Assembly (NCBI GenBank): GCA_034190875.2
Contig: CM067349.1
Coordinates: 11,440,880 to 11,504,879, forward strand
From: Urechis unicinctus
Taxonomy: Eukaryota > Annelida > Polychaeta > Xenopneusta > Urechidae
Length of the DNA stretch: 64,000 bases
Direction of reading: 5' to 3'
In this document: positions 1 through 64,000 of the stretch, piece by piece
Layout: every line of letters starts with the position of its first letter
Numbering within the stretch: the first letter of the stretch is position 1
Program-made: the position numbers and the translations under genes
Notes under the pieces: generated by a model
Database searches by the model: none
The model's input: the letters and a program-made list of their open reading frames with translations, nothing else
Told to the model about the DNA's origin: nothing

Positions 1-900
1 TGTTTTGAATTTGTAACGACTGTGACTTAAAGTTAGGTTCGATTGTATAGATTCATATCCACAGAGGGAAGATTACGCTGTAACCGCACCATCGACAGAG
101 GTAGGGATCACATCGTATGGTAAGTCAGGTTATACATTACGTTCATGCTTGCCAGATTGAAGACCCATACTTGCCGAATTCAAGGAATTAAAATATCATA
201 AAAATTGTTCGACCATCGTTTATCTTTGATATCAGAAAAAATATTGTCATCAGGTTACAAGGCATTACTGTGATAATTATGAAATCAGTCACTAGCCACA
301 ATTTGATGTAACAAGATGCAGATATATAGTGTATCAATCAGCAGGTTCGGGTTTGTCGGCTTGTATTGCGGTGTTGACCAATCAAATGCATGCGCTATTG
401 AAACTTCTTTGCACTTAAAGCACTAGAGATCTGGTAAAAATAACAATACTGGATAAGCACTCTACACGCTTGTAGATGATGGCTTCTTAGCTACGCTATG
501 ACTATATGAACCTATCCATTTATGGCAGCTGAATTTCCTCCGATAAGCTTGCTTAAACTGGCGGAATATTTCAATCCAGACACTTGTGCTATTATGTAAC
601 CAAATGTTGCTTCTGTAGACAGAACTTCTGATCACTAAATATCTCTACCCGGGCTTTGCTACATAATAACTCTTCTTTGAGACACGATTAGCAGCAGCAG
701 TTACACTTAGAAAAGGAGGCTTGGAACTCGAATAAGTTTACAGCCAAATATGCAAAACTCGTAAGATATCCATGGTCAACATTACTGGCCCTATCACTAA
801 ATGTAAGCTCGCGCCTTCCATTAACCACTGTCCCTTTTTTGTTGAGGTGGTCCGACTTTTTTGTTGAGGTCCATAGATGGTTGTTTGCATTGACACTGAT
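1..900. other. Non-coding stretch, no gene recognised
   Basis: I see no gene in this stretch. A 77-codon minus-strand frame at 688-921 has no recognisable motif. A short T-run plus GTTGAGGT word is repeated at about 836 and 858. The sequence does not clearly match the large repeat family that starts near 950. Confidence 0.5.
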
Positions 901-949
901 AGTTAAACTCATGAATTTCATGAATCCAGTTCAGTAATGAGTGATATAA

Positions 950-1640
950 CACCATATTGCTCATTCGTATACTTGTGCCCCTAGAAGCTAACAATATAAC
1001 CTCTATTCAACTCTATATGCGGGATATAGATTTTGTAGATTATAGTTCAAATAAAGAGCAAAGGACTGTCATAAGCCAATGCGGCGGTTGCAAGGTAAAC
1101 TACAGTAGATAGTAAGCTTGTTTGCTTGTCCGCGTGCCCTTCATGGATTAATATGGCGTAGGATAAAGTTTTTTACATTTTAGTCCTACGTTAAATTCAG
1201 TAATGAATGACTCGGCTATGAGGATCTGTATTTTTATCGTTAGTGTTAATGAAGAATGGCTGTCAATAACACATCACGCAAAGATTCGTGTGGCTTCATA
1301 ATCACATATGAGAGAAGTGACGGTGTCGGAGAGCACTTACAAGGGCAACAAAATATCGCAGTATGTGCTCGCTGATTCAAACAATGGGCTTGAAGTGAAC
1401 CACAAAAGATAAGGTTTTTTTCAATCTCTTGCTTTCGTTGTACATGTTAGTAGTCAGCCTGGGCATTAGTCATTGCGCTCCAGAGAAAGCACGTTGTACA
1501 GTTGAAAAGGTTAAGATGCTCGTTTAGACGCACTTGCTCTATGCATCCCGTACGAATAATTTTACAGAGAACGAAATATATATACCCGGAATAATTAAAA
1601 ATATTTGTTACCTGGGTAAATAATCACAGTGCGTTTTCAA
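950..1640 (+). repeat. Partial copy of the large diverged repeat family (variant X)
   Basis: Ordered landmarks shared with 22.0-23.15 kb, 48.16-48.78 kb, 7.1-8.3 kb and 52.7-53.8 kb are visible. They include the GAATGACTCGGCTATGAGG block near 1,205, the CACGCAAAGATTCGTG / CTTCATAATCACA block near 1,275, and the CATTGCGCTCCAGAG block near 1,472. The closest partner is 22.66-23.15 kb, which also ends in a CTGGGTAAAT-type block just before a TA microsatellite. No coding frame is conserved. Confidence 0.75.
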
Positions 1641-1666
1641 CCAATCAAATTATTAATAGAGCTATA

Positions 1667-1683
1667 TTTATATATTATATATT

Positions 1684-1730
<47 letters not shown>

Positions 1731-1759
1731 GTATATATATATACACATATGTATATATA

Positions 1760-1851
<92 letters not shown>
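1667..1851. repeat. TA microsatellite
   Basis: The block is almost pure (TA)n with a few CA interruptions near 1,695 and 1,741-1,752. The isoleucine-tyrosine frames that run through it are artefacts of the dinucleotide. It sits at the same place in its repeat unit as the TA block at 23.2 kb. Confidence 0.95.
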
Positions 1852-1855
<4 letters not shown>

Positions 1856-2039
1856 TTATGTTTTATGTCTGGAATGAACTTATTCATGCTTGTTTAGGAT
1901 GAAATGTCTAGCATCAGCATCCATGTTTCACGAGATGCATTTGACACATATGCATTCCCAAAAAAGACAGACGCCGTCATGTTCTCACTCGTCCGGTAGT
2001 CTCGGGTCACTCTAAAATTAAAAATAACTTCTCGTAATA

Positions 2040-2990
2040 AAACTAATCAGAGAAACAGGTCATTTAAGTTGTCGGCTAAGGAGTAAATAAGGTACAAAGT
2101 CAAAGCGGTGGCTGCTAGTTTTATCATCGTAAAATTTTTTTCACATGGACAAATATTGAATGGTGTTGAATCTATTATTTTGCGACAATCACGCATTTAA
2201 TTGCATATGCTATGATACTACCATTAGCTGTATATTAACTGCCCGGCACTGTTCGTTCGCATGCGATCTATCCGTGCATGTCCCCATTCACCAACTGTTC
2301 CACCCAGTTGCATTGATGACAGAAAGGATATCCATTTGTATGTATAAAGTCGAGCGTGGCTCATGCGTCTGCCTCATTTAAGATTGCAAACTTTTTAAAA
2401 CGCAACAACGCAAACATGAGCCAAGCCTTCAATATTGTTAGCCTCACTGGCACGTTATTCAATGAGTTAACAAAGCTTAAGATGATTGTATTCTACAGTT
2501 AAGTGTCATAAAGTGTACCCAACGGTGATTATCATTCAACATGCATCGACGGTGAAACTGGTGTCATTTATCTTCTTCTTCCTTGATTAAAACAACAGCC
2601 ATCACCTCGCATGTAAACCTTTGATATTAGATACAACCACGCGAAAGTGTACAAAACAACCGTGCTTAAGAACTCACTAATGGCTTAACTTCATTTGTGA
2701 GGTAGATGGTTGGATGTCGAGAAGCAGTCGTCATAGGCTTTGATGTTATAATGCATGCATGGTCTTCCCATCTCGAATTATAATAATAGGCAGGTAACAC
2801 AAAGAGCATTATGTCGAACGAATTTCAGTGAATAGTGTCTTTGAAGTTCTATTAGGTATACAAAAGGTCGCACAATCATACGACTATTTTGAACTAATGG
2901 TTTATGCGTCTTTGTCCCTACCGTCTGTATTGTAACCATGGATGACAGATATGAACACCGGCACTCATATTGTTTGATCGAACAATGGTG
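2040..2990 (+). repeat. Second partial copy of the large repeat family
   Basis: The GTCATAAAGTGTACCCAACGG block at about 2,505 is followed by ATTATCATTCAACATGCATCG and then by ACCTCGCATG near 2,607. This matches 7,790-7,900 and, more weakly, 22,420-22,500. The 71- and 73-codon frames here have no conserved counterpart in other copies and are treated as chance. Confidence 0.6.
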
Positions 2991-3182
2991 CAAATAATTC
3001 AGATATTTTTCTCGTCATAAAACACACCCGACATCGGCCACATCAAATGATTTGCAGAAAAAAAAAACCCAATGAACGAACCAATGCAGCAGACAAAATA
3101 AAGAGAAAAGAGCGCATATATCATCTGGCGTGAATTGCTTTGCGCGGCTAGAAATATACCTGAAATAAACAATATAGATGGG

Positions 3183-3575
<393 letters not shown>

Positions 3576-3879
3576 GTGGACATCGGATCTGGATTTCTCG
3601 GAAATCTATATGCAATGGCATTTCCTATAAAACTTCGTCGATCGGGGGGAGTAAGCATTGTGTGCGTAACAATAAATTTTTTTCAACGGCTCTTGATTTA
3701 TGATGTTTTCTAGTTTCTAAATCCCCCGTACATTTGAAACAAATTGCCCGTTCGCGCGAAGATTGAATATTCAGAACATTAAATAAAGATAACACAGTAC
3801 GACCGGCATAGTTACAGACACAAAAAGGCCCTTTACTTCGGTCTACGCACAATGTGACGTGCCTAGGTTAGTAACCTTG

Positions 3880-4700
3880 AATTACATTATTGCTGTCGAT
3901 TCGCGACTACGGTGACAATCTTAGTGCTGTTACGTAATGGGCAACAAAACTTGATGCATACATCAACGGAGACGAAATGGTGGGCCCGTGCAGGAAACTT
4001 CCGTTCGTTGGTCACCTTCATGGGCCAGATCCAGGCAAGGTAGAAGATCGCCGATCCATGAAAGAGGCCAACGACATCCTCGGATTGCAAACCTCCAAGG
4101 ATACTGTTAATTGCATAAGCTGCTTCACGCAACGTCTGTCGCGCATTGGGCCACAGTAAGGACCAACCTTCTCAATAATGATATTATCAAACTGCAGTTC
4201 GTCGATAGTTTGAAGACTCTCACACTGGACTCTCTTTTGAAGAGCAAGCATGGCACTGGCGGAGGCCGGAAGTCGATACTCAAACATCCATAGGCAAGCG
4301 GTAGACATCGTGCTTTGACTCAGGTAATTATACTACTATGCTTACGTCCCTTAATGAACTGAACCGATCACAAGCCGCTGTTGTCGATCGTCTACGATAA
4401 CATCTGCAACGCTCCACCGCGACAAGTCAGATTGCTTCAACGTCTTCAACGCCCGACTTTGAATTGTGCTATGTCCCTTGAAAGGACATACCACACGCCT
4501 ATGCATTATATAAGGGCCACGACTTTCAAAGCCAGAAACATAAAATGACTCACATTCACACTTAATGGCCTATCCCTCCCAGATCACATACATTCCTGAA
4601 GAAAGCGAACAACAGCCAGCTCGCTGTGGTATGGAAAAAACATCTGCAAAGGCTTGCCCAAAATATCGGTAGAAATGTCCTTGTCAATATTGGTTCTATC
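3880..4700 (-). pseudogene. Possible decayed coding region, unrecognised
   Basis: This patch is less AT-rich than its surroundings and has overlapping long frames. On the minus strand one frame (4,018-4,308, 96 codons) and a second (3,887-4,132, 81 codons) overlap near 4,130. They could be one protein broken by a frameshift: the first holds LPASASAMLALQKRVQCE and the second HGSAIFYLAWIWPMKVTNE. On the plus strand a 47-codon open stretch near 4,600-4,735 and the 60-codon frames at 3,977-4,159 and 4,111-4,293 compete with this reading. No domain is recognised and the true strand is uncertain. A chance cluster of frames is a real alternative. Confidence 0.2.
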
Positions 4701-5189
4701 GTGACGAATAGGGCGTCGAAGACAGAATTATTCTGACGGCCCCATAATTGTTATTCCAAGATACGGGCGGAAGGCTCAGTGTTCTAGGACAGTATCAACT
4801 GCGAAATCGAGCAGGTTATGCAGTCCTTTACTCCCTGTAAATCGCGCAAGGCAAACCATTCAAAGGAAACACTGACTCCGCATACTGAGCTTGCCCTAGC
4901 ATAGAGCAGCAGTGCAGACCCGCCTCGCAGGAGATCAAACCGTCATGTGAAACCATGAAAGTGAGCCATCGACTGCTTCCTGGTGTCGTCAGCTATCACA
5001 GATGTCCACTTTAGTTTATTTGCTGACTACTCCAGATAATGCGCATGGCATTAATATTAAAGTCATTGTTCTGTTCCTTGTAATTGAAGAAAATGCTTCG
5101 CTATAAGAAGCTTGAATAGACGAAATCTCGAAACCCGTCAGTCTATCGTTTTCCGCTGACGTGGGAAATGCTCACCTTGCCTGAAAATC

Positions 5190-8100
5190 GTGTCCGCATT
5201 TCTACTTGATTATCCTCATTATTACGTTCATCTGTGGCTAGAGCGCATTAATAGTTGCTCATTTAAAATCGCTATCGGCATACGACCTTCCGGCAGAAGT
5301 TATCGCTTTACAAGACATCGATGTTTCAGTCATTAGGTAAAACGCTCTTCCGCAGCCTGAGGAAACTATTAATAACACCCCGAAATGGAGTGCTCGTTCG
5401 GTAACAGCTACCTCGAACGGACTCGATAGTTTATTATTAGTTAACGCATTTGTACGGTGCTTTGCTATATCAATAAACTGACTTATTCTTGCGCTTATCT
5501 GATGGAATATTCCTCCCATTTAATTTACGATAGGTAATTTGATAGATTGTTATTGTTGCCTCATAGCGACATGCTCGTTGCACACAAAAATTATTAGTAT
5601 ATAAACTCCATCCCAAAGAATAGTGCGTATAAGATATGTTAAGAGAACCAGACCAATTAACCATACATTGGAGCCATATTTGGCTCCCGATCCCTCATCA
5701 TTCTTTTCAACCAAAATCAACGCCATTCACTTTGCTTAACAAACCATTCAGATTCCACCCTGTATCACGCAATATAACCATGGAATTTCGGCACGAAACA
5801 TCGTTGTGTGACAAATAATGATGCGCGATGACGAGTCAACACTTATGTTGCTGTGGTTAAATTTATCCAGTGATGCAATTGTCTGATAACACACAAAGTT
5901 TAGTGTGATGGGTCCAAACAAGCTTCCAATCCCTCACCTTTCATCTCAACCCATGCCATTCACTTAGCTTGACTAACCATTCAGTTGCCTTCCTCTGCCA
6001 CGTAAAATACCCTGGACTTGGTGCCCGGAACATCAAGTGTGACCAATCATAATGCTCGATGACGAGTTTCAGTTTTTGTAGCCTCGATTTGGAACACGAT
6101 TTATGCTAGAAGTTAGTGCGTTATATTTACATGCTTTTCCATTCAATTATGCGTCGCAGTGCGACTGAGGGAAGTATCGTTATAGGCCGCACAGGTAGTT
6201 TCATGGTGTTTAATCATACTACTTGAACCAAGGCAGCCATCTATGATGTTAGGATCGGTGGTACAATAAGCGGTGTGGCAAGGTAGTCATCCTAGTCACC
6301 CATTAAAAGAGCTACCACATATGACGGACACACAACCTTTCGGTACGGGTCCATTTGATGTTTTAGCTCTTTGTTTGGATAAGTGCATGATCTCTGAGTA
6401 TATTTTATATAAAGGAGAAGAGGAGAAAGCTAATAGCATCATGATATGTATATATTTCTAAAGATTCCTACGATGTTGATAATCCGTGCAATTTCAAATG
6501 TCGGAACGATTATGAAATGCGGAAAAATAGGCATCATTTGTTGAATAAGTCTTTCAAACAGTTACACGTGCTAAAAGTCGTAGCAAAGCTTAATTTTCAG
6601 ACAATATCGACAAATTAACCATAAACGCGTACAGCTTATACGTCATGTTGTCCGAGACAATATGTCAAGTTATTGTCGCTCTCAACTTTACTGAACGGAC
6701 CCAAACAACGTTTCCTACACCTACGAGTCTGCTTCATGAATGTTTTGTTTTTCATCTGATTTGTCACTGTTGAGATCCGGCTGATGCTATTCATAAGGAC
6801 TTCAACAGGGCCCGATTATAAATGAGATTCAGCGAGCATGGTAACATTAGCTCGACACTGTATTATATTGAAGCCCACCCGAGCTAGACGCTTTGATACA
6901 TGGAAGCCCGAGGGCAAATAACAATTGAATATAGCAGAATCAGATTTTACAAACATTGTCCAAGGAGTCGGGAGTTGGTCCACCCACTAAATGTATATAT
7001 ATCATGAAGATTTTAGTGCTAAAGCTTTATTTAAACAGAGGAGAATAATAAATACAAAGTGGATGCACTTTGGTAGCGGTACATATCACAGGAAGCAAAA
7101 TGAGCTATCAACCCTAGTTTACATATAGAGCAAAGGACTGCGGTTGCAGGTTAGATTTCAGTTGATAATTTGCATTTTAACTTTAGATTCGTATAAGTGA
7201 TCGACTTGTGTGCTTGGTCCCAGTCGCAAACGATTGCCGCCAATTACCGCGCTGAATGAAAGACGATTCGATTCTTGTTCACGAAATACGTAGTCAATCC
7301 TAGTTGTACCTAACAACCACCTTATAACCATTCGGTCATTACAATAAGCAGCATAGAAGTTACAAAAAGTAAACCAATGCTATTTAAATTTTTTGGGACA
7401 ATTTGTACATCTTTTGTCAAACAATGAAAAACTTTGAATGCTTTAATCTGGGACAATAAGCACTGAATTGCAGGAACCCCGATATGATAATTTAAAGTAA
7501 ACCAACACAGCATTGCTCACAATTATGCTATCTATGCATGCACGGTCCCAGTTACAAACAGTTGCTGCCTATTACCGTGCTCTTATAATGATTATCAATT
7601 TGTTTTGAATACATAAAGCGTAGCTCAAGCATACATCTTCTTTGTTTATGCTTACATGCTTGTTAGTTGCACACAAACACAGATTTCAGCCAAATGTACG
7701 CTAACTCACAACATTGAATCGTGCGAGCGTCACTGACATGATGTTCATTGAGTAACCCAACCACTAGATGTATTTATTTTACAACCAAGTGTCATGAAGC
7801 GTTTCCAATAGTGATGATCATTCAAAATACATCGCGGGAGAAACTGTTATCGTTCCCCTACCACTTTCTTTTAATCACAACAAAAGCAAAAACCTCGCAT
7901 GATTGATCTTGTCAAGCTTAAAGATTAGCAACAGCCGTCTGATAGTATGTATAATAATTGTGCTCAAGACGTTTTCCACGGTTGTAAGTTTAGTCCAATC
8001 ATCAATTTAATTATAAATGGCTTGGCTTTGAGGATCTGCGTCCTTACTGCAATTGTAAATGTACAGATGATTTCAATAACATATCAGACAACGGTTCAAG

Positions 8101-10983
8101 CGGCTTCATAATCAGACATCAGAGAGTACAAGAGAGCACGTACGAGGCCACGGTATATCGTAGTACAAGCATATTGATTCATTTAACGTAGGCAGTCGTA
8201 TACAATAGAGAAGTGTTTTTTACTTGTCCTCCTGCTTGTGTTTTGCAATAGGAGTAGTTGCTGCGCTCCGTAGAGAGCGCATACGAATATTCCAAAAGTT
8301 CATTGACTTAGAAGAGCAAGTGTAATGCTGGATAAGAAGGCCACGTAGGGTATATCCAGTTCGCATGACCGGATATATATTCCATGACTTGTGAGCGGTT
8401 TTGTCAAATATTGTTATCTGCAACCCTTAAACATCTAGCCATCACAATGCATTCAAAGGCGATCACTATACATTTTGGCAGATACACGTCTGTTATTTGG
8501 CATGTAAAGTTAGTTATTTCAGCGAAATGGTTGAGAAATGTTGGATTTAACTGTTTCCAAGATGCCTAAAAACTGATTATCGCCAGGGTAAGTTTAGGGA
8601 ATCAAACTGGCGTCTAGGCATTTTACCGCCACAAATGGTAAGTTTTTACATCCCGCAAAGAATTACCTTATCATCCATGTTGGTAATGGTCCTAAATCAC
8701 TCGACGGTGGACCTGCCCTAGTTATATATTAACGTATTTCACTTTCCGATGCTTGATTGAATATATTGGCCCTGTAGCCAGATATCAAATGTTCATGCTA
8801 TGCTGGTCTCATTGAATCGAGCCTAAAACTAGATGCATTTATGGGAATAGTCCAGGGCCTGATTACCCGATCATCGTAGGGAAACATCAATCGTCACAGG
8901 CGACACATTTTCTTAGCTATCAATTTTCAACAAACAGCCTTCCGCAAAACCTTGTACAAACCTAGAAGTAGCAGAGGAATTCAGCTGAGCTTGATTCGTA
9001 AGTTAAGTCGAGTAGGTCACTTAATGTTTGCTAAAATAATTTTCATGATAAAATTTTCGAATATTGCTCCACACATATCAAGTGGCCAGTACTTATCACA
9101 TGAGAACATTCCCTTTGACTTGAATAACCTCTGCTAACGAAATGACTTAACGTCAATTTGTTTAATCGAATATAAAACACCCCAGCCAAATTCCACATAA
9201 AATGAAAACTTTAAGACATCTGATGAGGCACACGATGTATTAATTGCAACCAACAACTCACCCCTACAGTCCTATCAATTATATTTGCTTCACAACTGTT
9301 TAGATGCAAATTCATATTGACACCTAGAGAGTTTCGTTCCACATGCTTGCCAGAAACATGTATTCATTTGTGGCTCAATATGTTGTACTTAACGATATCA
9401 ATTGCTGCATAGTTCTATATTTTCTTACGCTGTGTTAAGAAACATTTGTTATAGGGTTATAACCTGTAGATATCCAAGTAATACGCATGCGGTTGCTCTG
9501 AACATAAGGGTGTATGTTTGAATACCACGATAATGCTCAATCTGGTTTAACATGGCAATTTAGCTAACAAACAAGTTAGCATCAAGTTATTATAACCACT
9601 CTTTGTCATGCATGGCTCATGAATACCTGAATGACATGACATAGCAAGCGTCAATCTATACAGGTAGAGGGTTGATAAGTTATGACAGCCAGTTCTACAT
9701 CAGCCGGCCTGGTAGAATAATCGCTACTGTGTAATCAAACCACACACACACATACTTTAATATCTGTTCAACTGTTCAAAGCACTAGATGAATTATTCTC
9801 CGCATAACCCCTCTGTCTGTATTTTATTTGAGTCAGACATATGACAAAAACACACATGACATGACTTTTACCCAACAAGTGAATATGTTTCTGCCGCTTT
9901 ATCAGTTGTCGGGGGAGAGATGTGTGGCGCATTCCTCTTCTTTACCTATGATGTGAATCAAGATGCGACTATATTCATCGGGTTAATCAGATATTTGTTT
10001 GTCATAGCGCAATTATACAGCAAAAACGGTACGTGGCTATGTAGTCTTCAGCCAAGTGGTTATATAAATAGATGCATTATCACGCTACGATTGACAGATT
10101 AAGGATCAATCAAATATATATAAATAAGGACCTAGACGTAATCCGCAAAGTTAAATGCACGCTTTCTTGAATGTCGCTTGCCTTATGGAGACATGCACAA
10201 ATTCTGGTGGAAGGTGCGGTATTCAAATGCGATAGCAAGGCCAGTTATTGAGTTGATCCGGCATGGTTATGCTGTTGAGATAGATAGTAAGGCTGGAAAA
10301 AAAATCATCGCTCAATACCTACATATCTTTCATCCCTGCCTTTGTGTAGCTCAATGTTGCATTCGTAGATCGCGATACACATTGTTGGATATTTTTATAC
10401 ATGTGTTTAATGCTGGTGATATATCTGATTGATCGTCTATGAGAACTTGATAGTCATTGCTACATATATGGGAGACAAACAATAAGAAAACATAGCTTCT
10501 ATGAGTTTTACTGCACAGTAATCGTGCCGGCTTTAGTACAGGGACGTTTGTAACTGTCAATGACATTGGTATCTTTTGGCAAGTAACGTCACTAGGGCAG
10601 ATGCTGTTAATTGACCATCGTCAGCCGTTATCACGTTATGACAAAACCTCGATACTTGTACGACTAACGTTTTCTGCCAACTTGGAACGGCTTGTCTTAC
10701 CCGGTAGTCATCGTGTCAGCATTTCCATTTAATTATCATATAATTGTAATTAGATCCTTTTGTGCCTAGAGCGCACTCATAATTGATCGTTTAAGACTGC
10801 TTTCGGCAGAAAACCTTGCTGTATGAATATTTGGTTTACGAGATGCCGAGTTTTCGAGGTTATGGTAACATTACATTCCGCAGCCTGAGGTTTATTTAAA
10901 TTACACCCCAGAAGGGAGCATTAACTCATAAGCAGGTACCCCGGTCGTACTGGTACGGTCCCTTGCTTAAACAAAGCTACCAA
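5190..10983 (+). repeat. Most continuous unit of the large diverged repeat family
   Basis: This is the best-ordered copy. Landmarks in order are GATTATC...GTTCATCTGTGGCTAGAGCGC (about 5,207), GTGACAAATAATGATGC (about 5,808), CACCCATTAAAAGAGC (about 6,297), GCGGAAAAATAGGCATC (about 6,520), GATCCGGCTGATGCTATTC (about 6,774), CCAGTCGCAAACGATTGCC (about 7,220), TCATAATCAGACATCAGAG (about 8,106), AAACTAGATGCATTTATGGG (about 8,826), and TGTCAATGACATTGGTATC (about 10,555). The first landmark recurs near 10,730, giving a period of about 5.5 kb. The same order is found at 46.5-58 kb. At 10,983 the match stops and unrelated DNA begins, resuming near 20,996. No conserved reading frame runs through the copies. 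Confidence 0.8.
5682..6085 (+). repeat. Local tandem duplication inside the repeat unit
   Basis: Two diverged copies lie about 246 bp apart. Both begin with ...CCCTCA and run through GCCATTCACTT, AACCATTCAG and ATGACGAGT. The second copy is closer to the single versions at 37.4 kb and 21.0 kb. Confidence 0.65.
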
Positions 10984-12640
10984 AGAAACAAAAACCGGAC
11001 CATATCTATACCAAGCCAAAGTGAGAAAAAGGGACCATTTACATACCAAATCCTCTGAAAAAAGACCCATTCATATATATGAGGCCGAAAAAACATACCC
11101 CGTCACGCGGCACATATATACTAACTCTATACACTGAAGTGTCCCCCCCCCCGGCCATCCATATACCAAACTAGCCCTACAAGACGTCTGCGTAGACGTC
11201 TTACCGTTTCTCGAAACAACGCAACGCAATTATTTGTAGATCGATTCAGACAACTACCAAACACCAAACATACACAAGTGATGGAGTTATAGAATGCAAT
11301 GATGTTTTACTGACAATTTCATCCCTTTTCGGCTGGTGATTTCATCCGTGGTAATTAGTTTTAGTTCGATCAATTTGGGAAGCGGTAAAAAGTCAGAAAC
11401 ACAGCAACATGTTTGTTTACAAGTTCAAGACCACATGCATTGCGCATGCACAGAAAGACAAAGACTAATGCTAAGCCCGGGGGGGGGGGGAGTGTAAAGA
11501 TATAGTATACATGTGCCGCACGAAGGGGGTGTTTTTTTCAACATCTCGACTTTTACGACGGGTTAGACATTCGCATAATACCTTGTACGATGGAGTATAC
11601 TTTTTCTCATTTTCAACGAGTACAACGGGTACGGGTTTTTGAGGTCCCGCGGCACACCCCTATCCGAGTTAGGGTAAGTGCCCCCCACTTGGGATGCTAA
11701 GGCAATGCGGGAAATCGCGAGAATTAATAGTTTCCAAAATGACATCGTATCGCGATTTGTTCGGAAACAAACTATCGATGCCATTTATTGAAGAATAGCG
11801 TCGAGTGGTGGTAAGTTTTTTGGCGCGCATAGTCTATTTTTTGTAAAGGCTCTTGATATATGTTATTTTCTAGGTACGCATAGTAGTCCTTCAACCCAAA
11901 CGAGAACTTGCCGACTGTGTTTGACGAACTCTTCGTAACGGTATAAATTCATGTTACCGTTACACCGGAGCTAATACCAAACTAACGATTCAGACTGAAA
12001 AATTACGTTTATTAAGCTTCGCAACTCCAAAAATAATTTGCTGATACCAACGGTGCTTTGGTTTGTAACGGCAAGGCAGTTAATTAGATAGCGGCCACTA
12101 AATAAAGAAATGTTTGACTCGGGCCCACAAGCTATCAACGAGCGCCCCAGGGCGTCCGGCCGGTCCATGAGGTAGACGATATTGCAGGAAACAATGGAAG
12201 GAGAACGTTCAGTTTTGACATTTCTGTTTGCTCATCATGCCATAAAACTTGTCTTTAAAACAACGCAACCACGCAGGCTGATAGGGCTGGCTCTCATTGA
12301 CCAAGGGGACTAGAGCACAAACACCCAATATTGAGCATCATATTGGATACCCATCACAAAAATATCCATTGCTATACTCGCTGTCAAAAATACGCACATA
12401 TTAGTATACCAGGTCATTGCCAAAAAAACCGACATATTACATTTGTATACCAAAACGCCCCATTACCGACCCAAATTGTCGGCACAACCCCACTAACCTC
12501 CACATAGTGAGAACACCCCCCCCACACACACACACACCCCACCAGGCTATCAATACATTGCCCTTAGTGATTCGTTTCTGCGAGATTTACATAGAGCAAT
12601 GAGTTCTTAGGTACTATTAGACATATACTGTCAATTCACA
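10984..12640. other. Unique insertion flank with homopolymer runs and degenerate ATATACCAAA words
   Basis: No gene is recognised. The stretch has a C-run at about 11,143-11,152, a G-run at about 11,479-11,490, and a CA run near 12,522-12,537. The words CATATACCAAA, TATACCAAGCC and GTATACCAAAACG are scattered through 11.0-11.2 and 12.35-12.5 kb. These look like an old degenerate short-period array. Frames up to 73 codons on the minus strand (for example 11,563-11,784) have no recognised motif. Confidence 0.5.
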
Positions 12641-12654
12641 TGTTTGACGTACAT

Positions 12655-13108
12655 TCATTCATACATACATACATACATACATACATACATACATACATAC
12701 ATACATACATACATACATACATACATACATACATACATACATACATACATACATACATACATACATACATACATACATACATACATACATACATACATAC
12801 ATACATACATACATACATACATACATACACATACACATACATACATACATAATACATACATACATACATGCATACATACATACATACATACATACATACG
12901 TACGTACATACTACATACATACACATACATACATACATACATACATACATACATACATACATACATACACATACATACATACATACATACATACATACAT
13001 ACATACATACATACATACATACATACATACATACATACATACATACATACATACATACATACATACATACATACATACATACATACATACATACGTACAT
13101 ACGTACAT
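12655..13108. repeat. CATA tetranucleotide microsatellite
   Basis: The block is about 450 bp of (CATA)n with occasional CACA, GTAC and ATAATA interruptions. All six frames give Tyr-Ile-His-Thr or Met-Tyr-Val-Cys repeats up to 173 codons. They are by-products of a 4-base unit and are not proteins. Confidence 0.98.
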
Positions 13109-13351
13109 GATTTTTGTGGGTGCAAGTTTATGATCCGTACATGCGTACGTTTGTTGGAATGTTAATGATGCTTATTTGATTTGCCAACTGCTGGATCTGT
13201 CCTTTAAATTAACCATCGCCCAATACGACCCGATCATATTTGGTCTTCCAAAATTGTCCTCCCACCAAAAACAAAATACTTTACCCCTGGGTAAAAGTGA
13301 ATGGTAATCGGATACGCCATACAGATTAGTGTGTTGTGTTTTAATTCAAGT

Positions 13352-13457
13352 GGACGACGTTAATATGTGGCATATAATGCGGAGCACGCGGACGACGTTA
13401 ATATGTGACATATAATGCGGAGCACGCGGACGACGTTAATATGTGACATATAATGCG
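13352..13457 (+). repeat. 38-bp minisatellite, about 2.8 copies
   Basis: The unit begins GGACGACGTTAATATGTG and ends GCGGAGCACGC. Copies start at 13,352, 13,390 and 13,428 with nearly no substitutions, so the array is young compared with its surroundings. Confidence 0.9.
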
Positions 13458-13621
13458 ATGCTATCTGGACGCATTAGCGCTCTATTTCATGTACATGAAT
13501 CATGAACCCTGTGCCTGGTACCCGGCACAATATGTGCGGTACTGATTAAGTGCACACAGGTATTTTATACCAGAACAAATGTGCAGAAGTACTTACCTAT
13601 TTATGTGGGGTTCATCTGCAT

Positions 13622-13693
13622 GGGATGGGGAGGTGTGGAAGGGGGTTGGGTGGGGGGGGGGGAGGGTGGTTGCGGGTTGTGGGGGTGGGGGGT
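13622..13693 (+). other. G-rich tract with G-quadruplex potential
   Basis: Several runs of three or more G on the plus strand are separated by short loops, including a run of twelve or so G near 13,652. The 74-codon frame crossing it is glycine-rich only because of this tract. Confidence 0.6.
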
Positions 13694-13981
13694 TATCACT
13701 GTAAAAGTTACTATCATATCGTTTTGATTAACTGTGTTTTGTTAACGGTCTTAAGGGCCGATGCTGACAAATGAAAGATATTGTTAACTAGCATATTACT
13801 TTGCATGGCCTGAGCTGACCAGCCTGCCTTGTCCCTAGCATTGAAGGCATTTTTACCTTGAAGGCATATAATGCCTCAGGGAAGACTTTTTTTCATCGAA
13901 ATATTGCACATCTGTGCATACTTGCAATTGGCTAGGTGCATATTTTGGAGAAGATTGACAAGCATACTCAAAGTTCAGTTC

Positions 13982-14013
13982 GGACATCATGGAGATAACA
14001 AATCATGATGTCC
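13982..14013. repeat. Short inverted repeat (10-bp perfect arms, 12-nt loop)
   Basis: GGACATCATG at 13,982-13,991 is the exact reverse complement of CATGATGTCC at 14,004-14,013. It lies just downstream of the transposase gene's 3' end. It could be part of an element terminus, but no partner was found on the other side. Confidence 0.5.
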
Positions 14014-14152
14014 AAACTCGAGTGCCTGTTACATAACCAGTCAAAAGTAATTGCCCTTATCTGATGTTGAATGGTGGTGTAAATGGGCAGTCTGCTTGGT
14101 TTGATAAATCGAAGAAGTGGATACAAACAAATTGGTTCAATACAGGGAGATT

Positions 14153-14158
14153 TTTATT
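14153..14158 (-). promoter_or_regulatory. Likely polyadenylation signal AATAAA of the KDZ gene
   Basis: The minus strand reads GTTAATAAAAATC about 45 bases after the stop codon at 14,202. A canonical AATAAA at this distance supports 14,202-14,525 as the true 3' end of the transposase coding region. Confidence 0.5.
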
Positions 14159-14201
14159 AACATAACAGACCACAAGCTAAATATCTGCACAAATAAACTT
14201 A

Positions 14202-15167
14202 TTAAATTTCCTCGTCACTGGAAATTTCCTCATTATCTGGAAATGCCTCAATATTGACAGCAATCTCGGAAAGTCCATCCATTCCTATATCATTAACACT
14301 GAAAAGATTATGCACAAAATGCTCTAAATTTGAGCACCCTCTGTCCATGCATGTTTTGATCATTGTTTCTACAGCGTGAAAATGGTTCATTTCCTTAAGA
14401 TTTCTTGAAACCACTGACAAAGTTCCTTTATTAATGCTAATTAGGTCAGTTTGCTGTTTTATGGCATCAATGGTATTTGACAGCTGTTTCACCCTTGTCA
14501 CTGTTGCCCTGTGCAGGCATGCCATGTCTCAGTTCACCAAGTCTATTTCCTCAATACCCCTTTCATGTAGTCTGTGATTGTCAATAAGCTTGTGTTTCAT
14601 GGGAAGTGGCACATCAGAGGAAACAGAACTGAGTGGTGAAAGGTGCTGCCTATCATCTGCATTAAGCGCTGTAACATCAGAGCGTTGTGAAAGATGCTGC
14701 CACACATCTGCATCAAGCGTTGTAACATCAGAGCGTTGTAGATGGTGCGGTTCGGGGCCAGAACCATGTGTCGGGATACTATTGTAGCTGTTGATAACCT
14801 TGTTCAGTTTCTTGCTTGTGAGCAGAATTTGGATTGAAATACACTTTGCCAATGACTGGCCCCCTGTTGACACAACAATGTAATTACTCATCAGCATTTC
14901 ATGATAATCCCATTCTGACCTAGGCCGACGGACATAAAGATTTAGTTTATTGGAGAAACGACATAAAAAAGGTGACTTCAAAACTCAATTGCATACTTTG
15001 ACTTCATGGTCACAAAATAGTTGTACAGTACCGCTGCATCTATCAACTCTTCCAGTTTCCTCTGACGCTTCTGGGTGCATCTGACAACTTACGAAGTCTT
15101 ATATATGCGTGAGGTTAGGAGCCTTTTTTTTTTTTCTTCTGCCTCTCTATTTTTTTCAGGGAGGCAT
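14202..15167 (-). pseudogene. Terminal exon(s) of the KDZ transposase
   Basis: Reading down from 15,167, the frame opens with DASLKKIERQKKKKK, a basic coiled-coil-like stretch. It continues with RQRKLEELIDAAVLYNYFVT and MKSKYAIE, shifts frame near 14,980, and then runs as NLYVRRPRSEWDYHEMLMSN and LTSKKLNKVINSYN. A single in-frame TGA at 14,526-14,528 separates EEIDLVN from DMACLHRATVTRV. The last part ends in the acidic tail DNEEISSDEEI. The 12-base A-run near 15,124-15,135 is a likely slippage site. The frame phase into this exon from 15,413-15,444 fits an acceptor TAG at 15,168-15,170. The downstream half (14,202-14,525) has no known motif. Confidence 0.7.
14645..14750 (-). repeat. 54-bp coding minisatellite, two copies, in the KDZ C-terminal region
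   Basis: The minus strand encodes QRSDVTTLDADVWQHLS followed by QRSDVTALNADDRQHLS, so an 18-residue block is repeated nearly unchanged. It lies between the conserved LNKVINSYN segment and the EEIDLVN segment, in what is probably a disordered linker. Confidence 0.8.
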
Positions 15168-15412
15168 CTAGCCTGCACACAAAGTGATGAATGACAAAAT
15201 TTGGTTTCAATGACATGTAGCCAAAAAGTTCTCTCCATATCTAGTCATATCCATTGTTTAATTTGAATAAAGAAAGAAACAAAGGGCCTTGAAGATCTGC
15301 TACTGTTGAAACGATTTTCAATAACAAGTTATGTCAAGATTAAATTTTGAAAAAGTTAATGGTATAACATTGTATTCAATGAGACACAAGGGAAAAACAC
15401 TAACCACAAAAC

Positions 15413-15444
15413 CATTTGCCGGGTCAGGCATGTGTCCTTGCTTG
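15413..15444 (-). pseudogene. Small KDZ exon
   Basis: This 32-bp exon lies between the acceptor TAATACAG and the donor ATG|GTTTTG. It encodes SKQGHMPDPANG when joined to the preceding exon. The phase with 15,654-15,710 is correct (AG plus C gives Ser), and so is the phase into the terminal exon (G plus AT gives Asp). These matches are the main evidence for the exon. The donor is weak. Confidence 0.5.
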
Positions 15445-15653
15445 CTGTATTACAAAAGGTGACATCAAACTTTCAATAACCTATTGGGTTTACTTGGCAT
15501 TGGGAAATCTTATAAGCTTCTCAAAGGTCACGAAGGGCTTACCTAAAGTTTAGGAGTGACAATTCATTTTCCACAGCAAAGATATATGTTATGGTACACT
15601 GTATAACAATATCTAACCATCTTTTATAATTATGTATGTAACTATTAACTTAC

Positions 15654-15710
15654 CTGGCTAGCTGCTCTTCAGTATCCTCTGTGTTTAATGTATCATCAAT
15701 TTCACAAACA
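15654..15710 (-). pseudogene. KDZ exon, acidic segment
   Basis: The exon lies between acceptor GGCTGCAG and donor CAG|GTAAGT. It encodes VCEIDDTLNTEDTEEQLA, an acidic segment of the C-terminal half of the transposase. Both splice sites are close to consensus and the frame is open. Confidence 0.65.
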
Positions 15711-16031
15711 CTGCAGCCAGAATAAGTAGACAAAAACATTAATATCACTCCAATAACAGGATTGGTCTTCCTTCTCCTGGCAGGAGTATTACAGATACAT
15801 CACAGCACCATTTGTGTATTTGATAAAAATCCACATTATCCAAAGACCCAACACATTGTGAGAAGATAGTTTAACTCAATGAATGGTACAGGTACAACAT
15901 CAATGCATATGTGCATTCCCAAGCATCTATAGAGTACACACACACACAAAATTGCGAGGTTCCACATGTGGCAGAAATCTATGACAATTAATTAAATCAA
16001 ACTGCATATTTTTGTCAGAACAGCCTTTTAC

Positions 16032-16109
16032 CATTATGGCTCTGCTTGTAAGTCAAGACAACCTCGTTCTCTTCTGAACACCAGTCATGTACTTGACCTA
16101 TGGTTGCTC
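16032..16109 (-). pseudogene. KDZ exon
   Basis: The exon follows acceptor CAAACAG and ends at donor ATG|GTAAAAG. It encodes ATIGQVHDWCSEENEVVL then TYKQSHNGKR, with one open frame throughout. A further 31-bp candidate exon at 16,148-16,178 (VNIVKVEVI) sits just upstream, with acceptor TTGCAG and donor TG|GTAAGC. The phases of the two do not join cleanly, so one boundary is misplaced or there has been an indel. Confidence 0.5.
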
Positions 16110-16332
16110 CTGTTTGAAGCCATTTTGATAACATTGTGTGGGCTTACCATATAACTTCAACTTTCACAATATTCACAACTGCAATTGCATGATTCAATTA
16201 AATTTGTAGATAACATTGGTTAGATGAATCAATGCTTATAAACTATATTCACAGCATGTATGGCACCCCAATAACAAGGATACATTACAAGTTACTAAAC
16301 TAATAACAGCCTAGGAATACCAATGACAATAC

Positions 16333-16416
16333 CTTGTAATAAGGCAAGATACTCCTCCATTTTCTTTGATGTACTATCTTTGATAAGCAATGACAATCTG
16401 TCATTAAAGGTATGGC
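16333..16416 (-). pseudogene. KDZ exon after the catalytic core
   Basis: The acceptor TTTTGAAG is followed by a frame HTFNDRLSLLIKDSTSK then KMEEYLALLQ and the donor CAAG|GTATTG. The alpha-helical, charged character and the position after the GEG exon fit the helical region downstream of the KDZ core. Confidence 0.6.
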
Positions 16417-16502
16417 CTTCAAAACCATTTTAGTAATCAATTTATTCAAAAATAATATAATGAGTAAGAGAAAGACAATAAGTAAGGTGCAGGTAGTTGT
16501 AC

Positions 16503-16665
16503 TTGCATATTTTATAAGTAATTTTCTGTCCATAGTTCAGCAGTGATTCCACAATAGGGTCTGACCTATTATCTGGGGTAATTTCTTTTGTGATCTTGCT
16601 GAATTTGCCCAAAGAGATCCACCATCTCTAAGTTCCTTCACCCTCAAAAAGCCCAGCGCCTTGGG
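16503..16665 (-). pseudogene. KDZ exon with GEG motif, interrupted by a stop codon
   Basis: The readable frame is GAGLFEGEGT, TAG stop, RWWISLGKFSKITKEITP, then DNRSDPIVESLLNYGQ. In this family the expected residue at the stop is glutamate (GEG-x-E), so one G-to-T change in the codon explains it. The TKE and the following R-x-D also match the family pattern. A second frame through the same exon is open, but it gives no similarity. The phase with 16,829-16,904 is off by one, consistent with an indel. Confidence 0.75.
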
Positions 16666-16828
16666 CTATACTGGATTTACGATTAAAAACTATTTGATGT
16701 TTCAGCATGACCTTTGTTGGTAGCAATGGAATTATTGATAAGGATATTTTAAATATATAATATCATACATTATTAATCAAGTATATTAATCAATATAATA
16801 TTCCTGTAACTGTAATTGACATTCTTAC

Positions 16829-16904
16829 CTGACATGACATCTCGTGACCATACACATTGAATATTGGTACGGCAAATGTCACTCCAGCACTTATGCCTTT
16901 TTTT
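16829..16904 (-). pseudogene. KDZ exon with YGH..CQ motif
   Basis: The exon between ATATGCAG and CAG|GTAAGA encodes KKGISAGVTFAVPIFNVYGH then EMSCQ. In KDZ transposases a P-x-[FL]-[HN]-x-[YG]-GH..CQ segment follows the YD..C strand. It joins in phase 0 to the exon at 16,996-17,089. The histidine usually seen before the YGH triplet is Asn here. Confidence 0.8.
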
Positions 16905-16995
16905 CTGCATATGCACGCCAACAATACTGTTTAACTAAAATTGGCGACAACTTTCAGCATTAGGTTGCATAGTATAAAAAATTGTGTTTGGTTAC

Positions 16996-17089
16996 CTTGA
17001 CAACAGTGCTTAGTAAACAGCCCAAATCATACGTTAGGATGTCCACACTCTCCAAATTTTTCATCATGAAAATACTGTATGCCATGCTG
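16996..17089 (-). pseudogene. KDZ exon with YD..C motif
   Basis: The exon lies between acceptor TTCTTAG and donor AAG|GTAACC. It encodes SMAYSIFMMKNLESVDILTY then DLGCLLSTVVK. The D-x-x-x-YD-x-x-C segment is the second catalytic strand region of the KDZ core. No stop or shift is seen within it. Confidence 0.8.
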
Positions 17090-17714
17090 CTAAGAACAGA
17101 AGCAGGGTTATCAGTATGTTAAAGATGTCAAGGTGGGTAGAATCTAAAATATCAAACCAACAACAAACAAAGCCACAACAACAATACTGTTCACATGCTT
17201 CTTCATTAACTATAGCATAACAGAAAGACCATTCTCCAAAGTCATTCACAATGGTGTGATGTTTTTCCTATGATACCAAATTATATATCATAATGGGGAA
17301 ATCATCATGTATGGTCTCAAATGCCAGTTATATGTACCAGTTGAAATTCAACTGACAATTGTTAGATCTACATTTTTATAAACTTCTCCACAAGCTCAGT
17401 TATAAATCATAAAGGTCTAGTCCTGCTACATGCCACTGTATATGGTCATATAATGAAAGTTTGGCATCAAAAACCCATGTTTATGTGATTGCTGTTTTTG
17501 TTCCTGCATGAAGCAAGAAATTGACACATGACATGACTAAATCATGATGTAATAGATGGGCAAATTGTAGCTTAGTTTGATTACACCAAAATATTCACAT
17601 TATGACACATATGTCTACCTGTTGCAAATTAGTTACTTGCTTAAGGGTGTCTGGATGTGCAATTATTACATTCTACAAACCATATTAAAACTATACAAAA
17701 AGAGTTGATCTTAC

Positions 17715-17842
17715 CCCTCACCATGTTCCATGTAATAAATCTTGCAAGGGAAGTCACGGTAACAAACAGATGCAAATGCACCTGCAATGTCCAGCTTAGC
17801 CGTCTTGTTTTTGGCACGGAGAACAGACCCAGCTTGAAATTG
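17715..17842 (-). pseudogene. KDZ exon with first catalytic aspartate region
   Basis: The readable frame is FQAGSVLRAKNKTAK, then LDIAGAFASVCYRDFPCK and IYYMEHGEG, ending at donor GG|GTAAGA. The pattern K-x-x-x-[LC]-D-x-x-G-x-F-x-x-x-C-x-R-x-x-P is the hallmark of the family's first catalytic aspartate. The acceptor is probably the TAG before CAATTTC. Its phase does not match the upstream exon, suggesting a one-base indel or a different acceptor. Confidence 0.8.
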
Positions 17843-17986
17843 CTACAGTTCTACAATAGCAATATGAAGATAAGGTCATTATAAAGATGGTCAATGCAGA
17901 TCTACATAAAATATTACATCACTAAAGTAACCAATCAATTCAGCTGACTTGTCTGTACATACTATTCAATGTTTAAAAGAACAAAC

Positions 17987-18083
17987 CTCAGGATTCCATT
18001 TTTCCAACTTAAGCACGAGTGTTGTTCTGTGGAATTGGCTTCATCTGGGTCCAGGGCTCTGTCAGATATGTCATGGGCCATAC
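17987..18083 (-). pseudogene. KDZ exon upstream of the core
   Basis: The acceptor TTCTGTATAG is followed by MAHDISDRALDPDEANST then EQHSCLSWKNGIL and the donor GAG|GTTTGT. The CLSWK-type Cys is followed by the DIAG exon, as expected for the segment just before the core. The upstream extension of this frame to 18,204 is intronic. Confidence 0.55.
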
Positions 18084-19411
18084 CTATACAGAAGCAAAAT
18101 AAATTCTCAACCACTTGGTAGACATGGAATGACAATAGATTGGTATCAGATTCATACCAAAGCATGCCAATCAGTTTTTTGCAGGAACTATTTGTTACAC
18201 ACAATTTTTAGGTAAGTGTCATAGGCCGTTGCCAGACCTACTGCACACCATGGAAGGGTGGCCAATTGCAAACCTGTCTCATTGTGACAGGGCCGTTCTG
18301 GACTGTTTGGTAGTCTCATATAAATGACCATTGGCATCAAATGCAATGAAACATTTTGTTCCTCTAATATATTACAAATGAAGAATAGTGTTTTCGCTCA
18401 ATACCATTTTGTTATCCTTGGGGATTTTATAGTAATAATTATAGTTCGAGGCCATGAAAGTTGTGTCACGATTTATGTACCTAAAAAAGAATTCTCACAC
18501 TGCTTTATTCTTTATTCAATTGCCATCTTAATAACACCAATTAGTGGAAGAGTGAAAGTGTTAAGCAGATCCAAGTGATAATTGATCAAAACTGGATAAC
18601 CCTCTGAAACATGCATCTTTTCAATTATCACTAGCATCTATATCACGGAGACTCTACTTAACACATTGGTATGATAATCTCTAATGGTACGGTCAATTTA
18701 AAGACAGTACGTACCCAGCTTACTTTCCCTGTGAAATCTTTTAACGCCAAAGCTACGGCTCCATGATAATGGTCCTAGTCTTAGGGGCTTAGGGCGATCT
18801 CATATTGCGACTATGTCAAAGGGAAACAAGACTGGGTATTTGTGTATTAGGAAGTTTGGCAATATGGAATTAAACTGATACATAAGTCAATTGAACTGTT
18901 GTAGTCAATTGCCTGATTCACAGATATGTGGTGTGAGTGAAACTGTTAACATGTCATCCCAATGAACCTTTCAACCCTGAAGTGATTATTGGAACATCCC
19001 AATGAACTAGGTCTGTTGGTGACCTGCATCGTTTGGAAACTCGTATCTTCTCTCCATCCCGTATCGCTTGAGAAATACGGCAGACTCAAATTGTCATGAA
19101 ACTCAAAATGCGACAAAGCGGGTATTATTCGAGGAGATATTCTCACTTGGGTAAACCTTAGGAACTTATCTGGGGAATAGGCAAGGCACTTGCCCCTGGT
19201 GTTTTGATTATCTGATACCACCTACAGGCCACAGCGCGAATGTGAGAGATGGAAAGTAGTAAACAGGGTAAATAGCGCGGACGCTGTCAGCTGGTCAGAA
19301 GCGAAGCGTCTTTGCCTATCTGGGGAATAGAACGATTATCTTTGTACATGACACAGTCCGTTGAAAACGATTCTCTGAGGAAAACAAAAATATAAGTTTG
19401 AATTTCTATAC
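18084..19411 (-). other. Presumed 5' intronic region of the KDZ gene with possible N-terminal exon
   Basis: No confident exon is seen here. A minus-strand frame at 18,946-19,221 (91 codons, NTRGKCLAYSPDKFLRFTQV) continues upstream past one stop to RQRRFASDQLTASALF near 19,315. It could be an N-terminal KDZ exon. The phrase TATCTGGGGAATAG occurs twice (about 19,168 and 19,317), and CATCCCAATGAAC occurs twice (about 18,955 and 18,996), so local duplications are present. Confidence 0.35.
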
Positions 19412-19625
19412 CGTCAATGGGTCCTGGGGCCGTGTGACACTTGTCACTGCTGACACTTGACTTTTCATTATCATGATCGTGGCTGGGTCTGGCCCTGGAG
19501 CTCCCATGTCGCGGTTAAGCACTGGTGTTTCAACTGGATACCACACATCTTCCGCTCTCATAAATGTACACACCGTCTGGCTCGGGGTTAAGGTTGACTT
19601 GCCGCTTACGTCTCTTAGATGCCAT
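19412..19625 (-). pseudogene. Likely first coding exon of the KDZ transposase
   Basis: The ATG at 19,625 opens MASKRRKRQVNLNPEPDGVY, a basic then acidic N-terminus. The same frame continues past a TGA and a TAA (near 19,530 and 19,515) into RHGSSRARPSHDHDNEKS and SSDKCHTAPGPIDG, then a possible donor G|GTATAG at 19,411. The absence of any frame change over 214 bp, apart from the two stops, argues for former coding use. Alternative initiators upstream were not seen. Confidence 0.5.
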
Positions 19626-20995
19626 GATCTAATACCTGAATTAAATAGGGTAATCCGAGCCGAAAAGGCCTAAGAAAAGTTGTTGTGAAAATGTTCCTTT
19701 CATAGCGCATGCGTAGCGCGGTACAATTGGGAGCATGCATTAATTTTTTTATTTTTTGGGTCATCGAAGTTATTGCGCCCATAAGCAAATAAAAGGGTGA
19801 CAATTTTGTTCGTGGTTTATTGAATAATAGTGCTTCTGAGGGTTCTATGGGTGGTGACCTCGTTTAGGTTCTTAGGAAGTGTTAACATTTTCCAAGGATC
19901 ACCGACGGATGTCATCAGAAGACAACATGTCAAGAGCCGAGTCTTCAATCTTCGTAAAATTTCGAAATCATGAGAAATGTAAAATCAGAAATTACTGATA
20001 GTTTTACTTGCAAGATGTAAAAAAACCCATAGATTGGCTAGATTGGCGCTCGCATTGTCCTTGTGGATATTTGGCACGGCTGTAATCTTTTATCATGTTC
20101 GTGCATCCCCTCAATGTCTCAGTGAGCATCCAGTTTTGTTTCACATATTTCAAGACAAGATGGCATTTATTTCATACATATATGAACCTCTTCTGTCTCT
20201 TTTGAAACGTAGTTAAATATTTGTTGAAGCGTATAGTACCACTCGTGCTCTATGGGATTCGATATATCTTGATTAATCAGTCGATCATGCCTATTAAAAG
20301 GAGATTTTGAATAAATAATAGGATTTGTTAATTTCAATATTCACAGATTAACTCATCCGTTATACTGTCTGCCAATCGACTCTCATACGGGGTTATCGTT
20401 TCACATATCATTCCCAATGAGAGTAGATTAACTTCTTGAATAATGTTCTATATCCTTATTTTGTTTCATATCTTAAGCATTTTGTTATCCGCATATATGC
20501 GGGAAATAGAAATCGCATTGATGTACATGGTTTTACGCCTACTTTTATAAGAATTTTGTATACATGATGAAAATTACTGGATTGTTTGTCCACACAAGAG
20601 AGGTTTATCGTTTCCGTTCATGTCATCAGAAAAGTGATTCCTTGTGCGAGACCGCTGTTTTTTAGTTGACGTTTTTATACTTAACGATGACATCAATTAT
20701 TTCGTAAAACAAATGGACAATAATTAAATTGACATCTGGTTCGCCCGGGCCATTTACTCACTGAATCTGTCATCGTATCAATAGGCTGACGGGGGTGTCT
20801 TCCAGTAGCCAGAGGGCGCTACTGTCATCCTATGGCATGCGCATGACCGGCGACTCCCAGTATCCTATAGTATACGCTGACCCCAGTTGTATCGGGTGGC
20901 AAAGGAATAGTGCAAATAGACAAAATCCATTTTATTCGCTTATGTGGACTAACTATTCTGTTGCCAACCTCTACCACTTAAAATAACCAAGGACT
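19626..20995. other. Unique flank of the KDZ region, no gene recognised
   Basis: No repeat-family landmark and no coding motif were recognised in this stretch. Frames of 60-63 codons (20,034-20,216 and 20,795-20,986 on the plus strand) are unremarkable. The large repeat resumes at about 20,996 with GGACTTTAGTCACGGTACATCG. The right boundary of whatever interrupted the repeat therefore lies here, but no terminal repeat was found. Confidence 0.5.
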
Positions 20996-23170
20996 TTAGT
21001 CACGGTACATCGTGTGTGACGAATGATGATGCTCGATGACGAGTTAAAGATTTTGTAGCCCCGATTACGATCAGGTGTCAGTGCAATATATTAACAAGAC
21101 TTTCCATTCAATAAAGCATTGCAGTACGGCTGTATATCATCAGTTTTAAAGGCTGAACAAATGGCATTACGGATCTTGATCATCCTATTTTTGCCAATGC
21201 TGCCTTCTATTTTTGTGATAATGATGTCAGGATTGGTGCTGCTATTAGAGGTTGGGCAAGGCAGTTATGCTCGTCTCCCGTCAAGAGATACTAGAGCCAG
21301 TTGATATGTACAATGTTGTAACTATTCCATACTTCGTTACCGATCTTTGCTCTTGCAAATGAAGGAAAATAATGCCCTGCTATCATGGAATTCGGAAAAT
21401 GGCGGAAAAATAGGCATCGTTTGCTGAAAACACCACCCAAATACATGCCGCAGCAAGGCGTAATAATCAGATTATCTCGATAAATCACACCGACAATATC
21501 GGGACAAGGTTATCAACTTGTAAACAACATGCCTTTTTTTCGCTTATATTCACCCATCATCACTGTAATAATATCTTCAACACGGTGATCTTAAATTTTG
21601 TGGCATGTTTTATATTGTTCATTGAATAAATGAAACAACCATTTACTGAATCGACTGAAACATTGGTTTCCTACATCTACGAGTTACTCTCGTCAATTGT
21701 TTGCAATCATGTAATTTGGCACGGTTGAGATCCAGTTTATGCTATTTGTAAGGACCCAAAGTACTTTGATATACGGAAGCCAATCCAAGAGTTTGTAAAA
21801 GAATGCAGCCGAATCTAATCTTGTCACTTTAATTCGTGGAGTCAGGAGTTGTTTCAACGACACCTCTACGAAAGTTTATAAATGGCACTACTTCCGTGCT
21901 AATGACATATTACAACTGCTCATAGAAGGGAATAATTCACACATAACGAATACCCCTCGGTAATCGAACACATCAGAAGGAGCAAAATGAGCTATCAACC
22001 CTCATTCCAAAAAAGTGTGAGGGATCATAAAAAATCGCGAAGTTAAAGCGGCCCATGCTAGTAGAAGTTTAGTTGACAATTTGCCAATGACTTGTATAAT
22101 TAGTCGATTTATGAGTGAATTTTAATCAATGCATTAGTGAAATTTACTGAAACTAACCCTGAAATATCCAATATACCCGTAGGTGGTACAGAAGACGAGC
22201 AATACAATCTGCCGCCAATTACTTCATTCAAAGAAAGATAATCCGTTTTAAATAAAGGAATAAGTAGTCAGTCTAAGTTCATGCATACGCCCACCTAGAA
22301 AGGCTTGAACACATGCCTACATGACTACGCACACATAATCTGACAGGGAGCCGTTAGGCTCAGAACCTGTGACACGCTGTTCACTGAGCCACGCTTTAGA
22401 TACATAAGTGTTTCGATCAAGTGCCAGCAAGCGCATTCATCATGCATAATAACTATCTCCGGCGAAACTTGTATCATATCGATACAAAACCGCGTATGAT
22501 TGACCCAATGAACTTAGAAGAAAGGTAATGTCCACTTGAAAATAGTCTAAATGATTGTGCTTCAGACAAGATGGATAATTTAGTAGCTGGTCATATAATG
22601 GTCTGCACTACATCCACCTTCCTCAGTAAATATGTCGCAGTACAACTTTTTCTACCTTTGAGCCCAACGTTCAATTGAATTAGGAATGGCTCGGCTATGG
22701 GGATCAGTTTTCCTAACGCTAGTGTGAATGAAGTGGCTCTTAATAGCATGTCACGCAAAGGTTCGTGCTACTTCATAATCACACATCAGAGGAGTGTGGG
22801 CGTCGGCGAGCACTTTGAAAAGCAATATAAATCGCAGAACGTCTCGATGATTTAAACAACATATTTAGTGGACTACAAAGGACAAATACGTTTTACGATC
22901 TTTGCTGCCGTTGTACAAAGTAGTAATTTGCCATTGAATTAGTCACTGCGCTCCAGAGAGAGCACGTAATACTCCTAACGCTGGATTCGACGCACACGCA
23001 TTGTGTATACCGTACGTATAATATTACAGACAACCACAGCCAAATATAAATGACTGAGGATGTAGTCAGCTCAGTATGATATCAGATTATAAGTTACTTG
23101 GGTAAATGCTTAGTGTACATTTTCTGACAACCGTCGAGCAAAACCAGCTCGCCGAAAGCGAAAATCTTAA
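20996..23170 (+). repeat. Large repeat family copy, variant X
   Basis: Landmarks run in the same order as at 47.6-48.8 kb: TGTGACGAATGATGATGC, GCAGCAAGGCGTAATAATC (about 21,450), CCATTTACTGAATCGAC (about 21,640), TCAGGAGTTG (about 21,842), AGCAAAATGAGCTATCAACC (about 21,981), CACGCAAAGGTTCGTG (about 22,750) and CACTGCGCTCCAGAG (about 22,944). It differs from the 6-10 kb unit by substitution and by lacking several blocks. It is followed directly by a TA microsatellite, like the copy at 1-1.6 kb. Confidence 0.75.
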
Positions 23171-23221
23171 CCGAAACAGGTCGTATATATACATTACCGC
23201 AACTGATTATATGTACAGTTA

Positions 23222-23299
23222 ATGATATATATATATATATATAGTTATAAGATATATATATATATAGATATATAGATAGATATATATAGAGATATATAT

Positions 23300-23336
<37 letters not shown>

Positions 23337-23361
23337 TATATATATATAAGATATATATCTA

Positions 23362-23402
<41 letters not shown>

Positions 23403-23461
23403 ATATATATATATATATATATATATCTATATATATATCTATATATATATATATATATATA

Positions 23462-23518
<57 letters not shown>
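23222..23518. repeat. TA/GATA microsatellite
   Basis: (TA)n with frequent single G or C interruptions giving AGATAT and ATCTAT words. The 67-codon Ile-Tyr minus-strand frame is an artefact. Confidence 0.95.
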
Positions 23519-23522
<4 letters not shown>

Positions 23523-24200
23523 GTAGCTAATGACCTCGTATTCAGCAGGAAAATACGAGTTCTCAATGGTCATCTTCTGTCAACGGATCCCTACTATATT
23601 GAGGACGAGAACGACCAAAAGAGTTACTGGAGCAATAGTGGACTACAAGGAGAAAATTTACTAGGAATTGTTAGAATTATCTTCGATGGAATATGAGCGG
23701 AGTACGCCTCGTCACCTCCGGACGGTTTAGTGCGGCATTAAACCGACTGATGGGCGGCAATGAAGCTTCTGGTACCACCTGTTCAGCAACACAGGATATG
23801 GATACGAATAGTCTCCATATGTTTTAATAAAAATGGACCTCTTATACTCTGAATGCTCTAAGTTGTCACTGTTTCCCGTCCCATCCCTGATGATTATGAA
23901 CTTGCATCATTAGCTGCGTGGAGTAGAGCTTCGGCTGAGCTTAAGCGCCGATCGCTACAATGACAGTGACCAGATTAATCTACAGTTGCAACAGTCGTCA
24001 GATAACATATACCAGACATTGCAACGCGATAAAAGGCTATTAGCACCTACTTAGGCAGTATTATCCTTCAATATCAATTATTCAAATCGTCGCTTTTAGC
24101 TGACTTGCAATAATCACTAGAGAACGCTCGAGCCAGATACCACATTATTGCTTTAGCGGGAAAATGTTCACGGACAATGGCTTTTCACAAATCATTAAAC
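23519..24200 (+). repeat. Repeat copy shared with 62.3-62.56 kb
   Basis: The block ATCTTCGATGGAATATG, then GCCTCGTCACCTCCG, GGTTTAGTGCGGCATTAAACC and ACTGATGGGCGGCAATGAAGC (23,680-23,770) matches 62,440-62,535. Both also share the preceding AAATAC(GAG/TCG)TTCTC words. The two may belong to the large family or be a separate repeat joined to it. Confidence 0.65.
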
Positions 24201-24286
24201 ACATTTGGAAGAGAGCGCTCTGTATGCACCTAATGCAAGTGCAGGCCGTAAAATGTATTACATTGGGATATGTACATATGTGTCTG

Positions 24287-26900
<2,614 letters not shown>

Positions 26901-26959
26901 GGACACAATTATCTTGATAATGGAATGGAAATAACGTGACTGAAGGTTAATCAACAGCG

Positions 26960-27610
26960 GCTAGCATAGGCTAATGGCAGCATAGCAGGACCTGATAAAT
27001 TATCGGCTTCATCGCCCTTCTGGGTTTAATTATTTTCCTGAACGAAACCCTACTGCACATTTTATGAATGAGATGAATTGCAATCGGTACGGTTATTTGT
27101 TAGTTATAATTATGTCGGAGTGCACGATACAGTCTCATCATCAGTTACAGCACTGGCGGGCTAAGATATTCACGAGAATTATGTTGCGGATATTTAGAGC
27201 ATTATAGAGCATGGTGAACACTACGGAACAAAACATCCAAGTGGCACGATATTTGGATGTTCATCTGCACATAATCCATCACGAGCTTCACTCCCTGTGG
27301 ATTTCATTAAATGATACTGACGTGATGGGAAACGTTAAGTGTCTAAAGCCAAAGATTAGCTGGCGTGCTGCCGTGCATACTTGACCGCCTCATTTTGTTA
27401 ACGCTGATGTATATGCCTTGTGTGGCAACGCTTTTGGGAAAAGAGCTATTAACGTAACGTCGGGAGTGAGCATTTGTCGATATGACGAAATCGTTCAGTC
27501 AAGCTAATGCAATATACTGTGGCATTAACGTGCTACCAACACACATCAGGCATGAGTTGTGATTAAGAAACTAAGTACCAAACAATGGATATTCCGAGTA
27601 TCTTGCCCAG
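26960..27610 (+). repeat. Repeat copy shared with 62.89-63.12 kb
   Basis: The block GCATACTTGACCGCCTCATT with TTGTTAACGCTGATGTATA and GTGTGGCAACGCTTTTG (27,375-27,440) recurs at 62,900-62,965. It is followed in both by GTGAGCATTT, ATGACGAAATC or ACGACGAAATC, GCTAATGCAATATAC and GTGCTAC words. Only the 27,375-27,560 part is certain. Confidence 0.65.
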
Positions 27611-28465
27611 GAACGATGCTATCGGCATCTGCTTTTCTAAGCGACCGCCTTTTGTTTAGAGGCAGCTTACGTTACAGAGGTAAACGGGGCAACTCTTCCG
27701 CCTTTTTGTACAGAAGCGTGCTATCGTAGTCTGCGTCCCAAACTCAAGGGGTTCCGCTACGCTTCTCGCCCTAGAGTCTACTACCAGACAAGGTCTAAAA
27801 CTGGCGCGTCCGAATATTCATTAGACACGTTCGTTAATCTTCGTGACCAATCAACGCAAAGGTTGTGACCCGGATTGACCTTAATTGCGCATGTAATACG
27901 CACCCTCGGTTCTATGTGACGCCATGGACATTGTAGAGGTCTGCGTCCAATGAGAACACATTGGATGTCTTCTGGAATTAAAAGTTCAAATTGGCACCAC
28001 AACAAGCGCTTTAATCGCTTAGCTGCACGATAGTATGTTTACGTAATAGTCAGTTAAAAAGAACCAGTTGTGTGTCTGCTTCTCTCGCTGACTGTGTGAT
28101 TAACGGTGCCACTCAGCGTGAAACAACATATCAAAGTGTTGTAGAATGTGTGCTCGGCTCATAAAAATCACTCGCCCGGTTGGACAAGTTCTTCGGAACT
28201 TGTAGAACTAACCAATGAGAGACAACAACTCAAAAGTACCCGAGAGTGACCGAGAGACACGGCTTGTGATTGGAGCATCCCAAATCTGGGATGCCTGTCC
28301 AGTTAAAGATATTAAGGTCACCTAGACCTGAAGGCGAGACTATTGAATATCAGTAACATGTAAACAGCGCCCGCAGCCATCAGGCTAGGGGACCTTGACT
28401 AGTGCTATCGGCTCATCATAGGTTTTGCTGTGACGATCCGTTTGCTCTGCGTTTTTTTCGCGAAA

Positions 28466-28600
28466 ATGGTCAAACGCTGCATTGCGAACGGCCGTGGAAA
28501 TATTATTTCTACTACATTGAGTGTTCATGAATATCCCATCAAAGAAATTGATTCCAAACGCCGCTTGGCGTGGATTCACTCTAATCTGTGTTGGGGTTAT
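28466..28600 (+). pseudogene. Degenerate THAP-type zinc-finger start
   Basis: The ATG at 28,466 opens MVKRCIANGRGN, then LSVHEYPI and SKRRLAWIHS. THAP DNA-binding domains begin M-V-x-x-C-x-x-x-G-C-x-N and carry a [VF]-x-[KH]-[FY]-P motif followed by a basic R-x-x-W stretch. Here the second zinc-binding Cys is Arg (CGT at 28,493, one transition from TGT), so the finger is broken. The last Cys and His of the C2CH set are not recognisable downstream before the stop at 28,685-28,687. THAP domains occur in P-element-like transposases and in cellular proteins, and the rest of the gene is not seen. The upstream 300 bp is GC-richer and could be an old promoter. Confidence 0.5.
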
Positions 28601-28961
28601 TTCATGGAGAAGAACATTTTATCAATTAATATTGCGACGATACAAGACATGGAAGCAATGGGGTTTGGAAAAATAGGTTGGACCTGATGCAGTCCCTACT
28701 TAATTCCTTACGCAGAATAGTCGACGATCGCGGAGATGGAAACCCTCTCTAGCAAGAGCTAGAGCGATGGTGTGCAGAGGTTTGATTCATTAGCATCATA
28801 TATTCTAGTTTTTACTACTCTGTCATACATATAATACCTCTCACGGTTTTGCCAATGAATAATTTTAAGTCCCTCCAAATTACCGTTGTAAATACAGACA
28901 CTATTTAACTTACACACTCAGCATTATACACCTACCAGGGAATTTTACTTCTTGCTTAGAC

Positions 28962-29210
28962 TTATTGAGTGTTAACTATATTAATGTTCATGTGCCAAGC
29001 CACAACCTCTGCTGATATAGCACCATCGACATCACAAGCATCAGTAAAATGTGTGGTAAGTAAATTATTTACCATACTTATATTATTCCCACAACTACAT
29101 ACGGGGCAAAACTCAACCCCTTGAGCTGGCAAAACAGGCGCTCCGTCAAAAATGGAACATATACAATGATGAGGCTGTAATCTTGATGTTAGAATTTGTA
29201 TTGAAAAGCC
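28962..29210 (-). pseudogene. Coding-like Cys-rich segment, unrecognised
   Basis: An 82-codon open frame without a start codon contains HHCICSIFDGAPVLPAQG, then VEFCPVCSCGNNISMVN, then THFTDACDVDGAISAEVVAW. The C-x-C and C-x2-C-x-C spacing is that of a small metal-binding region. Composition and codon spread look coding. A possible acceptor ATTACAG lies just before the first PHHC. The frame ends at a TAA (28,962-28,964). The family is not recognised. It may be one exon of the same decayed gene as the two segments upstream at 29,254-29,356 and 29,456-29,596. Confidence 0.35.
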
Positions 29211-29253
29211 TCATTTATAAATAACAAAAGTCTTAGATGGTATAATGTTTGTG

Positions 29254-29356
29254 TTAAGAGCGCATAGAGGGGTGCTCATACCATTTGGGTCGGTTGATTG
29301 GATGGCGGACAAGGTAAACTGATGATGGATCTTCATCGTCAAATTCAGAAATGAAT
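29254..29356 (-). pseudogene. Exon-like fragment ending in a stop codon, unrecognised
   Basis: After a plausible acceptor (TTAACATAG) the frame reads FISEFDDEDPSSVYLVRH then PINRPKWYEHPSMRS and a TAA. Acidic residues followed by a P-rich basic aromatic tail look like a real protein end. A competing overlapping frame in the same DNA (29,211-29,396, MPQIRFDDWLINIDSF) is also open, and the choice between them is a judgement. Confidence 0.3.
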
Positions 29357-29455
29357 CTATGTTAATCAACCAGTCATCAAATCGGATCTGTGGCATATTA
29401 GTAATTGTAAGATACGTATGTTACAGAACTATGGTCCATGTTGGTCTTGAATGAA

Positions 29456-29596
29456 TCAGTAGTGATCATGTTGTTCTACTTTTGGTTCCGTAGCTTGTTG
29501 CACTATAATATGTTGGATTTGCACAAGCTTTATAACAGAAGCTTCACGCCCAGTCAAACGAAGAATGGCTGGAGCAACTGCAAGTGTGGCTTCACT
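29456..29596 (-). pseudogene. Exon-like fragment, unrecognised
   Basis: Following acceptor-like TGCTGATAG, the frame reads SEATLAVAPAILRLTGREAS, then VIKLVQIQHIIVQQATEP and KVEQHDHY, stopping at TGA. The amphipathic helical character and balanced composition suggest former coding sequence. It is on the same strand as the two fragments downstream. Farther upstream near 29,950 the words CSGCVAFSVQALESRLEDHV are also readable. Confidence 0.3.
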
Positions 29597-29999
29597 CTAT
29601 CAGCAACCACTTGCGCTTCAGTTAGCTATTACAATGTTTAACACATAGGTTCAGCAATTGTTGATGACAGAAAATTATTTAGAAAGCATGTGTAGAATTT
29701 CACTGTCTACTTAGTAAGAATAAAGTTCAATACAGCTAGTGGGTTATCAATACCACTGGTCTTATGGATACCTCATTGATGTCACTGAGCTAACATACCA
29801 GCTGCATAGAGTTTCGGGTACAATATGGCAAGGAACGGTAACTGATGACATTGCCCAAGTGGAAGAAAGGCGGTGGATTGGTTGTTCATAAGCTAAAAGG
29901 AGATGAGACATGATCTTCAAGACGGCTTTCCAAAGCTTGTACCGAGAATGCCACACACCCACTACACAAACATCCTCTGCCCCATGTTTTATTTGTTAT

Positions 30000-31580
30000 A
30001 ACAATTCTATCTGCAGCATCGGAAAATGAATTGAAGAATTATCAAATGATAGAAGAGTAACTTGCTCATTTTAAGGAGCCTAGTTTTGAATACTATGGGT
30101 ACTGAAGCGCTAATCATTAAGGATATTTCCTGCTTTTATATGTGTAGAATGTTATAAAATCGAATTTGCTACTGTTTTGAGAAGCATAGGTACTTTTCCT
30201 TCTTTTGACTTTAAAATATCTGACTTTGAGAGAACCATTGCAGTGCTATAATAATTCACTGCTTCTCCGTTGATAGTTTGAACCCTAGCCAACTATGTCA
30301 ATGCGGAGGTATTCATTTCATCTACTTGTGAATCTCTTGTGCCGACTGATCGGTCTATCTAGGGTAGTCTTCTACGAAATCTCAATTTGTAGCAACAAGA
30401 CATTGAGACACGCCGAGGAAAATTTAGGATGTTGAGTGGCACACCTTGGGGCTGGACGTGCAGCTACGTGGTAACTCTTGCATTCCTCTAGAGATCGTCT
30501 AAATAAACCTCACTGCAACAGCAATTTTCCTCTCTAATATCCATAGTGCAAATTATTGATGGGAATTGCACATTAATGCAATAATACATTTTAAGTATGA
30601 TTGTTTTTTTCAAACTGATCTACTCTTCTTACAGTCGAATGCTAAAGCTACGTAGTAATGGGCAGCACTAAGATACATGATAAGCTGCGTCTCTGTGTAA
30701 GGTATCTAGCTTACTTAGCATGAAGATAGTTACTCGACGAAAGAAATAAACAGCACGGTGATGAATATGTCTTAGTCCGAGTGGAAATCAAATAATATTT
30801 GACTTATGAACAGTGCGTCATGTGCAATAATCCATACGAATTTAACTACAAATTAACGTTTTAAAATGAACGCACTGCTTCAAATCAATGCACGATATAC
30901 AGTTAAGACTACCCAATCGTTCAAAAATGTAGGCGTTAGCGCTGTCCGGGTTCTATGAATTAAGATGCTGTAGCATCTTGCTCAACCAAATACGGTTGAG
31001 TGCCAGTAGCAACTTGTCCCCTTTGATATTTAATATCGTCCTTCTTGCTCGTTTTCAAGATGAAAGACACCCGATCGCTGTTGTCATTCGAGTATTCCTC
31101 GACCATGTTGTTTGATGGCTGTCACTATCTCTATGCACATGTGCATCAGCTCGTCTGCTCATTGTAATTTGTATCAAATGTGCGGTCATCGTAGCGCCAA
31201 CAATTAAGGTGGTTAGATACTGTTCACCGAAATTTACTTATTGCAGAGTGCTGAAAGGCATGTCAGTTGCCTTTTAAGAGCAAGCACCGATATGTGATAT
31301 TTTTTCTGATGCTCTAGACATTATCAGAACACTGCTTCTAACGGCACATGCCGTTCAAACTTATATGCACGTATAAAACCAAAATCAAGAAACACATCGA
31401 AATGAGTGCTGGAGAGCGATATAATGTCAATCACTTGGGAAAAGGGCAATTTTTACTGAACACTAATTACAGGCCGCACTTTGATATTGGGATGATAACC
31501 AGCGTACACATATACGCGCTGTATTCAACACATGGACTTTGCGCAAGCATCCACTAGCATGCGGGTACGGGAGAGTTCCA
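30000..31580. other. No gene or repeat landmark recognised
   Basis: I see no supported gene here. The 69-codon plus frame at 31,348-31,557 has no recognised motif. Several short palindromic words occur (TAAGATGCTGTAGCATCTTGC near 30,961), which is ordinary for AT-rich DNA. Confidence 0.4.
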
Positions 31581-31589
31581 GCCTTGGTG

Positions 31590-32080
31590 GACCACGTACC
31601 TTTCTAAACATCTGTTAAAAAGGGATGACAAGCGTATCCGATTCCATCAATACATGAGTCACAGAGAGCTCTTAGAACAGATACTACAGCGCATTGACAT
31701 TCATGGAACTCGAAAGGTCCTTGCGACTTCACAAATGGCAGACAATTCAGTTAGCACGCATAACAACAACGCTTGTCGAATTTCATGCACACTTTACTGA
31801 CTACGTATTTATGTTTAAGCAAGAGATCTAAAACATATTACTCTAATGAAGCCTATTGGGTGACATCACCATTCTATTAATCAAAGGTTGATACCAATGG
31901 ATTGGACCGCTGCTCAAAATATAGGGATGGCACTTCTGTGCTACATCATGTTGGGGCTTTATTTATTGTATTTTCAGCCCAATGCGTTTCTGTATATTCA
32001 GGTGTACTTAGTAATTAGTATGAATCGATATCAAAATGATTCGTCATAAAATGCGATTAAAAAGCTAATAAAGCTGCACC
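31590..32080 (+). repeat. Repeat copy shared with 45.96-46.45 kb
   Basis: GGGATGACAAGCGTATCCG, then CACAGAGAGCTCTTAG, GCGCATTGACATTCATGG, CACAAATGGCA, AATGAAGCCTATT, and ATCGATATCAAAATGATTCG match 45,962-46,430 in order. The 46 kb copy is followed by the next family block. This one is followed by a coding-like fragment and then by the inverted-duplication arm. Confidence 0.75.
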
Positions 32081-32349
32081 TTGATGACCCAAAATGTCAT
32101 CGTGCCTACTACACATCGTTATGGAATCACTCAGGTTGCCACATTCCTGCTTGATATAGCGACAGATTGTGGAAAAAAACCGACGTCTGTTTAGCAAATA
32201 AGTTGATTAATAATACATTCGTCTTAAAGCTACAGTAAAAAGGAATATGAAGATGTCATCCAATTATTCTACAAAGGCATAGAGGGTAGATTCGTATTAT
32301 TTTGCACATTGTTACTTAAACACCCTACTGCTATCAGAATAACTGCTGT

Positions 32350-32655
32350 ATGAAGCAGACCAAGAACGAGGCCCGTTAACAAGCCACCGAGGCGATCAAC
32401 TTGATTGCCATTCGTGCGAACAGGCGTGAAAAGGTGGGAAATTTGTTTTACCAGAACTCAGAAAGTCACGACACTGAAGGAATTATGACACCTGAGCATA
32501 TGAAGAAACTTGAGAAACTTCAGGGATTTATAATTGGATTCATAGAAGTCCGTTTGAATTACCATTGGCTTGACATTTCAAAAGAAGCCAACTTTGGCCT
32601 GATTATGCTAAATCGTAATCGAACACGAACGCATATCAAGTTTAACATATGGTAA
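32350..32655 (+). pseudogene. Interrupted small open frame, unrecognised
   Basis: The ATG at 32,350 opens MKQTKNEAR, then a TAA at 32,377. The same frame continues QATEAINLIAIRANRREK, VGNLFYQNSESHDTEG, IMTPEHMKKLEKLQGF and IEVRLNYHWLDISKEAN to a stop at 32,655. Removing the one stop gives about 101 codons of balanced, helical composition. No family is recognised. The fragment sits between a repeat copy and the palindrome arm. Confidence 0.3.
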
Positions 32656-32884
32656 TTCAACGATTTGAGAACTATTAGATGAGAACGACTAACTGTTATG
32701 CTGCCTTCAAGATACAAACATGTGATGAACAATATGTTACATGCCTTCTGTTTTTCTGCTTATATAGAACTCCTTTAAAACGTAGCACATCAGTGTAATG
32801 AATCTTTTGTCAACTCAATAATTGACGGAATGGAATTTGACCAACTTGCGTTAAAAAAGGTTCAATGGCGAATTCCTTTAGGGA

Positions 32885-34975
32885 TGACAAGCGCCAGCTA
32901 GTATTTTTCTGTACAAGGTCTGACATTATACCACTAGAATTGAAGCATTATATGATACGAATAACGACTGGCTTTAAATTATTCACTGCCTCTGTTTACC
33001 GAATATCTATCATAATATTAAGCCTAGAATAGCCCATATGCATAGGACTTCATAGGGCTCACTCGTCTACCACAAGTTTAATCAGGGCTTGCGCGCTAGG
33101 GTAGGCGCGGTCCATACTTTCGCGATCACCTGTTTATTTTCTTTATCCCCTTTTTCATCCGTCATAGCAATGTAATATACACGATATGGCCGCAACGCTT
33201 CAGATGAAACACGTCATATATCTGTCGGCTGCCAGAATACATTGTCTGACTTCAACATTGACATCCGGCACTAGTCTTATATCAATGAGTAACCTTAACT
33301 CAAATTCGTATGCACAGCTCGTATATATTGAATCTTTTTCTCAACTTAACGTTGAATAAACAAGACAACGTGGTCGCTTCATAGAAGACGAATCGGATGA
33401 GATTGCATAGACAATGTGGTCGCCTCATAGAAGACGCATCGAATGAGGTTGCATAACAATATGGTCTGTGTTCACTCTGTTACCAAGTTGTGTTATCCCT
33501 TTAGGTCAACTGCTTAGGTGGCCATAGCCGGGTTAATGTGCATTGCAGTCTGTTCTGAAAATGTACAATTAATCCACACCAGATTGACAGTATATACAAT
33601 TCTGACAATTAATCCATACATGAAGACATTCACCGCATCGTTTTATCTCCTACAAGCTGCTGCGACTGACGGAGAACCAAGCGAGTTGCAATTAGGAGGC
33701 AAAACATCATAACTGAATGACGTATGAATTAGCCTTTTAGAGTGATGGCTCGCTATGACAGCCAGTTTTACATTAACTACCCTAATAGAAGAATCGCTAC
33801 AGCGTTATTCAATCTCAAATATATGTACCGTATAAATAAACAGGGAAACTTGCTAATCAAAGCATTTGACAAAGCCCCTCTGTCTTTATTCGTTTAGAGT
33901 GAGACACAAAACATGCCATATATTACCAGTTGTTAATGTGGCTTTATAATTTAGACCTTTTTAGTCACTAATGACATTGGTATCTTCAAACTTGTACCGA
34001 CACTATGAAAGATACGGTAAATTAATTATCGTCAGCTTTTATCACCAGTTTTTAGAACAGCATTTTCTATTAGCTGACCATTCATGTTAGATTCGTTATT
34101 CCCCTCTCATGTCAACTACTTCTTAAACGGAGTCGGATCTGTGTCACGACTGATGTTATGGATACCATAATTAGGTTAGAAGTTAGGCTTTCCCGAATGA
34201 ATTATTCACACACTTAAAAAGATAAACAAATACACCACATATTATGAGTTTCAGCTGGCCTGATATGCAGTCGACAGCCTAGAGGCCTCTACTAGCTATA
34301 TCGCCTGAAAAAAGGTCTGTCAAGTGCTTCAGAAGGCATGGGCACGTTATTAACATGTGAAGTCGAGGTCAATTACTGATTAGATAGGGTTATAGTAAGT
34401 AATACGAATCATTGATACTCTGACAGGACCTGGTGCAATCAAGAGAGCCATTTTAAGGTTAATAGAATTGTGAGGATTATTATTTTCAAATATTCATTTC
34501 TGGTCATCTTAATACTAGATGTAACAAATGAGGCTTTTGTTTTAGAGTGGTTGGACATGAGAGATCATCGATGCTTAAACTCTAATGTTGCTTGAGTTGA
34601 GACCAATGTAGGTCCTTGTAAGTCATATTCTACCATACCTATAATAGTATATCTACTCCCACAATGTGCGGCTAACATGAGCATGGAATTTCACTGCACT
34701 GCCCACATCCGCTATGTTACCGTGTGTGTAATGGGAAAGATACTTGGAGTCATTGACGCTTGATTAGACCAATATATGTTGATAAATCGCTTTCATCGGC
34801 TGTCGTGATCCAGGAATTTCCGAGGTGTATCATGCGAAGCCGCTTTGCTGCTGAGGCGTGAGTTAGCAGCTTATGTGCAGACTGCGATTAGGTTGCTAAT
34901 AACGTCAGCAATGACCTCCCAATATTTACACACCAATAATCCCGCTATCATGTAACAATGGGTTGCATCTGTAGC
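32885..34975 (+). repeat. Left arm of a large imperfect palindrome
   Basis: Starting at GATGACAAGCGCCAGCTAG, this arm matches the reverse complement of 37,727-40,963 almost throughout. In sampled stretches I count about ten differences in 245 bp, that is about 96 percent identity. The arm ends near GGGTTGCATCTGTAGCCAGG. It includes family blocks (the TGACATTGGTATC landmark near 33,971), so it is part of the large repeat family that was recently copied in inverted orientation. The spacer between arms is about 2.75 kb. Confidence 0.9.
33365..33458 (+). repeat. 46-bp tandem pair inside the palindrome arm
   Basis: ACAACGTGGTCGCTTCATAG at 33,365 and ACAATGTGGTCGCCTCATAG at 33,411 begin two copies of a 46-bp unit, with a third start ACAATATGGTC near 33,456. 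The mirrored pair lies at about 40,393-40,485. Confidence 0.85.
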
Positions 34976-35112
34976 CAGGAATGCTCATTGTTAGATATAT
35001 TTAGTAACTGTATCCGTGTTAAATACTGAAAATTTAGTCCATTGATCCTTTGCTTATTTGGATTCATGTCAATTTATTTATAAGCGCCTTAAAGCAATTG
35101 CTGCGGATAAAT

Positions 35113-35758
35113 GACACAAGTCATTCAGAGCACGACCTCTACAATTGTTAATGTGTATGTTTTTTTCTGGCTCTATAATTTAGACCTTTTTAGTCACTAA
35201 TGACATTGGTATCTTCAAACTTGTACCGACACTATGAAAGATACGGTTAATTAATTATCGTCAGCTTTTATCGCGTTTTCAGAACAGCATTATCTATTAG
35301 CTGACCATACATGTTAGATTCGTAATTCCCCTCTCATGTCAACTACTTCTTAAACGGAGTCAGATCTGTGTCATGACTGATGTAAATAGTCATTGATACC
35401 ATAATTTGGTTAGAAGTTAGGCTTTCCCAAATGAATTATTCACACACTAAAAAAAAAAAATACACCACATATTATGACACAAGTCATTCAGAGCACGACC
35501 TCTACAATTGTTAATGTGTATGTTTTTTTCTGGCTTTATAATTTAGACCTTTTTAGTCACTAATGACATTGGTATCTTCAAACTTGTACCGACACTATGA
35601 AGGATACGGTTAATTAATTATCGTCAGCTTTTATCGCCAGTTTTTAGAACAGCATAATCTATTCGCTGACCATACATGTTAGATTTGTAATTCCCCTCTC
35701 ATGTCAACTACTCCTTATACGGAGACGGATCTGTTTCACGACTGATGTAAATAGTCTA
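35113..35758 (+). repeat. 363-bp tandem duplication
   Basis: The unit starting GACACAAGTCATTCAGAGC occurs at 35,113 and 35,476 with very few differences. Both include the TGACATTGGTATCTTC landmark, and a third direct copy is in the palindrome arm at 33,936-34,240. A diverged copy is at 46,525-46,800. An A-run joins the two units near 35,449-35,460. Confidence 0.9.
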
Positions 35759-35789
35759 GCCTAATCAATGTCATTACCGAGTACCAGCT

Positions 35790-36178
35790 ACATTATTATA
35801 TTATATTATATCATTTATTCGCAAATCAAAGTTTACTAAAAGATATATTAATTAAGCAATAAAAAATAAAAAATACATGAGTACCAATCAGTTTGTACAT
35901 AGGAACACACGAAGCTCATCTGCCTCTTGCAGTGTTAAAGAAGTTAACAAACTGCCTTCGCGCTGCTGACCCAATTCTTGCAAAGCGCATATTGTCGCCC
36001 TGTCTTCTGCTGTTACTTCATTAATATTTAAAAGCAATTCGCGTACATTATTAAGGTTACCTTCATTAATTAATCTTAGTTGTTGATAGTCTAAATTTAG
36101 TAATGACAGACATGATCTTACATTATTCGATACGACCGATGAGCTTACATTAGTGAGCATAGTAGCAAGTCGAACTTT
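35790..36178 (-). mobile_element. Short retroposed insert with TATAA-type tail
   Basis: The repeat copies at 46.9 kb read ...GTACATTGGTCACGCAAATT without interruption. Here the same site is split between CTACATT (about 35,795) and GGTCATGCAAATTG (36,178), with about 385 bp inserted. On the minus strand the insert ends with AATAAATGATATAATATAATATAATAAT, a polyadenylation-like word plus a short TATAA microsatellite, as in non-LTR element or retrogene 3' ends. Its 5' end is abrupt, suggesting 5' truncation. Confidence 0.6.
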
Positions 36179-36184
36179 GGTCAT
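35888..36184 (-). CDS. Open 98-codon frame in the retroposed insert, unrecognised
   Basis: The frame reads KVRLATMLTNVSSSVVSNNV, RSCLSLLNLDYQQLRL, INEGNLNNVRELLLNI, AEDRATICALQELGQQREGS and ends LQEADELRVFLCTN. It is uninterrupted. The leucine-rich helical periodicity and mixed charge are strongly coding-like. The initiating Met-Thr codons (ATGACC) are the host repeat's own sequence, so the real protein was longer and this is a C-terminal fragment. The family is not recognised. The lack of stops amid heavily mutated repeats suggests a younger insertion. Whether it is translated is unknown. Confidence 0.4.
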   Translation of the reverse strand: MTKVRLATMLTNVSSSVVSNNVRSCLSLLNLDYQQLRLINEGNLNNVRELLLNINEVTAEDRATICALQELGQQREGSLLTSLTLQEADELRVFLCTN

Positions 36185-37610
36185 GCAAATTGTATTATAT
36201 GTAAACTACTTTGAGTCTCTAGACCCTATAAACAATGGCGCTTATAGGAAAATATGTTAGCTGTTGTTACAAATGAAGTTGGTTTTTAACACCAGGCTCG
36301 GCTGGTTTATTCTCACAAAACAACCATTCGGTTTATATCAATCATAGCGCATCTGCATGATTGCATTTTTGATCGATGTTTTGGCTAGATATTTGGACAC
36401 AACGCGTCATTTGGACGCTGAGATTTAAGGTTACATATTGAAATCATAACTTAGTAGATTGCTCTCGGATTCATCATTACTTGGAAGCACAAAAGAAACA
36501 CAACTTTACGCTACCATCATCGAATCCATTAATCCTTTTGTAAACTGTTTGAAGCATCAATGGCACACGGCGCAATCGTCTTTCCCAATATAGCTCTGAC
36601 GCACAGGCTATAGGCATGCCCCTGTACCCTGTCGGATATATCTATGTTTCGTTCAAGGTCGTGTAATGACGCCTCTTTAGCCAAATTCTCGTGGGCAATG
36701 TGAAGTACGACAAAACGACTGCCGAAAGTATGTCTGATTATCCCGACACCTCTGTCGTTTCTGCTGTTGCACTGCATTGTTAGATAGGTTTGGAAGACTT
36801 GACAATTATGACATAACCTCGACTCACGTCGCGTCAGCATTTCTATTTTATTATCACCGTAATTAGATCTATTTGTGGCTAGAGCTTACTTATAATTGCT
36901 CGTTTAAGACCTCTTTCGGCAGAGGACCTTGCTGTAGCAATAAGTGGTTTAAGAGAAGTTTTTCGAGGTAATGGTACAATTACCCTCCGTCGCTTGAGAA
37001 CAATTTGAACAATACCCCAGAAGGGAGCCCCGATCGTACCAGAAAGTTAATCTTTTCAGTTAGCTCATTAGGACGGTTCCTTGCTTTAACCAAGCTACCA
37101 ATTTATTCTTGCCCCAAAAGCGGGATGGTCATACAGCTTATCTAATGAAATATTCATTATCTATAATCTATATAAGGTAAAAGGTGCTTGCTGATGGCTC
37201 TCATAAAAAGCAGCAACTTGTTCGTTGCACACAAAATATACCAGTTCATAAGCGATGGAGCACACCAAGTCGAAGAAACAGTGCGTATAGCACATTGTAT
37301 CAGCACCAGATCAATAAATTAACTATGCCGGAAATATGTAGGTAACTTATCAAAGCTAGCTTCGGATACATTCAACTAAAACAATAGCCAGTCCTTTTAC
37401 TTAGCTTGACTAACCATTCAGTTGCCTTCCGCTACCATCGAAATACCCGGGACTTTCGGCACGGAACATCGTGTGTGACGAATCACGAGTTTAAGATTTT
37501 GTAGCCTCAATTAGGATCACGATTTCCGCTTGGTGTCAGTGCGATCAATCTGTTCAGAGAACAACCACCCCTACCCCAGTCTTCCTAATTAATAAGAAAC
37601 CGGTCTTTTG
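36185..37610 (+). repeat. Large repeat family copy inside the palindrome spacer
   Basis: Landmarks GTTACAAATGAAGTTGG (about 36,267), CGCGTCATTTGGACGC (about 36,402), ATTAGATCTATTTGTGGC (about 36,863), CCAGAAGGGAGC (about 37,016) and ATCGTGTGTGACGAATC (about 37,468) occur in the same order as at 46.9-47.6 and 57.3-58.4 kb. The 103-codon minus-strand frame at 36,529-36,840 has same-position, same-frame relatives in those copies. It may reflect an old coding ancestor or just shared DNA. Confidence 0.75.
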
Positions 37611-38801
37611 TTTGTGGAGTGAAATACAGCTTGGTAGCATCCAGTTCAACGATACAGATTATAGATAAACATTTAAATCAATGTGACCTCTGCTACTCTG
37701 AACGCTTTAAGTTGACACTTACCTGGCTACAGATGCAACCCATTGTTACATGATAGCGGAATTATTGGTGTGTAAGTACTGGGAGGTCATTGCTGACGTT
37801 ATTAGCAACCTAATCGCAGTCTGCACATAAGCTGCTAACTCACGCCTCAGCAGCAAAGCGGCTTCGCATGATACACCTCGGAAATTCCTGGATCACGACA
37901 GCCGATGAAAGCGATTTATCAACATATATTGGTCTAATCAAGCGTCAATGACTCCAAGTATCTTTCCCATTACACACACGGTAACATAGCGGATGTGGGC
38001 AGTGCAGTGAAATTCCATGCTCATGTTAGCCGCACATTGTGGGAGTAGATATAATATTATAGGTATGGTAGAATATGACTTACAAGGACCTACATTGGTC
38101 TCAACTCAAGCAACAGTAGAGTTTAAGCATCGATGATCCCTCATGTCCAACCACTCTAAAATAAGAGACTCATTTGTTACATCTAGTATCAAGATGACCA
38201 GAAATGAATATTTGAAAATAATAATCCTCACAATTCTATTAACCTTAAAGTGGCTCTCTTGATTGCATCAGGTCCTGTCAGAGTGTCAATGATTCGTATT
38301 ACTTGTTATAACCCTATCTAATCAGTAATTGACCTCGACTTCACATGTTAATAACGTGCCCATGCCTTCTGAGGCACTTGACAGACCTTTTTTCAGGAGA
38401 TATAGCTCGTAGAGGCCTCTAGGCTGTCGACTGCATAACAGGCCGGCTGAAACTCATAATATGTGGTGTATTTGTTTATTTTTTTAAGTGTGTGAATAAT
38501 TCATTCGGGAAAGCCTAACCTCTAACCTAATTATGGTATCCATGACTATTTACATCAGTCGTGACACAGATCCGACTCCGTTTAAGAAGTAGTTGACATG
38601 AGAGGGGAATTACGAATCTAACATGAATGGTCTGCTAATAGATAATGCTGTTCTGAAAACGCGATAAAAGCTGACGATAATTAATTTACCGTATCTTTCA
38701 TAGTGTCGGTACAAGTTTGGAGATACCAATGTCATTAGTGACTAAAAAGGTCTAAATTATAAAGCCAGATAAAAACATACACATTAACAATTGGTAATAT
38801 G

Positions 38802-39520
38802 CGAATGCGGAAATTACATTCAGTCATCAAGTCGATTAACAGCTGGAATGGACCGCGCGGTAGCAGCCTGATACAGGTGATACCCTTACTGTTGAGTTAA
38901 TATGACAGGGGAGTCGTCGACTCTGCGCGTTGTTTTGCTAAACATTGATGCATACGATTTATGTAGGGGTTAGGCCCATGATACTAGGTGTTACACCTGG
39001 CATGAAGTTAATTGATACGAATATAGCCAGATACATTCCGCTCACTTAGCACCTTCGTTAGTGTTCATTTAAATATGCTAATCTTTATACACGTTTGTAC
39101 ACGCATACGTGCCGCGTGTGAGAGACGCTAACAAAATCCACAGTTCGTTCTGCGTACTTTGCTCAGCAATTTAATACATTCATTTGTAGATGAATGTATA
39201 CTTTGTCGGTTATCAAAATAAAATGCGATGTAAAATGTGCAACTACGAAATCATTATTCTACATGCGGGTGTTGGCTTAAGTCTATACGCATCAGTTTGA
39301 GTGTAATAATGCACAATAGATATAGTCATTTGGCTGAGGACCAAATAGCTATGGTGCGTTGGCTGTATAAATGCGCTATAACAAGAATGTATATTTACTA
39401 GGCCGATGTATATGTTTGCAGCTCGATTTACATCACAGGTCAAGAGTTACAGGTTACGAAACTGATATTTTCCGTGCCACGGCTAAAGCGGCCAAAATAT
39501 CTTGTTTTATTGTGTAAAAG
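38802..39520. other. 719-bp segment present only in the right palindrome arm
   Basis: Left-arm sequence GGTAATATATGGCATG is split here into GGTAATATG ... CCATGGTATG. The related unit at 9.8-9.9 kb also lacks anything of this length at the site, so insertion in the right arm is more likely than deletion in the left. No terminal repeats, target duplication or coding motif were recognised. A 66-codon minus frame (39,243-39,443) is unremarkable. Confidence 0.6.
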
Positions 39521-39843
39521 CCATGGTATGTTTTGTGTCTCACTCTAAACGAATAAATACAGAGGGGCTTTGTCAAATGCTTTGATTAGCAAGTTTCCCT
39601 GTTTATTTATACGGTACATATATTTGAGATTGAATAACGCTGTAGCGATTCTTCTATTAGGGTAGTTAATGTAAAACTGGCTGTCATAGCGAGCCATCAC
39701 TCTAAAAGGCTAATTCATACGTCATTCAGGTATGATGTATTGCCTCCTAACTGCAACTCGCTTGGTTCTCCGTCAGTCGCAGCAGCTTGTAGGAGATAAA
39801 ACGATGCGGTGAATGTCTTCATGTATGGATTAATTGTCAGAAT

Positions 39844-40248
39844 AAGGTATAAATATATTAATTGGCCAAGACCGGGCTCATAATGACATCTAAACCAATT
39901 GGGCGGTCGAAGATCCAGCGTCCTGGAATAATTGTTCATGCATAGTGAGCTAGTGCGTAATAATAAAAGCAACCAAGACGGGGATGATGATACATTTGGT
40001 ATCTACAGGTGTATCGGTGCATGAATTAGAGTAAATTTTTATAATGTTAAATGTTCCTTTTACTCATACCCAATCTCCTGACAACTTTTGCCCACCTATT
40101 TCAAAGATCTGTTTGTTGTCTCGCCATTATAGCATGTTTGCCTTCGGTCGTTTGGTTGAGCAGACGTGGCGTTCTAGTAGTTATCTGTGTAACTGTTGTC
40201 AGGAAAGTTCCTGGTTAAAAGCGCAAACAAAGTCATCGTAACATGCTG
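39844..40248. other. 405-bp segment present only in the right palindrome arm
   Basis: Left-arm GTCAGAATTGTATATACTG corresponds here to GTCAGAAT ... GTATATACTG with about 405 bp between. The word GGTATA occurs near both edges and might be a target duplication, but the fit is imperfect. No element family is recognised. Confidence 0.5.
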
Positions 40249-40989
40249 GTATATACTGTCAATCTGGTGTGGATTAATTGTACATTTTCAGAACAGACTG
40301 CAATGCACATTAACCCGGCTATGGCCACCTAAGCAGTTCACCTAAAGGGATAACACAACTTGGTAACAGAGTGAACACAGACCATATTGTTATGCAACCT
40401 CATTCGATGCGTCTTCTATGAGGCGACCACATTGTCTATGCAATCTCATCCGATTCGTCTTCTATGAGGCGACCACGTTGTCTTGTTTATTCAACGTTAA
40501 GTTGAGCAATGATTCAATATATACGAGCTGTGCATACGAATTTGAGTTTAATTTACTTTTTGGTATAAGGCTAGTGCTGGATGCCAATGTTGAAGTCAGA
40601 CAATGTATTCTGGCAGCCGACAGATGTATGACGTGTCCTATCTGAAGCGTTGCGGCCATATCGTGTATATTACATTGCCATGACGGATGAAAAAGGGGAT
40701 AAAGAAAATAAACAGGTGATCGCGAAAATATGGACCGCGCCTACCCTAGCGCGCAAGCCCTGATTAAACTTGTGGTAGACGAGTGAGCCCTATGAAGTCC
40801 TATGCATATGGGCTATTCTAGGCTTAATATCATGATAGATATTCGGTAAACAGAGGCAGTGAATAATTTAAAGCCAGTCGTTATACGTATCATATAATGC
40901 TTCAATTCTAGTGATATAATGTCAGACCTTGTACAGAAAAATACTAGCTGTCGCTTGTCATGTCTGGCACAATCAGAAGTGCTATTGCA

Positions 40990-42010
40990 ATTTAATAAAA
41001 CCTTTCTAATTGTATAACGTGCTCTCCCTGCCGCGTAGTGATTGGCCCCATTGCCACATACACGCTTGTACAACGGCCGCCAGGAGAGTTAAAAACTCTC
41101 ATCTTTTGTAGTCCACATCCTATTATATCTGGTTATCTACAAAATCATATTATCTGGATATATCGTGCATGAACTTCTTACGTGATATCGTAATGTAACA
41201 TACCGGAATTTCTGACGCGCTATCTTTGGAGTGGAGTGATCAACCCCATTGCATAATACGAGCTTGCACAACGTAGCCTCTTATCTTTGTAGATTGAATC
41301 AGTTGGGACGTACAACGATATATTACGTCCATGTAAATGCACTCCTCTGATGTCTGATTGTGAATCCACACGGATATTTGCCTGATATGTTATTGAAATC
41401 ATTTGTGCATATACGATTGCAGCCCGGCATCTTGAGACGCCACTCGATGAACTCATCAATGGCAAGTACGCAGTTTGTACCGTAAACAATGGAAGTTTTT
41501 TTAGATTCAAATCATATCTGCACAAAAATGCGCAAGCAAATCCGACAGTGACACGATTCTCTTTTTTCGAGGGGCGATAATCTCATCTTTTGATATTTAG
41601 CAGATCTTACAAAATCAACATTATTTACCTAGCACGTTTTATCCAAAGCAAATAAACTTTGTCTTTGACAGCGTCAGGGCTGATAACTTCTTTCGATTTC
41701 TCATATCCGTGCCGTAGAATGTTGCATCAGATCATCGAAACACAATGCTGTCGTGCTTAGACTGCTTGGCAATTTTCCTGGATATCGAATGTTGATCTCA
41801 ATTTAATCGGGTGGGTTATCTTGTGCTTCCATTTCCTCATTATTAATGTCAATGGTCTTGCATATGTTGATTAACAGTGCAAAAATGTATTCCACAAAGC
41901 CAACATTGCAAATACGTGTTAGTTGTTGATTTAAAAGCACAAATTATAATGATCATATGAAAGTGAAATTTAAAAACAATCCCTACAGTGAATAGGATCA
42001 TTCTGCACTT
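40990..42010. other. Diverged local repeats, no gene
   Basis: The words GGCCCCATTGC...CGCTTGTACAACG (41,042-41,075) and ACCCCATTGC...GCTTGCACAACG (41,242-41,275) recur in order. Both are followed by CTCATCTTTTG or CTTATCTTTG and by ACAAAATCA...TTAT words, suggesting an old duplication. Minus-strand frames of 86 and 101 codons lack recognised motifs. Confidence 0.4.
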
Positions 42011-42013
42011 AAC

Positions 42014-42177
42014 CACTACGTGATCACCTCCAATATTATCATTGAGTTGCATATTTGCAACGATGGATCTGAAATCAGTTGTGAACCTTTCTATCAGTTT
42101 TAAACGGAATAGATATGCGCTTTCTATGTTTGATTCATCAGATGTTTTGTGATAAGTTGCATTTAACAGTAAATTAA
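42014..42177 (-). pseudogene. Exon-like fragment, unrecognised
   Basis: Between acceptor GATTGAAG and donor GTG|GTTAAG, the open frame reads NLLLNATYHKTSDESNIES, AYLFRLKLIERFTTDF and RSIVANMQLNDNIGGDHVV. It is part of a 118-codon frame (41,849-42,205) whose ends look non-coding. Composition suggests a real exon. No family is recognised. Confidence 0.3.
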
Positions 42178-42910
42178 CTTCAATCATGACAATAATGAAT
42201 GGCATAAAGACAGATACTTTGTTTTAGATAATAAATCCCAAATCAGAACTTAAACTTAAAAACAATCCTACATTTAAAGTATAGAATCGTACCAGATACC
42301 AACTTCCAAGCTAAGCAGACTGGGATTGATGAACGATTTACCGGCAAAGCAGTCCAGGATAACTGAAAGCACATGGTTTTAGAGTTAGCTGCATCAGCCG
42401 GTCGAAAGCCTCGGTGTAGGAGGTCTGGGCATTGCTTGAAAGTATAAGATGTATATAATGTCTTGTTTGTGATAATTGTTTTAGAATAGAATAGAATCGA
42501 ATTTATTTACTTACAGCAACGGCAACTCATCGATACTGATTGCAAACAAACACATAAACAACAAATCCAGTGCTGCAAGGTAGGGACAATGTAGCCAGGG
42601 GGGTGTCTTCCCATTGTCTCTAAGTAGGCCCTGCACAAAATAGTCTTACGATAACGATGCTAGTGACACTCCAGTGCATTCAAGTGAGAATCATTGTTGA
42701 TCCACCACAACGGGGGCGGGGGCAGGGGGCCGGCAACAAATATCCACACGCTACCAGACCGGGGTGACACTGCTCATGACTGACTTTTCATTAAGGCGCA
42801 CATAAGCACTAATATTAGCTACATTAACAGGTATATAAACATATTGTAGAATATGGAAATAAACAATTTGCATACATTTTGCATACATTTCAGTTATACA
42901 GGTATGTGTG

Positions 42911-43012
<102 letters not shown>

Positions 43013-43100
43013 AGTATACGGTCACATGCATGACACAAAACATAATACAATATTAAGTAAGTTTAATATATATGCGAGTAACATATCAGAGGGTTGGACA

Positions 43101-43628
43101 TTACAGACTACAAATCGCACACTTAACATTGTTGCACTGTACAATATTCAGGTAGGTAGACAACATGCTGTTTCGGACGCTAATTTTAAACTGAGAGATG
43201 GACGACGTAGTGGCGTCATTGAAACACCATTTGTTCCATAATCGGGGAAAACTACGCAAGGGTAGTCTCTCTGCAAAATGTGTTTTAGAGGGTGGTACAT
43301 ATAACAGTTCGGAGTTTCGCATTTCATATTTGCATTTTATTTCATAGTTTCGATGAAAACAGTCGTTAAACGATACAGGCAATTGGTGGTTATTAAGTTC
43401 GCACATAAATACGGCCACGTGATATTCGTATAAGTGTTTCAGTTTCAGTATTCCACAACGCCTGGACAGGGGATCTGTGTGACTGTTATAGGAGGATTTA
43501 TTTATGTAACGTATGGCGCGTTTTTGGAGAAGTTCCGTTTCTTTTAGTACAGAGTCCCGTGCATTACCCCATGTCAGGATGCCGTATGTTATGTATGGGT
43601 GCACCATAGTGAAGTAAAGAGTACGCAA
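43101..43628 (-). pseudogene. Reverse transcriptase C-terminal region (175 codons open)
   Basis: This is the longest intact piece of the retrotransposon. It opens at LRTLYFTMVHPYITYGILTW and continues through ETELLQKRAIRYINKSSYNS, SRRCGILKLKHLYEYHVAVF and RLPLRSFPRLWNKW to CNNVKCAIC. This thumb/connection region is typical of CR1- and Jockey-group elements of invertebrates and lower chordates. It joins the FADD-containing segment (43,710-44,021) after a frameshift near 43,640-43,780. Confidence 0.85.
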
Positions 43629-45119
43629 GATTGGGGGAGCATGTATTTGACTTGTTTGATAGCTAATAGAGCGCGAGAGAGTTTAGTGTTGATGTACATG
43701 GCATGTGGTTTACATGATAGATGCTCGTCGATAAATATACCAAGAAGCTTGTAAGGGTTGCCCTGCACCTACTCTTGCAACGCATTGACCATTGATTTTC
43801 CGAACACGCTCATTTATGTTAATGTTTGCAGATTTATAAGTTGGTCTAAATACAATATATTTAGTTTTATTGGTATTGCGAAATAACTTATTGGCACAAA
43901 ACCAGTCATGTAATTTTCCAATGGCCTCATTAGCCGTACAAACGAGAGTATTTAGGTCACAAGAAGAAGTCAGTAGTGTAGTATCGTCCGCAAACGAGAG
44001 AAGGTCTGCAGGGCATGACATAGATAAGTCATTGACGTATAATTGGAAAAGAAGCGGGCCAAGTATTGACCATTGTGTTCATCGGCTTCTGTGTATTGAA
44101 ATCGACCGGTTAAGTAGCTTTTGAACCATGTAAGCGCTATCCCCCTTATCCCAAGTCTGGACATTTTTTCCAAGAGTATACCGTGGTCTATCATGTGAAA
44201 GGCTTTGGAAAGATCACAAAATACTGCGAGTGTTTACTCTTTCGGCGAAGTATTGGATGAAATATCGCATTTTTTAAGTAACTGTAAAATGGGATGAACT
44301 GTACAGTGATGTTTTCTAAAGCCATATTGATGTTTATATAGTATGCTATGAGTATTTAAGAAATTATTAATTCTATGGTACATCAATTTTTCAAGAAGTT
44401 TAGAGAATGCAGGCAATAAGCTTATAGGGGGGTAGTTATCCATTTAACATGGGTCGGATGACTTGTGGATTGGGATTACTTTTGCAGTTTTTAATTTATC
44501 AGGAACTATACCCGTCGTCAGGGATAGGTTGAAGATATAGGTCAAGGGAAAGGCACTATTTGTTGTATAGATTCTTTTACAAACTTTGTAGTTATGTCGT
44601 CATGCCCTGAACTTTGTTTTGTCTTTAAGATGTTGGCCACTGCAATCAGTTCATGTGGTTTAACGGGTTCAATGAATACACTTTGCGCGGGGCTATTAAT
44701 GAAATAATCTGAAAAGCGTTTATTAGTATCCGGTAAGTTATCATGTTAATTGCAACTTATGTTTACAAAGAAGTTGTTAAACTCATTGGCGATCGTTGAT
44801 TTATCTGTAATGTTATGTTTATCGATGACTATTGATCTTGGAAACTGGGGTTTGTTTGTTGCGTTTCCCATTACCTGTTTTAGTACGGCCCACGTTTCTT
44901 TTATATTGGATTTATGTTCATTAATCATAGTAGTCTTTCTTTTGCTGCCGTTATATTCGGTTATACGTGTTATTGTATTGTTTATATTTGTAAGTGTTAT
45001 GAATATCTGGTTTGGTTTTCATCAATTTATAAAGCTTATTTTTACGTCGGGTTGATTTGATTAAGCCAGAGGTTTTCCAATCTCATGGCACAACTCGTAT
45101 ATAGGGACATAAAGAGCCA

Positions 45120-45950
45120 TTTAACTATAAGATCTTTTTTATTTTACAAAAAAGCAGAATAAAACATACGGTTAAGTTTAAGTTTTCAAATGCTAATCCA
45201 TCTTTTGTTGACGACAATCTGGCACGCATTTAAGATACAAATTAAATTCTGTTCTGCCACTGCATATAATGATGGTAAATCAATATATTGAATACAGGCT
45301 AGCCAAAACGGCGGTGTATGCACTCATTTACAACAGTCACTGCTCACTAGCATAGAAACAGCTCTCGTTTCAAATGTAGATTTTGAGTTGACATTAGGTT
45401 ACGGTTTAAAGAGTGCTATGCATTCTATTGAAAGCCACGTTGCCTCAGATTTAAATATATGGTTATCTACCTCGCTGATTTTCTTTCATCTATTCTGGTC
45501 TTCTCCGTTGCACGAAGAGGAACAATTACTACCATATCCCTTGAAATGTTTGTTTGAGTGATATATAAAACGATCAGCTGAGAAGAATACTGGTATTCAG
45601 GGAAAGGGAATGCTAAGTCAATCCATCTTTTCCTCCTTAGTGATGAAAACATCTTTATAAATATTTGTTGCGCCACGTATTCGAAAAGGCTTAGCATGTT
45701 GATTCAGCACCTTCAATGGCGATCGATCGGGCTCGCGACTAAAAAGAATCGCCATGTCCTAAATACATGATTATATACACGGTTTGTCCGAGGCAGGTGT
45801 TCTTTGAAGGAATAGAGAACGTTCGAAACGATTGTCGACATATCTAATCACAACAAAGATAACTGAATGATGCCTACCTGCTTAAATGTTGCAACACACA
45901 GAGCGCCTTGGTCATTCGGTTGCTAAATATATATTAACGTAAAATGAAAT
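45120..45950. other. No gene recognised
   Basis: The stretch between the retrotransposon and the next repeat copy has no recognised landmark or protein motif. A 76-codon minus frame (45,467-45,697) is unassigned. Confidence 0.4.
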
Positions 45951-45959
45951 TCGTTAACA

Positions 45960-48900
45960 AAGGATAACAGGTGTATCCGGTTCCACAACACATCAGTTAC
46001 AGAGAGCTCTTAGGAAGGATGCTGCTGTGCATTGGCATTTGTGGAACTCGAAATATACCTACAATTGCACAAATGGCAAACGCTTAGCTGGAAAGGTTAG
46101 CACGCTTTGCTTTATTCATGTACTGTCTACCTATTTAAGTTTGAGCAAATTATATTAAACATATTACCCTAATGAAGCCTATTAGTATACTTGCGTCAAT
46201 ATTCGATTGCAGATATAACAATGGCAACAGACGGAGTGTACATAACATCATCGTTCTATTCATCAAAGGTTGCTGCCAACGGATAGGGCCGCTGCTACAA
46301 ATATAGCCTACTCTGGACGATAGTGCTTCATCATTCAGAGGCTTTATAGATTATACTTCAAGCCCATTGCCTTTTTCTATAAATACGGATGTATTTAGCT
46401 GCTTGTATGAATTGATATCAAATTGATTCGTCGCTAAATGCTTTTAACAAGCTTATATAAGTTGTGCGAGCTGATTTATGTCAATATATTTATAAGCGTT
46501 TGGAGGCTATTACTGCGGATAAATGACACAAGACATTCACAACGAGACCTGTACAATTGTTAATGTGTTTGTATATTTTAGGCTCTAGAATTTGGGCGTT
46601 TTTAGTTATCAATGACATTGGTATCTTTATACTTGTTCTGGCACTATGACAGATACGGTTAATTAATTATTGTCAGCTATTATCGACAGTTGCAACAACA
46701 GCATTATCTATTCGCTAACCATACATGTTAGATTAAAAGGTCAATTCTCATGTCAGCCACTTCTAATACGGAGGCGGGGATGTGTCACGACTGATCGGAA
46801 TAATTGATTACGGCCCACATACATGGCAGCACCGGACCCGCTTGCCTTATATGCTGTGCCGCATGTAAATAGTCTAATCTGATCAATGTCATTACCGAGT
46901 GCCAGGTACATTGGTCACGCAAATTTTACTATGATGTTAACTACTTTATGTCATTAGACTCTATACACAGTGAAAATGTTATAGTTGTTGTTACAAATGA
47001 AGTCGGTTTATCGTACAGGCTGATTTATCGTTTTATAAATCAAACATGATCTGCATTGTTGCATTTGTGCTCGACAATTTAGCTAGATATTAGAACACAA
47101 CGCGTCATTTGGACTTTCGCTGAGATATAAGGCTACATATTGAAATCATAACTTTGTAGAATGCTCTCGGAGACTTGAGTTATAGGTACTCAGAAGCACA
47201 AAAGAAAATCAACTTTACAATACTATCATCGAATCCATGAATCATTTTGTACACCTGCTTGAGGCAGCAATGGCACACGCCGCTATCGTCGTTGGTAACA
47301 TAGCTCAGACATACAGAATATGGGCATGCCTCTGTATTCTGTCGGATATATCTACGTCCTGTTCAAGGTCATGTGATCACATCTCTTAGGCATATTCTCC
47401 ACGGGCCTAACATGTGCATTGTGAAGTCCGAAAAAAATGTCGTTTCTGCTGTTGCTCTGCATTGTTAAATGGATTTTAAAGACTTAACAATTAAGTCAAA
47501 ACCTCGACTCATGTCCCGTCAGCGTTTCCATTTGATTATCACCGTAATTAGGCCCATTTGTGGCTAAAGCGCACTTATAATTGCATCAAGCCGTAGCAAG
47601 GCATAATAATCCGATTATCTCAATATATAAGCTACAAGATGGAGACAAGGTGACCAGGGATAGTTTTTCGCAACTGGTAAACAACATTTCTTCGCTAATA
47701 TTTGCCTATCGTCACTGCACAGTTATCTTCAACACTGTCATATTATATTTTGTGGCATGTTTACTATTGTTCTTCGAACAAATGGAACAACCATTTACTG
47801 AATCGACCGAAACATTGGCTCTCTACACCCACGAGTTTGTCTCGTCAATTGTTTGTAATTATCTAATTTGTAACGGCTGAGATCCAGATGCTATTTATAA
47901 GGACCCGAAACACTATGATATAAGGAAGCCCACCAAAGCGCAAATGAACGCAGCGGAATCAGATTTTGTCACTTTAATCCGTGGAGTCAGGAGTGCATAA
48001 AAGGTAATGCTTTAGTGCTGATGACGTATTACAACTGCTCATAGAAGAGAATAATTCACACATGACGAATACTCCTCAGAGAAAGAAAATTGAGCCTCAA
48101 CCCCTATTCAAATCTGGGAAGAGGTATTATAAAAAGTCAAGAAGTCCAAGCGGCTGCTGCTAGTTAAAGTTAAGTTGATTATTTGCATATGACTTTTATA
48201 ATTGTTCGATGTATGGGTGAAGTTAAATCAATTCATTTGTGGCACTTACTCATTTACTGGAATTAACCGTGACATTGTCAATGCATCCGTTGGTGGCACA
48301 GCAGACGCGCAACACAATCTGTCGTCAATTACTTTAAGCATTCAATCTAAGTTCATGCGTACGTCTAAGAACCTGTGACACGCTGTTCACTTAACACCAC
48401 TTTAGATGTATCAATTTATCGATCATGTGCCAGCAAGCGCAGCTCCAGAGTGATAATCATTCATAATTTCGGCCCTCCTCGTCTAAATGAGTGCGCTTCA
48501 TACACGACGGCTAATCCAGTAGGTGATTCATATAACGGTCTACACTGCATCTACCTTCCTGAGTAAACATGGCGCAGTACAACTTGTTCTTCATTTTAGT
48601 CCAGCGTGCATTGAATAATGAATAGCTCGGCTATAGGGATCTGTTTTCTTACCGCTAGTATGAATGAAGAGTGACTTTCAATAACACGTCACGCAAAGGT
48701 TCGTGCGGCTTCATAATCACACATCAGGGGTGTGTGGGTGACGGCGAGCACTTTGAAGGGCAAATTATATCCTAGTACATGCTCGATGAATCAAACATTA
48801 TAGGTAGAGGAATACAAAGGAAACTATGCTAGTCACCCATTAAGATATCTACCACATATGACGGACGGGCTTTTTTGATGAAGTAGGTCTTTGTTTGGAT

Positions 48901-49303
48901 AAGTACATGGTATCTGATTATTGTTTCAAACAGGAGAAAAGGAGAAAACTAATAGCATCATGATATGTACAAAGTTCTATCAATTCTCTTCGCTGTTATT
49001 GATACGTGCTAATTTAGATATTGAAACAATATGCCCCGCTATCATGAAATGCGGAAATACGGTTACGCGTGCTAAAAGTCGTAGCACAATTATTAGATAA
49101 TATCGACAAATAGGCCATTAACGCGTACGTCATGGTGTACGAGGCAATGTCCCTAGAGATTGCTACTCTCAACTTGTAAATTTACCCAAACATGGTTAGC
49201 TGCACCCACGAGTCGGCTTCATGAATGTTTGTTTTTCATCTGGTTGGTCCAAGTTGAAATCCGGTTGATGCTGTTTATAAGGACTCCAACAGGGCCCGAT
49301 TAT
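45960..49303 (+). repeat. Large repeat family copy up to the transposon insertion
   Basis: The order is the block shared with 31.6 kb, then ATTGTTAATGTG (about 46,555), TCAATGACATTGGTATC (about 46,610), GTTACAAATGAAGTCGG (about 46,988), ACCGTAATTAGG (about 47,540), then variant X blocks (47,585-48,780, best match 21.1-22.9 kb). Variant Y blocks follow from GTCACCCATTAAGATATC (about 48,832; best match 6.3-6.8 kb) and stop inside GGGCCCGATTAT at 49,303. The X-then-Y arrangement implies the array holds at least two subtypes of unit in tandem. Confidence 0.8.
49299..49303 (+). repeat. Left target-site duplication ATTAT
   Basis: ATTAT lies immediately before the CAGGTC terminus and is repeated after the element at 52,400-52,404. 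The uninterrupted homologous site at about 6,812 reads GGGCCCGATTATAAATGAG, which confirms the insertion point. Confidence 0.8.
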
Positions 49304-49356
49304 CAGGTCAAAGACGACCGGAGACGGAAGTACCTACCTCAAACAAAGTATGTACT
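49304..49356 (+). repeat. Left terminal inverted repeat (imperfect)
   Basis: CAGGTC is followed by a variable 16-18 bp and then AAGTACCTACCTCAAACAAAGT. The counterpart is at 52,343-52,399. Only the outer six bases and the inner block are well conserved. Confidence 0.65.
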
Positions 49357-49399
49357 TCGTTCCTAGTACGCGCACTTGGATTGAAGTATGCATACATAA

Positions 49400-51040
49400 T
49401 CTTTAATTTTCTGTTATGCAAATTGTGACATCATTTACTGAGATTTGGTTGGGTAAAATCATGGAAATCCCCTCAGTTTTGTGACCATATTTAGCGTTAC
49501 ACGTGTAAGAGAGGCTTTTCTACGCGTTTTCAAACTTCAGCGGTCATTGCGTGTCTTTCCTGAAGACTGATGAGGCAAGAATCATTTTTGGTTAAGTAAC
49601 GATCTTACTTTTGTGGAGCATAGTTTGTCTAGATTACATGAAATATAGCTTAGTGAAAATTGTATGGCATATTTGTGACTTATGGATGATAACATCACAC
49701 CCCTTGTTAATCCATTTGCACACCTGATATCGAAGTACGCCGTACCATGATTGTTTCAAATTTTGCTTGTTGACCACCCGGGTCTGATTGAGAGTGTTTA
49801 TATACGTGTTCAGTTGTGTTTAAAAATGACTGTTCTTCTCAAATAGAATAACAAAGCAACCAGGTGTTTGATATTGAACAGAATGCCCCCCAACACACAA
49901 CAACAGTAAGTTTTCATACTTTTGTTGGCCTGTTCTGTTTGAGTTTTTGAAACTTTTCTTCTTGTTTTAATTTGATGTAAGGTTATTATTTAGGGCTTTT
50001 ACAGATGGAAACGAGCATCATTACATATGTAATGAACAAAATCATTTTAGCATACTTAAGGTTTAATATATATGTTAACAAAATCATGGGGTCACCGATC
50101 AGGTTGTATTACAATTTACTTGGCTTTATTACAATTACTTCCATAGCAATGTGGACAGTGGTCATAAGAATATTCCTCATCTGTAAACTTCATGATGGTG
50201 TTTATCCTACATGCTTCTTATAATTGAGTTTCTATCGGCAAAATCATATGCCTTTAACAATATATCATGCAGATTCATATTTTGTGAAGGAGTGGAGGAA
50301 CAGCAATGTTTGTTTTTTTATTTTAGAAATAATTCTCAAGTAGCAAATTGTGTTCAAAATGACATACGTAAAATATTCGGTATTACATAATAGTAATCCC
50401 CGAGTGCAGGTACACTACAAATTAATTACCAGTATTTCAATGAGGCAGATAATGATAACAAGTATGGTAACGTTAGGACTGTTTGACAGCTAAAGGTATA
50501 TATATGATGTTGATGCAATAAGTGAGATACATAACTATGATATGTCTAGGACAGGTTGCATAACGCAAGGTAAAGCTACTTTAATTGGTCATGACACAGA
50601 TAGGATTAATTGATATGCCTATACATGTACAGACATACATATTACAACAGCGAATGTTGAATGACAAAACTAGAGGAAAGCATGTGCAAAAGGTGGGATG
50701 GCAATGAAAACGGGAAGTGGGGGAGGGGTTTGGTGCAGAGAGCAAATCGATGTGATGTCGTTGAAATCTAATTCCGAAAGACAAAGAATTCTAAAGACAT
50801 AGAAGCGCTGGTTACCTGACCTTATCCGCGCGGGATTTAATTGGGACAATCTCTTCACTTCCAAGGAGGAAAGATAAGAACTTATGCGATAGCATTTACA
50901 AATTCGACCCCGCACAAAATGCGGCTGGAGCGGTTTCCTGCCCTAACCTATTTTTTCATGAAAACGGAATCCAGAATAAAATATTCTCTCTGTGTCTCTG
51001 TTGTTTGGAATGGAATATATTGAGAACAATTATTTAAACT
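49400..51040. other. Left and middle interior of the DNA transposon
   Basis: No motif is recognised. The plus-strand frame at 50,005-50,223 (72 codons) is hydrophobic, and two minus-strand frames at 50,581-50,915 overlap each other in different frames. The words AAGTACGCC and TTGTTTCA recur at about 49,733 and 51,990, hinting at subterminal repeats. Confidence 0.35.
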
Positions 51041-51049
51041 TTCAGGGAT

Positions 51050-51585
51050 CTAAAGTGGAAGCACCACACAGGTAAAATACCTATTGCATACATATCTGAG
51101 GGTATTGAATGTCGCGAGAGCAGAAAAGAGAGTAAGAGGATAATATGCACAAAGTCTTATGAACTTGTTCAGCTGTGTGAGGGCAATATTCTGGTTGAGT
51201 ATATAGCCGAGAACAATAAAAGATGGGTTAATTGTTCCGGCGAGACCTGGTACACCCATCACAGGCATAGCTTCTTCGTTGACAGAGACGAAACAAACTT
51301 TCAGGGGCTTGGAAGGCGGCTACACGGACCCATCACTAACGGCTAAAGGAATGTTCAAGTCTGGATAGATTTCATCCACTTCGTCAATGGATGATTGACA
51401 GAACTTAGGAGCTGTATTTGTATTATGGACAGAATCGTTTTTACCAACCAAATCCAACAGTTTTTCTTTGACACCACTTAGAAATTTTTGATTTCAGGTT
51501 TTCAGTTTCCAAACATCCCCATTGCGAATGAAGGCTTTCAGAAGCACACCGTTTTGAAAATGGCATGGCCAATAGCTGTTCAATT
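51050..51585 (-). pseudogene. Decayed coding exon inside the DNA transposon, unrecognised
   Basis: Following acceptor GTTTTCCAG, one frame runs 178 codons with only two stops: LNSYWPCHFQNGVLLKAFIR, NGDVWKLKT-stop, FLSGVKEKLLDLVGKND, TAPKFCQSSIDEVDEIYPD, LAVSDGSV-stop, PPSKPLKVCFVSVNEEAMP, and VMGVPGLAGTINPSFIVLGY. This continuity is far above chance, so it was coding. The last 50 codons (after GYI) look less protein-like and may be past a splice donor. The product may be the element's own protein or captured host sequence. Confidence 0.5.
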
Positions 51586-52342
51586 CTGGAAAACAACAAA
51601 GTAATTCAGACACTGTCTGGTCAAATACATAACATTAAATAGTATAAGTACACAACACAAACCAGCAATTCTTGTGAGATTTTTAATATCACCCTCTACT
51701 AACAGACTATATCATATTCGGTTGCAATTATTGACATTGTCACTTCAAGCCGTGCACGACGTTTTGTTGATTTATATGTATACTACCGTCAGAGTGGGGC
51801 TATGCCACTTCATAAGTACGAGGTTTCGAAATTCTAAAACAAATTATCTTATATAAGAACACCACCAGGATAGGCTAAATTCGACCTGCGGTTCGGTCTT
51901 ACGAATTATAAGGGTCATTCTTTTATCTGTATACGATCTACTCTCAGACTATTGCACCAATTCAAAAGGAAGTAAACCATACTTCGATTTAAGTACGCCA
52001 TTGTTTCAGACAAATCATTCAACAGGGGTGTTATATTATTAGCGGTAGCTTATTAATATGCCATAGAATTTTGAATAACATATTATGTATAATGAGATAG
52101 GGTACTGGTAAATGAGAAAACATAAACCTAACCTCTGCCATGTTGATGTGTGTACAAAATTTTAACCATGAACGTCGAAAAACTTGCAGTCGCTGTCGAA
52201 CAATGGATGTGAACAACATATTTGGTTCCAAATGTAGACAATAATAGATTCGCATATTTAAATCGTTCAAAGCCAATCAAATTTCAGAAAATTATGTCAT
52301 AAAATGCCAAACAGCAGAGGGCGGTGGCACGACTGTCATGTG

Positions 52343-52399
52343 TACCTCAATCGAGGTCGAGGGACCGCACTTTGCTTGAGGTACTGGGTCACCGACCTG
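52343..52399 (-). repeat. Right terminal inverted repeat (imperfect)
   Basis: The reverse complement reads CAGGTCGGTGACCC, then AGTACCTCAAGCAAAGTGC. It matches the left end at the outer six bases and the inner block. The palindromic word GTACCTCAATCGAGGTC adjoins it at about 52,343. Confidence 0.65.
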
Positions 52400-54111
52400 A
52401 TTATTAATGAGATTCAGCGACTTTAGCTCGCTGTGAGAAGCCTGCCCGAGCTACGGTTTGATACATCCTTCTAGCAAATGAATGTAGCAGAATCAGATTT
52501 TGCCAACATTGTCCGTGGTGTCGGGAGTTATTCCAACGACTGATCTATCAATGTGCATAGATGGTGCAGATTTTAGTACTAATGTTTTATTTAAACTTCA
52601 TGCGGAGGGGAATAATTTAATACAAAGCGAATGCTCTTTGGTAATAGTACATATCGAGGAAGCAAAATAAGCTATCAATCCCAGTTTACATTGAGAGCAA
52701 TGGACTGTCAAAAGTCAAAGCAGCGGTTGCAAGTTTAATTTCAGTTGATAATTTGCGTATTACCTTTAGACTCGTGTGAGTGATCGATATATGAATGGGT
52801 TTAAATTATTCATTTGTAGCTCTTAGTCAATTAATGGCGTCAACCCTGATATTGTGAATACAACCATTGGTGGTACAGCAGACGCGTAATCAAACATCCA
52901 ATACTTGTGTGCTTGGTCCCAGTCGCAAACGATTGCCACCAATAAACTATCCAAAAGAAAGACGATTCTTTTTTATTGACAAAATAAGTAGTCAATCTTA
53001 GTTCAAGCCTTCGTTTACCTTATAACCATTCGGTCATTCAAACAAGCAGCATAGAAGTTAAGAAAAGTAAACAAATGGTAGTTCAATTTACCTGTTGCCA
53101 AATAGTGAATGGGTTTGAATGCATTAATTTGTGATAATTAAATATTAAATTGCGGGTACCCCAATACAATGATAATTAGTACACCAATGAACAGCGTTGC
53201 TGTCATTCTTAAGACACAAATAATTAAATTTCAAACCATTTTTTGGTCCGTGCAGAATCATGTTTGTGATGTAGGGAGGTCCATGTTGTGATGCAGTCGT
53301 CACGTGCTGTGCTATATTAAAGCATTCATTGACAATTTTAAATTATAATATTAGCCGTAACCCTCATTGGTCGTTAAATAGTTTGTTTCGAACATGGACA
53401 CCTTTTCATGTTACTATCATTCAGTTAACATTATTTACTATCTTCCGGAGTCAATAGCCTGCTGACTGACGTTTTCCACCGTTGTATATTTAGTCCAATT
53501 GTCAATTAAATTGTAAAAGACTTGGCTTGTTAATCTGCTTTCCTACTGTAATTGTAAATGTACAGATGATTTCAATAACATAAACAGGCAAAGGTTCGTG
53601 CGGCTTCATAATCTGACATCAGAGGAGTACTAGAGAGCCCTTACAAGGACACGAGATATCGTAGTACAAGCATATTGATTCAATTTAACGGAGGTGGTCG
53701 ACTACAAAGGAGAAGTGGTTTTCACTCGTCCGGTTGCTTGTATTTTGCAATATGAGTAGTTGCGGCGCTGCGGAGGGAGCACGTAAGAACATACGAGGAG
53801 TTCATTGACTAAGGATAGCAAGTGTAATGCGGGATAAGAAGGCCACTCAGGGTTTATCCAATACGCATGACCGGATGTAATCCGCAACAATTAAACAAAT
53901 ATCCATCACAGGTGGTCCATATACATTTGGGCGATACCCCCGCGTTTTATTGGGCATGTAACGATATTTATTTCAGCAAATGGTTGAGAAATGTTGGATT
54001 TATATGTTACCAAGATGCTTTAGAAAAGATAATCGTTAGCATGGGGAACCACACTCGTGTCTAGGCATTTTACTGCCACAAATGCTACTTTTTTATGTCC
54101 CGCAAGGAATG

Positions 54112-55163
54112 TAGATGTTTGGCAATTTCTGCGCCCCACCCCTAATAGGAAAGTGGTATTTTCATATCAGCTATTTAGTCTTGCTCTCGATTCATAAAAA
54201 TTGGTTTAATACTGCATAGAGAATAGCCCCAAATTAAGCACCCTTTACAGCGCTTTGAAAGCCCTTCTTAATGGTACAATTTTTTCAGTGGAACAGAGTA
54301 CAGTTGCAATATTTTAATCTTGGGATTGATGTTAACCAATATAAAATTAGTTTGCGGATTTAACTTTTTGTTGACTGTTCGCTGCAGCAGTCGACTTCAT
54401 TGTTGCACTATACGGGCAAGACATTTTTCAATAAGACTGCTGTGATGTTATCTAAACAGTCCTCAATTGAATATATGGGACTTCACCTGAATGAGCATTT
54501 GCTCGCAGTGTCGTTATATTTATGTTAGTCATGGGCATGGTGTATGTGTAAATCGGTGCGTGTGTAAATAGGCTTGAGGAGGTGATAGATGGATTTGTTT
54601 AGATTTTATCTCGTCGTAGCAAAAAAAACTCTGCAGATGTAGAAACTCGAGAAACTACTGCGATAAATCAGTTGCTTTGTTGAAATGGTTCTATAGCAAC
54701 TTCGATATAAAGTGTATAATGTTAATATATAATAGCCGGGAGAAATAGAAGCGCTACCTAGCACGAATTTAAGTGATTAGTGACAGTGAAACGCTTTTGG
54801 GGGCATACCACAATTTGGAAGTAATGACCTACGCAACTTTGTATCTTGCATTGGTACCATCGATGACAGGTAGATTGCCTGTCCTAAAGTAGTATGATGG
54901 ACTATATAATGATGCTAAGATTCAGATATTGTTTTTGTAAAACCAAGTGTCATCTTAATCTTTGAAAGGTTTATATCAACAACCCAGTGAACAGTACAAT
55001 CTAGCAGCAGAAATCAATAGGATGAGAACGGATATCCTGGATTTTACTTTAATTGCTTGTCGTGGTAAGTATAATTATTATAATAAGCCAATTGATGCTG
55101 TTATTTTAGGGGTCCTTTTATTTCCGGTTATCGTCTCAAACGTCCTATAAGAGCAGAATGGTG
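54112..55163. other. About 1-kb extra segment in this repeat copy
   Basis: In the 8.65-8.76 kb counterpart, GTCCCGCAA(G)GAA and the GAATATATTTGGCCCTGTAG block are about 110 bp apart. Here they are about 1.05 kb apart. The extra DNA has no repeat landmarks. It holds a coding-like frame near its right end. Terminal repeats were not identified, so it may be an insertion or a replaced segment. Confidence 0.5.
54962..55150 (+). pseudogene. Coding-like fragment, unrecognised
   Basis: The frame reads LYQQPSEQYNLAAEINRM, RTDILDFTLIACRG, then KYNYYNKPIDAVILGVLLF. An acceptor-like TTTGAAAG precedes it and a near-perfect donor CGTG|GTAAGT follows CLIACR, so either a short exon ends there or the frame continues. 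The start shown as Met is not a true ATG. No family is recognised. Confidence 0.3.
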
Positions 55164-56399
55164 TCAGAGTGAATATATTTGGCCCTGTAGTCTGCCGGCT
55201 ATGACAGATTTGAAATGTTCATGCTATGATGGTCTCATTGAATCTAGCCCAAAACTAGATGTATTAATGGGAAAAGTCCAGGGCTTGATTCCCCGAAACA
55301 TCGTACGGGAAACATCAGGGGTCACAGGCGACACATTTTCTTAAGACTTAAATTTTCAACGAACTGCCTCCGCCAAACTTTGTACAAACCTAGAAGTAGA
55401 TGAGGAATACAGTTCAGCGTGATTCTTAAGTAACGTCAAGTTGGTGACTAAACGCTTGCTAAAACAATATTTATGATAAAATTTTGAATATTGTTTTATA
55501 CATATCAGCTGCAAGTTGAACACAAGTTAAAGTGGACAGTATTTATCACATCAGCGCACACCATTTGACCTGAATATTGTACACTAAAGAAATGAACGTA
55601 CGTCAATCCAACTAATCGAATATAAAACACCCAGCCGAATTACACATAAAATGTTACCCTTAAGACATCTGATCAATAACACGATGTATCAATGGTATAT
55701 AAAAACCCCTACGGTCCTATCATGCCGAGAAATATATTTATTTCTCAGCTGTTTAGATATTCACATTGACACATAGAGGGTTTTGTTCCACTAGCTTGCT
55801 AGAAACATGCAATAATATGTGGCCCAATATGTGGTACTTAACGTTATCATTTGCTGCATAGCCAGTTTCTTAAACTGTGTTAAGAAGCATTTGTTTGGGC
55901 TAATTACCCATAGCTTTCCAAGTAATAATCATGATTTTGCTCTAAACGTAAGGTTGCATGATTGAATAACACGACAATGCTCAATCTGGATTACAATCAA
56001 GTTATGAAACCAATCTTCGTCATGCATGGCGCGTGAATACCTGAATTACGCGACTTAGCGTCAATCAATTTAGGTAGAGGGTTCACGAGCTGTGGCAGCC
56101 ATTTTTACATCAGCCGTCTTGAATGCAACTTCCGGATAGGTTGGTTAAATTCGAAGTCTGCTGTTCCGACCTTATGTACTCAAGCACGAACAAAATGACC
56201 GATTTGTGAGATCTAGCCGGCATGTTATGCAGTCTACAGCGTAGGGGCTGCTGGAAAATGTATCACCTGGGGAAAAGTGCGTCTGGTAGATAAGGACCTA
56301 GAAGTACTCGTGTACGAATGCACAAATGCCGGTAGAAGGTGCATGACTCAAATGTGTTGTCAAGGTCAGTTACTGATTAGATCCGGTATGACTATGCTG

Positions 56400-58420
56400 T
56401 TGTCATAGCTAGTAATATAAATGTTTTGAGGCTGATGCATTCACGAGATTCCCTTTCACGTTTTATAATATGAAGAGTAAACTTTATTTCAAACATTCAT
56501 TTAAAGTCAGCGCGATACTCCCTTTAACAATGGAATCCATTTTGTGTTCGTTGGCAATGAGAAATAACAGATGATTATATCATCCTGCTGTTTGCCGTGA
56601 AATTGGATGTAAATGAAGACGTAAATCGCCAATTCCTGCAAGCCACATCCTACAATAACCATTACATGATATCTATTTGCATACCGCGTGCAGTATACAT
56701 AACCGAATAATCTCACTAAATGTGCTAACTACGACTAGCTTTGTCATTGCAGGCTGCAAAAATCACCGCTCATTTCCTGCACACCTTTCTTCCCTGCTAT
56801 TGGGTAACTATATTTTGCATATGTTTACCTGTGTTAAATACTGGAAATATAGTTTATTGATTTTTTTTCAAATTCGAATAAGCGACAATATATCTATGAG
56901 AACGTGTAGGAAATGGCTACAGATATGGGGTGCAATAAGTTTGAAACACAGCCTTTACGAACTTTAATGCCGGCTCTAGTACATGGACGTTTGTAATTGT
57001 GAATGATGTTGGTATTTTTTAGCTAGTTACGTCACTAGGGCAGATGCGGTTAATTAACTATCGTCAGCCGTTATCACTAGTCATCAGAACGGTATATTTT
57101 ATTCTCAAACCATACATGCTTAATCTGTAATTCCCCTCGTATGTCACCCACTTCTAATACGGAAGCGTGGCTACGTCACATCTGATCAGGGTAATTGACG
57201 ACGGCCCACATACAGCACCTGCCCAACTTGCCTTATATACTGTGCCACATGTGAAAAGTCTTATATGATCAGTGTCAATACCGAATGATCACGCAAATCG
57301 AACGATGATGGAAAGTTTTTAGTGGCGTTAATCATAGGCGCTGGTGTGAAGCTCTTGTAGCTGTTATTACAGATCTGCTGAGGTTGTTTTTTTGACAGAC
57401 TTGGCTGTTATATTCATGCACAACTACCAATTGGTTTATATCAATCAACGTCTGTATTTTTGCATTTGTGCTCGATATTTTGGCTAGATGGGAGGACACA
57501 ACGGTCATTGGGATACACTGTTAAATATTGGAATCATAAGTTGGCAGATTGCCATCGGAGTATTAAGCGATCCGTACTGTGAAGCATTAAAGAAAAACAG
57601 CCAAACACTATTAGTATCGAATCCACTGAGCATGTTGTACACCTGACTGAGGCATCAATGATATACCGCGCCATCGTCGTTAGTAGCATAGCCCAGACGT
57701 ACAATCTAAAGAAACGCCCCTGTGCCCTGTCGGATATACATCTATGTACATATGTCCCGCTCGTGGCATTATGATCACGCCTCATTAGCATATTCTCGAT
57801 GGGCCTAACAGGTGCCTAATGAAGTCTGAAAAAAAAGAACAGTAGAGCGACTAGTGAACGTACGTCTGATCATCCCGAGACCTCGGTCGTTTCTGCTGTT
57901 GCACTGCATTGTTAGATAGCTTTGAAAGACTTGACAATTCTGACAAATCAACAATACTTACCCGGCTACCTCTTCCTGCTGACCCGGAAAGGCTCATCTC
58001 GCGTCAGCATTTTTTTGTTTGATTATCATCGTAATTAGATCCATTCATGGCCAGGGCGCACTTATAATAGCTCGTTTAAGACCGCTTTCGGCAGGGGACA
58101 TTGCTGTAGGAATAATTATTAACGAGTCGCCGAGTTTTCCAGGTAATGGTACGATTGCCGTCCACAGCTTGATGTCAATTTATATAATACCCCAGAAGGG
58201 AGTAAAAACGACTTGTTTGTTGCACACAAAATAATTTATAGCCGATGAGGCACTCCATGCCGAGGAATAGTGCATATAACAAATTTTATCAACACCAGAC
58301 GAATAAATTAACTATACTGGGAGAATGCAAGTAATTTATCAAAACTAGCTCCGGATTCATTCAGGTGACCAGTTCATTCCCTTTAGACTAACCATTTAGT
58401 ACCCACCCTCAAACTTTTAC
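56400..58420 (+). repeat. Further tandem copy of the large repeat family
   Basis: TGTTAAATACTGGAAAT (about 56,831) matches 35,020. It is followed by GTGAATGATGTTGGTAT (about 57,000), GATCAGGGTAATTGACG (about 57,184), TCATTGGGATACACTG (about 57,505), GATTATCATCGTAATTAG (about 58,020) and CCCAGAAGGGAG (about 58,191). The distance from the TGACATTGGTATC landmark at 46,610 to its equivalent here is about 10.4 kb. Removing the 3.1-kb transposon and the 1-kb segment leaves about 6.3 kb. Confidence 0.75.
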
Positions 58421-58479
58421 TAATCATGTGCTGTCAGCGTGTTCAATAAGCAACAGAAGTTCTCACAGCTTTGGTTAGC

Positions 58480-59053
58480 AAAAACTCTGGTCTCCGTTAA
58501 CATCGCACACAGCAGCAACTTCGTTTCCAGGGATGATCGATCTCGATCACTGATCTCGCTGCGCCCTTGCTAGTTCGCTCTCCTAGCCCGAAGACCTGAC
58601 GTCACTATTTAAAATAGTTTGAGAAACTGAGTAACGACCAGTTTACATTTAGTTCTGGATAGCAGCGGCCTTCGTTTAATGATGTTACTCCCGTTGGAAA
58701 ACAATGACTTCATTGCTATTTACAAGTGTGTTGCGTTTAATTTTCGGAGGGGCCAACATTAAAGAGGTCAGTCTGTCAGCGGAAATGAGGCCGTGTGGTG
58801 AAGTTTGGTTTTGTGTTGTGTTCAATGCAGCAGTGGCTGGATAGTGGGGATTTAATAATTGGGTCCAAAATGCTGTCTGCGGCGCGGTCAGGCTGCCGGT
58901 AGACGGCCGCGGTGGATCTTGGATGCAAAAGGTGAAAAAAGACACTACGGCCATGGGGGGAAAGGTCACGGCAAACTTGGCCGTAATATTTGGTCATTTT
59001 CAAGGGGCATCACGGCCACTTGAAGGGCCACAACGGCAATGGCCGTGAAATTC
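58480..59053. other. GC-richer segment with a cluster of CACGGCC words
   Basis: Two overlapping minus-strand frames (58,685-58,969 and 58,776-59,003) share the DNA in different phases and have no motif, so neither is supported. Between about 58,910 and 59,050 the word ACGGCC or its complement GGCCGT appears at least six times, ending with GGCCGTGAAATTCC at the edge of the TA array. Confidence 0.5.
58597..58614 (+). promoter_or_regulatory. CRE-like palindrome next to a TATA-like box
   Basis: TGACGTCA at 58,597-58,604 is followed one base later by TATTTAAAA. The arrangement resembles a core promoter with a cAMP-response element, in a locally GC-rich patch. No supported gene starts downstream, so this may be chance. 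Confidence 0.25.
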
Positions 59054-59532
<479 letters not shown>

Positions 59533-59689
59533 CCTCATGGTATGCTATGTGTTTGTTGACATCACTAACTCTGTTTTAAGTCATCTTAAGCTCGAAATGT
59601 ATATTGGTATATTCATTGTTGTCCAATGATTATGTTGGTTGTATTCTAGACTTGATGTGGTGCTATGTGGTTGATTAACTAAGTAGTAG

Positions 59690-59790
59690 TCGAAATAATA
59701 TTGTTGTTGTTGTATTATTATTGATGTGATTATTAGTAGTAGTATTTGTGGTAGTAGTATTTGTTTACTTTTTATGATTGAAACACAGAA
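59690..59790 (+). repeat. Degenerate trinucleotide tract (GTT/ATT/AGT)
   Basis: Runs of TTGTTGTTGTTG, ATTATTATTG and TAGTAGTAGTA follow each other. On the minus strand this tract comes after the open frame at 59,854-60,093 and could be the degenerate tail of a retroposed sequence. Confidence 0.6.
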
Positions 59791-59853
59791 TTGAGAAAGC
59801 GTTCTATCCCGCAGATATTATATAACGATAATGGTTTACCCGTGTTTAGTATC

Positions 59854-60093
59854 CTATCTCTCTTTTCTCAAGAGCTGATAACGTGCAAGTGTGATTTCAG
59901 CAAATCTAGAATGTTCAAGTGTACATCTTTCAGTAGTTACAAACACATCTGGTAAACAAGAACAAACCGATGCCTCAAACTCCGGCGTCATATTTCCGTG
60001 GTTCGCAATTTCGTGTAAACTACTTAAAAAAGCTTGAAAGTATGCCTGGTGTACCTGTACTACCTGCATCAAATCTGTTCGGAAAACTATCAC
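59854..60093 (-). pseudogene. Coding-like frame, unrecognised, possibly retroposed
   Basis: From an ATG at about 60,070 the frame reads MQVVQVHQAYFQAFLSSLHE, IANHGNMTPEFEASVCSC, LPDVFVTTERCTLEHSRF and AEITLARYQLLRKER before the stop. It is uninterrupted, helical and of balanced composition. The DNA just upstream (CTGTTCGG...CCCCTACCCCAGTCTTCC) matches the repeat at about 37,555-37,590. The 3' side runs into a trinucleotide tract. No family is recognised. Confidence 0.35.
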
Positions 60094-60119
60094 CCCCTAC
60101 CCCAGTCTTCCGACTTGAT

Positions 60120-61385
60120 AAAATACCGATCGTTTGTTAAAACCCTCCGATGCTCATATGTTCCACTGCTAATGCATCATGTGGACTGAAGTGCAACCTG
60201 TCCCTAAACAAATGTGGTTAAGCGATAAAATATGAGAAGCCATCAATGAAGGCACCACTGACTTTCTCGAGTGTACCATAAAGGGACACTATCTAAGAGT
60301 TCTTGAACCGAGAAATTCCAAACCGCAAAAGCACTCCAAACGCAGCTACTTGTCTAACCCGTGAATTGCTAACGGTGAGCAGCTTCTGGTATTTCGCCAG
60401 TATTTACTCTTGGCTAAAATCTCTTCAGATATCATTCGTCCCAACCTCTGGTACCAGCCTGCGTGTTTTACCGAACTCTGTCTATGCCTCAACCAAATGT
60501 TTAACCTAATCGACCCCCGCCCCACCATGCCTTTCTCCCCATTGTAATGCGGAATGCAAAGGTTGATTGCTTGTTTACCAGTACGGTTCTTAGGATGTTA
60601 TCAATTCTTATTTCTACAATTCTCAGTATTCCAATTTTGGCGCTTACGTTGGCTCTCAACATAGCAAGGGCTATATTAAATGTTGGCAACCAAACCAACT
60701 GAAAGTTTTATAATTTAAAGTATGTAACTCACCAGTGAAATTATTGAAAAGATTGACCCTGATAGCCTTGAATCAGAAGTTTAAAAACAGTACAACATAT
60801 CTACCGCGGTTCATGTCACTCCTAAACAATTGATAGACGTTCAACACGTTGCATACATTAAGTGTTTTTGAGCAATATGTCCTTTATATCTAAATCACGT
60901 ATTTCACCGAAACGCCTGAAGATCATACTTAGCTGAAACTGAATTAAGAATACCGATCTCAACCTTCTCGACACGTATTCGGTGACGTGAACGAGATCTT
61001 TAAAGGCTCATAGTGCTTTGCGATTATGTAAAACAATTCGATTTAGGTTATACATATGCAAATCGATCTGTCATCATTTGCCTGACTGTTTCTATCATAC
61101 GGATGACACATAGATGGCATTCATGTGTTTACTGTTAGGATGCGCTAGTTTACTAATGGATGAATTAATAGTTTTGGTCATATTCCAGGACGCTAGCATG
61201 TCAGACACCAATTATTTTTGTTGCCGTTTTCGATCATCATCCGGCGCTGATGGAAGCATTCAAGCTTGTTTATCGTACTCGTATTATCCATCTAGACATT
61301 ATGACAGGCACCATCCTGTTTTATCCACTCTATGTTGATGAGACCTAACCGTTATGTAGAACCAGACGGATTCCACTGGGAGGCA
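60120..61385. other. No gene recognised
   Basis: Short frames on both strands (60,303-60,509 plus; 60,346-60,528 and 60,501-60,698 minus; 61,114-61,338 plus) overlap or lack motifs. No repeat-family landmark is evident. Confidence 0.4.
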
Positions 61386-61389
61386 ATAC

Positions 61390-61520
61390 GTCAAATTGTA
61401 AAAACACTCCCTTATCATGAACGGCGCATGAATACCTGAGTAACGTGAATAAACTAGTGTCAATCAATATACGCAGAGGGGCTATACACTGCATGAGTCG
61501 GATTTAAATCAAGCGTTAGA
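61390..61520 (+). repeat. Fragment of the large repeat family
   Basis: CATGAACGGCGCATGAATACC then TGAGTAACGTGAA, GTGTCAATCAAT and AGAGGG match 9,607-9,670 and 56,022-56,085 in order. Confidence 0.6.
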
Positions 61521-62310
61521 TGAATCGATGCTATTTATCCTGTTGAAAATATATCTACCAGCTAAGTTAACTGGGGATGTAATGATGTGATTACAAAATC
61601 TAGCGAGAGTGGCCGAAATGATGATATTGAATCAGGTACATAACTATCATGACTATGTCCTGTAGACTATTGCATTTAGGTGTAATAATGATGTGTACCA
61701 CCATATGGGAAACTATGTACTACAAGCTGATCATTATAATAAGATACAGTCTATTTTAGATTATACAGTTATGACGAACTACATGAGACATTAGTTGCTA
61801 TTTTATTGTGGAAGTCCTTGTTAAAAAAAGGTCGACCAGCTAAGTTGTTTATTCATATGCATTATGTTGATTTACAAAGGAGAAGCCTCAAACCTTGCCG
61901 GCAGATTATGTGATTTCAATGATTGTCTCAGTCTTTCAAAATGTACACCAAAAACACATAAAGCGATGCCAATTGTAAGTTAATAGAACAAAGTGTCTAC
62001 CTAAGAACCTAGCGAGTATCAACCACAATAAATCGGCCGGGAAAATAATGACTGTAAGGGCAACTATCCCTTAAGGACTTCTATTTCAGTTATCCTGGTC
62101 ATATGAAAAAAAGTGTGCCGTATAATGAGTTAATAGTTCAAAAATTGCAAATGTTGCAGCATTATCCGTATTAAGACAATGGCGGCTGTGGCAAAATTTA
62201 AAAAATCTGTAGTGCAAAGCCCTTTATTGATTTGCGCAGAACGCGCGCAGTTTGCCAAGCAGCTAGACGATTGCTGATTCCTCTCGTGTAAGGCGGATAA
62301 TTACCACGTG
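61520..62310. other. No gene recognised
   Basis: Nothing supported is seen. The plus strand has dense stops and no shared landmark was found. Confidence 0.4.
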
Positions 62311-62560
62311 TTTAACAGGGAAATACTCGTTCTCGGCGGGAAAACATCCTGGTAACGTATCTGTTATAAATTACCGATGCGAGCGAATCAAATAAGTACT
62401 AGAACAATATTCGACTATGAGGGAGACAGTTAACGCGGGAATTGTCTTCGATAGGATGTGTGCCGAGTGAGCCTCGCCATCGCCACACGGTTCAGTGCGG
62501 CATATACACGACTGATGGGCGGCAATAACGCTTCTGGTAGCAAGTAGTTTAACAATACAC
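62310..62560 (+). repeat. Repeat copy shared with 23.5-23.8 kb
   Basis: AAATACTCGTTCTCGG, TTGTCTTCGATAGGATG, GAGCCTCGCCATCG, GGTTCAGTGCGGCATA and ACTGATGGGCGGCAATAACGC match the 23.55-23.77 kb block in order, with clear divergence. Confidence 0.65.
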
Positions 62561-62889
62561 CAGGACTCTTTACTGGACGATAATAATCCAAGTGATACAG
62601 CAATGTGTTTTATAATAAAAATCCGATACTGTTATATTTAGTGATAATGACGCGTAGTTCTTGTTAGTCATAAATAGCCTTACCATACATGAGTCCAGCA
62701 TCAAATTAGTCAATGAAGTGTGTTGTGAACAACCAAGTTTCTCGGTCTGTGTATCATGCATCTTAGTTTTCATAGATCTTAGCATCTCCGAGACTAGATT
62801 AGTGCATCCATTCTAGTATTGGGATTAATATGAATATTCATCATGCAATCTCTGGTAATAATTACCTGCTTGAGTGAGTACTTATTCAA

Positions 62890-63120
62890 TCATGCTTCCA
62901 TGCATACTTGACCGCCTCATTTTGTTAACGCTGATGTATACCCTTTGTGTGGCAACGCTTTTGAGCACGGTGCCATCAACGCAAGTAGGGGGTGAGCATT
63001 TCTTGATACGACGAAATCTTTCCGTCGTATTAAGGCTAATGCAATATACGTTGGTATTAAAGTGCTACTAACTCACCTTATGCATAAGTTATGATTAGAT
63101 AACAAAATACTGGATTATCC
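62890..63120 (+). repeat. Repeat copy shared with 27.37-27.60 kb
   Basis: GCATACTTGACCGCCTCATT and the following TTGTTAACGCTGATGTATA are identical in both copies, and the match decays downstream through AACAAAATAC. Confidence 0.7.
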
Positions 63121-64000
63121 GGCTTTCTAGCCCAGATTGTCATAGTGACGTGAGCATGCTTGAAGCAACTATAATACTTATTAAATAGGAGCCGCAGGGT
63201 TGCTAAAATACAAACGCACCTTGAAAACGCCTGGTTTTGGTCGGATGGAGAGAAAACAGGACCCTCGAATCTTTTACGTGTGGACACTAGATAACAAACC
63301 ACCTTCCAGTCGGAACCTTTTGCGGTAGTGTACTAGACGAAATACGTTAAAGGTGTCTATCAAATGTATTCTACTTCCACCCGCGAAATTAAGCCGACAC
63401 GTGAATACTGTCAATCCTCTCATCGCAACTCTCCAATTCAACCAATTGCGTACGAAAATAAAATAGCACCCTAAGTCCTCCTTAAAAAATGGTAACGCCT
63501 GTGAATGTTGTCAAGCTGTTCGCGAAAGCAGATAATGTTTCCGACTGCAGCACACTAAATGGATTTACTCTGTAGAAAACAAATCGGTCGCGTTGAAGCC
63601 TGACCATATAGCTAGTCACATTTGAAAATTGGAAAGTGTAATTAGAAAAGTGTGTGTGATCTTGAGTAGATGTACAAATGACTCTCAATAACATCGACGC
63701 GTGTCCAATAGCTTAAATAAACTTGACAAATTGGCCAATATTTACCGTTGCATGTGAACATGATAAACATCTAGGATGAACTTGCGTGTCAATGTTAATG
63801 TGTCGTGCTAATGGTTACGCATTATAGTTTATTGGTTTGTTGTCCGCATATGCTTAAGTAGCGTGACAGCAAAGCTTTATACTCTAATACAACTACTTAT
63901 TATCTGATTCATGCAAACACCGTAGCAGCATTACCTTACCAGAGAACAGAGACCGAATTACCAATTTTAAATAACTAAATGTCGAACGAAAACGAAAATC
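63121..64000. other. No gene recognised
   Basis: Minus-strand frames of 74 and 70 codons (63,078-63,302 and 63,482-63,694) have no motif. No repeat landmark was identified in the last 900 bp. Confidence 0.4.

Follow-up and report, generated by a model that had tools for sequence, protein, structure and literature searches.

The closest described relatives of the element studied here are found among the KDZ transposons (Kyakuja, Dileera, Zisupton). Kyakuja elements combine a KDZ transposase with 7-bp target duplications and 5'-CA..TG-3' termini, and in the parts of the account considered here (Kojima 2025, PMC12730594) no inverted repeats are reported for Kyakuja-1_LB and -2_LB of Laccaria, which carry TET/JBP genes. 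The same parts give 8-bp target duplications for Zisupton, where the transposase is accompanied by inverted repeats, and for Dileera (Zisupton-1_PGr). In Cryptococcus, KDZ1, KDZ2, and KDZ3 are elements of about 9-11 kb with a KDZ core, a zinc domain of the CxC1 type, inverted repeats of 241, 139, and 169 bp, respectively, and duplications of 8 bp (KDZ1) or 4-8 bp (KDZ2, KDZ3), for which mobility has been shown (PMC12810828, in the sections used). Intron-rich animal KDZ genes, with 18 and 31 exons, occur in the Zisupton-like elements of Pristionchus pacificus, which measure 8-9 kb and have inverted repeats; the portion of that report considered here states that no target duplications were detected (PMC9297572). 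Target duplications are not described for any of the animal KDZ elements in the literature considered here.

The window analyzed in this work is a stretch of 64,000 nucleotides from Urechis unicinctus (GCA_034190875.2, contig CM067349.1, positions 11,440,880 to 11,504,879), and related copies were sought in the 1.19 Gb genome (926 contigs). A large cut-and-paste transposon of the already known KDZ superfamily is present in the window as a dead copy, one of dozens in the genome. Its family resembles Kyakuja in its transposase, 7-bp duplications, and CA..TG ends, but differs from the two Laccaria elements in having 132-bp inverted repeats and in the content of its 3' part, where four open frames taken from the copy on C3 as candidates for a second gene matched no Pfam family. 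With Zisupton it shares the KDZ transposase and the inverted repeats, but not the 8-bp duplication, which also separates it from Dileera. The Cryptococcus elements are similar in core, size, and long inverted repeats, and a candidate zinc domain lies before the core here too, of the CxC2 rather than the CxC1 type; the duplications here are of 7 bp. The Pristionchus elements are alike in their intron-rich genes and inverted repeats, and differ from the present family in that target duplications are found here. Judged by its ends, the family would fit Kyakuja and not Zisupton. Ends, target duplications, and domain order are thereby described for a KDZ family in a large genome.

Identity of the element

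The original prediction of a KDZ transposase gene, made from four motif blocks whose place, minus strand, and order all proved correct, was confirmed by Pfam. The joined exon peptides of the window (16502-18084, minus strand) match KDZ (PF18758) with 53.8 bits (E 2.8e-14), the curated cut-off being 26.6 bits. A relative at C10:74.21 Mb, L072, has the corresponding exons in the order seen in the window and reaches 112.7 bits over positions 2-210 of the 217 of the profile. A significant match was therefore obtained, and the exon order is identical in the aligned paralogues; these are the two points on which the prediction was said to stand or fall. For L010, another copy of the window family, the joined exons, one of which had been truncated in the join, gave 19.5 bits, which is below the cut-off. 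The motifs DGN, YDLGC, and GEGTER, which we take to be the sites of the three acidic catalytic residues, are present in relatives of the window copy. Rfam gave no match anywhere in the window.

Termini and target duplications

The feature was originally placed at 14202..19625; this location holds, but the element is larger, and its remnant spans 10985..20898 on the minus strand. The 5' end, at 20898, is the border of paralogue homology, and the 3' end is lost, with the last homologous stretch at 11077-10985. The 5' terminal inverted repeat of 132 bp, which starts CACCCGATACAACTGGGGTC, lies at 20767..20898 (minus strand). Inverted matches to it are found at the far ends of two copies, on C3 (129 bp, 96%) and on C12 (132 bp, 96%), and in L067, which is the 3' terminus of L020 (132 bp, 99%). 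When the two ends of the window copy were compared with each other for inverted repeats (10-base search), none turned up, since its 3' end has been lost. Next to the 5' end, at 20899..20905, is the 7-bp target-site duplication CCTTTGC (minus strand), and the L020 copy has the identical 7 bp outside its 3' end.

The full paralogues (n=5) measure about 9-20 kb and have 132-bp inverted repeats with 5'-CACCC...GGGTG-3' ends. Eight pairs had both ends readable, and exact 7-bp target duplications were found in five of them, one of which sits inside a CATA microsatellite; two pairs have no clean 7-bp duplication, and in one it is preceded by 4 extra bases. The duplication of the C12 copy, a member of subfamily A, is exact, and on C12 and C5 the gene and the ends have moved together, with target duplications.

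In the 3' part of the window copy, a TACA microsatellite (12650..13108), also present in paralogues, belongs to the element, while another, very abundant repeat (11078..11973; 4723 first-look candidates, 40 scored) is inserted in it, given that element homology picks up again at 11077.

Exon structure of the window copy

All exons are on the minus strand. The N-terminal exon (MASKRRKRQVNLNPEPDG...) lies at 19406..19625, its 3' limit being uncertain, and its frame is broken after GRC, where the peptide runs on as GRCVWYPV in paralogues and in L072. Upstream, a segment of about 435 bp (19997..20430, minus strand) is ancestral to the element and not an insertion: it is present in L071 at 87% over its full length and in part in L072, and is missing from four subfamily A loci (L035, L036, L037, and L038), where 20431 is joined to 19996.

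Comparison with L071 and L072 identifies 17969..18040 as the stub of a cysteine-cluster exon (LKLEKWNPE) from which the cluster itself is missing. The peptide HSCLSW, which was part of the initial Pfam search, appears to result from reading this stub in the wrong frame. Next to the stub, a deletion that the original prediction overlooked has removed about 1.1 kb, the junction being at 17961..17962. With it went the coding sequence for the final part of CxC2, for QCPVCP, and for the DGN motif at the start of KDZ. The lost block measures 897-1099 bp in all 17 paralogous loci cut out (16 distinct copies), and it is also lacking in L020 and L031, which have larger deletions with other break points.

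Four KDZ exons follow. The one with DIAGAFASVCYRDFPC (17714..17842) has one base missing near its start when compared with paralogues; those with VDILTYDLGC (16996..17085) and with VPIFNVYGHEMSCQ, followed by gtaaga (16829..16897), are KDZ blocks in the Pfam match; and the one with GEGT-stop-RWW (16502..16669) has a nonsense codon at 16628-16630, which is found in 2 of 25 rows, those of the window copy and L020. Further exons are GFEGHTFNDRLSLLIKDSTSKKMEEYLALLQ (16334..16426), with the frame broken in several paralogues, GATIGQVHDWCSEENEVVLTYKQSHNG (16030..16110), VCEIDDTLNTEDTEEQLAR (15653..15709), LDASLKKIERQKKKKK (15118..15171), with an A-run that differs in length between copies, and TQKRQRKLEELIDAAVLYNYFVTMKSK (14996..15076). 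The last exon (14202..14876) extends from VVSTGGQSL to the acidic end DNEEISSDEEI and carries a TGA at 14529-14531. The repeat noticed in this exon is real, but not its length of 18 residues: the duplicated unit (14636..14739, minus strand) is 51 bp, or 17 residues. Two copies of the unit are present in 23 of the 25 window-family rows, and one in the other two, L020 and L024; the relative L072 also has one. Of the 24 loci scored for the acidic tail, 19 have it in their DNA, and in the remaining five, every one a member of subfamily A, it is shortened.

The splice-like borders were evaluated in L072. Phase-consistent GT-AG pairs of any kind occur at 9 of 15 junctions, no more than expected by chance (the controls had a mean of 6.4, and 46 of 300 reached this number), while a consensus donor with a pyrimidine-rich acceptor was found at 5 of 15 (control mean 0.43; 0 of 300 as high). 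The claim of splice-like borders thus holds for the consensus signals and not for bare GT-AG, and the intron-rich structure is upheld by them and by the exon order kept in L072.

Defects common to the family

Thirty loci of the window family were tried, of which 25 could be scored for the last-exon TGA and 24 rows for the cysteine-cluster exon. The TGA, which stands before DMACLH, is present in all 25, whereas L072 has GGA, and because it is so widespread it is not decay of the window copy. The cysteine-cluster exon is missing from all 24 rows (21 distinct copies), with about 350 bp lost: the site measures 23-51 bp in these rows versus 395-397 bp in L071 and L072, and reads ...YHRITLMHKLEKWNPE in L071. 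Given that both defects are found in every scorable locus, the lineage was probably defective before the window copy inserted. Other exons also contain frame breaks that are family-wide or subfamily-wide.

When all 71 candidates were scored, the cysteine-cluster exon was found to survive in five places only (93-100% identity). The two that were read, L071 and L072, have the same ends as the window family, and the other three lie at C5:36.58, C3:35.34, and C10:24.78 Mb; in 39 other places the 5' end region is 92-98% identical to that of the window, their exon status not having been checked one by one. The CxC cluster is absent from the window copy. CxC2 scored 27.0 bits, at the cut-off of 27, in the C3 copy, within the block that the window copy has lost, 26.2 in L010, and 19.2 in L071, with no match in L072; these matches span the second half of the profile only, and the cysteine exon of L071 alone gave none.

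No working source was found among L071 and L072, which have two nonsense codons each in the exons read (these being two of the five exon-bearing places), or in the more distant L073, which is partly deleted. Seven window-family representatives show no codon-position bias (.057,.047, and.047 for positions 1, 2, and 3), a test with little power at 5% divergence, and L071 versus L072, with only 13 exon differences, shows no coding constraint. Fixed differences between parent and derivative have no third-position excess either, so that even ancestral constraint is not demonstrated by the codon test.

Origin of the window copy

These data make it probable that the window copy is a dead member of a defective, derived KDZ family that spread with transposase supplied in trans. 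The parent element would have encoded a multi-exon transposase with a basic N-terminus, a CxC2-like cysteine cluster, and an RNase-H-like KDZ core, expected to bind the 132-bp inverted repeats and to cut at the CACCC/GGGTG ends, with insertion through a 7-bp staggered cut, in keeping with the 7-bp duplications observed. A derivative may then have lost the cysteine-cluster exon and gained the last-exon stop while keeping its ends intact, and its copies, including that in the window, would have multiplied on transposase provided in trans. The window copy would later have acquired the nonsense codon in GEGTER and the deletion of about 1.1 kb that removed the first KDZ strand, and would have been stripped of its 3' end close to where another repeat is inserted.

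The original prediction regarded the window copy as a former autonomous element, which implies that it inserted intact and then decayed, as did each paralogue independently. Its death by nonsense codons and phase breaks is supported. In favor of this view, interruption of the frame after GRC, lack of one base close to where the DIAGAF exon starts, and the particular break points of the 1.1-kb deletion are seen in the window copy alone, and the GEGT*RWW stop only there and in L020. Nonetheless, the shared TGA and the missing cysteine exon, for which L072 has the other state, make autonomy of this copy unlikely and rule out decay after insertion as the whole story. The exon-bearing form appears to be far rarer than that of the window family, which would favor the view that the latter encodes a shorter but working transposase, in which the TGA is either read through or marks the real end of the protein, and that the family was autonomous despite having no cysteine cluster; the lack of coding constraint among window-family lineages, the shared frame breaks in other exons, and the GGA of L072 render this very improbable. 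An intron-rich structure would also suit a KDZ transposase that was domesticated as a host gene and is now a multicopy pseudogene family, but the dispersal of the family in dozens of copies, their inverted repeats and target duplications, and the lack of constraint rule out a host gene or pseudogene and leave this origin with hardly any credibility.

Defective spread in trans, the preferred reading, can be extended, more doubtfully, to a KDZ lineage whose ends are of the Kyakuja type (7-bp duplications, CA..TG) and come with long inverted repeats, and in which a derivative devoid of the zinc cluster took over the family and was mobilized in trans until recently; units related to the repeats, arranged in a 220-bp tandem array next to the 3' end, might offer extra transposase binding sites. 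The coexistence of a rare exon-complete form with a commoner exon-less one amounts to a natural experiment on the need for the CxC cluster in cis and on the activity of a KDZ transposase in trans. The spread of subfamily A appears to be recent, judging from its copies on C3, C7, C10, C12, and C14, which are 99.3-99.9% identical to the C3 copy when gaps are left out.

Identity of the transposase gene

The window feature is a real and dead copy of a KDZ transposon that was correctly identified. The four peptide blocks described in the original prediction are present on the minus strand at the claimed place and in the claimed order, and a profile check bears out their assignment: the joined exon peptides of 16502-18084, with X placed at stops and joins, match Pfam KDZ at 53.8 bits (E 2.8e-14; cut-off 26.6) over profile positions 56-209 of 217; joining a larger set, 504 residues in all, gives 50.3 bits. 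Given that the exon frames of the window were picked by a reader, an independent check was needed. The relative L072 (C10:74.21 Mb; L-numbers denote matching loci in the same genome and C-numbers contigs) is 84-88% identical, in long matching blocks, to the C3 copy, the reference of the near-identical subfamily A. It matches the window in exon content and exon order and reaches 112.7 bits for KDZ over profile positions 2-210. The join of L010, a member of the window family, scores 19.5 bits, below the cut-off of 26.6, with one exon cut short in the join. The splice-like borders were checked in L072. At its junctions, any GT-AG pair occurs in 9 of 15, which is not above chance (equalled or exceeded in 46 of 300 controls), and consensus donors with pyrimidine-rich acceptors occur in 5 of 15, which is above chance (0 of 300 controls as high).

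Private and family-wide defects

The most informative feature is an older loss common to the whole sampled family, and not the decay of the window copy itself. A stretch of ~350 bp is missing from all 24 window-family rows scored (21 distinct copies; 30 tried), and the last-exon TGA is found in all 25 window-family loci scored (30 tried), its place being taken by GGA in L072. In L071 and L072 the ~350-bp stretch contains an exon with a cysteine cluster, which reads FVCCLCTENQTDIVRC..CGPQAYFCQECAISYH in L071 and is broken by a stop in L072. Its cysteines and its position before the scored half suggest that this exon may be the front half of CxC2; by itself it gave no Pfam hit, and the L072 join had no CxC2 match. 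The 435 bp at 19997-20430, absent from four subfamily A loci, are ancestral, given that they are present in L071 at 87% identity.

Observed only in the window copy are the break points of a ~1.1-kb deletion at 17962, a reading frame broken after GRC and a one-base defect close to where the DIAGAF exon starts. The deleted block, extracted from 17 loci (16 distinct copies) at 897-1099 bp, codes for QCPVCP, the DGN motif and the end of CxC2, for which the C3 copy scores 27.0 bits against a cut-off of 27. L020 and L031 also lack this block, through larger deletions with different break points.

The GEGT*RWW stop is common to the window copy and L020 only (2 of 25 rows). Because the two also share CCTTTGC, as 5' flank of the former and 3' flank of the latter, and an outer flank identical over 167 bp, they probably represent a single insertion that was later duplicated, with L020 and L067 (C8:11.366-11.379 Mb) as the unevenly diverged counterpart. 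Interior divergence between the two is 3-15% over the aligned pieces and 6-7% over the two longest, which a duplicated insertion alone does not explain.

Extent, ends and target sites

Against the assembly DNA, 14100-19700 gave at least 53 matches (39 of 2438 candidates scored) and the 5' end region at least 42 (40 of 217 scored). Among the matches listed, 39 of the latter, leaving aside the window and two short pieces, are 92-98% identical, and 29 of these 39 start within 3 bases of 20898. On the 3' side, homology to paralogues runs as far as 11974 and, past a very abundant repeat (11973 to ~11078; 4723 first-look candidates), picks up again over 11077-10985, beyond which none remains. The same repeat lies inside L071 at 1519-2296 (92% over 811 bp), at another site than in the window copy.

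The C3 copy is truncated at its own 5' end and carries at its far end an inverted match to the window 5' end (129 bp, 96%); that of the C12 copy is 132 bp at 96%. Ahead of the C3 match lies a tandem array with 220-bp units, each containing 65 bp at ~80% similarity to the terminal repeat's inner part; 1926 bp of the array (8.7 units) lie within the last 3-kb stretch, and its start lies in the preceding one. On C9, three similarly oriented repeat ends occur ~4 kb apart (43.1025, 43.1065 and 43.1105 Mb), and the two that were read have the same outer flank; they probably mark a short derivative repeated in tandem.

End pairs were taken from ten copies, and C6:59.88 and C15:42.37 were dropped as their high end was not recognisable. 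Five of the eight readable copies are flanked, outside 5'-CACCC...GGGTG-3', by an exact 7-bp duplication: C5 (aaatatc), C2:53 (ctataga), C13:74 (catacat), C13:50 (cctgaag) and C12 (aacatgc), with lengths from coordinates of approximately 14.1, 20.0, 19.7, 9.3 and 15.1 kb, respectively. The C13:74 case is weak, sitting within a CATA microsatellite. In C4:43.3 a 7-bp duplication is present, but after four extra bases; in the 232-bp form at C2:49.05 it is ambiguous, and none was found at the ends of C4:20.26, a 2.6-kb deletion derivative.

Selection and mobilisation

Among seven window-family representatives, divergence is.050 in exons and.065 in introns, the latter raised by L029 pairs, and.057,.047 and.047 by codon position. 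Parsimony-informative columns of these representatives show no third-position excess (p 0.28), and neither does the comparison against L071 and L072, where fixed differences number 15, 9 and 12 of 258, 263 and 266 sites by codon position. Constraint is seen in no sampled lineage, in a test of limited power.

With gaps left out, the subfamily A copies (C3, C7, two on C10, C12, C14) are 99.3-99.9% identical to the C3 copy, and non-A loci 94.7-96.1%, except for L029 (91.0) and L031 (87.3). The presence of near-identical copies of a broken family at separate sites points to mobilisation by a transposase in trans. The exon-bearing form is rare: 93-100% identity is reached at five places, 83% and 59% at one each; the remainder of the 26 matches to the cysteine exon (all 71 candidates scored) are distant families or short fragments. 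The exons read in L071 and L072 have two nonsense codons each, and part of L073, the place with 83% identity, is deleted, so that no intact source was seen among these three, which include two of the five 93-100% places.

A further KDZ family (C8:18.40, C11:41.12, C13:38.12, C14:5.29 and C14:19.88 Mb, among others) has open exons of 136-167 aa with ~31% identity to the cysteine-cluster exon, and may be a KDZ source that is still live in the genome.

Relation to other KDZ elements

The element fits KDZ, and was compared with Kyakuja, Zisupton and Dileera through published descriptions of their ends and duplications. As described there, two Laccaria Kyakuja families end in CA..TG, lack inverted repeats and make 7-bp duplications, and Zisupton and a Dileera have 8-bp duplications (Kojima 2025, PMC12730594). 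On these descriptions, the window element shares with Kyakuja the length of the duplication and the terminal bases and differs in bearing inverted repeats, whereas its 7-bp duplication matches neither Zisupton nor Dileera. Also described are Cryptococcus KDZ elements, which have a CxC1 domain, inverted repeats of 139-241 bp and duplications of 8 bp or 4-8 bp (PMC12810828), and intron-rich Pristionchus elements with inverted repeats, for which duplications were not found (PMC9297572); enrichment of KDZ domains is reported for an oyster genome (PMC10546077). Among the papers listed, judged by title and abstract opening, none was recognised as describing the window family, in a collection without Repbase and most subscription journals.

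Other KDZ sequences were noticed. L006-L008 (C1:1.077-1.081 Mb) match KDZ exons three times at 1088-bp spacing, with units ~98-99% identical, and are a tandem array made from part of another KDZ gene. L001-L004 (C16, C17) form a second KDZ family, its four copies 98.5-99.5% identical over the main shared alignments; a peptide downstream on the same strand of L004 has a weak PIF1-like helicase match (18.0 bits, below the cut-off of 25.9). The window also holds, at 33363-33466 and 40380-40483, two short arrays of 46-bp period, 7 kb apart, with units that resemble each other's reverse complement.
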